Made by a program: the position numbers and the translations under genes
Shown here: positions 1 to 64,000 of the stretch, in pieces
How the letters are laid out: every line of letters begins with the position of its first letter
Position numbering within the stretch: the stretch's first letter is position 1
Notes under the pieces: model-generated
Database searches by the model: none
Told to the model about the DNA's origin: nothing
Seen by the model: the letters and a program-made list of their open reading frames with translations, nothing else
DNA from: Sphingomonas sp.
Lineage (GTDB): Bacteria; Pseudomonadota; Alphaproteobacteria; Sphingomonadales; Sphingomonadaceae
Direction of reading: 5' to 3'
Assembly (NCBI RefSeq): GCF_013816785.1
Contig: NZ_JACDDV010000004.1
Location: 1-64,000, forward strand
Length of the DNA: 64,000 bases

Positions 1-2
1 GC

Positions 3-443
3 TACATCACGCTCGACAAGCTGGGGACGATGATCCGCGAAGGCCGCGATTTCGAGGTCATCGATGCCAAGTCGGGCGAGGACATCACCCACCAGGTGCT
101 GACCCAGATCATCGTCGACGAGGAAGGACGCGGATCGACCCTGCTGCCAGTCAATTTCCTGCGCCAGCTGATCGGGCTTTACGGCGGGCAGATGGAGGGC
201 GCGGTGCCGCCCTATCTCGAAGCGGCGATGGAGGCTTTCAAGAAGAACCAGGCGGCCGTCGCCGGCGCGTTCGGGCCAAACATGTTCGCCGACCTTGCCA
301 AGCGCAACATGGCCATGTTCGAGGGCGCGACCCAGGCGTTCGGCGGCAAGAAGGTTGCAGAAGGCGCAGCGGCGGACGAGATCGCCAAGCTCAAAGCCGA
401 ACTCGCCACGCTCCAGGCCAAGGTCGACAAGCTCGGCCAATGA
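3..443 (+). CDS. phaR: PhaR-type polyhydroxyalkanoate synthesis regulator (5' partial)
   Basis: The reading frame is open from base 3, and the codons before the first internal ATG (base 30) still encode family-like residues (YITLDKLGTM), so the true start lies left of the window. The N-terminal part, with DFEVIDAKSGEDIT, matches the PHB/PHA accumulation regulator DNA-binding domain. The following FLRQLIGLYGGQM belongs to the PHB accumulation domain, and the C-terminus ends in a short Lys/Leu coiled coil. PhaR proteins repress phasin and PHA genes and sense PHA granules. The stop overlaps the next gene by 4 bases (ATGA), suggesting translational coupling. Confidence 0.9.
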   Translation, partial: YITLDKLGTMIREGRDFEVIDAKSGEDITHQVLTQIIVDEEGRGSTLLPVNFLRQLIGLYGGQMEGAVPPYLEAAMEAFKKNQAAVAGAFGPNMFADLAKRNMAMFEGATQAFGGKKVAEGAAADEIAKLKAELATLQAKVDKLGQ

Positions 444-856
444 GTCGGCTCGCATGTTTTTTCGCGTTGGCCGCGGCATCGGCTGGGGCGCCGATCCCGA
501 CCATGTCGTTCGATGGGTGGAAGTCGCTGCCCCTGTCGGCGGGATCATGGAGCTATGTGCCGACCGTGAGCGGGTCCGAGGCGCGATTTGGAACGGTGCT
601 GACGATTCGCTGCGACCGAACGACGCGGATGGTGAGCATTGAGCGCCCAGGCGCCGCGCCGGCGCCGCTGACGATCGTCACCAGTTCGACGAGTCGGGCG
701 ATCGCAGCGGGCACGAAATTGGCCGCGACCAACCCGCTGCTCGACGCGATCGCCTTCAGCCGGGGGCGGTTCTTATTATCGGGGAGCGCGGGCAGCGTGC
801 TGGCGGTGCCAAGTTGGCCGGAAGCGGCGCGAAGCATCGAAGATTGCCGAATTTGA
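440..856 (+). CDS. Small secreted hypothetical protein
   Basis: This 138-residue ORF starts inside the phaR stop (ATGA), so the two are probably co-transcribed. The N-terminus MSRLACFFALAAASAGAP looks like a short Sec signal peptide. The mature part is small, contains two cysteines (in IRCDRT and near the end in EDCRI) and has no motif I recognise. It could be a periplasmic protein held by one disulphide. No function is proposed. Coupling to phaR may be positional only. Confidence 0.6.
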   Translation: MSRLACFFALAAASAGAPIPTMSFDGWKSLPLSAGSWSYVPTVSGSEARFGTVLTIRCDRTTRMVSIERPGAAPAPLTIVTSSTSRAIAAGTKLAATNPLLDAIAFSRGRFLLSGSAGSVLAVPSWPEAARSIEDCRI

Positions 857-921
857 ACCACAATACAAGACTTGATCTTGTCGCCTTCCCACAACATGTT
901 GCGGGTAGCTTCAACGCAGCG

Positions 922-935
922 AAAGGAGGTGATCC
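922..935 (+). promoter_or_regulatory. Extreme Shine-Dalgarno, full complement of the 16S rRNA tail
   Basis: The 14 bases AAAGGAGGTGATCC are the exact complement of the conserved 16S rRNA 3' end (GGATCACCTCCTTT in many bacteria). The core AAGGAGGT ends 6 bases before the ATG at 937. Ordinary genes in this window use 4-6 matching bases, so this is an outlier in strength. See the 18-codon ORF and the RNA element entries. Confidence 0.8.
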
Positions 936-936
936 G

Positions 937-993
937 ATGTCTCATGGTTCAGCAAAGGGGTCGGATAAGTTCGCTTGGGAGAGGGCGGCCTAA
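937..993 (+). CDS. 18-codon peptide ORF behind a perfect Shine-Dalgarno
   Basis: ATG at 937 to TAA at 991-993 encodes MSHGSAKGSDKFAWERAA. The spacing to AAGGAGGT is 6 bases, ideal for initiation. The peptide has no signal or membrane segment and is too short for family assignment. The stop codon falls in the loop of a predicted hairpin. It could be a real microprotein, a leader peptide whose translation controls the RNA fold, or a ribosome-recruiting site whose peptide is incidental. Confidence 0.45.
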   Translation: MSHGSAKGSDKFAWERAA

Positions 994-1045
994 CCAGCCC
1001 TGCCACGGTCTCCCGGGCTCGAACGCCCGATCGCTGACCATGTCG

Positions 1046-1080
1046 AAGGGAGCTGTCGTGTGGTGCGACAGCTCCCTTTA
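1046..1080 (+). terminator. 13-bp hairpin, probable intrinsic terminator
   Basis: AAGGGAGCTGTCG (1046-1058) pairs perfectly with CGACAGCTCCCTT (1066-1078) around a 7-base loop. It is followed by TTAACTT, a short T tract only. It ends the small-RNA unit and separates it from the histone-like gene at 1160. Confidence 0.65.
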
Positions 1081-1159
1081 ACTTGCCAATTCCGCCATTT
1101 TGAGGAACCGTTTCGGCGCTGGACCGTCTTGTTCGGGACAGTTTCAACGGGAGCGTCCA

Positions 1160-1705
1160 ATGGCAAGAACTACAACGCGCAGCGGCGGAACCAAGAAAGC
1201 CGGAAGCAGCAAGTCTTCGGGCAAAAGCAATTTAGACAAAATCGCCAAGGCGGCGATGAGTCGCGAGATGCTCGCGGCCGGCCTGACTGCCGCAGCCGCG
1301 GCGATCGCCGCCAGCCCCAAGGCGCGCAAGGCGATTCGCGATGCCGGGCTCGATGCCGCCGACACCGCGAGCAGCGCGGCGACAGCGATGATGACCAATG
1401 CCTCCAAGCTTGGCTCGCTGATCGCCGAAGCGGTGGCCGAGGCTGCCCAACGAGTGATGTCGGGCAAATGGACCGACGATGTCGAGAGCGCCGCCAGTGA
1501 CGCCGCGGCGAGCGTGAAAAAGGCGGTCGGCCTCAAGAGTCGCTCAGCGCCTAAGCGCAAGGCGTCGGCGACTCGCAAGACCTCGACCGCCAAGCCGGCG
1601 ACGGCCAAGTCCGCGGGGCGCAAATCGACGACCACCAAGCGCCGCTCGAGCGCGACCGCGCGCAAGCGGGCGCCGGCCAAGCCCAAGACCACGCCGGCCA
1701 GCTGA
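1160..1705 (+). CDS. Histone-H1-like Lys/Ala-rich basic protein
   Basis: I chose ATG 1160, with GGGAG upstream, because translation from further upstream gives low-complexity arginine-rich sequence. The 181 residues fall into three parts. There is a short Ser/Lys/Gly-rich head, then an Ala-rich helical core (about residues 30-105) with phrases such as AAGLTAAAAAIAASPKARK, then a tail of about 65 residues built from Lys, Arg, Ala, Thr and Pro in KRK, KPATAK and RKS units. Such tails resemble bacterial histone-H1-like and AlgP/PhaF-like DNA-binding proteins. A role in nucleoid or granule binding is inferred from composition. A second basic protein lies at 6463. Confidence 0.7.
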   Translation: MARTTTRSGGTKKAGSSKSSGKSNLDKIAKAAMSREMLAAGLTAAAAAIAASPKARKAIRDAGLDAADTASSAATAMMTNASKLGSLIAEAVAEAAQRVMSGKWTDDVESAASDAAASVKKAVGLKSRSAPKRKASATRKTSTAKPATAKSAGRKSTTTKRRSSATARKRAPAKPKTTPAS

Positions 1706-1795
1706 CCGGAGATCAGCGAACTGGGGCTTCGGAGCGCAGGTTCCGGAGCCTCTTTTGCGTTGGAAAAGGGCGAAGCGCCGTGCCATGGCGAGGTC

Positions 1796-3151
1796 ATGAA
1801 GCAGGCAGGATTTTCAGTCGTCGTGCTGGCGGCCGGGCAGGGCACGCGGATGCGGTCGGACACTCACAAGGTGCTCCACCCGATCGCCGGGAAGCCGATG
1901 CTGCTGCACCTGCTCGACACGGTCGATGCCCTTGGCGCCAATCGACGCGTGGTGGTCGTCGGCAAAGGCCGCGAGCAGCTTGAAGCGGCGCTCGCCGGAC
2001 ACGGCGTGACGACCGCAGTGCAGGCCGAGCAAAAGGGCACCGCCCATGCCGTCCAACAGGCCAGCGAGGCGCTCACCGGAGCCGAGGGGCCGGTGCTAAT
2101 CCTCTATGGGGACACGCCGTTCGTGACGGGCGAAACGCTACAGCGGATGATCCAGCGACTGGGCGGCAGCGACGACCCCGGAGTGGTGGTTTTGGCCAGT
2201 TCGCCCCCCGACGGAAAGACCTACGGCCGCGTAATCCTGGGTGAAGACGACCGCATTTCGAAGATGGTCGAATATAAGGATGCCAACGAGGCCGAGCGGG
2301 CGGTCAAGCTGTGCAACAGTGGTATGATGGCGGTAGCCTCGGCCGATCTGTTCCGCTGGCTGGCGCAGGTCGGTAACGACAACGCCGCGCATGAATATTA
2401 TCTGCCCGACATCGTCATGATCGCGCGGGGCGAGGGGCGGCACCCGGTCGCGATCGAGGGCGAGGCGTTCGAGACCGCGGGTGTCAACAGCCGCGCCGAA
2501 CTGGCCCACCTCGAACTCGACTGGCAACGGCGGCGGCGCGAGGAAGCGTTGGAGCAAGGGGCAACGCTGATCGATCCCGAAAGCGTGTGGTTTTCGGCCG
2601 ATACCAAGCTTGGGCGTGACTGTACGATCGAGCCGCATGTTGTTTTCGGTTCAGGAGTCAGCATTGCCGACGGCGCCTTCATCCGCGCCTTCAGTCACAT
2701 TGAAGGCGCGACTATTTCGAGCGGCTGCGAGGTCGGGCCGTTCGCTCGGCTGCGGCCCGGCGCGGTGCTCGAAGAAGGCGCCAAGGTCGGCAACTTCGTC
2801 GAAATGAAAAAGGCGCGGCTGGGTCGCGGCGCCAAAGCCAATCATCTGAGTTACATCGGCGACGCCGACGTCGGCACGAAGGCCAACATCGGCGCCGGCA
2901 CGATTACTTGTAATTACGACGGCTTCACCAAACATCGGACGGTGATCGGCGCGGGCGCGTTCATTGGGTCAAACACCAGCCTGGTCGCCCCGGTCAGCAT
3001 CGGCGACGGGGCGATCGTGGGCGCGGGATCGGTGGTGACCAAGAATGTCGCCGCCGACAGCCTGGCCGTCGCTCGCGGCGAGCAGCGCGGCTTCGTTGGC
3101 TGGGCCAAGCGGTTCCGCGAGAAGGCGCTCGCCAAGAAGGGCGTGAGCTGA
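1796..3151 (+). CDS. glmU: Bifunctional N-acetylglucosamine-1-phosphate uridyltransferase / glucosamine-1-phosphate acetyltransferase
   Basis: GlmU acetylates glucosamine-1-phosphate and then uridylylates it to UDP-GlcNAc, the precursor of peptidoglycan and LPS. The 451-residue length is normal. The nucleotidyltransferase signature LAAGQGTRM lies at residues 11-19. The C-terminal half shows hexapeptide repeats of a left-handed beta helix (for example FARLRPGA, VGNFVEMKKA, GAGTITCNYDG). ATG 1796 is chosen because GAGGT precedes it and homology begins there. The stop directly abuts the glmS start, so the two genes form an amino-sugar operon. Confidence 0.97.
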   Translation: MKQAGFSVVVLAAGQGTRMRSDTHKVLHPIAGKPMLLHLLDTVDALGANRRVVVVGKGREQLEAALAGHGVTTAVQAEQKGTAHAVQQASEALTGAEGPVLILYGDTPFVTGETLQRMIQRLGGSDDPGVVVLASSPPDGKTYGRVILGEDDRISKMVEYKDANEAERAVKLCNSGMMAVASADLFRWLAQVGNDNAAHEYYLPDIVMIARGEGRHPVAIEGEAFETAGVNSRAELAHLELDWQRRRREEALEQGATLIDPESVWFSADTKLGRDCTIEPHVVFGSGVSIADGAFIRAFSHIEGATISSGCEVGPFARLRPGAVLEEGAKVGNFVEMKKARLGRGAKANHLSYIGDADVGTKANIGAGTITCNYDGFTKHRTVIGAGAFIGSNTSLVAPVSIGDGAIVGAGSVVTKNVAADSLAVARGEQRGFVGWAKRFREKALAKKGVS

Positions 3152-4975
3152 ATGTGCGGGATTGTCGGGATTGTCGGGCGGAGCGGGGTCGCGGGACGGC
3201 TGTTCGACGGGCTCAAGCGGCTTGAATATCGGGGCTATGACTCGGCCGGAATTTGTACTGTCGGCGCCGACGGGTTCGACCGGCGGCGGGCCGAGGGCAA
3301 GCTTGAGAATCTGAAGCGTGAACTCGATGCCGCGCCGCTGGGCGGCGACGTTGGCATCGCGCATACACGCTGGGCGACACATGGCGCGCCGACGGTCGAC
3401 AATGCCCATCCGCACATCGTCGGGCCGGTGGCGCTGGTCCACAACGGGATCATCGAGAATTTCAAAATCTTGCGCGAGGAATTGCTCGCGCAAGGGCGCG
3501 AGTTTCACAGCGAGACCGACAGCGAAGTGGTCGCGCATCTGGTCGCGCGCGAAGTCGAACAAGGCGCGGCGCCGCAGGAGGCGGTCGCGACCGTTCTGCC
3601 GCGACTGCACGGCGCTTTCGCTATCGCCTTTCTGTTCGAGAATCACCCCGAGCTGGTGATCGGCGCGCGGATGGGAGCCCCACTGACGGTCGGCTACGGG
3701 GCAGGTGAAAATTACCTCGGGTCGGATGCACTCGCGCTGGCGCTGCTGACCCGGAGGATCGCCTATCTCGACGACGGCGATTGGGTCGTGGTCGAGCGCG
3801 AGAAGGTGCAAATCTTCGATCGGACCAACCAGACGGTGGAGCGCGAGATCGTCGACTCCGGCGCATCTTCGGCGACGACCGAGAAGGGCAATTACCGCCA
3901 CTACATGCAGAAAGAAATCTTCGAGCAGCCGATCGTCGTGGCGCAAACCCTGCAAAGCTATGTTCGGCCCTTCGAAGGGCGGGTCGCGCTGCCCGACATC
4001 GAGTTCGACCTTGGCAGCGTCAACCGGGTGACGATCGTCGCCTGCGGGACCAGCTATTACGCCGGGATGGTCGCCAAATATTGGTTTGAGCAATTCGCCC
4101 GCGTGCCGGTCGACATCGATGTGGCAAGCGAATTCCGTTACCGCGAGCCGGTGCTCGAGCCGGGCGGGCTGGCGTTGTTCATTTCGCAGTCGGGCGAGAC
4201 CGCCGACACGCTCGCCGCGCTGCGCCACGCGCGCGCCGAGGGACAGGTGATCGCGGTGGTGGTCAATGTCCCGACCAGCTCGATGGCGCGCGAGGCCGAC
4301 CTGCTGCTGCCGACCCATGCCGGGCCGGAAATCGGAGTCGCCTCGACCAAGGCGTTCACGTGCCAGTTGGCGGTGCTCGCCGCGCTTGCCGCCAATTTGG
4401 CGCGGTCCAAGGGAAGGCTCAGCGAGGAAGCGGAACGCGAACTGGTCGCGCATCTGCGAGAAGCGCCCGAGGCGATGAATGACGCGCTAGGCCATGACGA
4501 TGAAATCGCGGGCATGGCGCACCTCGTCGCCCCAGCGCGCGACGTGCTCTATATGGGTCGCGGCCCGGACTATCCGATGGCTATGGAAGGCGCGCTGAAA
4601 CTCAAGGAGATCAGCTACATCCATGCCGAAGGTTACGCAGCCGGCGAGATGAAGCACGGCCCGATCGCGTTGATCGACGATCTTGTCCCAGTGATCGTCC
4701 TCGCGCCGTCAGGTCCGCTGTTCGAAAAGACCGTCAGCAACATGCAGGAAGTGCGTGCGCGCGGCGGAAGGATTATTCTCATCTCCGACGCCGCAGGGCT
4801 GGCGGCGGCGGGCGAGGGGTGCATGGCGACGATCGAAATGCCGAGCGTCCACCCGTTGATCGCGCCGCTGGTTTACGCTGTGCCGGTGCAGCTGCTCGCC
4901 TACCATGTTGCGGTGCTCAAGGGGACGGATGTCGATCAGCCGCGCAACCTGGCGAAGAGTGTCACCGTCGAATGA
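3152..4975 (+). CDS. glmS: Glutamine-fructose-6-phosphate aminotransferase (isomerizing)
   Basis: GlmS makes glucosamine-6-phosphate from fructose-6-phosphate and glutamine, the first committed step toward UDP-GlcNAc. The protein is 607 residues, normal for the family. It begins MCGIVGIVG, so Cys2 is the glutaminase nucleophile after Met removal. Two SIS sugar-isomerase domains follow (SQSGETADTL and the GRGPDYPMA region), and the C-terminus NLAKSVTVE is the conserved end. It follows glmU with zero intergenic bases. The stop TGA abuts the reverse-strand stop of the LysR gene. No glmS ribozyme-like leader fits in this arrangement. Confidence 0.97.
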   Translation: MCGIVGIVGRSGVAGRLFDGLKRLEYRGYDSAGICTVGADGFDRRRAEGKLENLKRELDAAPLGGDVGIAHTRWATHGAPTVDNAHPHIVGPVALVHNGIIENFKILREELLAQGREFHSETDSEVVAHLVAREVEQGAAPQEAVATVLPRLHGAFAIAFLFENHPELVIGARMGAPLTVGYGAGENYLGSDALALALLTRRIAYLDDGDWVVVEREKVQIFDRTNQTVEREIVDSGASSATTEKGNYRHYMQKEIFEQPIVVAQTLQSYVRPFEGRVALPDIEFDLGSVNRVTIVACGTSYYAGMVAKYWFEQFARVPVDIDVASEFRYREPVLEPGGLALFISQSGETADTLAALRHARAEGQVIAVVVNVPTSSMAREADLLLPTHAGPEIGVASTKAFTCQLAVLAALAANLARSKGRLSEEAERELVAHLREAPEAMNDALGHDDEIAGMAHLVAPARDVLYMGRGPDYPMAMEGALKLKEISYIHAEGYAAGEMKHGPIALIDDLVPVIVLAPSGPLFEKTVSNMQEVRARGGRIILISDAAGLAAAGEGCMATIEMPSVHPLIAPLVYAVPVQLLAYHVAVLKGTDVDQPRNLAKSVTVE

Positions 4976-5875
4976 TCAGGTTGCGAGGTTGAGGTCGCTG
5001 ACGCGCTGTTTCAATCGCTCGTAGAGGAAGTCGATGGCCAGACGAACGCGCGGTGCGTGGCGTACGCGCTCGTGGGTCAGCAGCCACAATTTTCGACCAT
5101 GATCCCGCCTCGGCGGAAGGCAACGGACGAGGTCGGGCTCGCCCTCCGCGACGAGACAGGGAAGCACGCCGATGCCGAGACCCGAGCGGACGCCGCTGAG
5201 TAACCCGGTCGAGCTGCCCTGGTGGATCACCACCTGCCCGGTGAGGCCAAGCTCTTCGAGGAACGCCTCATAGGCGCGGCCAAGATTGCCGCCGCCGCCG
5301 CCGACCAGGGCATGCGATTTCAGTTCGGACTTGGTCCGGGGCACGCCGTTTCGGTCGGCATAGTCGCGGCTGCAGTAGAGTGTCCAATCGTCGTCGCACA
5401 GGCGTCGCCCGACCACCCCCGCCGGCATGGCGTAAGACGTGCTACGAAGGGCAATGTCGGCCTCGCCGGCGCCGAGGTCGCGGATGCCCCGCGCGGTGTC
5501 GATCTCGATCCGGACCTTCGGATGGCGACCGTGAAGCTCGGCCAGCATTGGGGTCAGCAAGGCGTGGGCGAAGATCTCCTCGGTGGTCAGCCGGACGGTG
5601 CCGCTCACGTTGCGGGCTTCGGCGGCCGCAGCTTCGGCGAAGCCGTCGGCGGCCTTGGACATCGCTTTCGCGCGGTCGATCAGGGTTTCGCCCGCCGCAG
5701 TTGGCGCATAGCCGGCCTGGCGGCGATCGAAGAGGGGAAAGCCGACCGCCTGCTCCAGCGCGGCGATGCGGCGCGCAACCGTGGTCTGGCTCACACGCAG
5801 CGCGCGCCCGGCCGCCAGGGTGCTTCCGCCCTCGGCGACGGCGAGGAAATAGCGAAGGTCGTTCCAGTCGATCAT
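4976..5875 (-). CDS. LysR-family transcriptional regulator
   Basis: Translation from ATG 5875 gives 299 residues starting MIDWNDLRYFLAVAEGGS, the usual LysR start. The winged helix-turn-helix covers about residues 5-65 (AAGRALRVSQTTVARRIAAL). The remaining 200 residues are the substrate-binding domain. An upstream in-frame extension to 5941 is rejected because LysR homology starts at 5875. The target genes are unknown. The divergent neighbour encodes a UrcA protein. An 18-bp palindrome lies 35-52 bases upstream of the start and may be its own operator. Confidence 0.9.
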   Translation of the reverse strand: MIDWNDLRYFLAVAEGGSTLAAGRALRVSQTTVARRIAALEQAVGFPLFDRRQAGYAPTAAGETLIDRAKAMSKAADGFAEAAAAEARNVSGTVRLTTEEIFAHALLTPMLAELHGRHPKVRIEIDTARGIRDLGAGEADIALRSTSYAMPAGVVGRRLCDDDWTLYCSRDYADRNGVPRTKSELKSHALVGGGGGNLGRAYEAFLEELGLTGQVVIHQGSSTGLLSGVRSGLGIGVLPCLVAEGEPDLVRCLPPRRDHGRKLWLLTHERVRHAPRVRLAIDFLYERLKQRVSDLNLAT

Positions 5876-5909
5876 ATCCGCTCCCTGCGCCGCTCGGCAA
5901 CGGAATGCA

Positions 5910-5927
5910 TTCTGCAATAATGCAGAA
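5910..5927. promoter_or_regulatory. Perfect palindrome, candidate LysR operator
   Basis: TTCTGCA-ATAA-TGCAGAA is an exact inverted repeat with 7-base arms and a 4-base spacer. It lies in the gap between the LysR gene (start 5875) and the UrcA gene (start 6023). Further TGCA and TTGCAA half-sites flank it. Its position suits autoregulation of the LysR gene. Binding is inferred. Confidence 0.5.
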
Positions 5928-6022
5928 CCATTTTGCAACATCGTTGCTTATTAAAACTGAATCAGGGGGTTATTTAAGGCGTCACACCGGGTTTGTCCGG
6001 ATAAAAAAAAGGGATAGCGACC

Positions 6023-6337
6023 ATGACCCGCCTTCTTCCATTTCTGATGCTTTCCGTAATTTCCGTGCCGCTGTCGGCCCAGCCGATCGGCCCGACGACT
6101 CGCGTCGTTGTAGCGGGCGATCTCGACCTTTCGACCGCCACCGGCCTTCGCATTCTCGATCAGCGGCTGACCATCGCAATCGTCGACGCTTGCGGCGAGG
6201 CGTCCCCGTCCGATCTCGTTGGCCAGAATCAAGTCAGCGCCTGCAAGGTCAACGCTCGCACCCAGGTCCGCACCGAGCGCGACCGCATCGTCGCCCAGCG
6301 GACGCAACCAGCCCAAAGCCAGATCGCCGCTCGCTGA
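6023..6337 (+). CDS. UrcA family secreted protein
   Basis: The 104-residue product has a signal peptide (MTRLLPFLMLSVISVPLSAQ). The mature part carries the UrcA-family pattern: VVVAGDLDLSTATGLRILDQRL followed by a paired cysteine (DACGEAS and VSACKV). UrcA proteins are small periplasmic proteins of unknown biochemical role, common in sphingomonads and Caulobacter. It is a single gene divergent from the LysR regulator and ends at a strong terminator hairpin. Confidence 0.8.
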   Translation: MTRLLPFLMLSVISVPLSAQPIGPTTRVVVAGDLDLSTATGLRILDQRLTIAIVDACGEASPSDLVGQNQVSACKVNARTQVRTERDRIVAQRTQPAQSQIAAR

Positions 6338-6353
6338 GAGCCACGTCAAAAAT

Positions 6354-6390
6354 GCGCCGGCCCGACGAGAAGTTGGGCCGGCGCTCTTGC
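6354..6390 (+). terminator. Intrinsic terminator after the UrcA gene
   Basis: GCGCCGGCCC (6354-6363) pairs perfectly with GGGCCGGCGC (6375-6384) across an 11-base loop and is followed by TCTTGC. It is a strong 10-bp GC stem with a weak T tract. Confidence 0.6.
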
Positions 6391-6462
6391 GCGGGCTTGC
6401 CTAGACGCCGACATGACGATCATCGAGTTCGCCGCCACACCGGCCAACAGGGAGTGATGATC

Positions 6463-6819
6463 ATGGCAAAGGCGAAAGCGGCGGACGGTACGAAAAAGAA
6501 GAAAAAGCCCGCTTCAGCCAAAACGGCGACGAGAAAGGTCAAATCGGCCAAGCGCGGTAAGAAAGCCGGCGGGGACCACAAGGGATTCGAGAAGCTGGGC
6601 AAGCTCGCCGATCATCCGCTAATCGGCGATCTGCTCGCGGTGGGCGCGATGGCTGCGGTGGCGGCGATCGCCGAGAAGGGATTCTCCGGCAGCAGCAAGG
6701 GTAAGACCGGCGGATCGGCACAAGCGGTCAAGGCTGCGGGCAGAGCGGCGGCAGCGGCAATCGGCAAGCGCTTGCTGACCGAGGTCGGCGAAATCAGGAA
6801 GGCTGCGAAGCCGAGCTAG
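6463..6819 (+). CDS. Small Lys-rich histone-like protein
   Basis: ATG 6463 has GGAG 8 bases upstream; an ATG at 6457 is too close to that site. The 118-residue product has an N-terminal tail of about 37 residues rich in Lys, Ala and Gly (KKKKKPASAK, KRGKKAGG). A hydrophobic Ala-rich helix follows (LLAVGAMAAVAAIAEKG), then a basic Ala-rich C-terminus. The tail-plus-helix layout mirrors the protein at 1160 with the tail at the other end. DNA or polyanion binding is inferred from charge. The stop overlaps the rsmD stop on the other strand (CTAG). Confidence 0.65.
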   Translation: MAKAKAADGTKKKKKPASAKTATRKVKSAKRGKKAGGDHKGFEKLGKLADHPLIGDLLAVGAMAAVAAIAEKGFSGSSKGKTGGSAQAVKAAGRAAAAAIGKRLLTEVGEIRKAAKPS

Positions 6820-7361
6820 GCGCCCCGGTAAAGCAAGGTCAGTCGCGCGCGTCCCACGGTGCGCTCGGCATCGATCGACCAGACAGACGTCGGCGCAATC
6901 TGCTGATTGCTCGCCGTTTCGATTGCCATCCATGCGCCGGGCGCGGCCCATTGGGCAGCGTCGATAGCCCGCACCACCGCGTCGCCCGACCCTTCGGCGT
7001 AGGGCGGGTCGGCGAGAATCAGGTCGAACGGGTCCTCGCGCGGCAGGACAGCGGCCGACGCGGCCCGAACGGTGGCCCGTTCGCCGGCGCCCAGCGAGGC
7101 CAAATTAGCGTTAATCGCGTCCAGCGCGGCGCGGTCATTTTCAATCAACACGGCCTGCGCGGCTCCGCGCGACAGGGCCTCGATGCCGAGCGCGCCGCAG
7201 CCGGCATAAAGATCGGCGACGCGCAGCCCTTCGAAGCTGCCGAGACGGCTGACCAGCATCGAGAAGAGGGTTTCGCGCGTGCGGTCGGCCGTGGGGCGGG
7301 TCTGTTGTCCTTGGGGCGCGACGAGAGACCGCCCGCGCCAGGCGCCGGCGATCACCCTCAC
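6816..7361 (-). CDS. rsmD: 16S rRNA (guanine(966)-N(2))-methyltransferase
   Basis: RsmD methylates G966 of 16S rRNA using SAM. Starting at GTG 7361 gives 181 residues, the family size, beginning VRVIAGAWRGR. The SAM-binding motif is VADLYAGCGALGIEALSRG (about residues 48-66) and the catalytic DPPY is at 118-121. The GTG overlaps the stop of the upstream pseudouridine synthase gene (GTGA), so the two RNA-modification genes are coupled. The longer upstream frame is arginine-rich shadow sequence and is excluded. Confidence 0.93.
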   Translation of the reverse strand: MRVIAGAWRGRSLVAPQGQQTRPTADRTRETLFSMLVSRLGSFEGLRVADLYAGCGALGIEALSRGAAQAVLIENDRAALDAINANLASLGAGERATVRAASAAVLPREDPFDLILADPPYAEGSGDAVVRAIDAAQWAAPGAWMAIETASNQQIAPTSVWSIDAERTVGRARLTLLYRGA

Positions 7362-8182
7362 TTGAGCGTTCGCTTGAACTGAAACAGTTCCTCGCGCTGA
7401 ATTTCGGCAACGTCGCCGCTGTCGAGGCCTTCGAGGGTGAACGGGCCATAGCTGGTCCGGATCAGGCGCGACACCTGCAGGCCGAGGTGGGCGAGGACGC
7501 GGCGAACCTCGCGGTTCTTGCCCTCGGTCAGCGCCATCTCGATCCAACAGTTGCGCCCCGTGCGCCGCTCGAGGTTGGCGTTGATCGAGCCGTAGCGCAT
7601 GCCCTCGACGGTGACACCCTCGGCCAGCTCCTCTAGTTGCGCCTGTGTCACGGCGCCGAATGCGCGGGCGCGGTAGGTGCGGACAACGCCGGTGCTGGGC
7701 AGTTCGAGCTGGCGCTTCAGCTCTCCATCGTTGGTCAGGAGCAGCAGGCCTTCGGTCATAAAATCGAGCCGGCCGACCGGCATCAGTCGCGGCAGACCGG
7801 CGGGCAGCTTGTCGTAGATTGTCGGCCGACCGCCCGGATCGCGAGTCGCGGTCAGAGTGTTCTGCGGCTTATTGAAGCGAAACAGCCGGGCGGCGGTCGG
7901 CGGCTTGACCGGCTGACCGTCGACGGTGACGCCCTGGAGCGTTTCGAGCAGCGTAGCTGGGGTAGTCAATGTCCCGCCGTTGAGCGCGATGCGCCCTTCG
8001 CCGATCATTTTTTCGATGTCGCGCCGTGAGGCGATTCCGGCGCGCGCGAGTAGCTTGGCGATACGCTGCGGTCCTTCGTCGCGGGACGGGCCGGGTTTGG
8101 GGCCGCGGACGATTTGCGACGGGCCGCCGCCACGGTGGGGCCGTCGCGGCACCGGGGCACGCTTCGTTCGTTGCGGGGGCAT
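7358..8182 (-). CDS. RsuA/RluB-family pseudouridine synthase
   Basis: This enzyme converts uridine to pseudouridine in rRNA. A basic N-terminal extension (about 35 residues) precedes an S4 RNA-binding domain (RIAKLLARAGIASRRD). The catalytic domain carries GRLDFMTEGLLLL, in which Asp140 is the expected nucleophile. The 274-residue length and extension fit the RluB branch (23S U2605), but RsuA or RluE-like specificity cannot be excluded. It is the first gene of an rsmD operon and is divergent from a receiver gene only 23 bases away. Confidence 0.85.
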   Translation of the reverse strand: MPPQRTKRAPVPRRPHRGGGPSQIVRGPKPGPSRDEGPQRIAKLLARAGIASRRDIEKMIGEGRIALNGGTLTTPATLLETLQGVTVDGQPVKPPTAARLFRFNKPQNTLTATRDPGGRPTIYDKLPAGLPRLMPVGRLDFMTEGLLLLTNDGELKRQLELPSTGVVRTYRARAFGAVTQAQLEELAEGVTVEGMRYGSINANLERRTGRNCWIEMALTEGKNREVRRVLAHLGLQVSRLIRTSYGPFTLEGLDSGDVAEIQREELFQFKRTLK

Positions 8183-8205
8183 CGCTTATTTCCTACGGGT
8201 TGGGA

Positions 8206-8637
8206 ATGCTGTTCGGGAAGCGCAACCAGATCGTCAAGCGGATACTGATCGTCGAGGACGAGCCGCTGACCGCGTTCGACAATGAAACGATGGTCGGCGA
8301 CGCCGGTTACGAAGTCGTGGCCACGGTCGATCGGTTCCGCGACGCGGTCGCGGTGCTCGATCGCGAACAGGTCGATCTGATCATGTCCGACGTCCGCCTG
8401 ACCGGCGACCGCACCGGGGTCGACCTGGCCGAGGTCGCGAGGAAACGCGGCATTCCAGTGCTATTCTCGACCGGCAAGTTGCCGGACAACGCCTCCGACC
8501 TGGTCGTCGGCTGCCTGATGAAGCCGTATAACGAGCGGACTCTCAGGGCCGCCCTGAAGGCGGTCGACCAGCATCTGGCCGGCAAGAAGGCCAAGCCGCC
8601 GGCGGGGCTTACCCTCTACCAACGGATTACAACCTAA
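8206..8637 (+). CDS. Stand-alone response-regulator receiver protein
   Basis: The 143-residue product is a single receiver domain with no output domain. The acidic pocket is at VEDEP, the phosphoacceptor is Asp62 (MSDVRL), the conserved Ser is in FSTG (about residue 88) and the Lys is at 106 (LMKPYN). Single-domain receivers usually relay phosphate or bind partner proteins. No kinase is nearby. ATG 8206 is the only start close to the domain, and the leader to the divergent gene is only 23 bases. The stop overlaps the Rieske gene stop (CTAA). Confidence 0.85.
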   Translation: MLFGKRNQIVKRILIVEDEPLTAFDNETMVGDAGYEVVATVDRFRDAVAVLDREQVDLIMSDVRLTGDRTGVDLAEVARKRGIPVLFSTGKLPDNASDLVVGCLMKPYNERTLRAALKAVDQHLAGKKAKPPAGLTLYQRITT

Positions 8638-9791
8638 AGCGCCGCTTCCACCTTGCGATGAAAATCGGCGAGTCCGTGCTCGAGCGTGCCAAGGGTGACG
8701 CGGTCGATCTGTCCTGACGAAAGACCGCGCATGCACAGCGCCGCGGCTTGGAAATCCTCGTTGCCGAATGTGCCCTCGTCGAGCAGTTCCCAGCTGCGCT
8801 GCCAATGATCCTCCGCCTCGTTGTTGGTCGGCGGCTCGGGGATCAGCATGATATCCTCGACCAAAGTCCGCCCGACCGACTGCGGCATGGCGATCAACAA
8901 ATTGATGTAGTCCGGGCTGACGATCACCACCGAGGCGGGAAACAGCTGATAGGTGTAGGTCACGGCCTTGCGCAATAGAGTCCAGTCGTCGCGATCGATC
9001 TCCGACAGGTAGGAAGTCCGGCCGACCGCCGCGCGCTGGTGCACGCCGATGGTGTCGGCGACGGTGATTCCATCGGCGAAGAAGCCGGCGATGGTCGAGG
9101 CATGGAGCCGCTGAACATGATAGCTTTCGAGAAAGGCATCGATGATCAGCTTCCAATTGGCAGCGACATCGTGCGTGCGGCGGCGGTAGAGATGAAGGCC
9201 GCCGACTCCGAACGCATCGAGGTCGGGTGCTAGGGCGAGCGCGTCGCCGAAATCGGCGCTCTCGTCCTTGGCCCACCAGATCAGGCCGCCAGCCTCGACA
9301 CAAGAGAATTCGTGAAGGCCGTTCGCGGCCTTGTCGAGGCCCGGAAAGCAGTCGGCGCGTGGAATGCCGGCCAACTCGCCGTCGGGCTTGTAGGCCCAGG
9401 CGTGATAGGGGCAGACGATGCGCTTGGCGGGCACCACCTCGTCCGAATCGATCAAACGCGTTCCGCGATGACGGCAGACATTAGCGAAGACGTGCGCCCG
9501 CCCGTCGGCGTCGCGGGTCAGGATCAGCGGCGTACCATAGCCGTCGTGAGCGATCGCCTGGTTCGAACCGGGGAGCAGCGCCGAGGGTCCGAGCAAGTGA
9601 GGCAGCCGATCGAAGATCGCCCGGCGCTCGGCCGCATAGCGCTCAGGGTCGGTATAGACGGCAGCGGGAATCGTCTCGATCCCCTCGCCAAGTGCGGCAT
9701 CGCCGCGGGCCAGCGCTTCGGCAAGGGCGCGCTGCCCCAAAGTCGGACGGTGAACTTTGACCATTTGATCCATGTTAAGAGTCTGCGCCAA
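8634..9791 (-). CDS. Rieske [2Fe-2S] aromatic ring-hydroxylating oxygenase alpha subunit
   Basis: The 385-residue protein has the Rieske cluster ligands C106-x-H108 and C127-x2-H130 (CRHRG, CPYHAW). The catalytic domain has mononuclear iron ligands near H225 and H230 (ESYHVQRLH), with NWK at 212-214. Members oxygenate aromatic or related substrates with help from a reductase. No reductase or beta-subunit gene lies next to it, so the substrate is unknown. The start may be Met1 or Met7. It is divergent from the ampG-like gene. Confidence 0.87.
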   Translation of the reverse strand: MAQTLNMDQMVKVHRPTLGQRALAEALARGDAALGEGIETIPAAVYTDPERYAAERRAIFDRLPHLLGPSALLPGSNQAIAHDGYGTPLILTRDADGRAHVFANVCRHRGTRLIDSDEVVPAKRIVCPYHAWAYKPDGELAGIPRADCFPGLDKAANGLHEFSCVEAGGLIWWAKDESADFGDALALAPDLDAFGVGGLHLYRRRTHDVAANWKLIIDAFLESYHVQRLHASTIAGFFADGITVADTIGVHQRAAVGRTSYLSEIDRDDWTLLRKAVTYTYQLFPASVVIVSPDYINLLIAMPQSVGRTLVEDIMLIPEPPTNNEAEDHWQRSWELLDEGTFGNEDFQAAALCMRGLSSGQIDRVTLGTLEHGLADFHRKVEAAL

Positions 9792-9907
9792 GCACCGGTC
9801 CGTCGCAAGGACGAACTGAAACGCGTCGACGCGGGTACAGAAACGTCTCCCCTTTTATGCCCCGCGTTCGCTGCTAGGCTCGCAACAACGCAAGGCGGGA
9901 GATTCGA

Positions 9908-11260
9908 GTGAGCGACCAAGCGATGGCGGCCAGCCCGCGGACCAACTGGTGGGATGGGGTGCGTCCCTACTTCGAACGGGCGCCGCTCGCCGCGCTGTTC
10001 CTCGGCATTTCGTCGGGCTTTCCCTATGCGATGATCGGCGCAACGTTGACCACGCGGCTGGCGCAGGACGGACTCGACAAGAAAAGCATCACGGCGTTTA
10101 CCCTCGCCTTCCTCGCGTACAACCTCAAATTTCTCTGGGCCTGGGTGGTCGATGGGGTGCGCATCCCATTTCTACACCGGCTAGGTCAGCGCGTTTCCTG
10201 GCTGCTGCTGGCGGGCGTGCTGGTTATCGCGGCGGTCGCCAACCTCGCGTTCGTCGATCCGTCGGCGAGTCTGCTGACCACGGCTTATGCGGCAGTGCTG
10301 GTCGGGGTCGCGGGCGCCACCTTCGATATCGTCATCGACGCTTACCGGATTGAAATTCTCGAGCCGCGCCAGCTCGGCGTAGGATCGGGCATGGTCCAAT
10401 ATGGCTGGCGCATCGGATCGGTCGCCGCGGGCGGGCTGGCGCTGGTCTTGGCGGCACGCATCGGCTGGGAATTTGCCTATCTCGCCTGCGCCGCCTTTGC
10501 ATTTCCGGCGATGATCACCGGGTTGGTCTATGGCGAACCCAAGCGTCACCGTGAGCCCAAGGTGCGCCGCGGCATGGGGGAAGCGGTACGCGCGGTTTAT
10601 GTCCCGTTCGTCGAGTTCTTCCAGCGGCAAGGGGCGTTCCTCGTTCTCCTGTTCATCCTCATTCACAAGATCGGCGATACGCTCGGGCAGCTGACGCTGC
10701 GCTTGCTGCTCGACGACATGGGATACAGCAACGACGAGATTGCGATCTACGATGTCGGCTTTGGCTTTTGGGCCTACCTCATCGGCATCTTCATCGGCGG
10801 CGTTCTATATTCGCGCCTCGGCATGAAGCGATCCGTGCTGATCAGCTTGATCCTGATGGCGGTCAGCAATTTCAGCTTCGCCGCGCTCGCGGCTGCCGGT
10901 CATTCCAATAGCGGCCTGGCCGGCGCGATCGCGTTCGAGAACATCGCCAGCGGGATCGGCGGGGTGACGGTGATCGCCTATTTCTCAGCGCTGTGTGACT
11001 TGCGCTTCACGGCGTCGCAATATGCGCTGATCTCGGCTGCGGCGAGCATCGTCGGTCGCTTCCTGACCGGTACCACGGCGGGAGCGCTGGTCGAAGCGAT
11101 GGGCTATGTGAATTTCTATCTGCTGACGACGGTCGTCGCCTTCCCGGGCATCATCCTGTTCTGGATCATGATGCGAAGCGGGCTGGTCGACTCGTCGATC
11201 GGGACGGCGGGTGTCGAGGGCGAAGGCGATGCGCGGGCGAGCCCGGCGGCGGCGGCCTAG
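9908..11260 (+). CDS. ampG: AmpG-family muropeptide MFS permease
   Basis: AmpG imports anhydro-muropeptides for cell-wall recycling. The 450-residue protein has about 12-14 hydrophobic segments. The opening FLGISSGFPYAMIGATLTT and the loop AYNLKFLWAWVVDGV match the AmpG/MFS_1 pattern. The start is GTG 9908, preceded by GGGAG; an internal Met at residue 6 is possible. Substrate identity is inferred from family; related transporters exist for other solutes. The stop overlaps folC on the opposite strand by CTAG. Confidence 0.82.
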   Translation: MSDQAMAASPRTNWWDGVRPYFERAPLAALFLGISSGFPYAMIGATLTTRLAQDGLDKKSITAFTLAFLAYNLKFLWAWVVDGVRIPFLHRLGQRVSWLLLAGVLVIAAVANLAFVDPSASLLTTAYAAVLVGVAGATFDIVIDAYRIEILEPRQLGVGSGMVQYGWRIGSVAAGGLALVLAARIGWEFAYLACAAFAFPAMITGLVYGEPKRHREPKVRRGMGEAVRAVYVPFVEFFQRQGAFLVLLFILIHKIGDTLGQLTLRLLLDDMGYSNDEIAIYDVGFGFWAYLIGIFIGGVLYSRLGMKRSVLISLILMAVSNFSFAALAAAGHSNSGLAGAIAFENIASGIGGVTVIAYFSALCDLRFTASQYALISAAASIVGRFLTGTTAGALVEAMGYVNFYLLTTVVAFPGIILFWIMMRSGLVDSSIGTAGVEGEGDARASPAAAA

Positions 11261-12570
11261 TCGGGCTGCCAGCCATTGAGCGAGAGCGCTTCGCCCGCAA
11301 GGTAGAGCGAACCGAAGATCAGGACTCGCGACGGCTCGGCGAGGCTGGCGAGGGCATCGGCGATTCCTTGGTGGACGGATGCGTCAAATCCCATTTCGGT
11401 TGCCACCGACGAGAGGCCGTACGGATCGCGGCAATCATGACCTTCAATCGGCAAAGTGCGGACGCGCTGGGCAATGTTGACGAACGGACGAAGCGTTCCG
11501 GCGGCGTCTTTACCGGCGAGGCTGGCGAATAGGACGGTGAGCGGCAAGCCGTCGCCCCAGGCGCGCTTTGCGTGAGCCGCGATGAGGCGCGCGGCGCTGG
11601 GGTTGTGGCCGCCGTCGATCCACAGCTCGCTGCCGCGCGGGAGTATCTCGAGCAGCGGGCCGTCGCGAAGCTGCTGCAGCCGAGCCGGCCATTGCGTCCA
11701 GCCCATTGCCGCGCCCAAGGCCGTGGGCGTGATGGCGAGCTGATCCTGATGACGAAGCATGGCCACGGCGAGCGCCGCATTCAAAGCCTGGTGCCTGCCG
11801 GGAAGGCGCGGGAGCGGCAGAGGCAACTCACCCCGCCGGTCGAGGTAGTGGAGATGGCCTTGGCGGATGATGGCGTTCCAGTGGAGTCCGCGCGGCTCCC
11901 AGATGGCGCCGACCTGATGTGCGATTTCTCCGATGCGGCCGGCGATGGCGGGCGGATAAAGCTGGGTGACGAGGGGCACGCCGCGCTTGGCGATGCCGGC
12001 CTTTTCGGACGCTACGTCGACCATCCGCTTGCCGAGAAACGCTTGATGATCGAGGCCGAGGCTGGCGATGCCGGTGACCAGCGGTTTCTCGATGACGTTG
12101 GTTGCGTCGAGGCGGCCGCCAAGGCCGACTTCGAGGATGCAGGCGTCGGCGGGCGTGTTGGCGAAGGCGAGCAGGGCTACCGCGGTGTTGACCTCGAACA
12201 GGCTCGCACCGAGATCGCCATTGGCGTCGAGCACGCGGCTCATCAGCTCGCCCAATTGCTCGTCGTCGATCAGCTTGCCGGCGATGCGGATGCGCTCGTT
12301 GTAGCGGACGAGGTGGGGGCTGGTGAAAGCGTGGACGGTGTGCCCGGCCGCTTCCAAGGCAGCGCGGAGGAAGGCGACAGTCGAGCCCTTGCCGTTAGTC
12401 CCGGCGACATGGAGCACGGGCGGCAGCCGATCCTGTGGACGGCCAAGCCGCTCCAGCAGGGCGATCGTTCTGTCGAGGCCAAGCTGATCGCCTCCGGCAT
12501 ATTGGGTTGCCTGCCGGGCGATCAGTGCCGCCACCCGCGGATCCGCCGAGCGGATCACTTCCTTCATCAA
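11257..12570 (-). CDS. folC: Bifunctional folylpolyglutamate synthase / dihydrofolate synthase
   Basis: FolC adds glutamate to dihydropteroate and then to folates in an ATP-dependent reaction. The P-loop AGTNGKGST is at residues 56-64, and the Mur-ligase core contains [14 protein letters not shown] and the C-terminal-domain motif [10 protein letters not shown]. The length of 437 residues is usual. The start overlaps the accD stop by 4 bases, so folC is the downstream gene of an accD-folC pair, a common alphaproteobacterial arrangement. It converges with ampG with overlapping stops. Confidence 0.95.
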
Positions 12571-13430
12571 GCGGCCTTCTGCTTGTCCTTGTCGGGCGCC
12601 AGATAGCCAATCAGCCGTGCCAGCCGGTCCTTCAGCGCGTGGCGGTGGACGACCATGTCGATCATTCCATGCTCAAGCAGATATTCGGCGCGCTGGAAGC
12701 CCTCGGGCAGCTTCTCGCGGATGGTCTGCTCGATCACCCGTTGCCCGGCAAAGCCGATCAGCGCGCCGGGCTCCGCCAGCTGGACATCGCCGAGCATGGC
12801 ATAGCTGGCGGTGACGCCGCCGGTGGTCGGGTCGGTCAGGACGACGATGTAGGGCAGTCCCGCCTCGCGCAGCCGCGCCAGCGCCACGGTGGTGCGCGGC
12901 ATCTGCATCAGCGACAAGATGCCCTCCTGCATCCGGGCGCCGCCGGCGGCGGTGAACAGGACGTAAGGGCATTTGCGCGCGATTGCCTTATCGACCCCGG
13001 CGAGGAAGGCGGCACCTACGGCGACGCCCATCGATCCGCCCATGAAGGCGAAGTCCTGGACCCCGACGACCGCCGTCTTGCCTTCGATCCTGCCGATCGC
13101 ATTGATCAACGCGTCTCGCTCGCCGGTCGAAGCGCGAGCTGCCTTGATCCGCTCCGAATAGCGTTTGGTGTCGCGGAACTTGAGCGGATCCTCGCGCACC
13201 TCGGGGCTCGGCAGGACCTCATATTTCTTGCGGTCGAACAGCGCATCGAACCGCGCCGCCGGCCCGATCCGGTCGTGATGGTCGCATCGCGGACAGACAT
13301 AGCCATTGTCGGCCCATTCCTTGGTGAACACCATCGAGGCGCATTTGCGGCACTTGTGCCACAGATTGTCCTCGCTCTGTCGCTTGGTCAGTGATTGAAT
13401 GCCATTGCGAACCCGGCTCAGCCAGTTCAT
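12567..13430 (-). CDS. accD: Acetyl-CoA carboxylase carboxyltransferase subunit beta
   Basis: AccD with AccA transfers carboxyl from biotin to acetyl-CoA, the first step of fatty-acid synthesis. The 287-residue protein has the N-terminal zinc ribbon with Cys27, Cys30, Cys46 and Cys49. A crotonase-like carboxyltransferase fold follows, with [12 protein letters not shown] and [13 protein letters not shown]. It is translationally coupled to folC. Only 56 bases separate it from pyrF, where many sphingomonads carry trpF-trpB-trpA. Confidence 0.96.
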
Positions 13431-13486
13431 CGAAACCTCGTCTGATTGTCGGCGCGGGGGTTAGGCCCGGCCTGGTTGCCTGTCTA

Positions 13487-14161
13487 CTATAGCGTAGCCG
13501 CGATCGCCTTCAGCGCGGCGTCGGGATCGGCGGCTTGGGTCACGGGCCGGCCGATGACCAGGATCGACGCGCCCGAATCCATCGCCTCGCGCGGGGTCAT
13601 GACGCGCTTTTGATCGGCCAGCTCACCGTTGGCCGGGCGAATGCCGGGGACGACGAAAAAGCCATCCTTCCAGCCATTGCGCGCCGCCGCGACCTCATTG
13701 CCGGAACAGACGATGCCGTCTAGCCCAGCCTCGCGCGACAATAGCGCAAGCCGCTCCACCTGATCGTGCGCCTTGCCGTTGATTCCGGTTGCATCGAGGT
13801 CGCGATCGTCGAGGCTGGTCAGCATCGTGACGGCGACGACCTTCGTCCCCGCCGGGGCGGCCGCTTTGGCATCCTCCAACATCGCCCGGCCACCCGACGC
13901 ATGGACGGTCAGTACGGCGGGCGCAATCGGGGCCAGCGCCTGGATCGCCTTGGCAACCGTGTTGGGAATATCGTGGAGCTTCAAATCGAGGAAGATGGGC
14001 AGGCCAAGCTCGGCCATTTCGAGCACGCCCGAACGACCGTTGTGGCAGAAGAATTCGAGGCCCAGCTTAAGTCCGCCGGCATGACGGCGGACCGCGGCCG
14101 CAATGATTCTAGCACGCGCCAGGTCGGGAGTGTCGATAGCGACATAGATCGGGCTCGTCAT
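13487..14161 (-). CDS. pyrF: Orotidine-5'-phosphate decarboxylase
   Basis: PyrF decarboxylates OMP to UMP in pyrimidine synthesis. The 224-residue protein carries the catalytic signature with Asp59, Lys61 and Asp64 (LDLKLHDIPNTV) and the phosphate-binding VVPGIRP. It overlaps the upstream lapA gene by an ATGA junction. The two are probably co-transcribed, and this operon may continue into accD. Confidence 0.95.
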   Translation of the reverse strand: MTSPIYVAIDTPDLARARIIAAAVRRHAGGLKLGLEFFCHNGRSGVLEMAELGLPIFLDLKLHDIPNTVAKAIQALAPIAPAVLTVHASGGRAMLEDAKAAAPAGTKVVAVTMLTSLDDRDLDATGINGKAHDQVERLALLSREAGLDGIVCSGNEVAAARNGWKDGFFVVPGIRPANGELADQKRVMTPREAMDSGASILVIGRPVTQAADPDAALKAIAATL

Positions 14162-14445
14162 GAGGCTGGATCCGGCTCGATATCGGGCGAAGGATTATTG
14201 ATCGGCACCAAAGCGGGGCGCTCGGCGGTTAGCAAACGGCGCTTCAGCGCCCATAGGCGGCCGCGCAGGATAAGAAAGGTCGGCAGAAACCCAATCAGGA
14301 AGATCAGCGCGAGCAAAATCGGGATTTTAATCTCGGCCTGAAGATTGCCCCATAGGTTGACCGTCACATCGCTCCAGTTGCGGGTCGCGAAGATGGCCAG
14401 GAAGACCGCGACTACCACCCACAATAGCGTCTTCAGGAAATTCAT
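14158..14445 (-). CDS. lapA: LapA-domain inner membrane protein
   Basis: The 95-residue product starts at ATG 14445 with GGGAG upstream. It has two membrane segments (LLWVVVAVFLAIFATRNW and ILLALIFLIGFLPTFLIL), with a short periplasmic stretch of the LapA type between them (NLWGNLQAEIKIP), then a basic cytoplasmic tail. LapA-domain proteins help LapB control LPS synthesis in enterobacteria. The function here is inferred from that family. It is the first gene of the pyrF unit. Confidence 0.75.
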   Translation of the reverse strand: MNFLKTLLWVVVAVFLAIFATRNWSDVTVNLWGNLQAEIKIPILLALIFLIGFLPTFLILRGRLWALKRRLLTAERPALVPINNPSPDIEPDPAS

Positions 14446-14608
14446 CGTCACTCCCACCAAGAGCGACGCCTTTAAGCCAGCGGGGCGCGGCTGACCAGCC
14501 TTACGCCGTTCGGCGCTCGTTACCTTCGTTCCGTCGCAGCATGATTCCACGGGAGTTGAGCGCGCATCGTAGGCGCGGCAGAGCGGTGCGGGGAGGGGCA
14601 TATTTCTG

Positions 14609-15916
14609 TTGGAACATCGCGTTAAGATCGGGCTGGGCGCCGCGGCGCTGGCCTTTACCGCGCTTGCCCTTGGCCGTCCGTCGGGACAGGCGGTCCAGCT
14701 TTCAAAGCAAGACCGGCAGGCCGAGGCCAATAGCCGGATGAGCGCGCGCCTCTCTCTGGTGGAGCCCGCCAGCCGGCGAAAGATCGACTATGCCAACCTT
14801 GACGCGCGGTTGCGGCGGATGGCGCAGAAGCCGACGATGGTCGGCATGGCGGTCGGCATCGTCGAAAATGGCCGTATCACCTTCTTGAACGGCTATGGCG
14901 AAACGGTTGCTGGGTCGGGCGAGGCGGTCACCCCGGAAACGGTGTTCCGCTGGGCGTCCTGCTCCAAGGGAGTGGCCGCGACAATGGTTGCCAAACTGGC
15001 CGAGCAGGGCCGGCTGAGTATCGATCAGCCGGTCAATACGCTGGCCCCGTCGCTACGCCTGCCGGGCGGCAATGAACAAATCGCCACTGTCGGCGATGTA
15101 CTGTCCCACCGCCTTGGCCTCTATCGCAACGCATTCGACAACAAGCTGGAGGAGGGGCAGGACGTTACCCAGCTTCGCCGCTCGCTGGTCACCCTCAACA
15201 GCGTTTGCCGGCCAGGCACCTGCTGGGACTATCAGAATGTCGCCTATGACGCGTCGAGCGAGATCGTCGCGATGGCCAGCGGCGTTCGCTACCAGGACGA
15301 AGTTCAGCGCGAATTGTTCGGGCCGATCGGCATGACCTCCGCCAGCCTGACCCGCGCTGGACTCGTCAGCGCCCAAAGCTGGGCGCGGCCGCACAGCGTT
15401 GGACGGCGGCCGATGGAGGTCAACGATATTTACTATCGGGTGCCCGCAGCGGGCGGTGTCAACAGCAACATCAAGGACATGGCGCTGTGGATGCTGGCAC
15501 AAATGGGGGAGATGCCGGGCGTGCTCGACTCCAAGCTGCTGGAGACGATTCACGCGCCGCGGGTGGCCACGCCCAACGAGCGCGGACGGCTGCGCAAGTT
15601 CGGGGAGCGTTTGAAAGATCCGCAATATGGCTATGGCTGGCGCAGTTATGACTATGCCGGCCACCGCATCGTCGGCCATCGTGGCGGCGTCAACGGCTAT
15701 CGCTCGCTGATCCTGTTCGATCCGCGGATGAAGAGCGGCGTGGTCGCGCTGTGGAACAGCAATACCTTCCAGCCGGGAGGCCTAGAGTTCGAGGTGATGG
15801 ATATGCTCTACGGGCTCGAGTTCCGCGACTGGATGGAAATCGACAAGAGTGGCTCGGTTCCCTCGCCGCAACCACAGGAAGTGGCTCAACGCCAGGATCA
15901 CCGCCGAGCCGCTTGA
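14609..15916 (+). CDS. Secreted serine hydrolase, class C beta-lactamase fold
   Basis: The 435-residue protein has an N-terminal signal or anchor (AAALAFTALALG). Penicillin-recognising motifs are present: SxxK with Ser117 and Lys120 (ASCSKG), YxN with Tyr208 and Asn210 (YQN), and a late HRGG segment. Members include AmpC enzymes, DD-peptidases and esterases, so resistance cannot be assumed. The start is TTG 14609, preceded by GGGAGGGG about 11 bases upstream; no better in-frame start covers the signal peptide. Confidence 0.85.
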   Translation: MEHRVKIGLGAAALAFTALALGRPSGQAVQLSKQDRQAEANSRMSARLSLVEPASRRKIDYANLDARLRRMAQKPTMVGMAVGIVENGRITFLNGYGETVAGSGEAVTPETVFRWASCSKGVAATMVAKLAEQGRLSIDQPVNTLAPSLRLPGGNEQIATVGDVLSHRLGLYRNAFDNKLEEGQDVTQLRRSLVTLNSVCRPGTCWDYQNVAYDASSEIVAMASGVRYQDEVQRELFGPIGMTSASLTRAGLVSAQSWARPHSVGRRPMEVNDIYYRVPAAGGVNSNIKDMALWMLAQMGEMPGVLDSKLLETIHAPRVATPNERGRLRKFGERLKDPQYGYGWRSYDYAGHRIVGHRGGVNGYRSLILFDPRMKSGVVALWNSNTFQPGGLEFEVMDMLYGLEFRDWMEIDKSGSVPSPQPQEVAQRQDHRRAA

Positions 15917-16102
15917 GGTGCCAGCCTGCGAAATCACGACCAAACCGGCAAAATTGCTTTTCGCCAGCACTTGCCCTATCAGAGCGGCGCTACCAGTTGC
16001 ACGACGTCGGTTAAAGAGCGGTTCTACCGTCCCTTCCTTCTTCTCCGCCGCTTCTAGCTTTGGCGGCTCGACAGGCGATCCGCCTTCCGGGAAGGACCCG
16101 AT

Positions 16103-16309
16103 ATGATACAAGGTACTGTGAAATTCTTCAACGAGATGAAGGGTTTCGGCTTCATCACCCCAGACGGCGGCGGCAACGACGCCTTCGTTCACATCAGCGC
16201 GGTGGAAGCCGCCGGGATGCGCAGCCTGGTCAGCGACCAGCGCGTTTCCTACGAACTGGCGCCCGATCGGCGCGGCCGCGAAAGCGCGACCAACCTCAAG
16301 GCGCTCTAA
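16103..16309 (+). CDS. cspA: Cold-shock domain protein
   Basis: This 68-residue protein is a single cold-shock domain. RNP1 (KGFGFITP) is at about residues 13-20 and RNP2 (AFVHIS) at 27-32. Such proteins bind single-stranded RNA and act as RNA chaperones. The 186-base upstream gap leaves room for a long 5' leader typical of csp genes. Two consecutive hairpins follow the stop, so it is probably a single-gene transcript. Confidence 0.93.
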   Translation: MIQGTVKFFNEMKGFGFITPDGGGNDAFVHISAVEAAGMRSLVSDQRVSYELAPDRRGRESATNLKAL

Positions 16310-16317
16310 GCGCCTAA

Positions 16318-16380
16318 CCCCTCCGTTTTAACGGAGGGTCGGCCAGGCCCCGTCCTTCGCGGACGGGGCCGGGTTGTTTC
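16318..16380 (+). terminator. Tandem terminator hairpins after cspA
   Basis: The first hairpin is CCCTCCG-TTTTAA-CGGAGGG (16318-16337). The second, GGCCCCGTCC-TTCGC-GGACGGGGCC (16346-16370), has 10 perfect pairs and is followed by GGGTTGTTTC. Together they should end cspA transcription. Confidence 0.75.
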
Positions 16381-16406
16381 CCGTCCCTCCAGCCAAAGGC
16401 GCCCCC

Positions 16407-16658
16407 ATGTCGCAGCAGTCCACCTTCTACCTGACGCGAGCTGCCGAGGAACGGGGCAAGGCCGCCGCTTCGACATTGGCCAACGTCCGCGAAGGTCACC
16501 TGCGCGCCGCCGCCGCCTGGGACGCTCTTGCCTCGCGCTCGGTCAAGGCCGATCGGATGCGTGAGGAAGAAGAGCGGCGGAAGGCCGAGGTCAAGGCGAG
16601 CGAGGAAACCCGGTCTGGTGAAGACATGGCCCACATGGCCTTCCCGCTTACCCAATAG
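16407..16658 (+). CDS. Small Ala/Glu-rich hypothetical protein
   Basis: ATG 16407 gives 83 residues beginning MSQQSTFYLTRAAEERGKAA. The sequence is helical and highly charged, with a heptad-like Arg/Glu/Ala stretch (MREEEERRKAEVKASEE) suggesting a coiled coil. It has no signal peptide or known catalytic motif. It lies between cspA and a hemerythrin gene, all on the same strand, hinting at a general stress locus. I do not recognise a function. Confidence 0.6.
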   Translation: MSQQSTFYLTRAAEERGKAAASTLANVREGHLRAAAAWDALASRSVKADRMREEEERRKAEVKASEETRSGEDMAHMAFPLTQ

Positions 16659-16770
16659 ATCCCGGCGTTCAGGCGCCGCCGCCCCCCAAAAAATAGCGTC
16701 CGCCCTTGCGAATAAATCGCAAGAGGAACAGCTGCGTCCGCCGCATGTTTCCCTGCTAAAGGAGAGGATC

Positions 16771-17280
16771 ATGGCCCAAACCGATATGGACGCAGTCGCA
16801 TTGCTGAAAGCCGACCACCGCGAGGTCGAGCAAATGTTCGAGAAATTTGAAAAGGCGAGCGGCGACGGCGCGAAGGAAAAGATCGCCCTCGGCATCTGCA
16901 AGGCACTCACCGTTCATGCCCAGATCGAAGAGGAAATCTTTTACCCGGCTTGCGAGGGCAAGGTCGAAGAGGCGGACCTGAAGGAAGCCTATGTCGAGCA
17001 TGACGGCGCCAAGGTGCTGATCGCCGAAATCGAAAAGGGCGGCCCCGATGACGAATATTACGACGCCAAGGTCAAGGTGCTAAGCGAACAGATCGAGCAT
17101 CACGTCAAGGAAGAAGAAGCACGGCTTGAGGGCATTTTCGCCCAAGCGAAAAAGGCCGGCGTCGATATGGACGCGCTCGGCGACCAGCTCTCAGCACGCA
17201 AGACGGAGCTGATGGGTGAGATTGATGCGAGCGGCCTGCCGACGCCAGAACTGACCACCCTGGAAACGACGCGGATCTGA
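16771..17280 (+). CDS. Hemerythrin HHE-domain protein
   Basis: ATG 16771 has AAAGGAGAGG upstream and gives 169 residues. A four-helix HHE-cation-binding pattern is visible: H16 (KADHREVE), H49 and E53 (VHAQIEEE), H77 (VEHDGA), and H110-H111 with E115 (EHHVKEEE). Such proteins bind a di-iron centre and are linked to oxygen, NO or oxidative stress handling. The C-terminal 40 residues are unstructured and end in Thr-rich sequence. A strong terminator follows. Confidence 0.85.
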   Translation: MAQTDMDAVALLKADHREVEQMFEKFEKASGDGAKEKIALGICKALTVHAQIEEEIFYPACEGKVEEADLKEAYVEHDGAKVLIAEIEKGGPDDEYYDAKVKVLSEQIEHHVKEEEARLEGIFAQAKKAGVDMDALGDQLSARKTELMGEIDASGLPTPELTTLETTRI

Positions 17281-17303
17281 AGCGAAAGCGTTTGAACGAC
17301 GAT

Positions 17304-17334
17304 GCGCTCGCCCTTTGCGGGGCGGGCGCTTTCG
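17304..17334 (+). terminator. Terminator after the hemerythrin gene
   Basis: GCGCTCGCCC (17304-17313) pairs with GGGCGGGCGC (17320-17329) with one wobble and a 6-base loop, followed by TTTCG. An outer repeat CGAAAGCG/CGCTTTCG (17283-17290 and 17327-17334) could extend the structure. Confidence 0.65.
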
Positions 17335-17336
17335 TG

Positions 17337-17846
17337 TCAGCCGGCCGCCAACTCGGCCAGCCTGGTGACGGTGTTGAGGTTGCGCGCGGTGCCGGCTTTT
17401 CCGGCGGGAATGATGAGGCGGCTGGTACCCTGGCCGCTGGGGTAGTGGACGTAGATTTCGCGGGCGCCGAGCGCGATCCGCTCGTCGATGAAGTGCCGGT
17501 GATCGGTAAGCGCCGATTTCGGCGGCTGGCCATCCAGAAAGATGGCGACGACGCGGTTGCCCGGTTGATCCGCAAACGGATTTTTGGCGGCGACGCGCGC
17601 CATTTCGGCGGCGGTTCGGACGAGGACGCCGAGCGGCTTGCCGGCATAGTCCGCCAGACGCTTTTCGACGCGTGCTTTGACCGCGGCCTCGGTCAAGTCG
17701 GTGTCAAACAATAAATTGCCGCTGGCGATGTAGGTTCGAGCGTTGGCGAAGCCAAGCTCCTCGGCCATCGCCTTCAATTCGGACATCGACAACTTGCCAG
17801 TGCCGCCGACATTGATCGCCCGCAGAAGGGCAATGGTCGCGGTCAT
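17337..17846 (-). CDS. DUF1697 family protein
   Basis: The 169-residue product starts MTATIALLRAINVGGTGKLSM, the typical opening of DUF1697 proteins (LLRGINVGG). Other family features include TYIASGNLLF in the first third and GTSRLIIPAGKAGTARNLNT near the C-terminus. The family is widespread and uncharacterised. It is a single reverse-strand gene that converges on the hemerythrin terminator. Confidence 0.85.
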   Translation of the reverse strand: MTATIALLRAINVGGTGKLSMSELKAMAEELGFANARTYIASGNLLFDTDLTEAAVKARVEKRLADYAGKPLGVLVRTAAEMARVAAKNPFADQPGNRVVAIFLDGQPPKSALTDHRHFIDERIALGAREIYVHYPSGQGTSRLIIPAGKAGTARNLNTVTRLAELAAG

Positions 17847-18046
17847 GTGCGGCAGGACCGGCGTGCGCGGAAAGTCACAAAAGTTGTACTAACTCCGCGT
17901 AGAAGATCACCGAAAGCAAGGAGACGCCGGAACTGGTAAATTGCGCTGCTCATCGGCACATTCATGTGCAGATCAACTTCATGTAGGATAGTTTTTTTTC
18001 GAGAGGCACGAGGGCGCGCGCGAGAATAGTAGCAGCGATCACAGCG

Positions 18047-18634
18047 ATGGTCGGCTGGGCCGGGCTGGTGCTGCAATATGTCGTGTTCGCGCGTGCGGTG
18101 GGCGTCGGGCTGGCGACTTGGCGGTTCGTCGGCTTCTTCACGATATTGTTGAACATCGCCGTGGCGGCGATAGCCACCGCGACCGCACTGGGTGGGAAAG
18201 GTCGGCTGACGAGCCCAAGGGCGCGGCTGATGGGCCTGACCGCGATCGTCACGGTCGGCTTCGTCTATTCGCTGTTGCTTCGCTCTTTGTGGAGCCCGAC
18301 CGGCTGGCAGAAGGTCGCCGATGCCGCCCTGCACGATGTGACGCCCATCTTGTTCGCGATGCTTTGGGCGATGATGCCGCACGGCGCGCTTCGATGGCGC
18401 GATCTCAAATGGGCCCTGCTCCCGCCAGCGCTTTACCTTGCCTATGCGCTCGGGCGCGGGGCGATCGACGGCTAGTACCCCTATTTTTTCCTCGACCCGA
18501 CGGCGCAAACGTTGGTGGAATTGGCGGGAAGCATCCTGGGGGTGCTGGTAGTGTTCGGGATCGTCGCGGGCGGTGCGATTTCGGTGGATAGGCGGATGGG
18601 GCGGCGATCGACAGAGGTTGCGCGATGTGGTTAA
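18047..18634 (+). pseudogene. Pr6Pr-family membrane protein, interrupted by an in-frame TAG
   Basis: From ATG 18047 the frame encodes membrane helices typical of the Pr6Pr family up to GRGAIDG, then meets TAG at 18473-18475. Reading through in the same frame continues with the family's conserved YPYFFLDP and a last helix, to TAA at 18632-18634. The stop sits just before YPY, so TGG-to-TAG is a likely change. Family-like residues (ARIVAAITA) also continue upstream of the ATG without a normal start codon, hinting at a second lesion. The truncated product would lack its last helix. Confidence 0.7.
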
Positions 18635-18647
18635 CGGTGATTTAACC
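18629..18647. promoter_or_regulatory. CtrA-like palindromic box
   Basis: GGTTAA-CGGTGAT-TTAACC is a perfect inverted repeat and contains TTAA-N7-TTAA, the consensus bound by the alphaproteobacterial regulator CtrA. It lies 108-126 bases upstream of the lipoprotein start at 18755. CtrA binding is inferred from the match only. Confidence 0.45.
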
Positions 18648-18754
18648 GCTGATCGGACGATCTTGTCACCCATGCACGCGTTTTCGTGACACGAATGTCC
18701 CGCCGCCAAATCCGCCAATCGCGGCGGGACCGTGGCGTTACAGGGGCCATTCCC

Positions 18755-19576
18755 ATGGACAATGTAAAGAGCAAGATGCTCGTGGCTGCGCTGCTAGTTT
18801 CGGCTGCCGCCTGCAATAAGCAACCGGACGCACCCTCGGCGCCCGCAGCCGAAGCAGGTATCAGCGGAACCTGGAAAGCCGACCTCGGCTCGGTTCAAAT
18901 CGACCAGAAACCCGATGCCTATCTGGTCAAGGACGGCCAATATTCTTGCGAATCCTGCACCCCGAAAGTGGCCGTCGCGGCGGATGGTGCTTTCCATCCC
19001 GTGAGCGGATCGCCCTATTATGACAGCACGGCGGTCAAGGTGGTCGACGATCACACCATCACCCGCACCAACAAGATGGCTGATAAGGTCATCGGCGAAA
19101 CTACCTTGGCCGTGGCGGCCGACGGTCAGATGTTCACCGGCACCTTCAAGGACACGTCCACGCCCGACGCGCCGCCGGTGACCGGCAAATATACCGAAGC
19201 CCGGGTCGCGCCGGCACCGGCCGGTGCGCACGCGATTTCGGGATCATGGAAACCGGCGAAATATGAGAATGTGTCGGACGAGGGCCTGATCGTGACCTTC
19301 AACCAGCAGGGCGATACGTTCAGCATGAGCAGCCCGGCCGGCCAAAGCTACACCGCCAAGCTCGACGGCACCGATGCCCCGATCAAGGGGGACACGACCG
19401 GGGCAGTCGCGTCGGTCGAACGAGTCTCGGCCAATGTCTATCGCGAGACCGACAAGCGCGACGGCAAGGTGATCGGGGTCGCGACCATGACCGTCGGCGC
19501 CGACGGCAAGCTGAACGTCGTCTTCGACAACAAGGAGCGCGGATCGACGACCAAATATACCGCGATCAAACAGTAA
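18755..19576 (+). CDS. Outer-membrane-type lipoprotein with two repeated beta domains
   Basis: ATG 18755 gives 273 residues with a lipoprotein signal and lipobox VSAAAC, so the mature N-terminus is the Cys at about residue 20. Two similar halves each start with a GTWKAD/GSWKPA segment and contain VIGETTLAVAADGQ or VIGVATMTVGADGK, suggesting an internal duplication of a beta-barrel-like lipocalin-type domain. The second residue after Cys is Lys, so no Asp+2 retention signal is present. The function is unknown. A CtrA-like box lies upstream and a terminator downstream. Confidence 0.75.
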   Translation: MDNVKSKMLVAALLVSAAACNKQPDAPSAPAAEAGISGTWKADLGSVQIDQKPDAYLVKDGQYSCESCTPKVAVAADGAFHPVSGSPYYDSTAVKVVDDHTITRTNKMADKVIGETTLAVAADGQMFTGTFKDTSTPDAPPVTGKYTEARVAPAPAGAHAISGSWKPAKYENVSDEGLIVTFNQQGDTFSMSSPAGQSYTAKLDGTDAPIKGDTTGAVASVERVSANVYRETDKRDGKVIGVATMTVGADGKLNVVFDNKERGSTTKYTAIKQ

Positions 19577-19584
19577 GCGGGTGG

Positions 19585-19620
19585 TGCCGGCCTGCCTTTG
19601 AGCGGGCCGGCAGCCCTTTT
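19585..19620 (+). terminator. Terminator after the lipoprotein gene
   Basis: TGCCGGCC (19585-19592) pairs with GGCCGGCA (19605-19612), followed by GCCCTTTT. This is an 8-bp stem with a T tract. Confidence 0.7.
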
Positions 19621-19878
19621 CGCGAAAACGGCACGGTGGGCACCTCCGGCGGGGCCATCACGAACCTATCCTAAATAGCCTGTCATTCGACACCTTCGCC
19701 GGACGCCATAGGTCCACTGTGATTAAACTGCACAATAGCTCTGCGGTCAGGCGGCCGCGCGAGGCTGACGCGCATTTGAATTGCTACTTTCATCTCCCAC
19801 ACACTGACTCGTGATGCGCAGGCGGGAAAAATCTGGTATTGTTACCCCGCCGAATCGATCTAACCGTTGGAGTCGAAC

Positions 19879-21222
19879 ATGCGACACATCGGAGGCCGAA
19901 CGGCAACCCAGTACCGCTTCATCTCGCAATTCCCCGGTGCAGCGAGGATGGCATGCCTGTGCAGCGCCTCGCTTGTCGTGCTTGCGACGTCCATACCGGC
20001 AAGCGCAGACGTAGTCTGGGCAACAAAGGACTGCACCGGTGGCACATGTATGGTCACCACGGGCGGCAATCCAACTCCTGCTTTAGCTGCCGGCAGGTTT
20101 CGGGTGATTGGTCCGGGAATTCAATGGCAGGCCCTGTACCAGGGCACACCCCAGAGATTCTGGGTCGCCCAAGGCGGAATGAACATGGCAGACGTTCAGC
20201 TGACCGCGTTCAACGGCGAACTCGGAGGCAATTTCAACCTTCCACTCGGCCTTTGGTACATCAGTGCGCGTACGGCCAATATGGGCCCGGGCAGTTACAC
20301 CGTATCCGGCCCAAACGTGAAAGGGGACCCGCACATCACAACGATGAACGGAAGGCACTATGATTTTCAGGGTGCCGGTGAGTTCGTCCTGTTAAAGAAC
20401 GACGACTCTGGTTTCGAGGTTCAATCGAGGATGACACCGGTATCGACGGTCGGGCCTTTGCCCCCGGATCCCCATACGGGCATTTCCGCTTGTCCAAGCA
20501 TCAACACGGCCGCCGCCGTTAAAAGCCCAGGGCATCGATTTTCATATCAGCCGGCGAGCGTCGGCAATGCCAGATCGCCGCAGATGCAGTTGCGCATCGA
20601 CGGCAAACGCGCCTCGGTCCGTCCCCAGGGCATGACTCTCAACGACGGCACGAGAATCAACCTGAGCCGGGTGAGCGGAGAACTTCGCATCACGCTTCGC
20701 GATGGATGGGGAGTGCGCATCATCCCGACCTGGTGGAGCGCAACCGGCCTCTGGTATCTGGATTTTGATTTCACGCCGGCGACCAGCGCCATGGGTATTG
20801 CAGGCCCTATCGCAAAGGATTCCTGGCTGCCCGCCCTTTCCGACGGGAGCAGTGTCGGGCCGATCCCCGGCGGGCTCCCGCAACGGCATAAGATCCTCTA
20901 CGAAAAGTTTGCGGATTCCTGGAGGGTCAGCGGCGCGACCTCGCTGTTCCACTACCAAGCGGGAACGTCAGGCGTCAATTTCACCAACGCTGAGTGGCCC
21001 AGGCAAGGCGGCAACTGTCGCCTGCCAAATACCAATCCGCTAGCCCAGATGAGTGAAGCGCGGGCGACGAAAATTTGTGGAGGCGTGCACGTCCCCCAAT
21101 TCAGGAAAGCATGTATCGCTGACGTCATGGCGACCGGCGACAAGGTCTTTGCAGCCGGATACGTCAAACTCCAGGGGCCGATCCGAATGAAGACGCAAAT
21201 AAGAGATGCTAGAAAATATTAA
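19879..21222 (+). CDS. Secreted protein with von Willebrand factor type D domain
   Basis: ATG 19879 has GGAG 8 bases upstream; a TTG at 19867 is the alternative. The 447-residue product has a signal peptide ending near IPASA. A sandwich-like N-terminal part is followed by the VWD hallmark GDPHITTMNGRHYDFQGAGE (about residues 152-171). The C-terminal half has Trp-rich segments (WWSATGLWYLDF) and several cysteines. VWD domains occur in extracellular adhesion and matrix proteins. Codon use is visibly less GC-rich than in neighbouring housekeeping genes. Function and partner are unknown. Confidence 0.8.
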   Translation: MRHIGGRTATQYRFISQFPGAARMACLCSASLVVLATSIPASADVVWATKDCTGGTCMVTTGGNPTPALAAGRFRVIGPGIQWQALYQGTPQRFWVAQGGMNMADVQLTAFNGELGGNFNLPLGLWYISARTANMGPGSYTVSGPNVKGDPHITTMNGRHYDFQGAGEFVLLKNDDSGFEVQSRMTPVSTVGPLPPDPHTGISACPSINTAAAVKSPGHRFSYQPASVGNARSPQMQLRIDGKRASVRPQGMTLNDGTRINLSRVSGELRITLRDGWGVRIIPTWWSATGLWYLDFDFTPATSAMGIAGPIAKDSWLPALSDGSSVGPIPGGLPQRHKILYEKFADSWRVSGATSLFHYQAGTSGVNFTNAEWPRQGGNCRLPNTNPLAQMSEARATKICGGVHVPQFRKACIADVMATGDKVFAAGYVKLQGPIRMKTQIRDARKY

Positions 21223-21245
21223 TCCAAGCTGGACCTGTGTGCACC

Positions 21246-21289
21246 GGGCGGCCCCCAATGCTTGTCCCATTGGCGGTCACCCGGAAAGG
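21246..21289 (+). other. Nested inverted repeat downstream of the VWD gene
   Basis: CCAATG and CATTGG form a short stem inside an outer CCGGG/CCCGG repeat. The structure lies between the VWD gene and the uvrD 3' end. It lacks a T tract, so a terminator role is uncertain. Confidence 0.3.
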
Positions 21290-21319
21290 CCAGCTTCGTG
21301 CCTTTGGAGAGTTCGATAC

Positions 21320-23728
21320 TCAAGATGGGCTGACGAAGCTGTCGAGCACCCGCTTCCGCCCCGCTTTTTCGAACTCGATTTCAAGTTTGTTGCCTTCGAT
21401 CGCGGCGATTACGCCGTAGCCGAATTTGCCGTGGAACACGCGTTGGCCCAGGGTGAGGTCGTCGCGGCCTTTGTTGCCGAGGCTGACAGCAGAGGTGCGG
21501 GCTTCGATGGGGCCCCTCGACGTGCGCGTCTCGACTTCGCTCGACGCCGCTAAGGATGAGCGGAATTTCAGAACACCTCGCTGAAACCCCGGTCCGCGGC
21601 TGGCGCTGCGCATGGCCTGGGCAGGACCGAGATGCGCGAACGGGTCGGCGTGTTCGCTCCATTGGGCTCGCCATAGGGATTCGCCGCCGGACATGGTGGT
21701 TTCGCTGTCGATGTGAGCGTCGGGCAATTCGGCGACGAAGCGGCTGGGGATGCTGCTGGTCCATTGGCCGTAGATGCGGCGGTTGGCGGCATGGAGGATG
21801 GTCGCCCGGGTGCGGGCGCGGGTGATCGCGACGTAGGCCAGGCGGCGCTCCTCCTCGAGGCTAGCGAGGCCGCCTTCGTCGAGCGCCCGCTGCGACGGGA
21901 ATACGCCTTCTTCCCAGCCGGCGAGGAAGACCAGCGGAAATTCGAGCCCCTTGGCGGCGTGGATGGTCATGATGGTGACCTTAGGCTCCCCGCGCGCCGC
22001 GTCATTGTCCATCACCAGGCTGACATGCTCAAGGAAGGCGCCGAGCGTTTCATACTCCTCCATCGCACGGGTCAGCTCGGCGAGGTTTTCGAGGCGGCCG
22101 GCGGCTTCGGCGCTGCGCTCCGCCTGGAGGACAGCGGTGTAGCCCGATTCGTCGAGCAGCAGGCGGGCGAGCTCGGGGTGGGAAAGGGTTGCCGCCATCG
22201 ACCGCCAGCGGGCGATGTCGCCGACGAAACGGCCTAGGCTGCGCCGCGCCTGGGGCGTCAATTCGTCGCTGTCGAGCATCTGCGCGGCGGCGAGCAGCAG
22301 CGGCTGCTGCGTGGCGCGGGCGAACTGGTGGATGCCGGCAACCGCCTTGTCGCCGAGGCCGCGTTTGGGGACGTTGACGATGCGGTCGAAGGCGAGGTCG
22401 TCGGCCGGCTGAGCGACGAGGCGGAGGTAGGCGAGCGCATCTCGGATTTCCGCGCGTTCATAGAAGCGGAAGCCGCCGACGATCTGATAGGCGAGACCGA
22501 TGGCGATGAACCGCTCCTCGAACTCGCGCGTCTGGAATTGGGCGCGGACCAGGATGGCGGTGTCGTCGAGGGTGCCCCCCTCTTGACCGTTAGCGCGGCG
22601 GACATGCGCCTCGATCTCCTCGCCGACGCGGCGCGCTTCCTCGGGCCCGTCCCACACGCCGATGACCTTGACCCGGTCGCCGTCGTTGCGCTCCGTCCAC
22701 AGCGTCTTGCCGAGGCGGCCGGCGTTGTGGGCGATGAGCCCGGTGGCGGCGCCGAGGATGTGCGGGGTCGAGCGGTAGTTCTGCTCGAGCCGGATGATCG
22801 CAGCGCCGGGGAAATCGACCTCGAAGCGCAGGATGTTGGCGACCTCGGCCCCGCGCCAGGAGTAGATCGACTGGTCGTCGTCGCCGACGCAGCAGATGTT
22901 GCGGCGCGGCTCGGCCAGGAGCCGCAGCCACTCGTACTGGCTGGCGTTGGTGTCCTGATATTCGTCGACGAGGATGTAGCGGAAGCGGTCGCGGTAGCTT
23001 TCCAGCACGTCGGCATGGGCCTTGAAGATCGTCAGCATGTGCAGCAGCAGGTCGCCGAAGTCGCACGCGTTGAGGGTTATGAGGCGCTGTTGGTAGGCCG
23101 CATAGAGCTCCTGCCCGCGGCCGTTGGCGAAGGCCTCGCTCTCGCCAGCGTCGATGTGGGCGGGGCTCCAGCCGCGGTTTTTCCACCGGTCGATGACGCT
23201 GGCAAACTGGCGCGCGGGCCAGCGTTTCTCATCGAGGTTGGACGCAACGATCAATTGCTTGAGCAGACGCAGCTGGTCGTCGGTGTCGAGGATGGTGAAA
23301 TTGGACTGCAAGCCGACTAGCTCGGCGTGGGCGCGGAGCATGCGCGCGGCGACGCTGTGAAAGGTGCCGAGCCACGGCATCGATTCGATCGCTCCGCCGG
23401 AGATGCGCGCGATGCGCTCCTTCATCTCGCGCGCGGCCTTGTTGGTGAAGGTGACGGCGAGGATCTGGCTCGGCCACGCCTTGCGCGTCGCAATGAGGTG
23501 GGCCAACCGGGCCGTCAGTGCCGCGGTTTTCCCGGTGCCCGCGCCGGCAAGCATCAGCACCGGCCCTTCGGTCGTCAGCACGGCTTCGCGCTGGGGCGGG
23601 TTCAGCCCCTGGAGGTACGCAGGTTCGGGGGCGAGGGCAGGGAGTTTAGGCACTTGGCCGAGGTAGGGAAGGGACGCGTTCCAGGCAACCGGAGGAAGTA
23701 GGCCGAACGGATGTTGCGCGGCGGACAA
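21320..23728 (-). CDS. uvrD: UvrD/PcrA-family ATP-dependent DNA helicase
   Basis: The 802-residue superfamily-1A helicase unwinds DNA in nucleotide excision and mismatch repair. The Q motif (GLNPPQREAV, 41-50) and Walker A (GAGTGKT, 62-68) are present. So are motif II (DEYQDTN), motif III (GDDDQSIYSWRGA), motif IV (QNYRST) and late motifs (TIHAAKGLEF, VAITRAR). The C-terminus ends in a PcrA-like tudor segment (LTLGQRVFHGKFGYGVI). A leading 40-residue Pro-rich stretch precedes the domain. It is a single gene. Confidence 0.94.
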   Translation of the reverse strand: MSAAQHPFGLLPPVAWNASLPYLGQVPKLPALAPEPAYLQGLNPPQREAVLTTEGPVLMLAGAGTGKTAALTARLAHLIATRKAWPSQILAVTFTNKAAREMKERIARISGGAIESMPWLGTFHSVAARMLRAHAELVGLQSNFTILDTDDQLRLLKQLIVASNLDEKRWPARQFASVIDRWKNRGWSPAHIDAGESEAFANGRGQELYAAYQQRLITLNACDFGDLLLHMLTIFKAHADVLESYRDRFRYILVDEYQDTNASQYEWLRLLAEPRRNICCVGDDDQSIYSWRGAEVANILRFEVDFPGAAIIRLEQNYRSTPHILGAATGLIAHNAGRLGKTLWTERNDGDRVKVIGVWDGPEEARRVGEEIEAHVRRANGQEGGTLDDTAILVRAQFQTREFEERFIAIGLAYQIVGGFRFYERAEIRDALAYLRLVAQPADDLAFDRIVNVPKRGLGDKAVAGIHQFARATQQPLLLAAAQMLDSDELTPQARRSLGRFVGDIARWRSMAATLSHPELARLLLDESGYTAVLQAERSAEAAGRLENLAELTRAMEEYETLGAFLEHVSLVMDNDAARGEPKVTIMTIHAAKGLEFPLVFLAGWEEGVFPSQRALDEGGLASLEEERRLAYVAITRARTRATILHAANRRIYGQWTSSIPSRFVAELPDAHIDSETTMSGGESLWRAQWSEHADPFAHLGPAQAMRSASRGPGFQRGVLKFRSSLAASSEVETRTSRGPIEARTSAVSLGNKGRDDLTLGQRVFHGKFGYGVIAAIEGNKLEIEFEKAGRKRVLDSFVSPS

Positions 23729-23748
23729 TGCGATGCGAAACGACCAAA

Positions 23749-24070
23749 ATGCGTGTCCTGCTGATCGCCTCGCTGCTCGTCCTCGCCGGATGCTCTATTA
23801 AGGCCGCGTCTGCGGCCGCAGATATGGCGAACAGCTAGAGGCTGAGCGCTCCGCGCTGCCCAAGGAGCCGCCGCTTCCTTCCAAGCGATGAAGATCGACG
23901 TCGCGGTTCAGCGCGTTCAAGCGTGCGGCTTCAGGAAGATGCGCGGAAGTCGTAATAAAAATGGTGGTACCGATGTTGCCGTCGATGACATCGCCGTAAC
24001 GCCGGAGCAAATCGCTTGCGCTGCAAAAGTGGAGATGAACGATCTGCTTTTCTGGGGCAGCTTTAATTGA
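23749..24070 (+). pseudogene. Probable decayed lipoprotein gene (frameshifted)
   Basis: ATG 23749 encodes a clean lipoprotein signal MRVLLIASLLVLAGC and stops at 23836-23838 after 29 residues. A second frame then reads GEQLEAERSALPKEPPLPSK. A third frame from about 23888 reads on with MKIDVAVQRVQACGF and VTPEQIACAAKVE, to TGA near 24070. The pieces abut in order and look like one small secreted protein broken by two frame changes. Alternatively the first ORF is a genuine 29-residue lipopeptide. This is judged by eye, with no homologue in hand. Confidence 0.35.
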
Positions 24071-24104
24071 TGGGCTTTGGCTCGCCCCCCTGATGTTTCC
24101 GGTC

Positions 24105-24833
24105 CTACTTGGCAAGCGTTCCGTCGGACCATTTCCGGACTCCCATATAAAAGACGGTGTCCGACCCTTTGTACCCCGGTAATGCCATCCCGATCGGCGA
24201 TCCGGGAAGACCCGCTGCCCACGCCGAAGCCGGCACGTCCAGGTACACCATGACGTGCGGTCCGGCCGGCCCGATGTCGTCGGCAAGGTAGCCCTGTTTG
24301 GACATCATGATTGCGAACGCTCCGGGTTCCGGGGCAGGCACCCGGAGCGCTTTCGCGTTAGCGAGAATTACCGGTAGCGAACGTTTGGCGAGCACCCATT
24401 TCGTGCGTTCGAGATAGACCGGCAAAACGCTTCGGGAAGCGGCGGAGTTCAAACAGATCGGTACGCGGATTTTCGAATTCCAGAAATCGGGTTTGTCGAG
24501 AGCGTCGTTCCATGATCGCTGCACCATGCACGTCCAACCATTCTTGCCTGCAACGGCGCGATGGTGGCCGCGGGCGTCGAACACCAGAATCTCGGCATCG
24601 TCGGAGATGGACGGCGGAGCGGCTGAGCGCGCCAAGGCGATCTCGGCGGCTTCGCTCGGCGGCAAATAGGCGGCGAGAGGCGCCATCGTTTTGTAGGGAT
24701 TAGGGGATACCGGGCGTGCAGGCGGTGAGTGGTCTTGCTTCTGTGCCAGCGCCGGCGCCGCGGCGAGGATGACCAGTGCGGCGGCGCACCCGCTGCGATA
24801 TCGTGCGCGGCGATGATGGATAGCGGGTTTCAT
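24105..24833 (-). CDS. Secreted hypothetical protein
   Basis: ATG 24833 with GGGGAGAG just upstream gives 242 residues. A signal peptide with Arg-rich head and Ala-rich core (CAAALVILAAAPALA) is followed by a mature protein. Conserved-looking segments include EILVFDARGHHRAV, GWTCMVQRSW and SDTVFYMGVRKWSDG. I recognise no domain. The two cysteines (in TCMVQ and ICLNS) might form a disulphide. Longer upstream readings are arginine/threonine-rich shadow sequence and were not used. Confidence 0.6.
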   Translation of the reverse strand: MKPAIHHRRARYRSGCAAALVILAAAPALAQKQDHSPPARPVSPNPYKTMAPLAAYLPPSEAAEIALARSAAPPSISDDAEILVFDARGHHRAVAGKNGWTCMVQRSWNDALDKPDFWNSKIRVPICLNSAASRSVLPVYLERTKWVLAKRSLPVILANAKALRVPAPEPGAFAIMMSKQGYLADDIGPAGPHVMVYLDVPASAWAAGLPGSPIGMALPGYKGSDTVFYMGVRKWSDGTLAK

Positions 24834-24943
24834 TTCTCTCCCCTGGAACCGCGAACTTCGATCGAAGGATTGCATAGGAACGGTGCGGGCGGTCGTCAAA
24901 GTGCGAGTGACGCCGCGCAGGTCACGGACGCGGTCCTGTGCGG

Positions 24944-24978
24944 CCGGCCAATGCCCGTGCATCCGGCCAATGCCCGTG
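24944..24978. repeat. 16-bp direct repeat, two copies
   Basis: CCGGCCAATGCCCGTG occurs at 24944-24959 and again at 24963-24978, separated by CAT (period 19). It lies just upstream of the PhzF-family gene start. It could be a slippage duplication or a paired operator. Confidence 0.5.
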
Positions 24979-24991
24979 TTAGCGGCGCGCA

Positions 24992-25876
24992 ATGGATGGC
25001 ATGAACCTGCACCTGGTCGATGTGTTCGCGCCGCGGCCGTTAACGGGCAACGGGTTGACGATCGTGCTGAGCGATCGGCCGATCGACGATCGCCTGATGC
25101 AACGATTGACGATTGAATTGCGTCAGTTTGAGACGATCTTCCTGCAGCCGGAAGCGCCGCCGACAACGTGGCGGGCGCGGGTGTTCACGATGGAGGAGGA
25201 GCTGGATTTCGCCGGTCACCCGGTGATCGGCGCGGCGGCACTGCTTCATCATCGTCATTACCCCGCGGAGCCGCGCGCGACACTCAAGCTGACGCTCAAT
25301 CGGCAGCAGGTCATTGCCGACAGCGAACGGATCGAGGGCGGGTATCGAGTGACCATGCATCAGGCCGAGCCGCGCTGGATCACCACGGTTGCGGCCGAGG
25401 ATGAGGCTCCGTTTCTGGACGCCCTCGACTTGTCCGCCGAGAGGCGCGACGCCACGCTACCGATGGAGGTTGTGACCACCGGCCTGCCGTACCTGATCGT
25501 GCCGGTCGACGCGGCGGGGCTGTCGGGCGCGCAGGTCCGCGTTGACGATCTTGAGCAGCGGCTGACGCGGATTGGGGCGAAGTTTGCTTACCTGGTCGAC
25601 GCGCGCGGGCGCGAAGGGCGGACGTGGGACAACCTCGGCCGGGTCGAGGATGTCGCGACCGGTTCGGCGGCCGGACCGGTCGCGGCGTTCCTCGTCCGCC
25701 ATGGCCGCGCCGCCTTGGGCGAGGAGTTCATGCTGAGCCAGGGGCGATTGGCCGGGCGCCCGAGCGAAATCGTAGTGCGAGTCGGCGGCAGTTCCGGAGC
25801 GATGACTGGCATCGCGGTGACAGGGGAAGTACGATTGATTGCGAGCGGGCGTTTCGACCCGTCGATCCTGCGCTAA
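24992..25876 (+). CDS. PhzF-family epimerase/isomerase
   Basis: The 294-residue protein has the PhzF/diaminopimelate-epimerase-like fold. The catalytic Glu47 lies in QFETIFL, and ELDFAGHPVIGAA is the family's central motif. DVATGSAAGPVAAFL matches the second-domain glycine loop. PhzF proteins isomerise aromatic or related substrates; no phenazine genes are present, so the substrate is unknown. The start may be Met1 or Met4 (MNLHLVDVF). The upstream leader carries a 16-bp direct repeat. Confidence 0.85.
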   Translation: MDGMNLHLVDVFAPRPLTGNGLTIVLSDRPIDDRLMQRLTIELRQFETIFLQPEAPPTTWRARVFTMEEELDFAGHPVIGAAALLHHRHYPAEPRATLKLTLNRQQVIADSERIEGGYRVTMHQAEPRWITTVAAEDEAPFLDALDLSAERRDATLPMEVVTTGLPYLIVPVDAAGLSGAQVRVDDLEQRLTRIGAKFAYLVDARGREGRTWDNLGRVEDVATGSAAGPVAAFLVRHGRAALGEEFMLSQGRLAGRPSEIVVRVGGSSGAMTGIAVTGEVRLIASGRFDPSILR

Positions 25877-25911
25877 AGGCGGGGACAGCGGGTTTATCCG
25901 CGATATCCCCG

Positions 25912-25920
25912 TTATCCACA
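25912..25920 (+). promoter_or_regulatory. Single perfect DnaA-box match
   Basis: TTATCCACA matches the DnaA consensus exactly, with a related TTTATCCGC about 20 bases upstream. One box in 64 kb could be chance. It lies between phzF and the ncRNA promoter. Confidence 0.25.
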
Positions 25921-25943
25921 GGCATGGCGCTGCAGATTCCGCT

Positions 25944-25971
25944 TTGCGCGACTCGGAGAGAGGGTCATAAA
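25944..25971 (+). promoter_or_regulatory. Putative sigma-70 promoter of the ncRNA
   Basis: TTGCGC (25944-25949) and CATAAA (25966-25971) are spaced by 16 bases, resembling -35 and -10 elements. Initiation would fall near 25978, just before the first hairpin of the structured region. Confidence 0.45.
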
Positions 25972-25977
25972 GGGAGG

Positions 25978-26348
25978 GTGATCGGGACGGAAGTCCCAGC
26001 CTCCCTCGGGAGGAAGGGGCGGAAAGTCCGATCTCCACCGGCAGGCGATGAGGAGGAACTTCGGTTCCAAGTCGGACCAGTCGGAAGAGGCGCCGGAAGA
26101 GCCATTCTTTCCTGCGCGAAACGCGGCACTCTTCGGAGGGCAGGCGACGCGAAGGAGGATGGTCCAAGAAGGGCCGCAGAAGGTCGAGAACGTGCCTTCG
26201 GGCACGACCACGATTGGAAGCGACGCCTGAGCTGGTGAGCCAGGATCGAGGAGCGGAAGACCTTCGGGTCGTCAAGCTAGCGAACACCGGCAGATCCTTC
26301 GCTCGGCGCAGATGGGGGCTGGCAGCAATGCCGGCCCCCATTTCTGTT
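25978..26348 (+). ncRNA. Candidate structured non-coding RNA of about 370 nt
   Basis: No convincing protein is encoded between 25877 and 26429, but the plus strand folds into a series of hairpins. They are GGGAC-GGAA-GTCCC (25984-25997), CCTCC-CTCG-GGAGG (26000-26013), GGAAC-TTCG-GTTCC (26055-26068), CGTGCC-TTCG-GGCACG (26191-26206), CTGG-TGAG-CCAG (26232-26243) and GACC-TTCG-GGTC (26259-26270). A longer-range pair, GTCCGA (26026-26031) with TCGGAC (26072-26077), encloses the third hairpin. UUCG loops on this strand, a promoter-like start and a terminator indicate a dedicated transcript. No known RNA family is assigned. Confidence 0.6.
26313..26348 (+). terminator. GCAA-capped intrinsic terminator of the ncRNA
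   Basis: A 12-pair stem (26313-26324 with 26329-26340, including one U-G pair) is closed by a GCAA tetraloop and followed by TTTCTGTT. It is one of the strongest terminators in the window. Confidence 0.8.
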
Positions 26349-26429
26349 GGGCGCACGATCCAGCTTTTCCGGTTCCTTCCAGGCGGGGTTCAGCAGTTAA
26401 CACCGGAACCTGCCGCTGAGCATGCCAGC

Positions 26430-27086
26430 TTAGCCTTCTCGCCCATTGCTCAGCGTTTCGAGGCCGCGCCGGCTGGATCCTTCGAGACCGAATCCCCTTG
26501 CCGCAGCAATCGCCACCCACACCGCCAACATTCCCAACGCCCAGCCGCCGACCACATCGCTCGGCCAGTGGACGCCGAGAAAGGGGCGGCTGAGCCCGAT
26601 CAGCAGCGCCATGACGAGAGCCAGCGTAACCGCGAGCCGCCGGTGCCGGCCGTCGACCGCAATCAGCGCGACTAGCAGGAACACTGCCATGCTGTTGGCG
26701 GCGTGACCGCTCGGGAAGCTCGAGCTGGACACCGTCACCGGGTGGAGATCGAAAGCCGGGCGGCTGCGGTCGAACAGCAGTTTGAGGCCGTCCGCCGCCA
26801 GCCGTTCCGATGCGACGGCCGCGGCCAGAAATGCGGCCTTTCGGCGATGGCCTTGGCGCCAGAGCCACAGGGCCGCCACCGCCGCAAGCCCGAGCGTCGC
26901 ATAGGCGCTGCCGAGTTGCGTGAACGCGACTGCCGCGCTCGACAGCGGCGGCCAGGTGCCGCGCACGAAGGCAAGGGTGCGGACAGCCTCGTCATCATAG
27001 AGGTTGGCCGGTCCGCCGACCCATCCCGCGGTCACGAAGACGAAGATCAGGACGATCGCGATCCGGGGAGACGAAAATCTTGCCAT
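26430..27086 (-). CDS. PAP2-family membrane phosphatase
   Basis: The 218-residue protein has about six membrane segments. The three-part phosphatase signature is present: KLLFDRSRP, then SFPSGH, then SRPFLGVHWPSDVVGG. Members dephosphorylate lipid substrates such as phosphatidic acid or undecaprenyl pyrophosphate on the periplasmic face. The substrate cannot be told from sequence. It is a single gene, convergent with the ncRNA and divergent from a PilZ gene. Confidence 0.88.
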   Translation of the reverse strand: MARFSSPRIAIVLIFVFVTAGWVGGPANLYDDEAVRTLAFVRGTWPPLSSAAVAFTQLGSAYATLGLAAVAALWLWRQGHRRKAAFLAAAVASERLAADGLKLLFDRSRPAFDLHPVTVSSSSFPSGHAANSMAVFLLVALIAVDGRHRRLAVTLALVMALLIGLSRPFLGVHWPSDVVGGWALGMLAVWVAIAAARGFGLEGSSRRGLETLSNGREG

Positions 27087-27136
27087 GGCGGCGCCGCGTT
27101 AAGCCAAGTTTTACCGCTTTGCGCTACGAAAACCGC

Positions 27137-27550
27137 ATGGACCTGAGCAACAGCCCCCAGAATCGCAAGACCCGGCGCTCGTACGTGCTGATGACGGCCA
27201 GCCTCGAATTGTCGGGAATCTCGCTGCCGGTCAAGCTGCGCAACCTCAGCGCCGAAGGGGCATTGGTCGAAGGCGACAAGCTGCCGATCGAGGGATCCGC
27301 CCTCCTGTTTCGCAAGGGCGAGCTCAGCGTCACCGGGCGAGTCGCCTGGGCCAAGACTCGCCACGCCGGGATCAGCTTCGATCGCCCGCTCGCCGCCCAC
27401 CAGGTGATGCGCCACATCCCGGCGCCGCGCGCCCGGGTCAAACCCGATTTCCGCCGCCCGGGGTTCAAGACTAATGCGATGACCGAAGACGAGCGCCGAT
27501 TCGGCGAACAGTGGCTGAGTACGCACATCATCTCGCCGTTGGGTTTGTAA
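27137..27550 (+). CDS. PilZ-domain protein
   Basis: From ATG 27137 the product is 137 residues. The PilZ c-di-GMP-binding pattern is visible as Arg-rich RKTRRSY followed by NLSAEGALV (N-x-S-x-x-G). A C-terminal tail of about 40 residues is basic. An earlier in-frame start at 27080 would add 19 residues unrelated to the domain. It converges with a second, tandem PilZ gene 15 bases away. PilZ proteins couple c-di-GMP to motility or exopolysaccharide; the partner is unknown. Confidence 0.78.
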   Translation: MDLSNSPQNRKTRRSYVLMTASLELSGISLPVKLRNLSAEGALVEGDKLPIEGSALLFRKGELSVTGRVAWAKTRHAGISFDRPLAAHQVMRHIPAPRARVKPDFRRPGFKTNAMTEDERRFGEQWLSTHIISPLGL

Positions 27551-27565
27551 AGCGCGGCGCGGCAT

Positions 27566-28222
27566 TCAGCTGACCGTGCGCATTCCTTCCCGCTGGGCCT
27601 GAAGCCAGGCGACCAACTCGCCGAGCGGCAGGAGGCGGTTAAAGGTAATTCCGACATGGCCGTCGGCCGACCAGCACAGCACGCCGGGCTGCGGCGGCAG
27701 GTCGGTCAGCGTGACGACAACCTCAGCGCCGATCGGCAAGACCGTCGCGCACTCCAGCTTTACGCCGCCTTGGGAAATGTCGCACAGCTTGACCCGCAGG
27801 CTAGTTGCTCCTTCGCGCAGCGTGACGAAGCCGCCGGCTTCGATTCGCGGCATCCGCGGCCGCGGCCCGTCCATCGAGGCGGACAATATGTCGATCAGGT
27901 CGATCGGCTCGTCGAAACTGATGCCGACGGATTGATCGCGGATCCAGCTTACCCGGCCATGGATCGGCTGGCCGCTTTTCAGCTCGATGCTAAGGGGTAT
28001 GTCGTCGGGCAAGGCGCAATAGGCGTGGATGAGCATTCCGCCGGCAGAGATATTCTTGATCAGGCAAAGTTCGCGACGGTCTCCAACCTTGATCGAGCCG
28101 ACGCGATAAAGGCTCATGTGCCGCTCGCCGTCGCGCCGCTCGGGACTAGGTAGGGGCCTGGGCGGCGCTTCGGATAGGGAATAGAGCGTCGTTTCGACCA
28201 GTTGGCTGCTCACGCGGATCAT
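27566..28222 (-). CDS. Tandem PilZ-domain protein
   Basis: The 218-residue product holds two PilZ-like domains. The first has ERRDGERH and NISAGGMLI, the second CDISQGGVKLE. Each contains an (N/D)-x-S-x-x-G motif; the second lacks a clear RxxxR. The start is uncertain: ATG 28222 has GGGAG only one base away, and a GTG nine bases downstream has better spacing. It converges with another PilZ gene, making a local c-di-GMP-related pair. The longer upstream reading runs antisense to the protease gene and is not used. Confidence 0.7.
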   Translation of the reverse strand: MIRVSSQLVETTLYSLSEAPPRPLPSPERRDGERHMSLYRVGSIKVGDRRELCLIKNISAGGMLIHAYCALPDDIPLSIELKSGQPIHGRVSWIRDQSVGISFDEPIDLIDILSASMDGPRPRMPRIEAGGFVTLREGATSLRVKLCDISQGGVKLECATVLPIGAEVVVTLTDLPPQPGVLCWSADGHVGITFNRLLPLGELVAWLQAQREGMRTVS

Positions 28223-28421
28223 GCTCCCACCGACTGCGGCCAGTCCGCATTCGCGCGGTCCGCGGTCAATCGCTACCGGTAAAATGATTACCGGCGAGTT
28301 GACGACCTGTCCGTTGAGGTGGCGACAAAAGTGCAACCCGACCTCGCTTGCCCGAATTGCGGATGAGGCGTAGCCTTTCGTGCCGGGCGGTTCGCGACGA
28401 ACAGCCCGCGGAGCAAATCCA

Positions 28422-29447
28422 ATGAAGATGTTTTCGCTGCTGGCGGCCACCATGCTTCTCACCGGCACGCCGTTGCTCGCCGCCCCCCAACAGCTGGAGA
28501 GCGAGATTCGGCCCACCCTGCCGACCGATACCAAGACCGCTGCAGACGAGGTCGCGATCGGCACCGACATCGGGGATCGCATGACCGTGTCGGTTCAGAT
28601 CGCGGGGAGGGGACCCTACCGGTTTCTCGTCGATACGGGCTCCGAACGGACGGTGATTTCGCGCCAGCTCGCGCAGCGTCTGAAGCTTGAGAGCGGCAGG
28701 ACGACCATGCTTCATAGCGTGATCGGCGCCAACGACGTAGCAACCGTATTCATCCCCAACCTCCAGGTCAGCTCGAACAATATTTCGGTGGTCGACGCGC
28801 CTGCGCTTGAGGCAAGCGACATCGGCGCCGACGGGATGCTGGGGATCGACAGCCTCCGTTCGCAGCGGGTGATGTTCAATTTCAAGGCTAAGACCATGTC
28901 GATCACCCCGGCGAACCGGCCCCCGGAAGTTACCGATGGCCAGACCATCGTGGTCCGGGCCAGGTCGCGCAATGGTCGCCTGATTTTCACCAACGCCACG
29001 GTCGACGGGCAGACCGTGACGGTGATCGTCGACACCGGATCGCAGGTGACGATCGGCAACATGGCTCTGCAGCATAACCTGCAGAAGCGTCGCACCTGGA
29101 ACACGTCGAGGGAGGTGACGATCGAATCGGTGACGGGTGAAAAGATGACCGCACGCGTTTCCCAGCTGCAATCGCTGGAGATCGGCGGAATCCATCTCAA
29201 CGAACTGGCGGTCGCCTTTGCCGATGCGCACATCTTCAGGCAACTCGACCTGAGACATCGGCCGGCGCTCCTCCTCGGCATGAACGCGATGCGCGCATTC
29301 GACCGCATCTCGATCGACTTCGCGGCGAAGAAGGTGCGGTTCGTGCTGCCCGGGACCAGCATGCGAGACACGTTGCGGCTGGCGGAGCTGAAGAAGCAGC
29401 CCGCTTTGCCAACCGTCCCAGAGTCTGCGAGCATTTCTGGCTGGTGA
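28422..29447 (+). CDS. Secreted retropepsin-like aspartyl protease with two DTG motifs
   Basis: ATG 28422 (GGAG 9 bases upstream) gives 341 residues with a signal peptide (MFSLLAATMLLTGTPLLA). Two active-site-like loops, FLVDTGSERTVIS and VIVDTGSQVTIG, lie about 140 residues apart, each followed by a GMLGID/LLGMNA segment. This is a single-chain pseudo-dimer of the bacterial aspartyl-protease (gag-asp/retropepsin-like) family. It would act in the periplasm. The substrate is unknown. The C-terminal 30 residues look like a disordered tail. Confidence 0.82.
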   Translation: MKMFSLLAATMLLTGTPLLAAPQQLESEIRPTLPTDTKTAADEVAIGTDIGDRMTVSVQIAGRGPYRFLVDTGSERTVISRQLAQRLKLESGRTTMLHSVIGANDVATVFIPNLQVSSNNISVVDAPALEASDIGADGMLGIDSLRSQRVMFNFKAKTMSITPANRPPEVTDGQTIVVRARSRNGRLIFTNATVDGQTVTVIVDTGSQVTIGNMALQHNLQKRRTWNTSREVTIESVTGEKMTARVSQLQSLEIGGIHLNELAVAFADAHIFRQLDLRHRPALLLGMNAMRAFDRISIDFAAKKVRFVLPGTSMRDTLRLAELKKQPALPTVPESASISGW

Positions 29448-29482
29448 GCCGAGCACTTTTCCGCACTATGCCCCCGGCATGG

Positions 29483-29561
<79 letters not shown>

Positions 29562-29582
29562 GCCTCGCGGATGGCTTGCCCG

Positions 29583-30074
29583 TTAGCGGCTGGGCCGGCG
29601 CTTGCCAAGGCGATAGCCGAGGTGGCGGGCGGTTAGTGTGCGATCGATCGGCCAGCGCGGGGCAATGCTGGTCAATGGGCCGAGTACGAAGTCGCGCTCT
29701 GTCAATCGCGGGTGGGGGATCGTCAGCGGGCGCGAGACGAGCCGGCCGCCATCCCAGGCGATGAGATCAAGGTCCAGCACCCGCTCGCCCCAGCGCCGTC
29801 CTGGACGCCGCCCGAACTCGCGCTCGATCGCCTTTAGCGCCGTCAGCATCGCGCCCGGCGCGAGCGGGCTGGCAACCAGCGCCACCGCATTGGCGAAGTC
29901 TCTGCCCGCGCCGCCGGTCGCCGGGTTGAGCAGGATTTGCGAGGCGTCGAACAGCTCGAACTCCGCGTCGAGCCACGCAATTGCCGCCGCGACCACACCC
30001 GGCGGACGACCGTGGCGACCGTGACGGCGATTCGAGCCGATCGCGATCGCGTAGAGATGCGTTGCCTCGCTCAT
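29583..30074 (-). CDS. folK: 2-amino-4-hydroxy-6-hydroxymethyldihydropteridine pyrophosphokinase
   Basis: FolK transfers pyrophosphate from ATP to the pterin in folate synthesis. From ATG 30074 the product is 163 residues. It carries YAIAIGSNRRH near the start, the HPPK signature RWGERVLDLDLIAWDG and IPHPRLTERDFVLGPL. An in-frame ATG at 30098 would overlap the divergent UDG start, so the downstream ATG is preferred. It lies next to tRNA-Lys. Confidence 0.93.
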   Translation of the reverse strand: MSEATHLYAIAIGSNRRHGRHGRPPGVVAAAIAWLDAEFELFDASQILLNPATGGAGRDFANAVALVASPLAPGAMLTALKAIEREFGRRPGRRWGERVLDLDLIAWDGGRLVSRPLTIPHPRLTERDFVLGPLTSIAPRWPIDRTLTARHLGYRLGKRRPSR

Positions 30075-30097
30075 CGGCGCTCGCCTAGGCTCGGGCA

Positions 30098-30793
30098 ATG
30101 AATTGCGCCAGCCCAGCCGACCTGTCCCCGCTGCCGCGCGCCGAGCCGTCGCGGGATTGCCCGCTATGCCCGCGATTGGCTGCGTTCCGGCAGGAGTGCC
30201 GCGCCGAGCATGCCGGCTGGTGGAACGCGCCGGTGCCGGCGTTCGGCGACCCAGAGGCGTGGCTGGCGATCATCGGCCTGGCGCCGGGCAAGCACGGTGC
30301 CAACCGCACCGGTCGACCGTTCACCGGCGATTATGCGGGCGACCTGCTCTACGCGACGCTGGCCAAATTCGGATTGAGCGATGGCCAGTATCAAGCCGAT
30401 CGCGATGACGGGCTCAAACTCAAGGGCGCGATCATCCTCAACGCGGTCAAATGCCTGCCGCCCGCCAATAAGCCCGAGCCTATCGAGATCGCCACTTGCC
30501 GACCGTTTCTCGAAGAAGCGCTGGCGCAGCTGCCACAGGTCCGCGTCCTCATTGCGCTAGGGCAGATCGCGCACACCAGCGCTGCCCGCGCATTAGGCCT
30601 CAAGCCGAGCGCCACCAAATTCGGCCACGGTGCCGAACACCGTGCCTCCGACGGCCGGACCCTGATCGATAGCTACCACTGCAGCCGCTACAACCAAAAC
30701 ACGCGGCGCCTCAACGCGGAGATGTTCGAGGCGGTTTTTGTTCGAGCGATCGAAACCCGTCGGGCGTGTTCGCTGGCAAACTCGGCGTTCTAA
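30098..30793 (+). CDS. Family 5 uracil-DNA glycosylase (UDGb type)
   Basis: The 231-residue protein removes deaminated bases from DNA. Cluster-ligand cysteines C21, C24, C34 and C119 fit an iron-sulphur enzyme. The active-site block GLAPGKHGANRTGRPFTGD (60-78) is the UDGb form, in which the usual catalytic polar residue of other families is replaced by Ala/Gly context. The C-terminal SYHCSRYNQNTRRL is also family-specific. It is divergent from folK with 23 bases between starts. Confidence 0.88.
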   Translation: MNCASPADLSPLPRAEPSRDCPLCPRLAAFRQECRAEHAGWWNAPVPAFGDPEAWLAIIGLAPGKHGANRTGRPFTGDYAGDLLYATLAKFGLSDGQYQADRDDGLKLKGAIILNAVKCLPPANKPEPIEIATCRPFLEEALAQLPQVRVLIALGQIAHTSAARALGLKPSATKFGHGAEHRASDGRTLIDSYHCSRYNQNTRRLNAEMFEAVFVRAIETRRACSLANSAF

Positions 30794-30882
30794 CGAGGCG
30801 GCGTGCGTCTTTATGGCCGCGGCGGAGGATTCGGGTTTATCGTCTGCCGCAAAATTCTCTGAAATTAGATGGAAGTGCTTCT

Positions 30883-31749
30883 TCACCGATCCTCAACCAG
30901 TCGCCCATACAAATCCGGCCTCCGGTCCCTGAAGAACCCGAACGCCGCCCGATGCTTGCGCGCCACCGCGAGGTTGAGTTCTGCGACCAGGACCCCCGTT
31001 TCCTCCGCCCCAAACTCGGCCAGCATATCCCCTCGTTCGTCACAAATAAAACTGTGGCCGTAGAAGCGCTGGCCGCCCTCTGAGCCGATGCGGTTGGCGG
31101 CGACGACCGGGACGACATTGCTGACCGCATGCCCGATCATCGCTCGCCGCCACAGCCGCGAGGTGTCGAGGTCGGGATCGTGCGGCTCGGTGCCGATCGC
31201 GGTCGGGTAGAGCAGGATTTGCGCGCCCATCAGCATCATCGCCCGCGCGGCCTCGGGATACCATTGGTCCCAGCAAATGCCGACGCCGAGCGTGGTGGTG
31301 CCATCGTTTTTGGGCCCGGGCCACACCTTGAAGCCGGTATTGCCGGGGCGGAAATAGAATTTTTCCTCATAGCCCGGGCCGTCGGGGATGTGGCTCTTGC
31401 GATACACGCCGGCGACCTCGCCGTCGGGATTGATCATGGCAAGTGAGTTGTAGTGGTGCTGGCCATCGAGCTCGAAAAAGCTCGTCGGGATCCATATGTC
31501 GAGCTCGTCGGCGAGTTTCCGCATCGCCAAGACCGAGGGATGCTCAGCGGTCGCGCGCGCGTTTGCGAACAGACTTTCGTCTTCCGTCCGGCAGAAATAG
31601 GGACCTTCGAACAGTTCGGGCGGAAGGACGACCTTAGCGCCCTTGCCCGCCGCCTCGCACACCAGTTCGCCTACGGTAGCGATATTTTCGCCCGTATCCT
31701 CGCCAAAAGCGAGCTGGAGCGCGGCGACTTTAATCTTGCTGCTCGTCAT
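30883..31749 (-). CDS. aguB: N-carbamoylputrescine amidase
   Basis: AguB hydrolyses N-carbamoylputrescine to putrescine, CO2 and ammonia. The 288-residue nitrilase-fold protein carries the catalytic triad Glu45 (PPELFEG), Lys118 (YRKSH) and Cys159 (GICWDQWYPE). The loop IPDGPGYEEKFYF is typical of AguB. It overlaps the upstream aguA by 4 bases, so both steps of the agmatine route are co-translated. Confidence 0.95.
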   Translation of the reverse strand: MTSSKIKVAALQLAFGEDTGENIATVGELVCEAAGKGAKVVLPPELFEGPYFCRTEDESLFANARATAEHPSVLAMRKLADELDIWIPTSFFELDGQHHYNSLAMINPDGEVAGVYRKSHIPDGPGYEEKFYFRPGNTGFKVWPGPKNDGTTTLGVGICWDQWYPEAARAMMLMGAQILLYPTAIGTEPHDPDLDTSRLWRRAMIGHAVSNVVPVVAANRIGSEGGQRFYGHSFICDERGDMLAEFGAEETGVLVAELNLAVARKHRAAFGFFRDRRPDLYGRLVEDR

Positions 31750-32720
31750 CGGGGCACCTGCTGGCTGATGCAGTGAAAACTGCCGCCGCCCGTCAGTATG
31801 TGGCCGGCGGGCAGGCCGATGACGCGGCGGTCGGGAAAGATGTCCCGAAGCGCTTCGACCGCCGCCGTGTCGTTGGGTGCGCCATATAGCGGGACGACCA
31901 CCGCGGCGTTGCCGATGTAGAAATTCATGTAGCTCGCCGGGATAATTTCATCGTCGCGCTCGACCAGCCCAGGCGAAGGGATGGCGACCACTTCGAGCTC
32001 GGCATCGAGCAATGCTTCGGCGGCGTCTGCATAGATGGCGGCATTGGGATCGTCTTCAACCGCCTCCGGAATCGCGACCCGCCCGGGCGCGACGAACCGC
32101 GCCAGATTGTCCACATGACCGTCGGTATGGTCGTTGAGCAGGCCGTCGCCAAGCCACACCAGGCGCGTCGCGCCGAGTTGACGCCTTAAGCACGCCTCGA
32201 CTTCCACCTTGGTCAATCCGGGGTTGCGGTTGGAATTGAGAAGGCATTGCTCGGTGGTCAGAAACAGCCCACTTCCGTCGCCGTCGACCGCGCCGCCTTC
32301 GAGGATCCAGTCGGCCTTCGAATAGGGTAGGGCAGCGACGCCCGCGAGGCGCTCCCCGATGCTGTCGTCACCGGGCAGATCATATTTGCCGCCCCAGCCG
32401 TTGAAGCCGAATCCCTGGGCGCGCCGCTCTGCACCGGACCCGCACACGATCGCCCCGGTATCGCGCAGCCAGATGTCGCCGAAATGCTCGACGATCACCT
32501 TGGCGAATGGGGCAAGCTGCCGCGCCTCGCCCGCCGCCGCCTCGTCGGCCGCGACTAGCCACACCGCCTCACCTGCGCCGTCGGCATGGACCGCGGCGGC
32601 AAAGGCCGCGACCTCGACTTGGGCGGCGACAAGGTCGTCCTCCCATAGGTCGGCAGCGGACGGAAAGCCGATCCATACAGCCTCATGCTGTGCCCATTCA
32701 GGGAGGGGGAGTGACGTCAT
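31746..32720 (-). CDS. aguA: Agmatine deiminase
   Basis: AguA converts agmatine to N-carbamoylputrescine. The 324-residue guanidino-modifying enzyme has the catalytic Cys317 in GGGSFHCISQQ near the C-terminus and acid/His motifs FGDIWLRDTGA and NDHTDGHVDN. The length is slightly short of the usual 340-370. With aguB it forms a two-gene putrescine operon. No arginine decarboxylase is seen in the window. Confidence 0.95.
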   Translation of the reverse strand: MTSLPLPEWAQHEAVWIGFPSAADLWEDDLVAAQVEVAAFAAAVHADGAGEAVWLVAADEAAAGEARQLAPFAKVIVEHFGDIWLRDTGAIVCGSGAERRAQGFGFNGWGGKYDLPGDDSIGERLAGVAALPYSKADWILEGGAVDGDGSGLFLTTEQCLLNSNRNPGLTKVEVEACLRRQLGATRLVWLGDGLLNDHTDGHVDNLARFVAPGRVAIPEAVEDDPNAAIYADAAEALLDAELEVVAIPSPGLVERDDEIIPASYMNFYIGNAAVVVPLYGAPNDTAAVEALRDIFPDRRVIGLPAGHILTGGGSFHCISQQVPR

Positions 32721-32744
32721 GCGTGGCCTCTAGCGCCGCCAATG

Positions 32745-32771
32745 AAAAAGGGCGACCCCGAAGGGCCGCCC
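32745..32771 (-). terminator. Terminator after rpsD
   Basis: On the reverse strand GGGCGGCCC pairs with GGGTCGCCC (one wobble) around TTCG and is followed by TTTTTCATT. It ends rpsD before the aguA operon. Confidence 0.85.
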
Positions 32772-32797
32772 CGTTGCGTTGGGACTGTTCCGATCGA

Positions 32798-33412
32798 TCA
32801 GCGCGAATAGAATTCGACGACCAGGTTGGGCTCCATTTTCACCGGATAGGGAACTTCGTCGAGCGTTGGCACGCGCGTGAAGGTCGCCTTGGCGGTGCCG
32901 TCGATCGCAACATATTCGGGCACATCGCGCTCAGCTAGGCTCTGCGCTTCCATCACCAGCGCCATTTCCTGCGCCTTCGGCCCGAGCGTGATCTCGCTTC
33001 CGACGTCGCAGCGGCGCGACGCGATGTTGCATTTCACGCCGTTGACGCGGATGTGGCCGTGGCTGACCAGCTGCCGCGCGGCCCAGATCGTCGGCGCGAA
33101 CTTGGCGCGATAGACGATCATGTCGAGCCGGCGCTCGAGCAAGCCGATGAGGTTCTGCGACGCATCGCCTTTCATCTTGGCGGCGTGCTGGAAGGTCTGT
33201 TTGAACTGCTTTTCGGTGACGTCGCCGTAATAGCCCTTGAGCTTCTGCTTGGCGCGCAGTTGGATGCCGAAGTCGGAAACTTTCGACTTGCGGCGCTGGC
33301 CGTGCTGGCCGGGGCCATATTCGCGGCGATTGACTGGGCTTTTGGGCCGTCCGAAGACGTTTTCGCCCATGCGGCGGTCGAGCTTATACTTGGCGCTTGA
33401 GCGCTTCGACAT
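32798..33412 (-). CDS. rpsD: 30S ribosomal protein S4
   Basis: S4 is a primary 16S rRNA-binding protein of the small subunit. ATG 33412 (GGAGAAG upstream) gives 204 residues, the standard length. It starts [14 protein letters not shown] and has the S4 domain [18 protein letters not shown]. Here rpsD stands alone rather than in the alpha operon, as is usual in alphaproteobacteria. A clear terminator follows. Confidence 0.98.
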
Positions 33413-33587
33413 GATCTTCTCCAAATCGCGTAACTGTCATGCCCGGAACCGCACCGCCCTGCCATCGACAGGACGCGACCACCGCTTCACCGGACGTGCG
33501 GGGTCAATTGCGAAGAGGCGCGCCTAGCTGGAGAGGCAGGCAAGGTCAAGGTTGGCAAGGATGCCGCCTTGCTGGCATGGGCCATGG

Positions 33588-33896
33588 ATGACCGACATCC
33601 CTGACCCCACCGACTGCTCCACCATGACCGAGGTCCGCACCGGGGTCGACGATGTCGACCGGCAGGTGGTCGCGCTCATCGCCCGGCGCTTCGGTTACAT
33701 GGATGCCGCGGCGCGGATCAAGCTGGACCGGGCGGCGGTGCGTGACGAATGGCGCAAGGCAGACGTGCTGGCGAAGGTCGATGCACAGGCGGCCGCGATG
33801 AAGGTCGACCGGGCATTGCTGGCTCGCCTGTACGAAGACCTGATCGAAACCTCGATCGCCCACGAATTCGATCAATATGACCGAATACGCGGTTAA
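33588..33896 (+). CDS. Chorismate mutase, AroQ class
   Basis: The 102-residue all-helical protein matches the AroQ fold: VDDVDRQVVALIARR in helix 1, then RKADVLAKVD and LARLYEDLIETSIAHE. It would convert chorismate to prephenate for Phe/Tyr synthesis. Its compact form resembles PchB-type isochorismate pyruvate lyases, which cannot be excluded. ATG 33588 is used; an ATG at 33663 is too internal. Its stop overlaps the next gene's stop on the other strand (TTAA). Confidence 0.85.
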   Translation: MTDIPDPTDCSTMTEVRTGVDDVDRQVVALIARRFGYMDAAARIKLDRAAVRDEWRKADVLAKVDAQAAAMKVDRALLARLYEDLIETSIAHEFDQYDRIRG

Positions 33897-34129
33897 CGCG
33901 CGCCAATCGTCTTCAAATCTCCCGCGCTCTTGCCGTTACCGCGCAGATCCCATTGATTCTGCGTGAGGCAGAGCCTTTTGCGCATCCGGGTGCCGGTATA
34001 GGCCGGGTCGGGGCGGCAAATCTTGCTTTCAGCCGTCGAGGCTTGGGCGGCGGTAGGAGCAGGCTGAGCCGGAGTAGCGACGGCGGCATCCGAGGCAAGC
34101 AGAAGGACGCTGAACAGGACAGAAATCAT
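33893..34129 (-). CDS. Small secreted hypothetical protein
   Basis: The 78-residue product starts MISVLFSVLLLASDAAVA, a signal peptide, followed by a Pro/Ala/Thr-rich linker. A small domain with two cysteines follows (SKICRPDP and KRLCLTQNQW). The motif RMRKRLCLTQNQWDL recurs in small sphingomonad periplasmic proteins as I recall them; no function is known. The stop codon is shared in overlap with chorismate mutase. Confidence 0.65.
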   Translation of the reverse strand: MISVLFSVLLLASDAAVATPAQPAPTAAQASTAESKICRPDPAYTGTRMRKRLCLTQNQWDLRGNGKSAGDLKTIGAR

Positions 34130-34199
34130 CGGGCATCCAGTAAATTAGTTGAGGAGATCAGAGGCTTAGCAGGAGAATTCTATTTTAAAAGGCCCAATA

Positions 34200-34937
34200 T
34201 CAGTTTTTCGACGAACGGCGGCCCGTGAGGGCGCGCAACATTCCGCGGAGCGCCCTGATCTCGCGCGTCGACCAGCTCGCCTTGGTCAGGATGGTGCGGA
34301 GCGTGGCGCGCGTAACTGCGGTCCGTTCGGGCGGAAAATAATAGCCGGCGCCGTCGAGCGCGTGGTCAAACTGAGCGACCAGCCCTTCAAGATCCGCCAT
34401 CGGCGCGGGCGGCTCGCCTTCCTTGACAGTCGGCTGGGCGAGAGCCGCGCCCTTGGACCATTCATAGGCTAGCAGGATCACCGCCTGAGCGAGGTTGAGG
34501 CTGCCGAACCTTGGGTTGATCGGAACGGTGACGATCTTGGTCGCAAGTGCGACGTCCTCGCTTTCCAGCCCCGACCGCTCGGGTCCGAACAGGATAGCGG
34601 TGCGGCCATGGGAGGACCGGATTTCGCCCGCCATTTCCTCCGGCCCGACGACCGGCATGACAAGGTCGCGGCGGCGGACGGTCGAGGCGTAAACGACCGA
34701 GCAATCGGCGATCGCGTCGGCGACGCTGTCGAATATCCGCGCCTGATCGAGCACTGCGTCCGCCCCGCTGGCCGAGGGTCCAGCGTCGGGATTCGGCCAG
34801 CCGTCGCGGGGACTGACGAGTCGCATCTCGGTCAGTCCGAAATTCATCATCGCCCGCGCGGCTTTGCCGATGTTCTGGCCTAGTTGGGGGCGGACGAGGA
34901 TGATGAGTGGCGCAGGTGCGTCGTCAACCAATTTCAT
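34200..34937 (-). CDS. trmJ: tRNA (cytidine/uridine-2'-O)-methyltransferase TrmJ
   Basis: This SPOUT-class enzyme 2'-O-methylates position 32 of tRNAs. The 245-residue protein has the knot-forming motifs ILFGPERSGLESEDV and PINPRFGSLNLAQAVILLAYEW. A C-terminal extension of about 80 residues is typical of TrmJ and absent from TrmL. It lies near nrdR with a short gap. The exact base specificity follows from family. Confidence 0.88.
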   Translation of the reverse strand: MKLVDDAPAPLIILVRPQLGQNIGKAARAMMNFGLTEMRLVSPRDGWPNPDAGPSASGADAVLDQARIFDSVADAIADCSVVYASTVRRRDLVMPVVGPEEMAGEIRSSHGRTAILFGPERSGLESEDVALATKIVTVPINPRFGSLNLAQAVILLAYEWSKGAALAQPTVKEGEPPAPMADLEGLVAQFDHALDGAGYYFPPERTAVTRATLRTILTKASWSTREIRALRGMLRALTGRRSSKN

Positions 34938-34967
34938 ACTTCCCGCGCAAAGTGGAAGGCACTCCGC

Positions 34968-35459
34968 TCATATCAACTTGTCGAGCAGTCCCGGCCCGTC
35001 CGACGGCGGCGCGTCTCCTTCCACCGCTTCCGCGATCTCCGCGAAGTCGCCCGCTTCCTTGAAATCCTTGTAGACGCTGGCGAAGCGGATGTAGGCGACC
35101 GGGTCGAGCCCCTTCAAACCGAACATCACCAGCTGACCGATCTGTTGCGCGGTGACCTCGTCGCCGGTGGTCTCGAGGCGGCGCTGAATGCCGGTTGCAA
35201 GCCGTTCGATTTTCGATTGTTCGATGTCGCGCTTGCGGCATGCGTGACCTATTGCGCGCTCAAGCTTGGCGCGATCGAACGGCTCGCGCTTGCCGTCCTT
35301 CTTCACCACGGTGAGGTCGCGCAGCTGGACGCGTTCGAAGGTCGTGAAGCGCTGCCCGCACCCGCCACATTCCCGCCGCCGGCGGATCGACGAGCCGTCC
35401 TCGCTGGGTCGCGAGTCCTTAACTTGGCTATTGTCGATCGCGCAAAACGGACAGCGCAA
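34968..35459 (-). CDS. nrdR: Transcriptional repressor NrdR
   Basis: NrdR is an ATP/dATP-sensing repressor of ribonucleotide reductase genes. The zinc ribbon uses C3, C6, C31 and C34. The ATP-cone domain starts at [20 protein letters not shown]. The 163-residue length is normal. It follows glyA and rpiB on the same strand (glyA stop at 35463, nrdR start at 35459), an arrangement common in alphaproteobacteria. Confidence 0.96.
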
Positions 35460-35462
35460 GGC

Positions 35463-36773
35463 TCAGTCCTGGTAGATCGGGAAACGGGCGCAGAGGGCGC
35501 GGACGCGGACGTTGACGTCACGCTCGACGGCCGTGTCGCCTTTGGCGACCCCGGCCAGCACATCCGCCACCATATCGCCGATGTCGCCGAACTCGGCCTC
35601 CCCGAAGCCGCGGGTCGTCCCGGCGGGAGAGCCGACGCGGATGCCGCTGGTTTGCATCGGTGGCAGGGGGTCGAACGGCACGCCATTCTTGTTGCAGGTG
35701 ATACCAGCGCGTTCGAGTGCCTCGTCGGCGTCCTTGCCGGTGATGCCGAGCGGGCGAAGATCGACCAGCGCGAGGTGCGTGTCGGTGCCCCCAGAAACGA
35801 GATCGGCGCCGCGTTCCTTGAGGCGGGTCGCCAGCGTCTGGGCGTTCCTGATCACCGCCTTGGCATAGCTTTTGAAGCCGGGTTCCAGCGCCTCTCCGAA
35901 AGCAACCGCCTTGGCTGCGATGACATGCATCAGCGGACCACCCTGAAGGCCCGGGAAGACCGCCGAGTTGATCTTCTTGGCGATCGCCTCGTCGTCGGTC
36001 AGCACCATGCCGCCGCGCGGGCCGCGCAACGTCTTGTGCGTGGTGGTGGTCACGACATGGGCATGGCCGAACGGGGTTGGGTGCTCGTCGGCGGCGACCA
36101 GGCCGGCGAAGTGCGCCATGTCGACGAACAGATAGGCGCCGACCTCGTCGCAAATCGCCCGGAAGCGGGCGAAGTCGAGATGGCGCGGATAGGCCGAGCC
36201 GCCGGCGATGATCAGCCTGGGCTTATGCTCTTTGGCAAGCCGTTCGACCTCATCGAAATCGACCAAGTGATCGTCGCGGCGAACGCCATATTGGATGGCA
36301 TCGAACCATTTACCTGACTGGGCAGGGGGGGCACCGTGGGTAAGATGCCCGCCCGCCGCCAGGCTCATGCCCAGGATGGTGTCGCCCGGCTTCAACAGCG
36401 CCATCATCACCGCACCATTGGCCTGCGCGCCGCTGTGCGGCTGGACATTGGCGAAGCCGCACCCGAACAATTGCTTGGCGCGCTCAATAGCGAGGGTTTC
36501 GACTGCGTCCGACGGTTCGCAGCCCTGATAATAGCGGCGGCCCGGATAGCCCTCGGCATATTTGTTGGTGAGGACCGAGCCCTGCGCCTCGAGCACGGCA
36601 CGACTGACGATGTTTTCCGACGCGATCAGCTCGATCTGAGTTTGCTCGCGGCGCAGCTCGGCGCGGATCGCGTCCGCAACCTTCGGGTCAGCTTTGGCCA
36701 GCGTTTCGGTGAAGAAGCCGGGCGGCTGGACGTCGGCCAAAGAAATCGGGTCACGTTCGGGGGCGGTGGCCAT
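35463..36773 (-). CDS. glyA: Serine hydroxymethyltransferase
   Basis: GlyA interconverts serine and glycine with tetrahydrofolate, supplying one-carbon units. ATG 36773 gives 436 residues. The PLP lysine is Lys247 in [25 protein letters not shown] near residue 72 is a family signature. Longer upstream starts overlap rpiB coding sequence and are rejected. It is the middle gene of rpiB-glyA-nrdR. Confidence 0.97.
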
Positions 36774-36775
36774 GG

Positions 36776-37219
36776 TCAGCAGTCCTGCTTCAATGCGGTG
36801 AGCTGGTCGACGCGGCGCTGATGGCGCCCGCCTTTGAATTCGGTGGTGAGGAAGGCGGTGACGCACGCCTTGGCCATATCGATGCCGATCAGGCGGGCGC
36901 CGAGCGCGATGGCATTGGCATCATTATGCTGGCGCGCGAGGCTGGCCGATAGCGGTTCGGCCACCTGCGCGCAACGGCATGCCGGGTTGCGGTTGGCGGC
37001 GATGGCGATGCCGATCCCAGACCCGCAGACGGCAATTCCACGGTCGGCGTCGCCTTCGGCCAGCGCCTCGGCGAGCATCGTACCGAAGCGCGGATAATCG
37101 ACGCTATCATGCCCATGCGTCCCCAGGTCGATGATGTCGTGCCCGCCCTCCTTCAGCCATGCGGAAAGTATGTCCTTAAGGTCAACCCCGGCGTGGTCGG
37201 CGGAAACTGCGATGCGCAT
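36776..37219 (-). CDS. rpiB: Ribose-5-phosphate isomerase B
   Basis: RpiB interconverts ribose-5-phosphate and ribulose-5-phosphate. The 147-residue protein has the catalytic Cys65 in [14 protein letters not shown] and the phosphate-site residues in SADHAG (near His9) and [12 protein letters not shown]. It is the first gene of the rpiB-glyA-nrdR unit, two bases upstream of glyA. Confidence 0.96.
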
Positions 37220-37266
37220 GGTCTAGTCCTAGGCCAAGCGCCTGGGTTTCGCCACCCTTCAGGCCT

Positions 37267-38481
37267 TCAGGCGGCTTTTCTAAGCTCCAGCCGGTCCCAG
37301 ATTTCGACCAGGGCGGTGGTCAGCTCATCCATCATTGCTTCGCTGTGGCACGGGCCGGGGGTGAAGCGGAGGCGCTCGGTGCCGCGTGGAACGGTGGGAA
37401 AATTGATCGGCTGAACGTAGAGGCCGTATTCGGCGAGCAAAATGTCGCTGATGTGCTTGGCCTTGACTGGGCAACCGACCAGCAGCGGAACGATGTGAGT
37501 CACGCTATCCATCACCGGCAGACCGGCGTCGCGAAACCGGGCCTTGAGCGCGGCGGCGCCCGCCTGCTGCGTCGCGCGTTCCTCGGCCGACGCCTTCAAA
37601 TGCCGCACGGACGCTAGCGCGCCCGCGACCAACACCGGCGACAAAGAGGTGGTGAAGATGAAGCCCGGAGCATAGCTGCGAATGCAATCGATGATGTTGC
37701 GGTCGGCCGCGATGTAACCGCCCATTACGCCGAACGCCTTGCCCAGCGTGCCTTCGATGATCGTCACCCGGTCGGCGACCGCTTCGCGCTCGGAAATGCC
37801 GCCGCCGCGCGCGCCATACATGCCGACGGCATGGACTTCGTCGAGGTAGGTCAGCGCGCCGTAGCGGTCGGCGAGGTCGCAGATTGCGGCGATCGGGGCG
37901 ATGTCGCCGTCCATCGAATAGACGCTTTCGAACGCGATCAGCTTGGGTGTTTCGGGATCTTCGGCGGCGAGCAATTCCTCGAGATGGGCGAGGTCATTGT
38001 GTCGGAACACCCGCTTGTCGCAGCCCGACGAGCGGATGCCGGCGATCATCGAAGCGTGGTTAAGCTCGTCGGAGAAAATGATACAGCCAGGGAGCAGCTT
38101 GCCGAGCGTCGACAGCGCGGCCTCGTTCGAGACATAGCCAGATGTGAACAGCAAGGCGCCCTGCTTGCCGTGCAGGTCGGCTAGCTCGGCCTCCAGGTCG
38201 ATATGATAATGGGTGTTGCCGCCGATGTTGCGAGTGCCCCCCGAGCCGGCGCCGACGTCGTGCAGCGCCTGCTCCATGGCCGCGACGACGGCGGGATGCT
38301 GGCCCATGCCGAGATAGTCGTTCGAGCACCACACGGTGATCGGCTTGGGCCCGTTGTGGCCGTGGAAGCAGCGCGCGTTGGGGAAACTGCCCTTGGTCCG
38401 CAAAATGTCGATGAAGACGCGGTAGCGCCCCTCGTCATGGAGGCGATCGATCGCCGCCCTGAAGATGCTGTCATAGTCCAC
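37267..38481 (-). CDS. hemA: 5-aminolevulinate synthase
   Basis: This PLP enzyme condenses glycine and succinyl-CoA to 5-aminolevulinate, the C4 heme route of alphaproteobacteria. Starting at GTG 38481 gives 404 residues beginning [20 protein letters not shown], as in relatives; ATG 38517 is an alternative with 12 extra residues. [20 protein letters not shown] and the PLP-lysine segment [14 protein letters not shown] are visible. It is downstream of murI, and the longest reading (TTG 38541) would overlap the murI stop. Confidence 0.95.
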
Positions 38482-38537
38482 GAGCCGCCAATATCGCCGA
38501 GTGAAGCCGAATGCCATTGCGAACGACTCGCAACTGT

Positions 38538-39326
38538 TCAAAGAAGTTTAACCTCGTTGATTCCGAATTGAGCGAGCGAGACGGCTAGCGTGGCTGGCGG
38601 TGGGGCGGTGAACACGGCAAGACCGGGCGGCGGCGCCAATGGCCAGGGCTGGCCTTGCGTCAAATAGGCGATGCGCCGCGCGATGCCGGCGCCGCCGTCG
38701 ACCTGGACGACGCCCGGAAGCGCCGCCGCCAATTCTTCACAGAGCAGAGGGAAATGGGTGCAAGCGAGGACGACGACGTCGATCTCGCCGCCCCGTGGCG
38801 CGGCGAGCATGGGGGCAACCGCGGCGCGAACATCTTCGAGCGGAACATAGTCGCCCGCCAGCTTGGCCTCGGCCAGCGCGACCAGCTCTGGGCTGCCGTG
38901 GCAGATGACGGTGCAATCGGCGGCGAAGCGTGCGGCAAGATCGTCGACATAGGGCTGACGCACCGTCGCCTCCGTGCCGAGCACAGCGATCACTCGACTC
39001 TTCGATAGCTCGCCAGCGGGCTTAATCGCCGGCACCGTGCCGACCACCGGAATGTCGAGCGCGGCACGAACCTGGTCGAGCGCGATGGTCGAGGCGGTGT
39101 TGCAGGCGATGACCGCCAGCCGCGGCCGGTAGCGCTCGACTAACCGGCCCAGCAGCGCTGGAACGCGCGCCGCCAGCTCTGCCTCACTCTTCCCGCCGTA
39201 GGGAAAGCCGGCGCTGTCGGCGGCATAAACGATCGGCGCTTTGGGAAGCAGCGCCCGCGTCGGGGCCAGCACCGACAGCCCCCCGACCCCGGAATCGAAG
39301 AACAGGAGCGGGGCGGCGGGGTCCAT
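38538..39326 (-). CDS. murI: Glutamate racemase
   Basis: MurI makes D-glutamate for peptidoglycan. ATG 39326 gives 262 residues starting [19 protein letters not shown]. The two catalytic cysteines are Cys75 (ACNTAST) and Cys189 (LACTHFP). The upstream ATG at 39383 adds basic residues unlike the family and lies on the divergent plsY start. It is divergent from plsY-dprA. Confidence 0.95.
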
Positions 39327-39382
39327 GCGTCGGGCGCTAGTGCGCGCCGGGGTCTTTCGCAACACCAACGATCTGCTACGCA

Positions 39383-39979
39383 ATGCCGATGTCCGGCCCC
39401 GCCATCCTGGCCTTTCTCATCTCCTATCTGCTTGGATCGATCCCGTTCGGGCTCATCCTGACCCGCCTGTCGGGCAAGGGCGATATTCGGGACATCGGGT
39501 CGGGCAGTATTGGGGCGACCAATGTGCTGCGGACAGGGTCGAAAGGGCTAGCGGCGGCGACGCTGTTGTTTGATGCGGCCAAGGGGGCCGTGGCGGTGCT
39601 GCTCGCACAGCGACTGTGGCCCGATGCGGTTCCAGTCGCCGCCGCGGGGGCACTGATTGGGCATCTTTATCCCGTCTGGCTCCGGTTTAAGGGCGGCAAG
39701 GGAGTGGCGACGTTGCTCGGCATCCTGGTGCCGCTGCTGCCGATGGCGGCGCTGGTCTATGCGGTCGTGTGGATCGGGTTGTTTCTGGTCGTGCGCATAT
39801 CCTCGGTCGCCGGAATGACCGCCGCCGCGAGCGCGCCGGTCAGCGCGGTCGTCCTCAATCAACCAGCCTTGTTCCCCCTGTTGCTGGGATTTGCCGTGCT
39901 CGTCATCTGGAAGCATCGCGCGAATGTCGGGCGGCTGATCGCCGGCAGCGAGCCGCGTGTAGGTCGCGCCAAGGCGTGA
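39383..39979 (+). CDS. plsY: Acyl-phosphate:glycerol-3-phosphate acyltransferase
   Basis: PlsY makes lysophosphatidic acid from acyl phosphate and glycerol-3-phosphate in the inner membrane. The 198-residue protein has five membrane segments. Conserved loops are SIPFGLILTRLSGKGDIR, GSIGATNVLRTGSKG and RFKGGKGVATLLG. The start may be Met1 or Met3. The stop overlaps the dprA GTG start (GTGA), so translation is coupled. Confidence 0.95.
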   Translation: MPMSGPAILAFLISYLLGSIPFGLILTRLSGKGDIRDIGSGSIGATNVLRTGSKGLAAATLLFDAAKGAVAVLLAQRLWPDAVPVAAAGALIGHLYPVWLRFKGGKGVATLLGILVPLLPMAALVYAVVWIGLFLVVRISSVAGMTAAASAPVSAVVLNQPALFPLLLGFAVLVIWKHRANVGRLIAGSEPRVGRAKA

Positions 39980-41070
39980 GCGCCCTGCCGGATTTGATCG
40001 AACGGCTGCGGCTGATCCGCACGCCGGGCATCGGGCCGATCGCCTTTCGCCAGCTGTTGCTGCGCTTCGGCAGTGCCGCCGCGGCGCTCGACGCCATTCC
40101 AGACTTGGCGCGTCGCGGCGGCGGCAAGGCGCCGTCGCTGTTCCCCGTCGCCAACGCGGAGCGCGAGATCGCGGCGGTTGGCAAGGCCGGCGCCCGCTTC
40201 CTGGCATTGGGGCAGGGTCTCTATCCGCGCGCCTTGGCCGAACTCGAGAACGCACCGCCATTAGTCACGGCCAAGGGCCGCCTCGAACTGCTCGACCGTC
40301 CGATGGTGGCGATCGTCGGCGCGCGCAACGCCAGCGCCGCCGCCTGTCGCTTCGCTCGCGGCCTGGCGCACGAGCTAGGGCAGGAGGGGGTCAGCATCGT
40401 TTCGGGCCTTGCGCGCGGGATCGACAGCGCGGCGCATGACGGGTCGCTCGACAGCGGCACGATCGCGGTCATCGCCGGCGGGATCGATGTCGCCTATCCG
40501 CCCGAGAATGAAGCGCGGCAGCGCGACATCGCCGAACTCGGGCTGCTGATCGCTGAGATGCCGCCAGGAACCGAACCGCGCGCTCGCCATTTCCCGTATC
40601 GCAACCGGATCATCGCCGGGCTGGCGGCTGGGACGGTGGTGGTCGAAGCGGCGCCGCGATCGGGCTCGCTGATCACCGCGCGGCTGGCCGCCGAGGCGGG
40701 GCGTGAGGTGATGGCGGTGCCCGGTTCCCCGCTCGACCCGCGCGCCCAGGGCTGCAATCAGCTGATCCGCGACGGTGCCACGCTGATCCAGAATGGCGCG
40801 GACGTGATGGAGCAGCTTCGCCCGATCGCCGGCGTCGTAGCTAGCCCGGTCTGGCCGTTCGATCATGATGCGCCGGCGACCCCGGTCGATCCTGAACCCG
40901 ACGTACGCGCGCGGGTCGAGGAATTGCTCGGCCCTTCTCCGGTGCCGGTCGACGAGATAGTCCGCTTGTCGGGCGCCGCGGCCGGCCAGGTCCAGCTGGT
41001 GCTACTCGAACTCGACCTCGCCGGCCGCCTCGATCGCCATGCGGGGGGCAAGGTCAGCGTCAGAAGCTGA
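39976..41070 (+). CDS. dprA: DNA-processing protein DprA
   Basis: DprA loads RecA on incoming single-stranded DNA during natural transformation. GTG 39976 overlaps the plsY stop and gives 364 residues. The Rossmann core has VAIVGARNASAAACRFA, SGLARGIDSAAHDGSL and FPYRNRIIAGLA. The C-terminal winged-helix domain begins near VEELLGPSPVPVDEI. Presence of dprA alone does not prove competence. Confidence 0.94.
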   Translation: MSALPDLIERLRLIRTPGIGPIAFRQLLLRFGSAAAALDAIPDLARRGGGKAPSLFPVANAEREIAAVGKAGARFLALGQGLYPRALAELENAPPLVTAKGRLELLDRPMVAIVGARNASAAACRFARGLAHELGQEGVSIVSGLARGIDSAAHDGSLDSGTIAVIAGGIDVAYPPENEARQRDIAELGLLIAEMPPGTEPRARHFPYRNRIIAGLAAGTVVVEAAPRSGSLITARLAAEAGREVMAVPGSPLDPRAQGCNQLIRDGATLIQNGADVMEQLRPIAGVVASPVWPFDHDAPATPVDPEPDVRARVEELLGPSPVPVDEIVRLSGAAAGQVQLVLLELDLAGRLDRHAGGKVSVRS

Positions 41071-41146
41071 GGCGGCGGGCGATGCCCCGCTTAGCAAATT
41101 CCTAACCGCTCCCGGCTACAGTTGATTCACCTTCAGCAACGGTCCG

Positions 41147-41842
41147 GTGCCGCCATGGGGCCTGGATCTTTTGAAGGAGGCGTATGAATATACAGGCTTG
41201 TGGCTCATCCTGACGATGATCGTCATGCCGTTGGTGGGCATGCGCGCGCAGGCGTGGAGGCTGTCGCTGCTGTGGACAGCCTCGTTGATCGCCACCGCGC
41301 TGATTGCTTTTTTAGCGCCGGCCTATGGCAGTTTCAGTCAAATCGACCCTGCCGCCGCCGTGCGTCTGCCGGGCAATGCGGGCCGGTTTGCTTTTGATGC
41401 GTTCAGGCATTTCCGCTTCGCCGATGACCCTATGTTGTCGATCCACTCGATTGCCGCTGTCATCTGCTTTCCGTCGTTCCATACGATTTGCGCGTTGCTA
41501 CTGGTCCAGGCGTGGTGGTCGGTCCGGTGGTTACTGCCGGTTGCAGTCGCGCTCGCCGGAGCGACGATCGTATCGACGCTGCCGATTGGCGGGCATTATT
41601 TCATCGACCTGCCGGCCGGGCTGGTCGTGTGGTGGGGTTGTACGCGTCTGGCCGATTATATTCTGCGGGACAGGACCGGGGACGGGGTCACGCGAACGAT
41701 GAGTGATCGCGGGCGTCGAAGATGGTTCCGACGACCCATACCAACTGCGCACGCGCTTAGTCGCGTCGAATCTCCGCCCTTGACGCCCTCCCCGACGGCT
41801 CGACAATCGCGCGTATACGTATGTGAGGAATCCACCGCTTGA
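41147..41842 (+). CDS. PAP2-like membrane protein, probably N-terminally truncated
   Basis: The frame opens after a stop at 41123, and the first usable start is GTG 41147. The 231 residues begin inside what looks like the middle of a PAP2/inositolphosphotransferase-like protein. Membrane segments lead to CFPSFHTICALLL and GGHYFIDLPAGLVVWWG, the two C-terminal phosphatase motifs. Family members I recall carry about 100 more N-terminal residues. The last 60 residues are polar and basic. It lies between dprA and topA and overlaps the topA TTG start. It could be a remnant. Confidence 0.55.
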   Translation: MPPWGLDLLKEAYEYTGLWLILTMIVMPLVGMRAQAWRLSLLWTASLIATALIAFLAPAYGSFSQIDPAAAVRLPGNAGRFAFDAFRHFRFADDPMLSIHSIAAVICFPSFHTICALLLVQAWWSVRWLLPVAVALAGATIVSTLPIGGHYFIDLPAGLVVWWGCTRLADYILRDRTGDGVTRTMSDRGRRRWFRRPIPTAHALSRVESPPLTPSPTARQSRVYVCEESTA

Positions 41843-44355
41843 AACTCGTCGTCGTCGAATCGCCCGCCAAGGCAAAGACTATCGAAAAATATCTCGGCCC
41901 CGGCCATCGCGTTCTCGCGAGCTATGGCCACGTTCGCGACCTGCCGCCCAAGGATGGATCGGTGAACCCCGACGACGGATTCGCGATGGATTGGGAAACC
42001 TATCCCGACAAGGCGAAACAGCTCAAAGCTATTACCGACGAGGCTAAGAAAGCCGACACGCTGATCCTGGCCACCGACCCCGACCGCGAAGGGGAAGCGA
42101 TTAGCTGGCATGTGCAGGAAGTGCTCAGAAAGAAAAAGGCGCTACCCCAACATGTTGAGCGAGTTACTTTCAATGCGATCACCAAAACTTCGGTGCTCGC
42201 CGCGATGGCAAAGCCGCGCCAGCTCGACGAGGATTTGATCGACGCCTACCGGGCGCGCCGCGCGCTCGATTATCTGGTTGGCTTCACCTTGTCCCCGATC
42301 TTGTGGCGCAAGCTGCCCGGCGCCAAGTCGGCCGGGCGGGTGCAGTCGGTCGCGCTGCGGCTGATCGTCGATCGCGAGCGCGAGATCGAACTGTTCCGCG
42401 CGCAGGAATATTGGTCGGTTTCGGCAACGTTCGAGAGCGATGGCACGCCGTTCGCCGCGCGGCTGGTCGCCCTCGATGGCAGGAGGGTCGACCGGCTGTC
42501 GATAGGCGACAAGGGCAGCGCCGACGCGGCCAAGGCGGTGGTCGAGGCGGGGCGCTTCACCGTCACTTCGATCGAGACAAAGCCGTTAACCCGCAACCCG
42601 CCGCCGCCATTCACCACCTCCACCCTGCAGCAGGAAGCGGCGCGCAAACTGGGCTTTTCCGCCAGCCATACCATGCGGCTCGCCCAGTCGCTCTACGAAG
42701 ACGGCCTCATCACCTATATGCGGACCGACGGGGTGCAGATGGCCGATGAGGCGATTTCGGCTGCGCGGCGCGTCATCGCCGATCGATACGACGCCGGCTA
42801 TGTTCCAGACAAACCGCGTTTTTACAGCACGAAGGCCAAGAATGCTCAGGAGGCGCATGAAGCGATCAGGCCGACTGATTTTCACCTGGGAAGCGGCGGA
42901 TCGGGCGATCATGCGCGGCTCTACGGCCTGATTTTCAACCGCGGGCTGGCGAGCCAGATGGCGTCGGCGCGGCTTGAGCGGACGACGGTCGAGCTGTCCG
43001 ACGGACCGGGCCGCGCGACGCTGCGGGCGACCGGCCAAGTGACCCTCTTTCCGGGTTTTCTCGCGCTCTACGAAGAAGGCCGCGACGAAAAGGCCGACGA
43101 CGAAGACGCCGCGCGGATGCCGGCGATGCGCTCGGGCGACGCGCCGGCCAAGACTGGAGTCGAGGCGGTGCAGAGCTTCACTCAGCCGCCGCCACGCTAT
43201 TCCGAGGCGAGTCTGGTCAAGCGGCTGGAAGAGCTCGGCATCGGCCGTCCCTCGACTTATGCCGCGACCCTGCAGACGTTGAAGGACCGCGAATATGTAG
43301 TGCTGGAGAAGAATCGCTTTATTCCCGAGGAGAGCGGGCGGCTGGTGACGGCGTTCCTCGAACGGTTTTTCGAGAAATATGTCAGCTTCGACTATACCGC
43401 CGAGCTTGAGGAAGGGCTCGACGACGTGTCGGGCGGGCGGCTCGGGTGGCAGCAGTTGCTCGAGGCTTTCTGGAAGGATTTCAAGCCCCTCGCGGGCGAA
43501 GTGATGGAGCAGAAGCCATCCGAAGTTACCGCCGCGCTCGACGAGTTTCTCGCGCCCTACCTGTTCCCCGACAAAGACGACGGGACCGACCCGCGGCTCT
43601 GCCCGCTGTGCGGCACCGGTCAGCTAGGGCTTCGCGGCGGCAAATATGGCGCGTTCGTCGCCTGCTCCAATTACCCCGACTGCAAATATACCCGCCGCTT
43701 CGGCCAGGGCGAGGAGGCGGCGTCCGAAGGCCCGGCCGAGCTGGGCAATGGTATCAGCCTCAAGAGTGGCCGCTTCGGGCCGTATCTGGAGCGCGGCGAG
43801 GGCAAGGAAATCGAGCGCGCGTCGATCCCCAAGGACGTGCCGCAGGACGAGTTGACGCTGGAGGTGGCGGAGAAGCTGCTGTCGCTGCCGCGCGATATAG
43901 GGGCGCACCCGGAAACCGGGCAGATGATCTCGGCGTCGATCGGGCGTTACGGGCCTTATCTGGTCCACGAGGGCAAATATGCGCGGCTGTCGTCGACCGC
44001 CGAAGTGTTCGACACCGGCATGAACGCGGCGGTCGTCAAGCTGGCCGAAGCCGCGGGGGCCAAGGGCCAGCGCGGCGGCGGGCGCGAACCGCTGGCAGTT
44101 CTCGGCGCGCATCCGGTGTCGGGCAAGGAACTGAAGGTGATGGAAGGGCGCTATGGTCCGTACGTCAGCGACGGCGAGACTCACGCCACGCTTCCCAAGA
44201 GCGCCGACCCCAAGGCGGTGACGCTGGACGAAGGTGCGGGGCTGATCGACGCCAAGGCAGCCAAGGGGCCGGTCAAGAAGGGCGGGCGCAAACCTGCCCG
44301 CAAGTCCGGCACGACGGGTCGGAAGAAAGCCGGAGCTGGCGCCACGAAAAGCTGA
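41839..44355 (+). CDS. topA: DNA topoisomerase I (type IA)
   Basis: TopA relaxes negative supercoils. The start is TTG 41839, giving 838 residues. The Toprim domain begins MKLVVVESPAKAKTIEKYLG, and the active-site Tyr293 lies in GLITYMRTDG. A zinc ribbon (CPLCGTGQLGLRGG with CSNYPDC) is followed by three repeats around GRFGPYL/GRYGPYL/GRYGPYV. The C-terminus is a Lys/Arg-rich tail. The last 83 bases overlap the 3' end of the reverse-strand moeB. Confidence 0.96.
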   Translation: MKLVVVESPAKAKTIEKYLGPGHRVLASYGHVRDLPPKDGSVNPDDGFAMDWETYPDKAKQLKAITDEAKKADTLILATDPDREGEAISWHVQEVLRKKKALPQHVERVTFNAITKTSVLAAMAKPRQLDEDLIDAYRARRALDYLVGFTLSPILWRKLPGAKSAGRVQSVALRLIVDREREIELFRAQEYWSVSATFESDGTPFAARLVALDGRRVDRLSIGDKGSADAAKAVVEAGRFTVTSIETKPLTRNPPPPFTTSTLQQEAARKLGFSASHTMRLAQSLYEDGLITYMRTDGVQMADEAISAARRVIADRYDAGYVPDKPRFYSTKAKNAQEAHEAIRPTDFHLGSGGSGDHARLYGLIFNRGLASQMASARLERTTVELSDGPGRATLRATGQVTLFPGFLALYEEGRDEKADDEDAARMPAMRSGDAPAKTGVEAVQSFTQPPPRYSEASLVKRLEELGIGRPSTYAATLQTLKDREYVVLEKNRFIPEESGRLVTAFLERFFEKYVSFDYTAELEEGLDDVSGGRLGWQQLLEAFWKDFKPLAGEVMEQKPSEVTAALDEFLAPYLFPDKDDGTDPRLCPLCGTGQLGLRGGKYGAFVACSNYPDCKYTRRFGQGEEAASEGPAELGNGISLKSGRFGPYLERGEGKEIERASIPKDVPQDELTLEVAEKLLSLPRDIGAHPETGQMISASIGRYGPYLVHEGKYARLSSTAEVFDTGMNAAVVKLAEAAGAKGQRGGGREPLAVLGAHPVSGKELKVMEGRYGPYVSDGETHATLPKSADPKAVTLDEGAGLIDAKAAKGPVKKGGRKPARKSGTTGRKKAGAGATKS

Positions 44356-45028
44356 TGCCGTCGAACAGGTGGAGCTTACCCGCTGCGTCGTCACCGATGC
44401 TGACGATGACGCGGATCGCCATCAGCGCGGCGAAACTTCCGACCGTCCCGGTGAGCGCGCCGAGCACCCCTAGTTCGGCGCAAGTGTCGCAATCGTCGGA
44501 GTCGAACGCGTCGCCGACGAAGCAACGGTAACAGGGCCTACCGCGGAATAGGCCGACTTGTCCCTGAAACTGCTCGGCGGCTGCCGAAAGCAGCGGAATA
44601 TCAAGGCGAACCGCCGCATCGCTGACGGTCAGTCGCGTAGCGAAATTGTCGGTGCCGTCGATGATCAGGTCATGGCCAGCGAGATGCATTTCGGCATTGG
44701 CCGCATCGATCCGCTGTCCGATCGCGCGAACGGTGACATGTGGATTGCGCTCGGCGATGAAGGCGGCTGCAAGATCCGCCTTCGAGTTGCCGATGTCGGC
44801 GGTTCGATAGAGCGGCTGCCGCTGGAGGTTGCTCAGTTCGACGATGTCGCCGTCAATGATTGTTAGATGGCCGACGCCAGCCCCTGCCAGCGCCGGGATC
44901 ACTGCGGCGCCAATTCCGCCTGCGCCGACGATCGCGATACGCGCCGCCTTCAATCTTTTCTGCCCAGCGCCGCCGATCTGCGGGAGGACGATGTGCCGTG
45001 CGTAGCGATCGAGTTCGTCGTCGGTCAT
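44273..45028 (-). CDS. moeB: MoeB/ThiF-family adenylyltransferase
   Basis: The E1-like enzyme adenylates a sulphur-carrier protein such as MoaD or ThiS. From ATG 45028 the product is 251 residues with the nucleotide loop VGAGGIGAA (from residue 34), [13 protein letters not shown] and DGTDNFATR. Two zinc CxxC pairs are present (CYRC and CRTC). The second lies inside the region overlapping topA, so the overlap is genuine. The catalytic Cys lies in [10 protein letters not shown]. Moco versus thiamine role is not decided. It overlaps dut by 4 bases. Confidence 0.85.
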
Positions 45029-45465
45029 TGGCCGGTGCTGCCGAAACCTCCGTGGCCGCGGTCGGTGACGCACAGTTCCTCGACTTCGTCGAAGGCGGCC
45101 AGGGTGACCGCCGCCGGGACTAGTTGGGCGATGCGTTCGCCGCGGCGGATCGCGAACGGTTCGGCGCCGTGGTTGATCAGGAGCACCTTCAACTCTCCAC
45201 GATAATCGCTGTCGATCGTGCCCGGCGTGTTGGGAACCGTGATGCCGTGCCTGAAGGCCAGGCCCGAGCGCGGCCGGACCTGGATTTCATAGCCCTGCGG
45301 AATCGCAACGCGAAAGCCCGTGGCGACCGCAAAGCGCTGCCCAGGCTGAAGGTCGAGATCCTCAGCCGCGACCACGTCGAGGCCTGCCGCGCCGGGCGTC
45401 GCGTAGCTTGGCAAAGGCAGTCCCTCGCCGTGGGGCAGGCGCGAAATGCGGATGCGGACGGTCAT
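45025..45465 (-). CDS. dut: dUTP diphosphatase
   Basis: Dut hydrolyses dUTP to dUMP, keeping uracil out of DNA. The 146-residue trimeric enzyme has the motifs [41 protein letters not shown] and the C-terminal [10 protein letters not shown]. It sits between coaBC and moeB, overlapping both by 4 bases. Confidence 0.97.
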
Positions 45466-46670
45466 GCCAGTTCCTCGACGACGTGCTGGATGAGGTGATG
45501 GGCGATCTCGGCCTTCGACGCCTCGGGGTAGTCTTTGACTCCGGCGGCGGTGATGAAGTGGACGCGATTGCGCTCGCCACCCATGATGCTTTGTCCACTT
45601 GGTCCCGACACGTCGTTGGCGACGATCCAGTCGGCGTTCTTTGCGGTGCGCTTGGCGGACGCATTGGCGATGACGTCATTCGTCTCGGCGGCGAAGCCGA
45701 TCAGCAGGCGAGGCCGATTCGGATGCGCGCCGAGTATGCCGAGAATATCGGGGTTCGGCGCAAACTCGAGGCGCGGTGGGCCATCGGCTTTCTTGAGCTT
45801 TTGCGCGGCGGCGACGACTTTCCAGTCGGCCACGGCCGCGACCAGGATGGCGACGTCTGCGGGCAGCGCCGCCTCGACCGCGTCGGCCATTTGATCGGCA
45901 GTCTCGACATCGATCCGGGCGACACCGCCGGGGGTGGCGAGCGCGACCGGGCCGGCGATCAGAGTAACCCGCGCGCCAGCCTCGGCAGCGGCGGCGGCGA
46001 TGGCGAAACCTTGTTTGCCCGATGAACGGTTGGCGATCACCCGCACAGGGTCGATCGGCTCGTGGGTGGGCCCGGCGGTGACCAGCACATGCTTGCCTTC
46101 AAGCGGCCGCTTTGCCTTGAGGCTGGTGGCCTCTATTGAGCTCAGGTTTGGAGTGAGCAGTCGAAGGATAGCGCTCGGTTCCGGCAGTCTCCCCGGCCCA
46201 TACTCTCCGCACGCCATGGGGCCTTCGTCGGGTTCGACGACGGTGATTCCGTCCGCCCGTAGCTGTGCCACATTGCGCTGGGTTGCCTCGTGCAGCCACA
46301 TGCGGACGTTCATCGCCGGGGCGACGACCACCGGCTTGTCGGTCGCCAATAGCAAAGTCGTTGCCAGGTCGTCGGCGATCCCAGCCGCCATTTTGGCGAT
46401 GAGGTCGGCGGTCGCCGGGCAGACCAGCACCAGGTCGGCGGCGCGGCTGAGTTGGATGTGACCCATCTCGGCCTCGTCCTTCAAGTCCCACAGCGAGGTG
46501 TAGACCGGGCTTTCGGCCAGCGCGGCGAGGCTCATCGGTGTGACGAAATGCGCACCGCCCGCGGTCAGTACCGGGGTGACTTCATGGCCCGCCTTGCGGA
46601 TCAGGCGGATGAGCTCGGCGGCCTTGTAGGCGGCGATGCCCCCGCCGACGATCAGAAGGATGCGGCTCAT
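45462..46670 (-). CDS. coaBC: Bifunctional phosphopantothenoylcysteine decarboxylase / phosphopantothenate-cysteine ligase
   Basis: CoaBC makes 4'-phosphopantetheine for CoA synthesis. ATG 46670 gives 402 residues. The flavin CoaC half has [19 protein letters not shown], and PAMNVRMW is the family's PXMNXXMW. The CoaB half begins at [17 protein letters not shown]. The upstream reading through the next gene is a different frame of that gene and is excluded. It begins the coaBC-dut-moeB unit. Confidence 0.96.
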
Positions 46671-47737
46671 GAAGCCGGCTGTGGCACGGCGCGCAGGGCT
46701 TTGCCAAGGTCGTCGAAGGCGGCGGGCAGGAAGGCAAGCCCGGCGAAAGCCAAGGGCGCGGCGATCAGCGACCAGTAGAAAGTGTCGGTGCGGGCGAACA
46801 GCGCCAGCATTGCCCCATAGCCGAGCAGGAGCAGGAAGACCCTGAGTGCCCAGCCAGAGCGGACCGAAGCCCAGCCGAACAGTGACAGGACGAGCAGCGC
46901 CGCCGCCAGCGGGTCGGGCAGGCGGATGCCGAACGTGACCTTGGCGATGCTCTTGAGCGCGAACTGTGCGCCGAGCAGACGCGACCAGCCTTGCGAAGGC
47001 TGGTCCATCGGAAGGACGACCTCCGCGACCCAATGGGCGTGGAGCGCCATATAGGCAGCGAATAAAGCGACGATCGCCGCCCATCCGGCCGCCTCGCGCC
47101 AGCGCTTGGCGATCACCGCCAGCCCGCCCATCGCCAGGATCATCGGCAGCGCCAGCTCGCGGATCATCAGCGCGGCGCCGCCGGCGAGGAAGGAGGGCCA
47201 CAGCCGGTCAGGCCGGCGCACCGCGATCATCAGCGCCAGCAACAGGCCGGCCCAGCTTTCATGGAACAGGCCGGTCACCGGCTGAAGCATCCCACCGAGA
47301 CCGCCGGCGATCAGAAACATCGCCATGCCGAGCATCGGAAACGGCAGCGCCGATCGCAATCGCCACCACCAGGCGAACATCAGCCCCCCGCACAGAGCCC
47401 AGACTGCGACGATCATCACCGGCTCGCCGAGCGCGGCGTAGATTGTCGCGTGGGTCGGCAGGCGGAACGTGAAGAAGGGCTTGAGGGGATAGCCGGCGGC
47501 ACGTTGCTCACTCGCCGCGACTTGATAATAATCGCCACCGGACGCTACGCCCTTGATGATGTCGCGGTAGAGTTGGCGGTCGCTATGCTGGGCGGGCGAG
47601 GTGCGCAACTGCGGGCCAGGCGCCTCGGCCGGCGACCAGCTGGCGGCAGTAATCAGGGCGAGCAGAAAGGCGATCAAGGCTAGCGCCGGGACGCGCGACC
47701 AGCCTTCGAACCTTGTCCTGACCGCCCCCCGCTCCAC
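46667..47737 (-). CDS. Polytopic membrane protein, unknown (glycosyltransferase-like)
   Basis: The 356-residue protein has about eight to ten membrane segments after a short basic N-terminus. The first extracytoplasmic loop reads SDRQLYRDIIKGVASGGDYY. Such loops resemble those of polyprenyl-phosphate-dependent GT39/GT87-type sugar transferases. No catalytic motif can be pinned, so the function is open. It overlaps coaBC by 4 bases and lies directly downstream of a DUF885 gene, separating ubiB from coaBC. Confidence 0.7.
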   Translation of the reverse strand: MERGAVRTRFEGWSRVPALALIAFLLALITAASWSPAEAPGPQLRTSPAQHSDRQLYRDIIKGVASGGDYYQVAASEQRAAGYPLKPFFTFRLPTHATIYAALGEPVMIVAVWALCGGLMFAWWWRLRSALPFPMLGMAMFLIAGGLGGMLQPVTGLFHESWAGLLLALMIAVRRPDRLWPSFLAGGAALMIRELALPMILAMGGLAVIAKRWREAAGWAAIVALFAAYMALHAHWVAEVVLPMDQPSQGWSRLLGAQFALKSIAKVTFGIRLPDPLAAALLVLSLFGWASVRSGWALRVFLLLLGYGAMLALFARTDTFYWSLIAAPLAFAGLAFLPAAFDDLGKALRAVPQPAS

Positions 47738-47738
47738 C

Positions 47739-49424
47739 TCAGCGCACGGCTTCGCCGCCCAGCTCGGCCTTGATCAGCGCCGGTGGGATGATCCCCGCGC
47801 CGATGATCCGCGCGAAGGCATCTCCCATCACGAACGGACGATGCTCGACCTCCGCCTGATGCGAGGCGATGGCCAGGAGCTCATCAAGCTGAAGCTTGCC
47901 GATGATATAGCTCGGGCCGTAACCGGGTTGGCGCAGGTAGAGCAGCTGCTCGAAGCCAACCAGCCGACTCGACGCGTCGGAATATCCGCGCGGAGTCCAA
48001 TGGGCGTGGAATTGCCCGGCCTGGTCGAGCGTCATCTGGTTGGCCTGGACGCGAAGTGAGGCGAGCCCGCGCGCGGCGCGATTGGCGAGCATGATCCACA
48101 CCAATTCGCGGCCGTGCGGAATATCGTCATACAGCCCGGCCTGCATCACCAGCTCCTCCATCGCGGTGGCGAAGCCTTCCGAGCGATCGGCGAACAAGTT
48201 GAACAGCGGCGCGACGCGGCGGATCGGGCTGGCGTGCGGCTCGTGCTTCAGCCGCGCCAGCTCGATCCAGTGGGTTGAATGAGACGATAGCGGTAGCGGG
48301 TCGAGCGCGGTGATGTGGGTGAAGAAATTGCGCTTGTCGGGCGGCGTATAATTGCCTGCCTGCGCCGCAAGCGCGGCGCGAAAATAAGGCTGGTCGGGGA
48401 CAAAGCCGGTGGCAACGAGGAAGTCGTTGAGCTTTTGCGTCCGCGCCTCGACCATGCGTCGATAAGCGGCGGGATCGCGGATTTCGGCGATCGGAGGGGC
48501 GGCGCGGTTGCGCAACTCCTCGAGGCGAAGCGAGGCGAGCGAGCGGTCGAGCTCGCGCTGCAACAGGACGACCTGTTCCTCCCAGCTGTCGGGGTTGAGC
48601 TCGACATGGGCAAGGTACCAGTCGTAATTGGATTTGCCGACGCCTGACGGACCGGTGCGACGCGGCGCCTCGGCCTTGATCCAACTTGCGAATTGTTCGG
48701 TGGCGAGGCGGGCGGCGCGGACCGCCGCGCGCAGTGCGGGGCTGGCACCATCAAGGCTCGCGCCGCGCTTGCCTTCAAGCGACTTTATCACCAGCGTACC
48801 CGACTCGAGCGCGGCGAGCATTTCGGCCTGCTCGTTGAAGGCCTGAGGGCCATAAGCCCATAGGTCATGCGCCTGGCTCGGGGCGAGATTGACCCGCGCC
48901 GAGGTGAGCATTGCGGGGACCGCGCCCACCAGGGTGGTCAGCCGCGCATCGTCGGCCGGCGACAGGGGGAAGGAGAATTTGAACAGGTCGATGTTGGGCT
49001 CGGCCGAGGGGCCTTCGTGCGCCGGGACATCGCTCTCCTCGGCGAAGATCGTCTGGTAGAAGCCGGGATCGCGCGACCAGGGTTTGAGGACGCGAAGGAA
49101 GAAGTCGAGGCCGTTCATTTCCGCCTCGACCAGGCGATAATCGTTGAGCGCCGCCGGGCTCCAGCCGCGGCGGTCGGTCCTGGCAAGCCGCGCGCGCCAG
49201 CTTGGCAGCGCGGCGGCCTTGCGCGCCATCGACGCCCGCGAATAATCGGGCACTCCGTCGTGGATCGTCGGGCTGACGAACCGCCGCCAGTCGGCGAACA
49301 ATCTTACGAGCTCGGCATGATGCGCGGGCACCGCGGCGGCGGGCGCGGGCGGCTGCGCGGCGGTCGCGGGAGAGGAGGTAGCGGCGATCGCAGCGGCGAT
49401 CAGCAAAATGCTCAAGCGGTGCAT
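47739..49424 (-). CDS. Secreted DUF885 family protein
   Basis: ATG 49424 gives 561 residues with a signal peptide (LLIAAAIAATSSPATA). DUF885 features include GKSNYDWYLAHVELNP and, later, HGRELVWIMLANRAARGLASLRVQ and PGYGPSYIIGK. The family is related to carboxypeptidase-like metalloproteases. A His-Glu zinc pair is less obvious here than in typical members, so catalysis is uncertain. Seven upstream in-frame residues (to 49445) are omitted. Confidence 0.82.
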   Translation of the reverse strand: MHRLSILLIAAAIAATSSPATAAQPPAPAAAVPAHHAELVRLFADWRRFVSPTIHDGVPDYSRASMARKAAALPSWRARLARTDRRGWSPAALNDYRLVEAEMNGLDFFLRVLKPWSRDPGFYQTIFAEESDVPAHEGPSAEPNIDLFKFSFPLSPADDARLTTLVGAVPAMLTSARVNLAPSQAHDLWAYGPQAFNEQAEMLAALESGTLVIKSLEGKRGASLDGASPALRAAVRAARLATEQFASWIKAEAPRRTGPSGVGKSNYDWYLAHVELNPDSWEEQVVLLQRELDRSLASLRLEELRNRAAPPIAEIRDPAAYRRMVEARTQKLNDFLVATGFVPDQPYFRAALAAQAGNYTPPDKRNFFTHITALDPLPLSSHSTHWIELARLKHEPHASPIRRVAPLFNLFADRSEGFATAMEELVMQAGLYDDIPHGRELVWIMLANRAARGLASLRVQANQMTLDQAGQFHAHWTPRGYSDASSRLVGFEQLLYLRQPGYGPSYIIGKLQLDELLAIASHQAEVEHRPFVMGDAFARIIGAGIIPPALIKAELGGEAVR

Positions 49425-49461
49425 GTTATCTCCTTGTTCGATCACTCGTCGGGGCGAATCG

Positions 49462-51000
49462 CTAATTGATCAACACTAAGGCCGTTAGGGCCGCCGCGGC
49501 GAGGCCGGAAATCAGAGCGACCGCGACGTAGCCCCAGCCCCGGCGCGGCGCGATCATCGTGATCTCGGCCAAAGGCGGCGGCGGGGGCGCCGCACCGGCG
49601 GGAGGATAGGCGGCGTCAATGCGCCTGATGAGGTCGGGAATCAGCTTGAAAGCGCGCACCGTCTCCACAATCCGGTCGGCGTAATAGGCTTCGGGGCCAA
49701 GCTCGGTTCTGAGCCAATCCTTGAGGAACGGCTCGGCCGCCTCCCACATGTTGATGTCGGGATCGAGAGCAGTGGCGACTCCTTCCTCCATCACCATCGT
49801 CTTTTGCAGCAGAAGGAGGTGCGGCTGGGTCTGCATGTCGAAATCGCGGGTGATCGCGAATAGTCCGTCGAGCATACGCGCGACGCTGATTTGTTTGACC
49901 GGCAGGCCGCGGACCGGCTCTCCAACAGCGCGCAACGCCGTCGCGAACTCGTCAACATTATGGTGGGAGGGCACATATTGCGCTTCGAAATGGATCTCCG
50001 CGACACGCCGATAGTCGCCGGTGATCAGGCCGTATAGGATCTCCGCCAGCCACAGGCGCGCACGGCGGTCGATGCGCCCCATGATGCCGAAATCGACCGC
50101 CGCCAGCCGCCCGTCGGCAAGCGCGAATAAATTGCCTTGATGAAGGTCGGCGTGGAAATAGCCGTCGACCACCGCTTGGCGAAGGAAGGCCCGGACCAGC
50201 GTCGCGGCCAGCGCGGCGGGATCGTGACCGGCGGCAATGAGCTCGTCGCGCTTGCTGAGCTTGACCCCGTCCAGCCATTCGAGGGTGAGGACGCGCCGAG
50301 CCGTGCGGCTCCAGTCGATTTCAGGGACGTAGAAGCCGGGTTCGGCGACCATATTGTCCCTGAGCTCCGACGCCGAGGCGGCTTCGCGCTGAAGATCGAG
50401 CTCGCGCCGGGTCCATTGCTTGAAATGGGCGATGACGAGACGCGGGCGCAGCCGTTCGGCCTCGCCACCGAGCAGTTCGACGTGCGCCGCCGCCCATTCA
50501 TAGGTCTCCACCGCGCGGGCGAATTCTTCCTCGATTTGGGGGCGCAGCACCTTGACCGCAACATCGCGGCCCTCGGTCGTGACGGCGCGGTGAACTTGGG
50601 CGATTGACGCGGCGCCGACCGGGATCTCATCGAAGCTCGAATAAAGGCTTTCGAGCGGCGCGCCGAGCGCTTGCTCAACCGCCTTGCGGACTGCTGGAAA
50701 GGGAGCAGGAGGAAGTGAGTCCTGGAGTTGGAGCAGGTTGGTGGCGGCAGCATCGCCGACCAGGTCGGGTCGGGTGGCCAGCGCCTGGCCGAACTTGATC
50801 GCGGCGGGGCCGATCGCTTGCAGCGCTAGGGCATAGTCGGGTGTGCTGGGCATGCGCAGCCCGAAGCGCGCGACGCGGACCAAGCGGCGGACATTCGGCG
50901 GGGTCAGGGGATCGCGCTCGATTCCCTGCAGCGCGCCGTGCCGCGCTAACGTCCTGCCCCATTTGAGCAGGCGCCACAAATGGGTCGCGGCGGTGGTCAA
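49462..51000 (-). CDS. ubiB: Ubiquinone biosynthesis protein kinase-like UbiB
   Basis: UbiB is an atypical ABC1/ADCK kinase needed for ubiquinone synthesis in the inner membrane. The 512-residue protein has AIKFGQALATRPDL (KxGQ motif), the nucleotide loop VGAASIAQVHRA, YFHADLHQGNLF and VDFGIMGRI. Two C-terminal hydrophobic segments anchor it. The start is TTG 51000, overlapping the ubiE stop. The ubiE-ubiB order supports the role. Confidence 0.95.
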   Translation of the reverse strand: MTTAATHLWRLLKWGRTLARHGALQGIERDPLTPPNVRRLVRVARFGLRMPSTPDYALALQAIGPAAIKFGQALATRPDLVGDAAATNLLQLQDSLPPAPFPAVRKAVEQALGAPLESLYSSFDEIPVGAASIAQVHRAVTTEGRDVAVKVLRPQIEEEFARAVETYEWAAAHVELLGGEAERLRPRLVIAHFKQWTRRELDLQREAASASELRDNMVAEPGFYVPEIDWSRTARRVLTLEWLDGVKLSKRDELIAAGHDPAALAATLVRAFLRQAVVDGYFHADLHQGNLFALADGRLAAVDFGIMGRIDRRARLWLAEILYGLITGDYRRVAEIHFEAQYVPSHHNVDEFATALRAVGEPVRGLPVKQISVARMLDGLFAITRDFDMQTQPHLLLLQKTMVMEEGVATALDPDINMWEAAEPFLKDWLRTELGPEAYYADRIVETVRAFKLIPDLIRRIDAAYPPAGAAPPPPPLAEITMIAPRRGWGYVAVALISGLAAAALTALVLIN

Positions 51001-51725
51001 ACCTTCCAGCCGCCGTGGATCGCGACCAAGCCGCCCAGGATCGGTTCGGCGCTGGTCGACCTGAACCCGGCTTGCTCGATCATCGCCTTGAACACCGCCA
51101 TGTTCGGGAAGCGGCGGATCGATTCGACAAGGTAGCGATAGCTATCTTCGTCGCCCGCGACGGCCTTACCGATGCGCGGGATCAGATGCTCCGAATAACG
51201 GTCGTAGACCTCCCCGAAACCCGGCCATTCGCTGGTCGAGAATTCGAGGCAATAAAAGCGCCCGCCACGCTTCAGCACCCGGTGCGCCTCGCGCAGCGCG
51301 GCCGGGATATTGGTCACGTTGCGAATGCCGAAAGCGATGGTGTAGGCGTCGAAGCTGGCGTCGGCGAAGGTCAGCGTCTCGGCATTTTCTTGCCGCCAGA
51401 CCAAGCCGTCGATGCCGCGCTTTTCTGCCCGCTTCATGCCGACGCCGAGCATATCGGGGTTGATGTCGCCGACCGTCACAGAGGCGCCCCTGGCGGCCAT
51501 GCGGAAGGCGATGTCGCCGGTACCGCCAGCCATGTCGAGGATGTGCTCGCCAGCACGCGGCTTGACCCTGGCGACGAAGCGGTTCTTCCACCGCCGGTGC
51601 ATGCCGCCCGACATGAGATCGTTCATCAGATCATATTTGCGCGCTACCGACGAAAAAACCCCGCCGACGCGGCGCGTCTTTTCCTGAGGGGTGACGAGCT
51701 GCTCACCGAAATTGACCTTGTCCAT
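50997..51725 (-). CDS. ubiE: Demethylmenaquinone/ubiquinone C-methyltransferase
   Basis: UbiE methylates the quinone ring using SAM. ATG 51725 gives 242 residues. The SAM motif is ILDMAGGTGDIAFRMA, and AFGIRNVTN plus LEFSTSEWP are UbiE signatures. Upstream in-frame residues run antisense to mutM and are excluded. It is the first gene of ubiE-ubiB and is divergent from mutM. Confidence 0.96.
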   Translation of the reverse strand: MDKVNFGEQLVTPQEKTRRVGGVFSSVARKYDLMNDLMSGGMHRRWKNRFVARVKPRAGEHILDMAGGTGDIAFRMAARGASVTVGDINPDMLGVGMKRAEKRGIDGLVWRQENAETLTFADASFDAYTIAFGIRNVTNIPAALREAHRVLKRGGRFYCLEFSTSEWPGFGEVYDRYSEHLIPRIGKAVAGDEDSYRYLVESIRRFPNMAVFKAMIEQAGFRSTSAEPILGGLVAIHGGWKV

Positions 51726-51773
51726 CTCAGCGCATCTAGCCGCCTTGCCGGCGGTCCGCCATATGCTGCCGCC

Positions 51774-52592
51774 ATGCCCGAACTTCCCGAAGTCGAAACC
51801 ACCGTCCGCGGCCTGGAGATCGTGCTGAAAGGGCGACGGCTCGTTCAGGTCGAGGCGCGACGGGCGGACTTGCGCCGTCCTTTCCCGCCCGATCTGGGCC
51901 AGCGGTTGGTCGGGGCGCGTGTGACTGGGCTTGGCCGCCGCGCCAAATATGGTCTGATCGAGACCGACCGTGGCGACACGCTGCTGTTCCACCTCGGCAT
52001 GTCGGGCCATTGGCGGATCGACCCCGCCGAGATCGGCAAGCACGACCATTTGTTGATCGAAACCGACGAAGGTCGGCGCCTCAGCCTGCGCGACCCGCGA
52101 CGGTTCGGCTCGATCGATTTGGTGCCGACCGCCGAGGTGGCCGATTGGCCGGCAATCCGGACGCTTGGCCCCGAACCGCTAGGTGGCGCGATCGATGGCG
52201 GCTGGCTGCGGCGCACCTTCGCCGGTCGGAGCGCGGCGGTGAAGCTGCTGCTGCTCGATCAGCGCGTGGTTGCGGGGCTGGGCAATATTTATGCCTGCGA
52301 AGCGCTGTTCCGGGCGCGCATCGACCCGCGCAAGGAGGCGGGACGGATCGGGCGGGCACGACTCGACAGGCTGGCGGTAGCGATACCGGCGGTGCTCGAC
52401 GATGCGATCAGGGCCGGCGGCTCCTCGCTGCGCGACTTCGCCGCGCCCGACGGAGAGCTCGGCTATTTCTCCAAGCAGTTTGACGTCTATGGCCGCGAGG
52501 GGCAGCCGTGCGGTGGTGGGTGCGGCGGAAAAGTGCGGCGAATCGTCCAGGGCGGGCGCTCGACCTTCTTCTGCTCGACCTGCCAGCGGTGA
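51774..52592 (+). CDS. mutM: Formamidopyrimidine-DNA glycosylase
   Basis: MutM removes 8-oxoguanine and nicks the backbone. ATG 51774 gives 272 residues. The catalytic N-terminal proline and Glu are in MPELPEVET. GMSGHWRI and RRFG form part of the DNA-binding core, and the C-terminal zinc finger has paired cysteines (CGGGC and CSTC). It is divergent from ubiE with 48 bases between starts. Confidence 0.96.
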   Translation: MPELPEVETTVRGLEIVLKGRRLVQVEARRADLRRPFPPDLGQRLVGARVTGLGRRAKYGLIETDRGDTLLFHLGMSGHWRIDPAEIGKHDHLLIETDEGRRLSLRDPRRFGSIDLVPTAEVADWPAIRTLGPEPLGGAIDGGWLRRTFAGRSAAVKLLLLDQRVVAGLGNIYACEALFRARIDPRKEAGRIGRARLDRLAVAIPAVLDDAIRAGGSSLRDFAAPDGELGYFSKQFDVYGREGQPCGGGCGGKVRRIVQGGRSTFFCSTCQR

Positions 52593-52704
52593 GGGGAGCG
52601 GTTGACGCGAATCGCTCGCGAGGGTAGGGGAGCGCCAAGCCGGTGCGACCCGCGTGGGACGCGCCGCTTTTTCATTGAGCCCAAGCTAGTTTAGAGGTTG
52701 ATCG

Positions 52705-52968
52705 ATGGCGAATACGCCGCAAGCAAAGAAGCGCATCCGCCGCAACGAAAATCGAGCGGCCATCAACGGCGCGCGCGTGAGCCGCATCCGCACCTTCATC
52801 AAAGCCGTCGAGTCGGCAATCGAGTCAGGCAAGAAGGACGATGCAGCCGCGGCTCTCAAGCAAGCGCAGCCGGAAATTGCACGGGGCGTGGCGCGCGGCG
52901 TCATGCATAAGAACACGGCATCGCGCAAATTCTCACGGTTGACCCGCCGGGTTGCCTCGCTCGGTTAA
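52705..52968 (+). CDS. rpsT: 30S ribosomal protein S20
   Basis: S20 is an 87-residue primary 16S rRNA-binding protein. The basic helical start [17 protein letters not shown] and the end [17 protein letters not shown] are standard. It lies upstream of dnaA, as in many alphaproteobacteria, and ends at a strong hairpin. Confidence 0.98.
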
Positions 52969-52994
52969 ATTCGTATTTACGTGCTAATTCGAGA

Positions 52995-53028
52995 CGGGCT
53001 GCCGGGCGACCGGCGGCCCGTTTCATTT
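52995..53028 (+). terminator. Terminator after rpsT
   Basis: An 11-pair stem (52995-53005 with 53010-53020, one wobble) is closed by GCGA and followed by TTTCATTT. It separates rpsT from dnaA. Confidence 0.8.
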
Positions 53029-53336
53029 CGACGACTGAAAAAAGTCTAGGATTTCCCGCGATTCGCAATTTCCCTTCTAAGGGGGGATTAGAAAAAATCC
53101 CTTAAAACTGTCATTCTCTAGCGGTTTTCGCGGCTTTGCTATGTCAAGTCGATTTATTTCATTTGGATGAAATTCGGCACTTGAATAGCGCGTCAGACGC
53201 TTCCAGAACGGAACTTCCGGCGGCGAATCTGCTCCCGGGGAGCCAGAGACCGAGGATCATTCGGAGCTAGCGATTCGGGTCGCGCGCAACGGAACTTCGT
53301 GTCCTGGCAAGTGACGAGACGGGGAGGCGCGCGCCA
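53029..53336 (+). promoter_or_regulatory. AT-rich dnaA leader and promoter region
   Basis: This gene-free stretch is the most AT-rich part of the local sequence (about 53030-53170) and leads to the dnaA start. I see no TTATCCACA-type DnaA boxes and no clear CtrA box, so it does not look like an origin. It likely carries the dnaA promoter and leader, but no core promoter is confidently placed. Confidence 0.4.
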
Positions 53337-54752
53337 GTGCAGGGCAGTCGGGAAATTTTGTCTGCCTCCGACCGCGGCACAACTGAGCGTAGCGTTCCGA
53401 CGCCACTCGACGCCGCCTGGGAAACCATCCGCGCGGGGCTTCGCCGCGATTGCGGGGCGCGCACCTTCGACGGCTGGTTGAAGCCGGCCGAACTGGGCGC
53501 GTTCGACCTCGAATCCGGCGAGCTTGATCTCGTCATGCCGAGCCAGTTCATGGCCGATTGGGTGCAAAGTCATTTCGGCGATCGGCTCGCGCTGGCCTGG
53601 CGGACGGTCCTGCCGATCGTGCGCGGGGTAAAGATCGTCGCCACCGCCGATGGACCCAAGCCCTCGCCGTTGCTGATTCTGGAGGAAATTCCGGCGCCCG
53701 TCGCGACCAGTCAGGCGCGCGACCCGGCCGCCCCCAATTTTGACTCGCGCTATCGATTCGACAGCTTCATCATCGGCAAGGCCAACGAGGTTGCGGCGAG
53801 CGCCGCCCGGACCCTGGCGACCGCCGACAGCGTCGCCTTCAACCCGCTTTTCATCCACGGCGGCACCGGGCGCGGCAAGACCCATTTGCTGCACGCCATC
53901 GGTCAGGCTTTCCTCAACCGCAGTCCGGGCGGTCGCGTGGTATCGATGTCGGCCGAAAAGTTCATGGTCGAGTTCATCCGGGCGATCAAAGACAATGACA
54001 CGATTGGTTTCAAGGGACGGCTGCGCTCGGCCGACCTGTTGCTGATCGACGACGTCCAGTTCATCGCCGGGAAGGATTCCACCCAGGAAGAATTCTTCCA
54101 CACGATGAACGAGATCATCACCGCCGGCCGGCGCCTGGTGATCACCTCGGACCGCGCCCCGCAGGACCTCGACGGGATCGCGCCGCGCATCCTGTCGCGC
54201 CTGTCGTGGGGCCTGGTCGCCGACATTAACCCGGCCGACTATGAGCTTCGGCTCAACATCATCGATGCCAAGCTGGCCGCGCTTCCGGGCGTCGAGATGC
54301 CCCGCCCGGTGGTCGAATTCCTCGCCCGCCGCCTGACCAGCTCGATCCGCGAACTAGAAGGCGCTCTCAACCGGATTGCAGCCTATGCGATGATGACCGG
54401 CCGGGCGATCGACGTGCCGTTCGTCGAGGAAGTGCTGGCCAATGTGCTGCGCGCCAATCAGCGGCGCATCTCGATCGATGAGATCCAGACCCAGGTCGCC
54501 GAACATTATCGCATCCGCAAGGCGGAGATGACCTCGGCCCGCCGCGCGCGCGAGGTTGCCCGTCCGCGCCAGGTCGCCATGTATCTTTCGAAGCAGCTGA
54601 CGCCCAAGTCGCTGCCCGACATCGGCCGCCGTTTCGGCGGGCGCGACCACACCACCGTGATTCACGCGGTCAAGCAGATTGAACGGCTGCGCGCCGCGGA
54701 TTCGGAGCTCGACGCCGATATCCGCCTGCTGACACGCCAACTGGAGGGCTGA
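53337..54752 (+). CDS. dnaA: Chromosomal replication initiator DnaA
   Basis: DnaA opens the replication origin. GTG 53337 has GGGGAGG 9 bases upstream and gives 471 residues. The AAA+ domain has Walker A GGTGRGKT (175-182) and Walker [10 protein letters not shown]. The DnaA signature [11 protein letters not shown] in the C-terminal helix-turn-helix reads boxes. Walker A has Arg where most DnaA have Leu or a similar residue, a mild variation. A terminator follows. Confidence 0.97.
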
Positions 54753-54799
54753 CAGGGGTTCCGGCGCTGACCGAGGCGGTGAACATTCTGCGACGAGAT

Positions 54800-54824
54800 C
54801 CAGTCCCCAACTGGCCTTTTTTCC
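54800..54824 (+). terminator. Terminator after dnaA
   Basis: CCAGT (54800-54804) pairs with ACTGG (54810-54814) around CCCCA, followed by CCTTTTTT. The stem is short, but the T tract is the longest near a gene end. Confidence 0.7.
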
Positions 54825-54959
54825 GCCTCCCACTTTCACAGCTAAGAAGCGGCTTTCGCTTTCGTCGAAGCGCGCATCTGGCCGGAAGGCCCGACCTGCC
54901 CGCGCTGTGCCGGCGTCGCGCGCATCAGCAAGATGCAGGGTAAGTCCACCCGTTTGGGA
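54822..54959 (+). mobile_element. IS1595-family transposase remnant
   Basis: The plus frame reads SASHFHS, a TAA stop, then EAAFAFVEARIWPEG, PTCPRCAGVARISK and MQGKSTRLG. This is the characteristic N-terminus of IS1595/ISXO2-like transposases, including the CPxC zinc finger. A Glu codon has apparently become TAA, and similarity ends at GKSTRLG, so about 85 per cent of the gene is missing. Inverted terminal repeats were not found. The piece begins right at the dnaA terminator. Confidence 0.6.
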
Positions 54960-55150
54960 GAGCAAGATTTTAATCGGTTGCATCAAGGGCGCGCCGGAAT
55001 GACCGTGAAGAAGCCCGCCGACGAAACGACAGCGAGCAGAGCGTAAGGTTTCGGCGCGACGCCCAGCGAACGATCGACGCTGGCGAACTCGCCCCCACCC
55101 AAGCCGATCGCGCTCTCGAACGAACGCTAAGCGAGGAAAAGCCCGGACCA
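54960..55150. other. Unassigned degenerate stretch
   Basis: This stretch lies between the transposase remnant and the protease pseudogene. It has no convincing start or domain on either strand. A reverse-strand reading with PYALLAVVSSAGFFTVIP looks protein-like but is not recognised. It is likely decayed accessory DNA. Confidence 0.4.
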
Positions 55151-56077
55151 CTAGGCCGCCGGGGACGTAGGCATGGCGTCTTGTCCCTGGGCGAGCTGAT
55201 TGCGTGAGTGTGCCTCGATAATCGACTTGATCGGGTTGCTCATCATCATGTCGATCAGCCGCCATGCGGGGATGACCCCCATCATTCCGGTGTTGGCGGG
55301 CACTTGTAAACCAGACTGCATTTCCTGCCGAGATTAGTCGCAAACCTTCTCCCAAAGCGGAATCATGCAGCAGTCCACGCCCAGCAGGTAAGGGCCGATA
55401 TCGAAACGGCCTTGCCCAATAATCTGCCCTTTGTGGTCATAGGCCTTGCCTAGACTCTTGTTTTCACCTTCGATCGGCTTGAGGTTCTTACGGTAATACA
55501 TCTGGTCAAGATAACAGAACACAGGTGAGCCGCTGTAACCGTTCAACGATCTAATTTCGACGAGCCAAGCCTCCTGCTCATAGACATCGTATTTCAGTTT
55601 TTCTGAGGGCAACTGCGAGATTTGCCCGAAGCGCACAGAAGGTGTGTTTTTCTGCTTGCCATCGAGCGATACAAAACGGCCTATGACAAACGCGGGGTCG
55701 CCGGGGCCGATATCGAGTATATCGGCCATCTGTTTAGTTGTGAGGCTTTCGAGCGGGACGTAGTTGATAATTGCCCCATCGGGAACAGCTAGAGGGCGGA
55801 CTGCCAAATCGTCCCCGTCGGGATGCATGAACCACTGAGTGTCGTCACTATCTAAGCAAGTGAATCCGCCGTCTTTTGTGTTTAGTCGGATCGTCCAATG
55901 ACCGGCGTCAATGACATGACGATTCGTTACCGCCCACATTGTATGCGCTGCACCATCGAAGTGGAGCCCGACGACAAACCCACTTCCCCCAGCCCTCTGG
56001 CCCTGCTCAGCCGAGCTGATATCCGGGTAGAGGTAAAGGCTTGTATCGAGGAGCTTTTGATCAATGCGAAACGTCAT
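55151..56077 (-). pseudogene. Trypsin-like peptidase with in-frame TAA near the C-terminus
   Basis: From ATG 56077 the frame encodes a serine-protease-like protein. It has TNRHVIDAG for the catalytic His, PDGDDLAVRPL for the Asp and NGYSGSPVF for the Ser. It stops at TAA (55334-55336) after WEKVCD, giving 247 residues. The same frame continues for about 60 codons with VPANTGMMGVIPAWRLID, which looks conserved, to TAG at 55151-55153. A single sense-to-stop change is the simplest reading; a short second ORF from ATG 55322 is the alternative. Composition is clearly less GC-rich than in the neighbours. Confidence 0.6.
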
Positions 56078-56317
56078 TCCAGCCAGAATCCTCCTGATAG
56101 CACACTGCCTATTCGACACGAATGATGGAGCTGGTCGAGGAAGTTTTATCTCGGTGACAGCGAGGCGTTGGGCGCTACTCATCTAACACACCCCCGAATT
56201 TGGGTATGCCCAAATATAACGACGCGTTTTATTAGGGGCGGGGCCGGTACCGGTGCAACAAGGCGGCGCACGTCGCGCCATTGCCCCGCCGCACCCGCGC
56301 CCTTATCTCGCCCGGCC

Positions 56318-57220
56318 ATGACCACCATCTCGCTCCTTCAGGACGTCGCCCTCGGCATTACCGTGCCGTCGCGCCATGCCCGGGGGCGCATCGCTCGGAT
56401 CGGCCCGACGCTCGACCTGATCCTCGCCAACCATGGCTATCCGCCCGTGCTCGAGCAGTTGCTGGCAGAAGCGCTGGTGCTGACCGCCCTGCTCGGCTCG
56501 TTGCTCAAGGATCCGAGCGGTCAATTGACCATCCAGGCGCAGACCGAGGCCGGGATCGTCGATCTGCTGGTATGCGACTATATGGGCGGCGAGCTACGCG
56601 GCTATATCCGGCACGATCCCGACCGGCTGACCGAGGCCGGGCCGCATCCGAGCCTGTTCGCCCTGTTCGGCAAAGGCTATCTGGCAATTACCTTCGACCA
56701 GCCGGCGACCGACGAGCGCTATCAGGGCATCGTCCCGCTGGAAGGCGAAGGGCTGGGCGAGGCTGCGCAAAGCTATTTTCTTCAGTCCGAGCAAATTCCG
56801 TCGATCGTCCGTCTCGCCGCTCGGCGCGACGATGCGGGGTGGGTCGCGGGGGGGATCATGTTCCAGCACCTGCCCGAAGGCGAGGAGGGGCGCGACCGGC
56901 TGCACACGCGCCTCGACCATCCAGAATGGCCGCACGTCGCGGTGCTGATCGGGTCGGTGAAGGATGAGGAACTGACCAATCGTGCCCTCGCGCTCGACGA
57001 TCTCGCCTGGCGTCTGCTCCACGAGGAGGGGGAGATCCGCACGCTCGATCCGGTCAGGCTCATCAAGGGCTGCCGCTGCAGCGCCGACTATATCGCCTCG
57101 GTCATCGCCCGCTTTCCGCCCGAGGATCACGCCCAGATGGTTGGTGACGACGGGCTTATCCGGGTCGATTGCGCCTTTTGTGCGACGAGCTTCCCGATCG
57201 CCATCGACGCTCCCGCTTGA
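56318..57220 (+). CDS. hslO: Redox-regulated chaperone Hsp33
   Basis: Hsp33 is a holdase activated by oxidation. ATG 56318 gives 300 residues. The C-terminal redox switch has CRC (GCRCSADY) and CAFC, the four zinc-binding cysteines. The core holds SLFALFGKGYLAITF and the family's QSEQIPS. Upstream in-frame codons to 56168 are not part of the family and are excluded. Confidence 0.94.
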   Translation: MTTISLLQDVALGITVPSRHARGRIARIGPTLDLILANHGYPPVLEQLLAEALVLTALLGSLLKDPSGQLTIQAQTEAGIVDLLVCDYMGGELRGYIRHDPDRLTEAGPHPSLFALFGKGYLAITFDQPATDERYQGIVPLEGEGLGEAAQSYFLQSEQIPSIVRLAARRDDAGWVAGGIMFQHLPEGEEGRDRLHTRLDHPEWPHVAVLIGSVKDEELTNRALALDDLAWRLLHEEGEIRTLDPVRLIKGCRCSADYIASVIARFPPEDHAQMVGDDGLIRVDCAFCATSFPIAIDAPA

Positions 57221-57269
57221 GCCATACGAAATATTGCTTTCGCTCAACCCGCTCGTGGTAAAAGACGGG

Positions 57270-57662
57270 ATGAAACGCGCCTTACGAATCGGGCTGCTGG
57301 CCTTGTTGTCTTTATCGGCGACAGCTGCGACCTCGCCACGCGCGCTCGCGCCGGCGGCGGGCGGACTGTGGGAGGTTGCGACTGACGCGACCGGGCACAA
57401 TGCCGAGAAGGTCTGCGTTCCGCTGCCCGAGGTGCTGGCCCAGTATGAGCATCGCAGCGGCCGCTGCACGCGGGTCGTTATCTCCGATGTCGGCACCGAA
57501 GTGGTGATCCACTACACCTGCGCGGACGGGGCGTTCGGGCAGAGCAAGGTGACGTTGATCACGCCGCGCACGCTCAGGATCGACACTCAGGGCATTTCGG
57601 GCGGGTTGCCGTTCCATTATCAGCTTCATGCCCGCCGCGTCGGGGCATGCGTGGCGCGTTAA
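57270..57662 (+). CDS. Secreted DUF3617-like protein
   Basis: ATG 57270 (130 residues) starts with the signal MKRALRIGLLALLSLSATAA. The small mature domain opens GGLWEVATDA and holds cysteines in KVCVPLPE, GRCTR, YTCADG and VGACVAR, ending with the pattern YQLHARRVGAC seen in DUF3617-type periplasmic proteins. The function is unknown. It lies just downstream of hslO and is followed by a terminator. Confidence 0.65.
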   Translation: MKRALRIGLLALLSLSATAATSPRALAPAAGGLWEVATDATGHNAEKVCVPLPEVLAQYEHRSGRCTRVVISDVGTEVVIHYTCADGAFGQSKVTLITPRTLRIDTQGISGGLPFHYQLHARRVGACVAR

Positions 57663-57728
57663 GCTCGCTTTAACCATCATGAGTTTAGGAAGCATGTCGT
57701 GCCTTCTTCGGCATGTATTCCTCCCTGT

Positions 57729-57777
57729 CGGGCCTCGGCCCGCACCTGGGCCGCTCTCGTAGCGGCCCATTTTTATT
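57729..57777 (+). terminator. Two-hairpin terminator before the queC unit
   Basis: CGGGC-CTCG-GCCCG-like pairs (57729-57742) precede a 9-bp stem TGGGCCGCT (57747-57755) / AGCGGCCCA (57761-57769), followed by TTTTTATT. It ends the DUF3617-like gene or acts as an attenuator of the downstream genes. Confidence 0.75.
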
Positions 57778-57836
57778 GCGGACCAGAAGGAGCGCCCAGA
57801 CTTTCCTTTTCGGGGGCGCCGCGCCAAGGAGCGGGT

Positions 57837-58187
57837 ATGTTCCTGTTCATCCTCAAGGCGATGCTTTCGGGCCTGTTGGTGGCGGCGATCTCGACCCTCG
57901 CCCGGCGTTATCCCGGCTGGGGCGGCTTAATAGCTTCTCTGCCCCTGGTGTCGTTGTTATCGATGGTCTGGCTCTATGGAGAGACTCGCGATGCCGAGTC
58001 GGTGGCCCGGCTGTCCTGGGGTGCCTTCTGGTTCATCCTTCCGTCGATGCCGATGTTCCTGCTCATCCCCGCCCTGTTGCGCTCCGGCGTCGGATTTTTC
58101 GCGACGATGATGATCGCCTGCTTGGCGACGATCCTGCTCTATGCCGCGATGAGCTGGATGGCGCCGCGCCTCGGGATTACGCTGTGA
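57837..58187 (+). CDS. DUF3147-like small membrane protein
   Basis: ATG 57837 (GGAG upstream) gives 116 residues with four hydrophobic segments (for example FILKAMLSGLLVAAISTLA and FFATMMIACLATILLYAAM). The pattern YPGWGGLIASLPLVSLLSMVWLY matches DUF3147 proteins. The stop overlaps the queC GTG start, so it is coupled to queuosine synthesis by position. Its role is unknown. Confidence 0.78.
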   Translation: MFLFILKAMLSGLLVAAISTLARRYPGWGGLIASLPLVSLLSMVWLYGETRDAESVARLSWGAFWFILPSMPMFLLIPALLRSGVGFFATMMIACLATILLYAAMSWMAPRLGITL

Positions 58188-58861
58188 GCGGCCGGCAGGC
58201 GGTGGTGCTCCTTTCCGGGGGCCTCGATTCGATGGTGTGCGCCGCGCTGGCCCGCGAGCAGGGCTTTGGCGTGCTCGCGCTGACCATCGACTATCACCAG
58301 CGCCACCGGATCGAGCTGGAGGCGGCCAAAAGGATCGCGGCGACGCTCGCCGAACGGCACATCGTCCTGCCGATCGACCTGACCGCGTTCGGCGGATCGG
58401 CGCTGACGAGCGACATCGCGGTGCCCAAGGACGGTGTCGCCCCGGGTATTCCCGTCACCTACGTCCCGGCGCGCAACACGGTCTTCCTCAGTCTGGCGCT
58501 GGCCTGCGCCGAAGCCGCGGGCGCGCGTGACCTGTTCGTCGGGGTCAACGCGCTCGACTATTCGGGCTATCCGGACTGCCGTCCCGACTTCATCGCCGCG
58601 TTCGAAGCGCTCGCCAACTTGGGCACCAAGGCCGGGGTTGAGGGTGATCCGTTCACGCTTCACGCGCCTCTGCAACGGATGACCAAGGCCGATATCGCCC
58701 GCGAGGCGGCGCGGCTCGGGCTCAATGCCGGGGTCAGCCATAGCTGCTACGATCCGGCGACCGATGGCGGCGCGTGCGGGCTGTGCGACGCCTGCCGGTT
58801 GCGTGCCAAGGGGTTCGAGGAAGCGGGGCTACCCGACCCGACCCGCTACGCCAGCTCATGA
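58184..58861 (+). CDS. queC: 7-cyano-7-deazaguanine synthase
   Basis: QueC converts CDG to preQ0 in the queuosine pathway. GTG 58184 gives 225 residues. The PP-loop SGGLDS is at residues 11-16, and the zinc ligands lie in HSCYDP and ACGLCDAC. It overlaps the upstream DUF3147 gene and the downstream queE by 4 bases each. Confidence 0.96.
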   Translation: MSGRQAVVLLSGGLDSMVCAALAREQGFGVLALTIDYHQRHRIELEAAKRIAATLAERHIVLPIDLTAFGGSALTSDIAVPKDGVAPGIPVTYVPARNTVFLSLALACAEAAGARDLFVGVNALDYSGYPDCRPDFIAAFEALANLGTKAGVEGDPFTLHAPLQRMTKADIAREAARLGLNAGVSHSCYDPATDGGACGLCDACRLRAKGFEEAGLPDPTRYASS

Positions 58862-59490
58862 GCTACGCGGTCAAGGAGGCGTTTCTGACGCTTCAGGGCG
58901 AGGGCGTGCAGGCGGGAAGCAGGGCTGTGTTCCTGCGCTTCGCCGGCTGCAATCTGTGGAGTGGGCGCGAGCAGGATCGCGCCGTTGCGCAGTGCAATTT
59001 TTGCGACACCGATTTCGTCGGCACCGACGGTCCCGGCGGTGGCAAGTTTGCCGAGCCGCGGCTGCTTGCCGACCACATCGCGGCGGTGTGGGGCGATTCG
59101 ACCGAGCGGCGACTTGTGGTCGTCACTGGGGGCGAGCCGATGCTGCAATTGGACGAAGCGCTGACCGATGCGCTGCATGCCCGCGGATTCAGGGTCGCGG
59201 TCGAGAGCAATGGGACCCTGCCGGCGATTCCGGGGATCGATTGGCTGTGCATCAGCCCCAAGGCGGGGACCGAGGTGGTGCAGCGGCGCGGCGACGAACT
59301 AAAGCTGGTGTGGCCGCAAGCGGGGATCGATCCCGCCGAGCTGGAGCAATGGTCCTTCGACCATTTCTTGGTCCAGCCGATGGACGGCGCGACACGTGAC
59401 GCGTCGGTGCAGGCGGCGATCGCGCTGGCGATGGAACGGCCGCGCTGGCGGCTGTCGCTGCAAACGCACAAGCTGGTCGGGCTCGCCTGA
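58858..59490 (+). CDS. queE: 7-carboxy-7-deazaguanine synthase
   Basis: QueE is a radical-SAM enzyme that makes CDG from CPH4. The 210-residue protein has cluster cysteines C31, C46 and C49; the long 14-residue spacing between the first two is the known QueE variant. TGGEPMLQLD and SPKAGTEVV are further landmarks. With queC it forms an operon; queD and queF are not in this window. Confidence 0.94.
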   Translation: MSYAVKEAFLTLQGEGVQAGSRAVFLRFAGCNLWSGREQDRAVAQCNFCDTDFVGTDGPGGGKFAEPRLLADHIAAVWGDSTERRLVVVTGGEPMLQLDEALTDALHARGFRVAVESNGTLPAIPGIDWLCISPKAGTEVVQRRGDELKLVWPQAGIDPAELEQWSFDHFLVQPMDGATRDASVQAAIALAMERPRWRLSLQTHKLVGLA

Positions 59491-59497
59491 CACGAAA

Positions 59498-59562
59498 AAA
59501 GGCTGCCGGAGTGACCCGGCAGCCTTTGTCCATAACCTAAAACGGACCGCCGAGGCGGTCCG
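59498..59562. terminator. Bidirectional tandem terminators
   Basis: GGCTGCCGG (59501-59509) pairs with CCGGCAGCC (59516-59524) and is flanked by AAAAAA and TTT, so it works for both strands. A second stem CGGACCGCC/GGCGGTCCG (59543-59562) has AAAA on the left, which gives TTTT on the reverse strand. Together they end queE and the reverse-strand lipoprotein gene. Confidence 0.8.
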
Positions 59563-59570
59563 CATTTCGA

Positions 59571-59807
59571 TTACATCGAGTTCGACGAGTTCATCGAGTT
59601 CATGTCCGACATATTGCCCGACATATTCGAATCCATCGACATGTTGGCGTCCATGTTGGCGGTCGCGTCCATGGCAGAGGTGTCATTGGCGACGACGTTC
59701 TCGGTGGTGAGGGTCTCGTCGACATTCATCGTGTTCTCGGCGGCTTCATTCTTGCTGCAAGCCGAAACAGCCAGGGCCGCGGCAGCGACCAGGATCAGAG
59801 CACGCAT
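59571..59807 (-). CDS. Small Met/Asn/Ser-rich lipoprotein
   Basis: The 78-residue product has a lipoprotein signal with lipobox AVSAC at about residue 17. The first half of the mature part is acidic and Thr/Asn-rich. The last 35 residues are low-complexity, built almost only from Met, Asn, Ser, Asp and Gly (MSMDSNMSGNMSDMNSMN). Met-rich tails can bind copper or be disordered; neither is shown. It is a single gene with tandem terminators. Confidence 0.7.
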   Translation of the reverse strand: MRALILVAAAALAVSACSKNEAAENTMNVDETLTTENVVANDTSAMDATANMDANMSMDSNMSGNMSDMNSMNSSNSM

Positions 59808-59892
59808 TCTAAAACTCCCTTGATTGTCAGATCTGCAGCGAGTGGACCCGCTTTACAAATCGTGGGCACAATAGTCGCGCATGCCTCAAGCC

Positions 59893-60555
59893 TCAAGCAA
59901 CTTGTTCACCCTGCAGCAAGCTTGCGAGAAATGCCGTAAAACTGCTCTTTAGCGCGGCATCGACCGCGTCCATCGACGAATTTCGCCCCAATTGCGCGAT
60001 GCTTGTCACGCCGTAGCCGGCAATCCCGCAGGGAATGATTCCGTCGAAATGCGACAGGTCGGGCGCGACGTTGATCGAAAATCCGTGCAGCGTCACCCAC
60101 CGCTTCACGCGCACCCCGATCGCGCCAATCTTGGCTTCATGAGCGCGTTCGCCGGACCAAATGCCGATGCGCCCCGGCTCGCGGCGCGCTTCGACGCCCA
60201 GCTCGGCCAGCGCGGCGATCATCCAGCCTTCAAGCGAATGGACGAAACGGCGGATGTCCTTGCCGCGTCGTTCGAGGTCGAGGATCAGATAGCCGACCCG
60301 CTGGCCGGGGCCGTGATAGGTGTAGCGGCCGCCGCGACCGGCCTCGAACACCGGAAATCCCATCGGGTTGCTGAGCTCGGCCGAATCCGCGCTGGTCCCG
60401 GCAGTGAACAGCGGCGGGTGCTGCAACAGCCAGACCAGCTCGCGCGCGGTGCCGTCCCGCACCGCAAGTGCGCGCGCTTCCATCTCCGCCAGCGCATCGG
60501 GGTAGGGCACCAACCCTTCGTCCACTCGCCATTCGATGTCGCCCGCTGCATCCAT
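59893..60555 (-). CDS. lipB: Octanoyl-[ACP]:protein octanoyltransferase
   Basis: LipB attaches octanoyl groups to lipoyl domains, the first step of protein lipoylation. The 220-residue protein carries [13 protein letters not shown] (from about residue 73), Lys142 in [10 protein letters not shown] and the catalytic Cys176 in GIIPCGIAG. The start at 60555 fits the family length; longer upstream readings are shadow frames. Confidence 0.95.
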
Positions 60556-60645
60556 CGCCGCGAGATGGCGCTGAGGGTCCGCCAGGGCAAGGGCGATTGC
60601 AACGAGTGTGCCAGCCTTTCATAGGGGTGGGCGAAGGGGAAGTGC

Positions 60646-61443
60646 ATGAGCAATTTGTCGATCGGCCAGGCTTGGGACCAAACCAGCGCTTTCCTGCGAG
60701 CGGAGGCCCGTCTGGTCGTGCCGGTGGCGCTCGCGGCGTTCGCCGTGCCATCGACGCTGGCAGGATGGACGCACCCCGCCGGTGAAATGAGTGGCAGTGG
60801 CCCGGGCGTGCTGTTGACGCTGCTGGTGCTTGTCGCGGTGCTGATCGGACAGATGACGATCGCCGCGCTCGCGATCGGATCAAAGGACAGCGTCGGAAGC
60901 CTGATCGGCCGGGCGGCGCGACGGGTGTGGGGGCCGGTCGCGGCAGTGATCATGGTGTTCCTGCCGGTGGCGCTGCTAATGTTGTTGATGCTGAGCGCTA
61001 TTGTCGGCGCCGCTGGCATCACCGACCCCAGCAAAATGACCCCGGAGGCCATGGCGTCGTCGCCGCAGATCGGCCTGATCCTGTTGTGCATGCTGGTCCT
61101 CATACTGCTGGTCGGGGTGCGGCTGTTGCCGATGTCGGCGGTGGCGATTGAGGAGACGCCCCGTCCGGTGGCATTGTTGAGACGCTGCCTGGCGCTGACC
61201 AAAGGCCATTTCTGGCGGCTGCTCGGCCTGCTAATGTTGATGGTCCTAGCGGCGCTGTTGCTGAGCGGCGCGGTGACTGCGGTGGTTGGCGCGGTGGTCA
61301 CGCTGGCGGTTGGTGAGGCACGACCCTTCAACCTGTCGGCGCTGCTGATCGGCCTTGCCAATGGCCTCTCCAGCGCCGCGATAACCGCGGTGTCGGCGGC
61401 GCTGGTCGGGCGGGTTTACGTCCAGCTCAACGCCAAAAGCTGA
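60646..61443 (+). CDS. Polytopic membrane protein of unknown function
   Basis: ATG 60646 gives 265 residues with about six membrane segments (for example GPGVLLTLLVLVAVLIGQM and LGLLMLMVLAALLLSGAVT). Central loops have VRLLPMSAVAIEETPRP and RRCLALTKGHFWRLLG. That loop pattern resembles the membrane domain fused to some glycerophosphodiester phosphodiesterases, but no enzyme domain is present. It is convergent with hemF, three bases apart. Confidence 0.75.
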   Translation: MSNLSIGQAWDQTSAFLRAEARLVVPVALAAFAVPSTLAGWTHPAGEMSGSGPGVLLTLLVLVAVLIGQMTIAALAIGSKDSVGSLIGRAARRVWGPVAAVIMVFLPVALLMLLMLSAIVGAAGITDPSKMTPEAMASSPQIGLILLCMLVLILLVGVRLLPMSAVAIEETPRPVALLRRCLALTKGHFWRLLGLLMLMVLAALLLSGAVTAVVGAVVTLAVGEARPFNLSALLIGLANGLSSAAITAVSAALVGRVYVQLNAKS

Positions 61444-61446
61444 GCG

Positions 61447-62289
61447 TTACGCCCATTTTGCCAGCGGGGGCAGGCTCATCAGGATGGCGTCGATGTTCCC
61501 GCCGGTCTTGAGGCCGAACAAGGTGCCGCGGTCGTAAAGCAGGTTGAATTCGACGTAGCGGCCGCGAAACTCGAGCAGCGCCTCGCGGTCGGCCTCGGTA
61601 AATGCCATCCCCATCCGCTTGCGAACGATTTGCGGGAAAATGTCGAGAAACGCCTCGCCGATATCCCGCGTAAAGGCGAAATGGGCGTCGAAATGATCCT
61701 CGAGCCGGTCGAAGAAAATGCCGCCGACCCCGCGCGCGACATGGCGGTGGGGCAGCCAGAAATACTCTTCCGCCCATTTCGAGAAGCGCGGATAAAAGGT
61801 CGGGTCGTGCGCGGCGCACGCGGCGCGCAGGCGGGCGTGAAAGGCGTCGGTGTCTTCGTCATAGGGAATCGCCGGATTCAAATCGGCGCCGCCACCGAAC
61901 CAGCGCTTCGTGGTCGTCAGGAAGCGGCAATTCATGTGTACCGCGGGGACGTGCGGGTTGGCCATGTGCGCAACCAGGCTGATGCCGGTGGCGAAGAAGC
62001 TCGGGTCGTCTTCTGTGCCGGGGATCGATGCGGCGAATTCCGGAGAGAAGCGGCCGCCGACGGTCGAGACATTAACTCCAACTTTCTCGAATATCTGACC
62101 GTTCATCTGTCCGCGCACCCCCCCCCCGCCGGGAGTGCCGTCGTCCTCGGTTCGCTCCCACGGGGTGAACTCAAAGCTGGCATCGCTGCCCGCCTCGCGC
62201 TCGATTGCTTCGAACGCGCCGGTGATGCGCGTGCGTAGCGACTCGAACCAGTCGCGCGCCGCCTGTTGCTGATCGTCGAGCGGGGTCAT
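61447..62289 (-). CDS. hemF: Oxygen-dependent coproporphyrinogen III oxidase
   Basis: HemF decarboxylates coproporphyrinogen III to protoporphyrinogen IX using O2. ATG 62289 gives 280 residues. Landmarks are VPAVHMNCRFL, RWFGGGADLNPAI, FDRLEDHFDAHFAFTRD and FNLLYDRGTLFGLKTGGN. Upstream in-frame sequence to 62481 is not family-like and is excluded. Together with hemA at 37 kb it shows aerobic heme synthesis. Confidence 0.96.
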   Translation of the reverse strand: MTPLDDQQQAARDWFESLRTRITGAFEAIEREAGSDASFEFTPWERTEDDGTPGGGGVRGQMNGQIFEKVGVNVSTVGGRFSPEFAASIPGTEDDPSFFATGISLVAHMANPHVPAVHMNCRFLTTTKRWFGGGADLNPAIPYDEDTDAFHARLRAACAAHDPTFYPRFSKWAEEYFWLPHRHVARGVGGIFFDRLEDHFDAHFAFTRDIGEAFLDIFPQIVRKRMGMAFTEADREALLEFRGRYVEFNLLYDRGTLFGLKTGGNIDAILMSLPPLAKWA

Positions 62290-62636
62290 GATGTGCCGAT
62301 GGCGGGAAAGCGGCGAGTGGGTCAAGCGGGAGCGAGTCGCGGCGAGGAAATGGCGGGGCGCGATAGGATGCCGCCTAAGGGGAAGTTGATGAAGTTGATG
62401 ATGCGGCGCGATTCCAGCCCCGTATAAACTTTGGCGCTCAACGGCAGCGGATTTCAGTACATTGGACATGGGTTGCCGCATGTTGGCGAACCAACCAGGT
62501 TATATCCTACATTGCAAGCGCTAGAGCAGCGCTCCGCGCGCCCGTTGCGGCTCTTGCGCGTGTCGAACCGCGGAGCGCGGCGGTGGTCGGGGCGAGTGGG
62601 GGAGCCTGGGCCGGGGGCTTGTCATTGGGCAGCCGA
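62290..62636. other. Intergenic stretch without a recognisable gene
   Basis: No convincing ORF is present. The only structure noted is an inverted repeat CGCTCCGCG (62530-62538) / CGCGGAGCG (62569-62577) with a 30-base spacer. It may carry the hemF promoter on its left side. Confidence 0.5.
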
Positions 62637-63281
62637 TCACTTCCAAGCGAGATTTGCAGTTTCGAACGTAAATTGCTGATTGCCGCGCTGAAAAAACTCT
62701 GCTTCGACGATAACGCGCTTCGAAGTTTTCAAGGCAGCCAAAGCGCGCTTCGGATCGGTCAAGAACGCCGTTTCGCTTGAGCCGTCGCTTGCATCAGTGC
62801 AACGGAATTTCTGGATCGGCCCAGCGTCGAACTTGAACGAAACTGAAGCTTCGGTGAAGCTGTGGCATAGTATCTGCCCCTTATCGACCGAGAACATTAC
62901 GTCGAGCCCGTCGGGTCCATCCCGAACAATAATCGTTCCATATTGTTCGCCATAGGGAAAATCGAGGTCGACCTGGTTCTCACTGCGAAGGGAGGCAAAT
63001 CGCGTAGTAGCGTCACGCATCGCGTCTTTGCTGTCCGAATATTCCCATTTAGAAGCCGAATTGATTTTGGTCTCGCCAGGCGTTTCGCCAGCGCTGGCGG
63101 CGAGATTGTTTATTGATCCGGTCTCTTTGGCGCTCTCATCTTTCGGGACAACGATCATCATGCCAACAAACGCTGCTCCGGCGATGGCAGAGAAATGTTT
63201 GCGGTTCAACCTGGCTATGTAAGGCTTAATGAGTCCGAGCAGTGCGGCCAAAAACAAAATCGAAAATACGCCCATCAACAT
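62637..63281 (-). CDS. Membrane-anchored hypothetical protein, low GC
   Basis: The 214-residue product starts with a hydrophobic segment (MLMGVFSILFLAALLGLI) and a second one (HFSAIAGAAFVGMMIVV). A soluble domain follows, with WEYSDSKDAMRDATTRFASL, DLDFPYGEQYGTIIV, and KGQILCHSF. I recognise this domain as a recurrent hypothetical protein of proteobacteria without known function. Codon use is much less GC-rich than in neighbouring genes, suggesting acquisition. Confidence 0.65.
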   Translation of the reverse strand: MLMGVFSILFLAALLGLIKPYIARLNRKHFSAIAGAAFVGMMIVVPKDESAKETGSINNLAASAGETPGETKINSASKWEYSDSKDAMRDATTRFASLRSENQVDLDFPYGEQYGTIIVRDGPDGLDVMFSVDKGQILCHSFTEASVSFKFDAGPIQKFRCTDASDGSSETAFLTDPKRALAALKTSKRVIVEAEFFQRGNQQFTFETANLAWK

Positions 63282-63360
63282 ATTTGGTCTCCGGCCAATC
63301 CACCAACTCTTAGCGACTTATCCTTCATTTGCCGCATCGTCTTTTACCTATAGGCACAGG

Positions 63361-63867
63361 TCAAGTGCATCTTAGGTGGCGTACGAAGTCGCCCCTTGCC
63401 GCTATCGCCGCTCTTCCCACGGGGAGTTGTCCCGTCTGCCTAAGCGCCTCTCCAAGTGCGATCGCGGCCGAAGTGGCGAGGTTGAGGGAGCGGACCTCGT
63501 CGCGGATCGGGATGCGGAGGGCGAGGGGGCAGTGGGCGGCGACCGCGGCGGGGACGCCGGCGCTTTCCTGACCGAACAGGAGGATGTCGTCGGGGCGGAG
63601 GTCGGCGTCGTAGAGCGAGCTACTCGCCTTGGTGGTCATGAGCACCAGGCGCGCTTCCCCGATGGTAGCGCGAAACGCCTCGAACCCGGCGTGGCGCACC
63701 ACCACGACATGGTCGATATAGTCCATCGCGGTGCGGCGGACGCGCTTGTCGTCCCAGGCGAAGCCCATCGGCTCGATCAGGTCGACGGCCACGCCCATGC
63801 ACGCGCCGAGCCGCATCACCGCGCCGACGTTGCCGGCGATCTCGGGCTGGTAGAGGGCGATGCGCAT
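63361..63867 (-). CDS. trmL: tRNA (cytidine(34)-2'-O)-methyltransferase TrmL
   Basis: TrmL 2'-O-methylates the wobble base of certain leucine tRNAs. The 168-residue SPOUT protein begins MRIALYQPEIAGNVGAVMRL. It has LLFGQESAGVP and IPIRDEVRSLNLATSAAIALGEALRQ, the trefoil-knot motifs. It lacks the C-terminal extension of the TrmJ relative at 34200. It is the last gene in the window. Confidence 0.94.
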   Translation of the reverse strand: MRIALYQPEIAGNVGAVMRLGACMGVAVDLIEPMGFAWDDKRVRRTAMDYIDHVVVVRHAGFEAFRATIGEARLVLMTTKASSSLYDADLRPDDILLFGQESAGVPAAVAAHCPLALRIPIRDEVRSLNLATSAAIALGEALRQTGQLPVGRAAIAARGDFVRHLRCT

Positions 63868-63915
63868 GGCACGGGCGATTATGCCGCCTACAATTCGAAA
63901 TCCATAGCCCTTCCT

Positions 63916-64000
63916 CTTGATGGTTGGGGCGGGGTGAAGTCTTCGGAAGAGGCTGTCGGGTCTCCACCGTCACCCCCACCCAACCCTCCCCCATCAAGGG
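63916..64000. repeat. Possible dispersed GC-rich repeat, cut by the window end
   Basis: CTTGATGG (63916-63923) is mirrored by CCATCAAG (63991-63998). The enclosed stretch is asymmetric in G and C, with runs of C and CACCC units near the right end. This looks like a noncoding dispersed element, but only one copy is visible here. Confidence 0.35.

Follow-up and report, generated by a model that had tools for sequence, protein, structure and literature searches.

A probable large RNA gene widespread in the Sphingomonadaceae and the predicted fold of the RNA

The RNA locus and its coding potential

The window analyzed in this study is a stretch of 64,000 nucleotides from Sphingomonas sp. (contig NZ_JACDDV010000004.1). 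Within it, 553 bp separate a phzF-family gene on the plus strand (24992..25876) from a PAP2-type gene on the minus strand (26430-27086), and no credible gene was found in between, which confirms the original prediction that this region is gene-free. A structured RNA of about 370 nt is predicted here on the plus strand (25977..26347, both ends putative), based on its homologues in the genus (62 of 71 genomes) and on compensatory changes. The transcript would begin within a few bases of GGUGAUCGGG and finish in a terminator. Ahead of it, on the same strand, sequence conservation marks a 20-base upstream element, GATATCCCCGTTATCCACAG (25902..25921), with a DnaA-type box, TTATCCACA, at 25912-25920. 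The region likely encodes a large RNA for which a fold is predicted; its gene is present once per genome and widespread in the Sphingomonadaceae.

Measured from the 5' motif GTGATCGGG to the last conserved motif ahead of the terminator, the RNA body is 331-695 nt long (mean 491 nt in 57 copies), with conserved blocks that are colinear across copies and variable arms between them. Any given frame is open throughout in no more than 16 of 57 copies (a number reached by reverse frames), and 221 of 1394 alignment gaps are divisible by three, where gaps common to relatives are not independent. Because no frame is open in all copies and the gap lengths are so distributed, a protein-coding reading was rejected, in agreement with the earlier view that no frame looked like a protein.

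Distribution in the genus

The 62 genomes of the genus that carry the RNA consist of 59 found by the upstream element (at most two mismatches, single in most of them) and three (G004, G008 and G022) found by blastn. Among the genus genomes of good quality, the element is present in 49 of 53 and the RNA in 52 of 53; the sole one without the RNA, G012, is a 290-contig assembly. By blastn, 32 of 37 genus genomes contained the RNA sequence, as against none of 24 genomes from other genera of the order, and no plasmid relatives were revealed. The exact conserved internal pattern was found on 30 named contigs, assigned to Sphingomonas (26), Sphingomicrobium (two), Sphingomonadales (one) and Alphaproteobacteria (one). 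Carriers with a complete genome include Sphingomonas rhizophila KACC 19189 and S. sediminicola KACC 15039. The RNA appears to be near-universal within its genus, widespread across the family and served by a replication-type promoter; that it forms a real RNA family is the strongest statement of this study. Judged from sequence, the existence of this family is highly probable.

Two contigs that are filed as viral in IMG/VR (L118 and L119) carry the RNA pattern. L119 looks like a misfiled chromosome because the RNA shares the contig with a helicase gene, as it does on chromosomes; on L118, the helicase gene was not matched. A phage origin of the RNA is considered unlikely.

Predicted fold and covariation

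Two alignments of genus copies were used. A2 contains all 61 copies that remain from the 62 genus loci after L020, which has no anchor, was dropped; A1 contains 56 of the 61, with L032 and L047 omitted by choice and L054, L058 and L070 lacking an anchor. In the A2 structure, 106 cells changed on both sides compared with 29.5 in shuffles, a control inflated by the kinship of the copies, and 97.8% of cells are paired compared with at most 58.6% in slid registers, a control that favours the structures, as they were obtained with RNAalifold from the same alignments and extended by eye. For the 3' domain and terminator in A1, the corresponding values are 39 two-sided cells against 5.1, and 98.6% paired cells against at most 43.0%. 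In both alignments, the number of cells with two-sided changes exceeds that in all 500 shuffles and in every slid register. The covariance check in relatives that had been proposed earlier thus revealed compensatory changes in 56 to 61 aligned copies.

All features of the fold lie on the plus strand. The 5' domain is closed by helix P1 (25978-25985 with 26028-26035, one mismatch), which is invariant and paired in all 61 rows. The long-range six-base helix noticed earlier, GAUCGG/CCGAUC, is present at 25980-25985 with 26028-26033, and the GGAA-capped hairpin GGGACGGAAGUCCC (25984-25997) has two G in common with P1. Further downstream, a helix that is 99.3% paired (26038-26042/26080-26084), with two-sided changes at one pair and one-sided changes at two, surrounds a UUCG hairpin (26055-26068). 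The central domain (26089..26175) comprises a lower helix (26089-26094/26171-26175), a purine-rich internal loop and an upper helix (26099-26106/26158-26165). The lower helix is invariant; both it and P1 are without covariation support because neither ever varies. Two-sided changes occur at six of seven pairs of the upper helix (e.g., AU 19, UA 19 and CG 18 at one pair). In the internal loop, GGAA (26095-26098) is invariant and the facing AAGAA (26166-26170) nearly so. Another UUCG hairpin (26192-26205) is located in a stretch that is up to about 280 nt longer in other species. The helices of the 3' domain (26224-26232/26301-26308 and 26239-26244/26287-26291), which encloses a UUCG hairpin at 26259-26270, are 97.3% and 98.2% paired and have two-sided changes at four pairs. 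The last feature (26313..26347) is an intrinsic-terminator-like hairpin with a GCAA loop (26313-26340) and a T-rich tail, 99.6% paired and with two-sided changes at four pairs. The three perfect UUCG hairpins, the GGAA hairpin and the GCAA-capped terminator stem all occur at the places named in the original prediction. Compensatory change preserves the predicted terminator stem as well as predicted helices in the central and 3' domains.

A total of 128 UUCG-capped hairpins with stems of at least four pairs were counted, spread over 53 of 57 genus copies, compared with a mean of 3.1 in 100 dinucleotide-preserving shuffles; motif counts cover 57 genus bodies and 20 bodies of other genera, for which the ends were placed by eye. 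The folding energy of the 405-nt stretch has a z-score of -3.96, and a value of about -2 or lower was reached by 6 of the 12 genus copies tested and by 3 of the 8 taken from other genera; folding energy alone is a weak guide to the structure of this RNA. That it is unremarkable in about half of the copies, and that up to 16 of 57 copies keep a reverse frame open from end to end, would fit a chance assembly of hairpins or the remnant of a protein gene. This explanation is already contradicted by the compensatory changes, and given such helix-preserving changes, the excess of UUCG hairpins and the presence of the RNA in nearly all good-quality genus genomes (52 of 53), we regard it as exceedingly improbable.

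Comparison with known RNA families

When the whole window was compared with Rfam 15 (4227 families), nothing but a tRNA reached the gathering score, namely tRNA-Lys (TTT) on the minus strand at 29483-29558, with the Rfam match at 29486-29558. The RNA region itself produced chance-level matches alone, with E values of 1.6 or worse. RNase P RNA class A (RF00010) resembles the RNA in length, and the original prediction had noted a likeness to its conserved region I. The window copy does carry GGAAAGUCCG, but the likeness proved to be accidental, as relatives keep AAG..CCGAUCUCC alone, as the 3' strand of P1. Moreover, the RNase P model scores 9.2 and 7.8 bits here (E values of 1.9 and 5.8) against a gathering score of 100, whereas the RNase P RNA of the same genome lies on another contig (C69) with 293.7 bits. 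Neither the alphaproteobacterial Rfam model (RF01849) nor ARAGORN detected a tmRNA in the window, and the tmRNA of this genome is also on another contig (C94, 212.8 bits). Both identities were rejected, since neither model matches here at its gathering score and both genes are found elsewhere in the genome.

No published description of the RNA was found in the open-licence full texts covered; this check took in the main texts of PMC8632094 and PMC11109978 (sphingomonad names, DnaA) and of PMC7566282 (noncoding RNA). The suggestion of an undescribed sphingomonad RNA is supported, as the Rfam search gave no match above chance and relatives show compensatory changes. Set apart by Rfam and by the descriptions compared, the RNA would constitute a new large structured RNA family whose promoter logic and spread through one family are unusual. 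To our knowledge, it is uncommon for a large bacterial RNA to occur throughout a family, or for its promoter anatomy to link it to control by DnaA and GANTC. The OLE, ROOL and GOLLD RNAs (PMC12286853) and the smtA motif (PMC11109978) are likewise long and structured, with a narrow distribution and an open function, but the available text of these two papers mentions no promoter with a DnaA box or GANTC for them; the smtA motif was compared by its description, without a model.

A DnaA-type box and GANTC in front of the RNA

The distance from the start of the upstream element's core to GTGATCGGG is 75-77 bases in all 61 copies. The box TTATCCACA is exact in 54 of the 61, and the form TTWTNCACA occurs in 58, so that it is missing in three. 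Between the element and the RNA lies a promoter-like stretch on the plus strand (25944..25971) with TTGCGC (25944-25949), GACTC, an instance of GANTC (25950-25954), and CATAAA (25966-25971), for which the -35/-10 assignment is putative. A GANTC site within -45 to -10 of the 5' motif was found in 53 of 61 copies (eight are without it), compared with 24 of 783 control windows taken inside and behind the RNA, and in 46 copies it is situated at -28 or -29 from GTGATCGGG. A simple scan for E. coli-type sigma-70 promoters and a terminator scan found neither at the RNA. The promoter that the original prediction called plausible is not E. coli-like, and its elements stand at near-fixed spacing; the box at 25912-25920, the meaning of GACTC at 25950-25954 and the spread of the RNA through the family had all been missed.

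According to the available text of PMC4287350, the Caulobacter start sites that have GANTC between -35 and -10 belong to a single timed cluster; GANTC is placed there at -28/-29 in ctrA P1, and at -24 in podJ P2 together with a DnaA site at -82. The upstream region of the RNA is similar to these cell-cycle promoters in the layout of GANTC and DnaA site, as far as that text describes them. The two features expected of the DnaA/GcrA-CcrM promoter type, an upstream box for DnaA and a GANTC site within the core promoter, were both found under the putative -35/-10 assignment. A GcrA-family protein is encoded in this genome according to a family-model search, whose model is imperfectly specific, since the control search rang in Sulfolobus. 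DnaA at the box would activate transcription of the RNA, as would GcrA via CcrM methylation of GANTC. Provided that the RNA family exists, its control by DnaA and/or GcrA-CcrM is quite probable. The RNA is likely transcribed in step with chromosome replication because a DnaA-type box, usually with GANTC, lies in front of it.

Additional copies of the element, one or two per genome, occur in five genomes, with no RNA motif set behind them. Perfect extra copies without RNA motifs were seen at L067 (G017:C1:2490255-2491524) and L068 (G021:C1:1990991-1992260).

Occurrence in the wider family

The 3' domain was turned into a covariance model, R1, which was run over 246 genomes of the order with a threshold of E 0.001. 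It matched 137 genomes, all of which belong to the window's own family and 20 to its genus; at least 20 family members are among the non-matches listed, which speaks against universal presence in the family, and 89 further non-matching genomes lie beyond that listing. From the 117 matched genomes outside the genus, 20 were checked (13 genera, from the upper part of the list and chosen for breadth of genera), followed by two more, and the remaining 95 may include plain terminators. The strict DnaA box, which is the consensus, was present in 16 of the 20 matches in other genera but in only 2 of 391 control windows. The corresponding numbers for a relaxed box, a pattern written after some of those sequences had been seen, are 20 of 20 and 39 of 391, and a box followed by GANTC was found in 16 of 20 and 6 of 391. 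The family members G097 and G098 have relaxed boxes only, with the same terminator.

In these other genera, the distance from box to terminator is about 300-750 nt, and the body between them is T-poor and G+A-rich, with little sequence similarity between genera, while the terminator is similar to that of the genus. A total of 19 UUCG hairpins occur in 13 of the 20 bodies, compared with 0.6 in shuffles. An alignment of six copies from other genera was too divergent for covariation. Outside the genus, the identity of the RNA rests on box, composition, length and terminator because the body is barely alignable.

In a search of the class, 6 of 385 genomes matched at E 1e-5, three of them outside the family. 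None of these three matches has a box, even by the relaxed pattern. As they also stand behind apparent ends of open frames and look like ordinary terminators, a spread beyond the family was rejected.

At seven loci from several genera (L181, L182, L164, L165, L173, L175 and L176), the upstream boxes form an inverted pair (TTATCCAnn ... nnTGGATAA), 34-36 bases apart, or about three helical turns.

Neighboring genes and chromosomal place

The window contains a UvrD/PcrA-like helicase gene on the minus strand (21320..23728), for which the best NCBIfam model is PcrA, with 768 bits, under the curated cut-off of 911. A uvrD/pcrA-like gene upstream of the RNA on the opposite strand is its usual divergent neighbor, being found in 27 of 30 genus loci with 1.5-kb flanks. 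Among larger loci, the helicase gene lies beside the RNA in 15 of 16; the sixteenth is L077, but L013, a smaller locus of the same genome, has it. The phzF-PAP2 context given in the original prediction is accordingly true of this window but atypical of the genus. In this genome, the helicase gene and the RNA have the phzF-family gene between them, and a related phzF gene was found among the 30 loci in L010 only (52% identical). Together with a minus-strand frame at 24105-25166 that has no NCBIfam match, phzF separates the uvrD/pcrA-like gene from the RNA in this window.

In other genera, the neighbors of the RNA differ. At five of 17 such loci (L165, L166, L168, L173 and L176), the upstream gene belongs to a single cluster. 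Its end is about 95-170 bases from the box at four of these loci and about 670 bases from it at the fifth, and the two genes that were checked are argininosuccinate synthase. The RNA likely acts in trans rather than in cis because it has its own terminator-like hairpin and its neighbors differ between genera, and cis-regulation was rejected on these two grounds.

With parS as a proxy for the origin, the RNA is 559-1348 kb away, at 0.22-0.43 of the contig, and points away from parS in 27 of 29 genomes (those with both on one contig, treated as circular). A location at the origin was rejected, since the parS positions place the gene away from the presumed origin. This similar place, together with a DnaA-type box in fixed context, might suggest a chromosomal DnaA-binding locus for titration or reactivation, similar to datA or DARS, with the RNA being secondary. 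The places examined have one or two boxes, the compensatory changes indicate that the RNA itself has a function, and the RNA keeps a similar place relative to parS because it is linked to the helicase gene; such a locus is therefore very unlikely as an explanation.

Possible mode of action

The RNA would be a trans-acting scaffold for a protein partner. Its nearly invariant internal loop, with GGAA facing AAGAA, would bind the protein, which is the least certain step, and the variable arms and UUCG hairpins would stabilize the RNA. Given the RNA family and its control by DnaA/GcrA-CcrM, a protein scaffold is somewhat favored as the main mode; the protein partner is a guess. The mechanism as a whole, in which a replication-timed, trans-acting scaffold RNA binds protein, falls a little short of an even chance.

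Repeated motifs would also suit a sponge for a GGA-binding protein, with many repeated sites rather than one structured site. CsrA is a known binder of GGA-rich RNAs, and sponges of the CsrB/RsmZ type are similar in length to the sphingomonad RNA, with many GGA motifs and their own terminator. GGA, GGAA and CCGGA are indeed above dinucleotide shuffles, with z-scores of 8.1, 13.4 and 13.0 in the 57 genus copies and of 6.0, 4.5 and 8.6 in the 20 copies of other genera, but this excess may just reflect tetraloops and G+A-rich junctions. Unlike for the CsrB/RsmZ-type sponges, CsrA (PF02599) was found in none of the 31 genomes searched, and the control search gave hits in 3 of 14 named genomes. A CsrA sponge was rejected, the repeated GGA motifs being present but CsrA having no match in any of the 31 genomes, and a GGA sponge in general is unlikely.

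A trans-acting RNA that controls cell-cycle mRNAs (dnaA, gcrA or ctrA) by base pairing, like EcpR1 and CcnA, would also suit the replication-type promoter elements. Both are alphaproteobacterial RNAs tied to the cell cycle. According to the available text of PMC4414408, EcpR1 of Sinorhizobium meliloti represses gcrA and dnaA mRNAs, and it differs from the sphingomonad RNA in having two stem-loop domains, a distribution in Rhizobiales families and regulation by the stringent response. CcnA of Caulobacter crescentus, a noncoding RNA with cell-cycle promoter logic, acts on the ctrA and gcrA leaders, lies in the replication origin and is presumably activated by CtrA, as far as PMC8959179 is available, whereas the sphingomonad RNA is 0.56-1.35 Mb from parS, has a DnaA-type box and is multi-domain. 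Most of the invariant bases of the sphingomonad RNA are in helices or in the G+A-rich internal loop and not in an exposed seed, and the body differs strongly between genera while box and terminator persist. A base-pairing role thus appears rather unlikely, somewhat less so than a sponge.

A broader picture extends the protein scaffold: a large RNA of a new class, part of the core gene set in much of the Sphingomonadaceae, would be fired by DnaA and methylation-gated GcrA at fork passage and would build a ribonucleoprotein that feeds back on replication or division, making the RNA a cell-cycle component. We consider this picture tentative and, in its entirety, doubtful. If the timing is right, the RNA is a replication-linked component that has been missed by protein-based annotation in a much-sequenced family. 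Three loci (L032, L036 and L070) belong to a sub-lineage within the genus in which the central motif is altered (ACGGCACCGGAAG) and the 3' end has diverged, and these may show which parts of the RNA can change.
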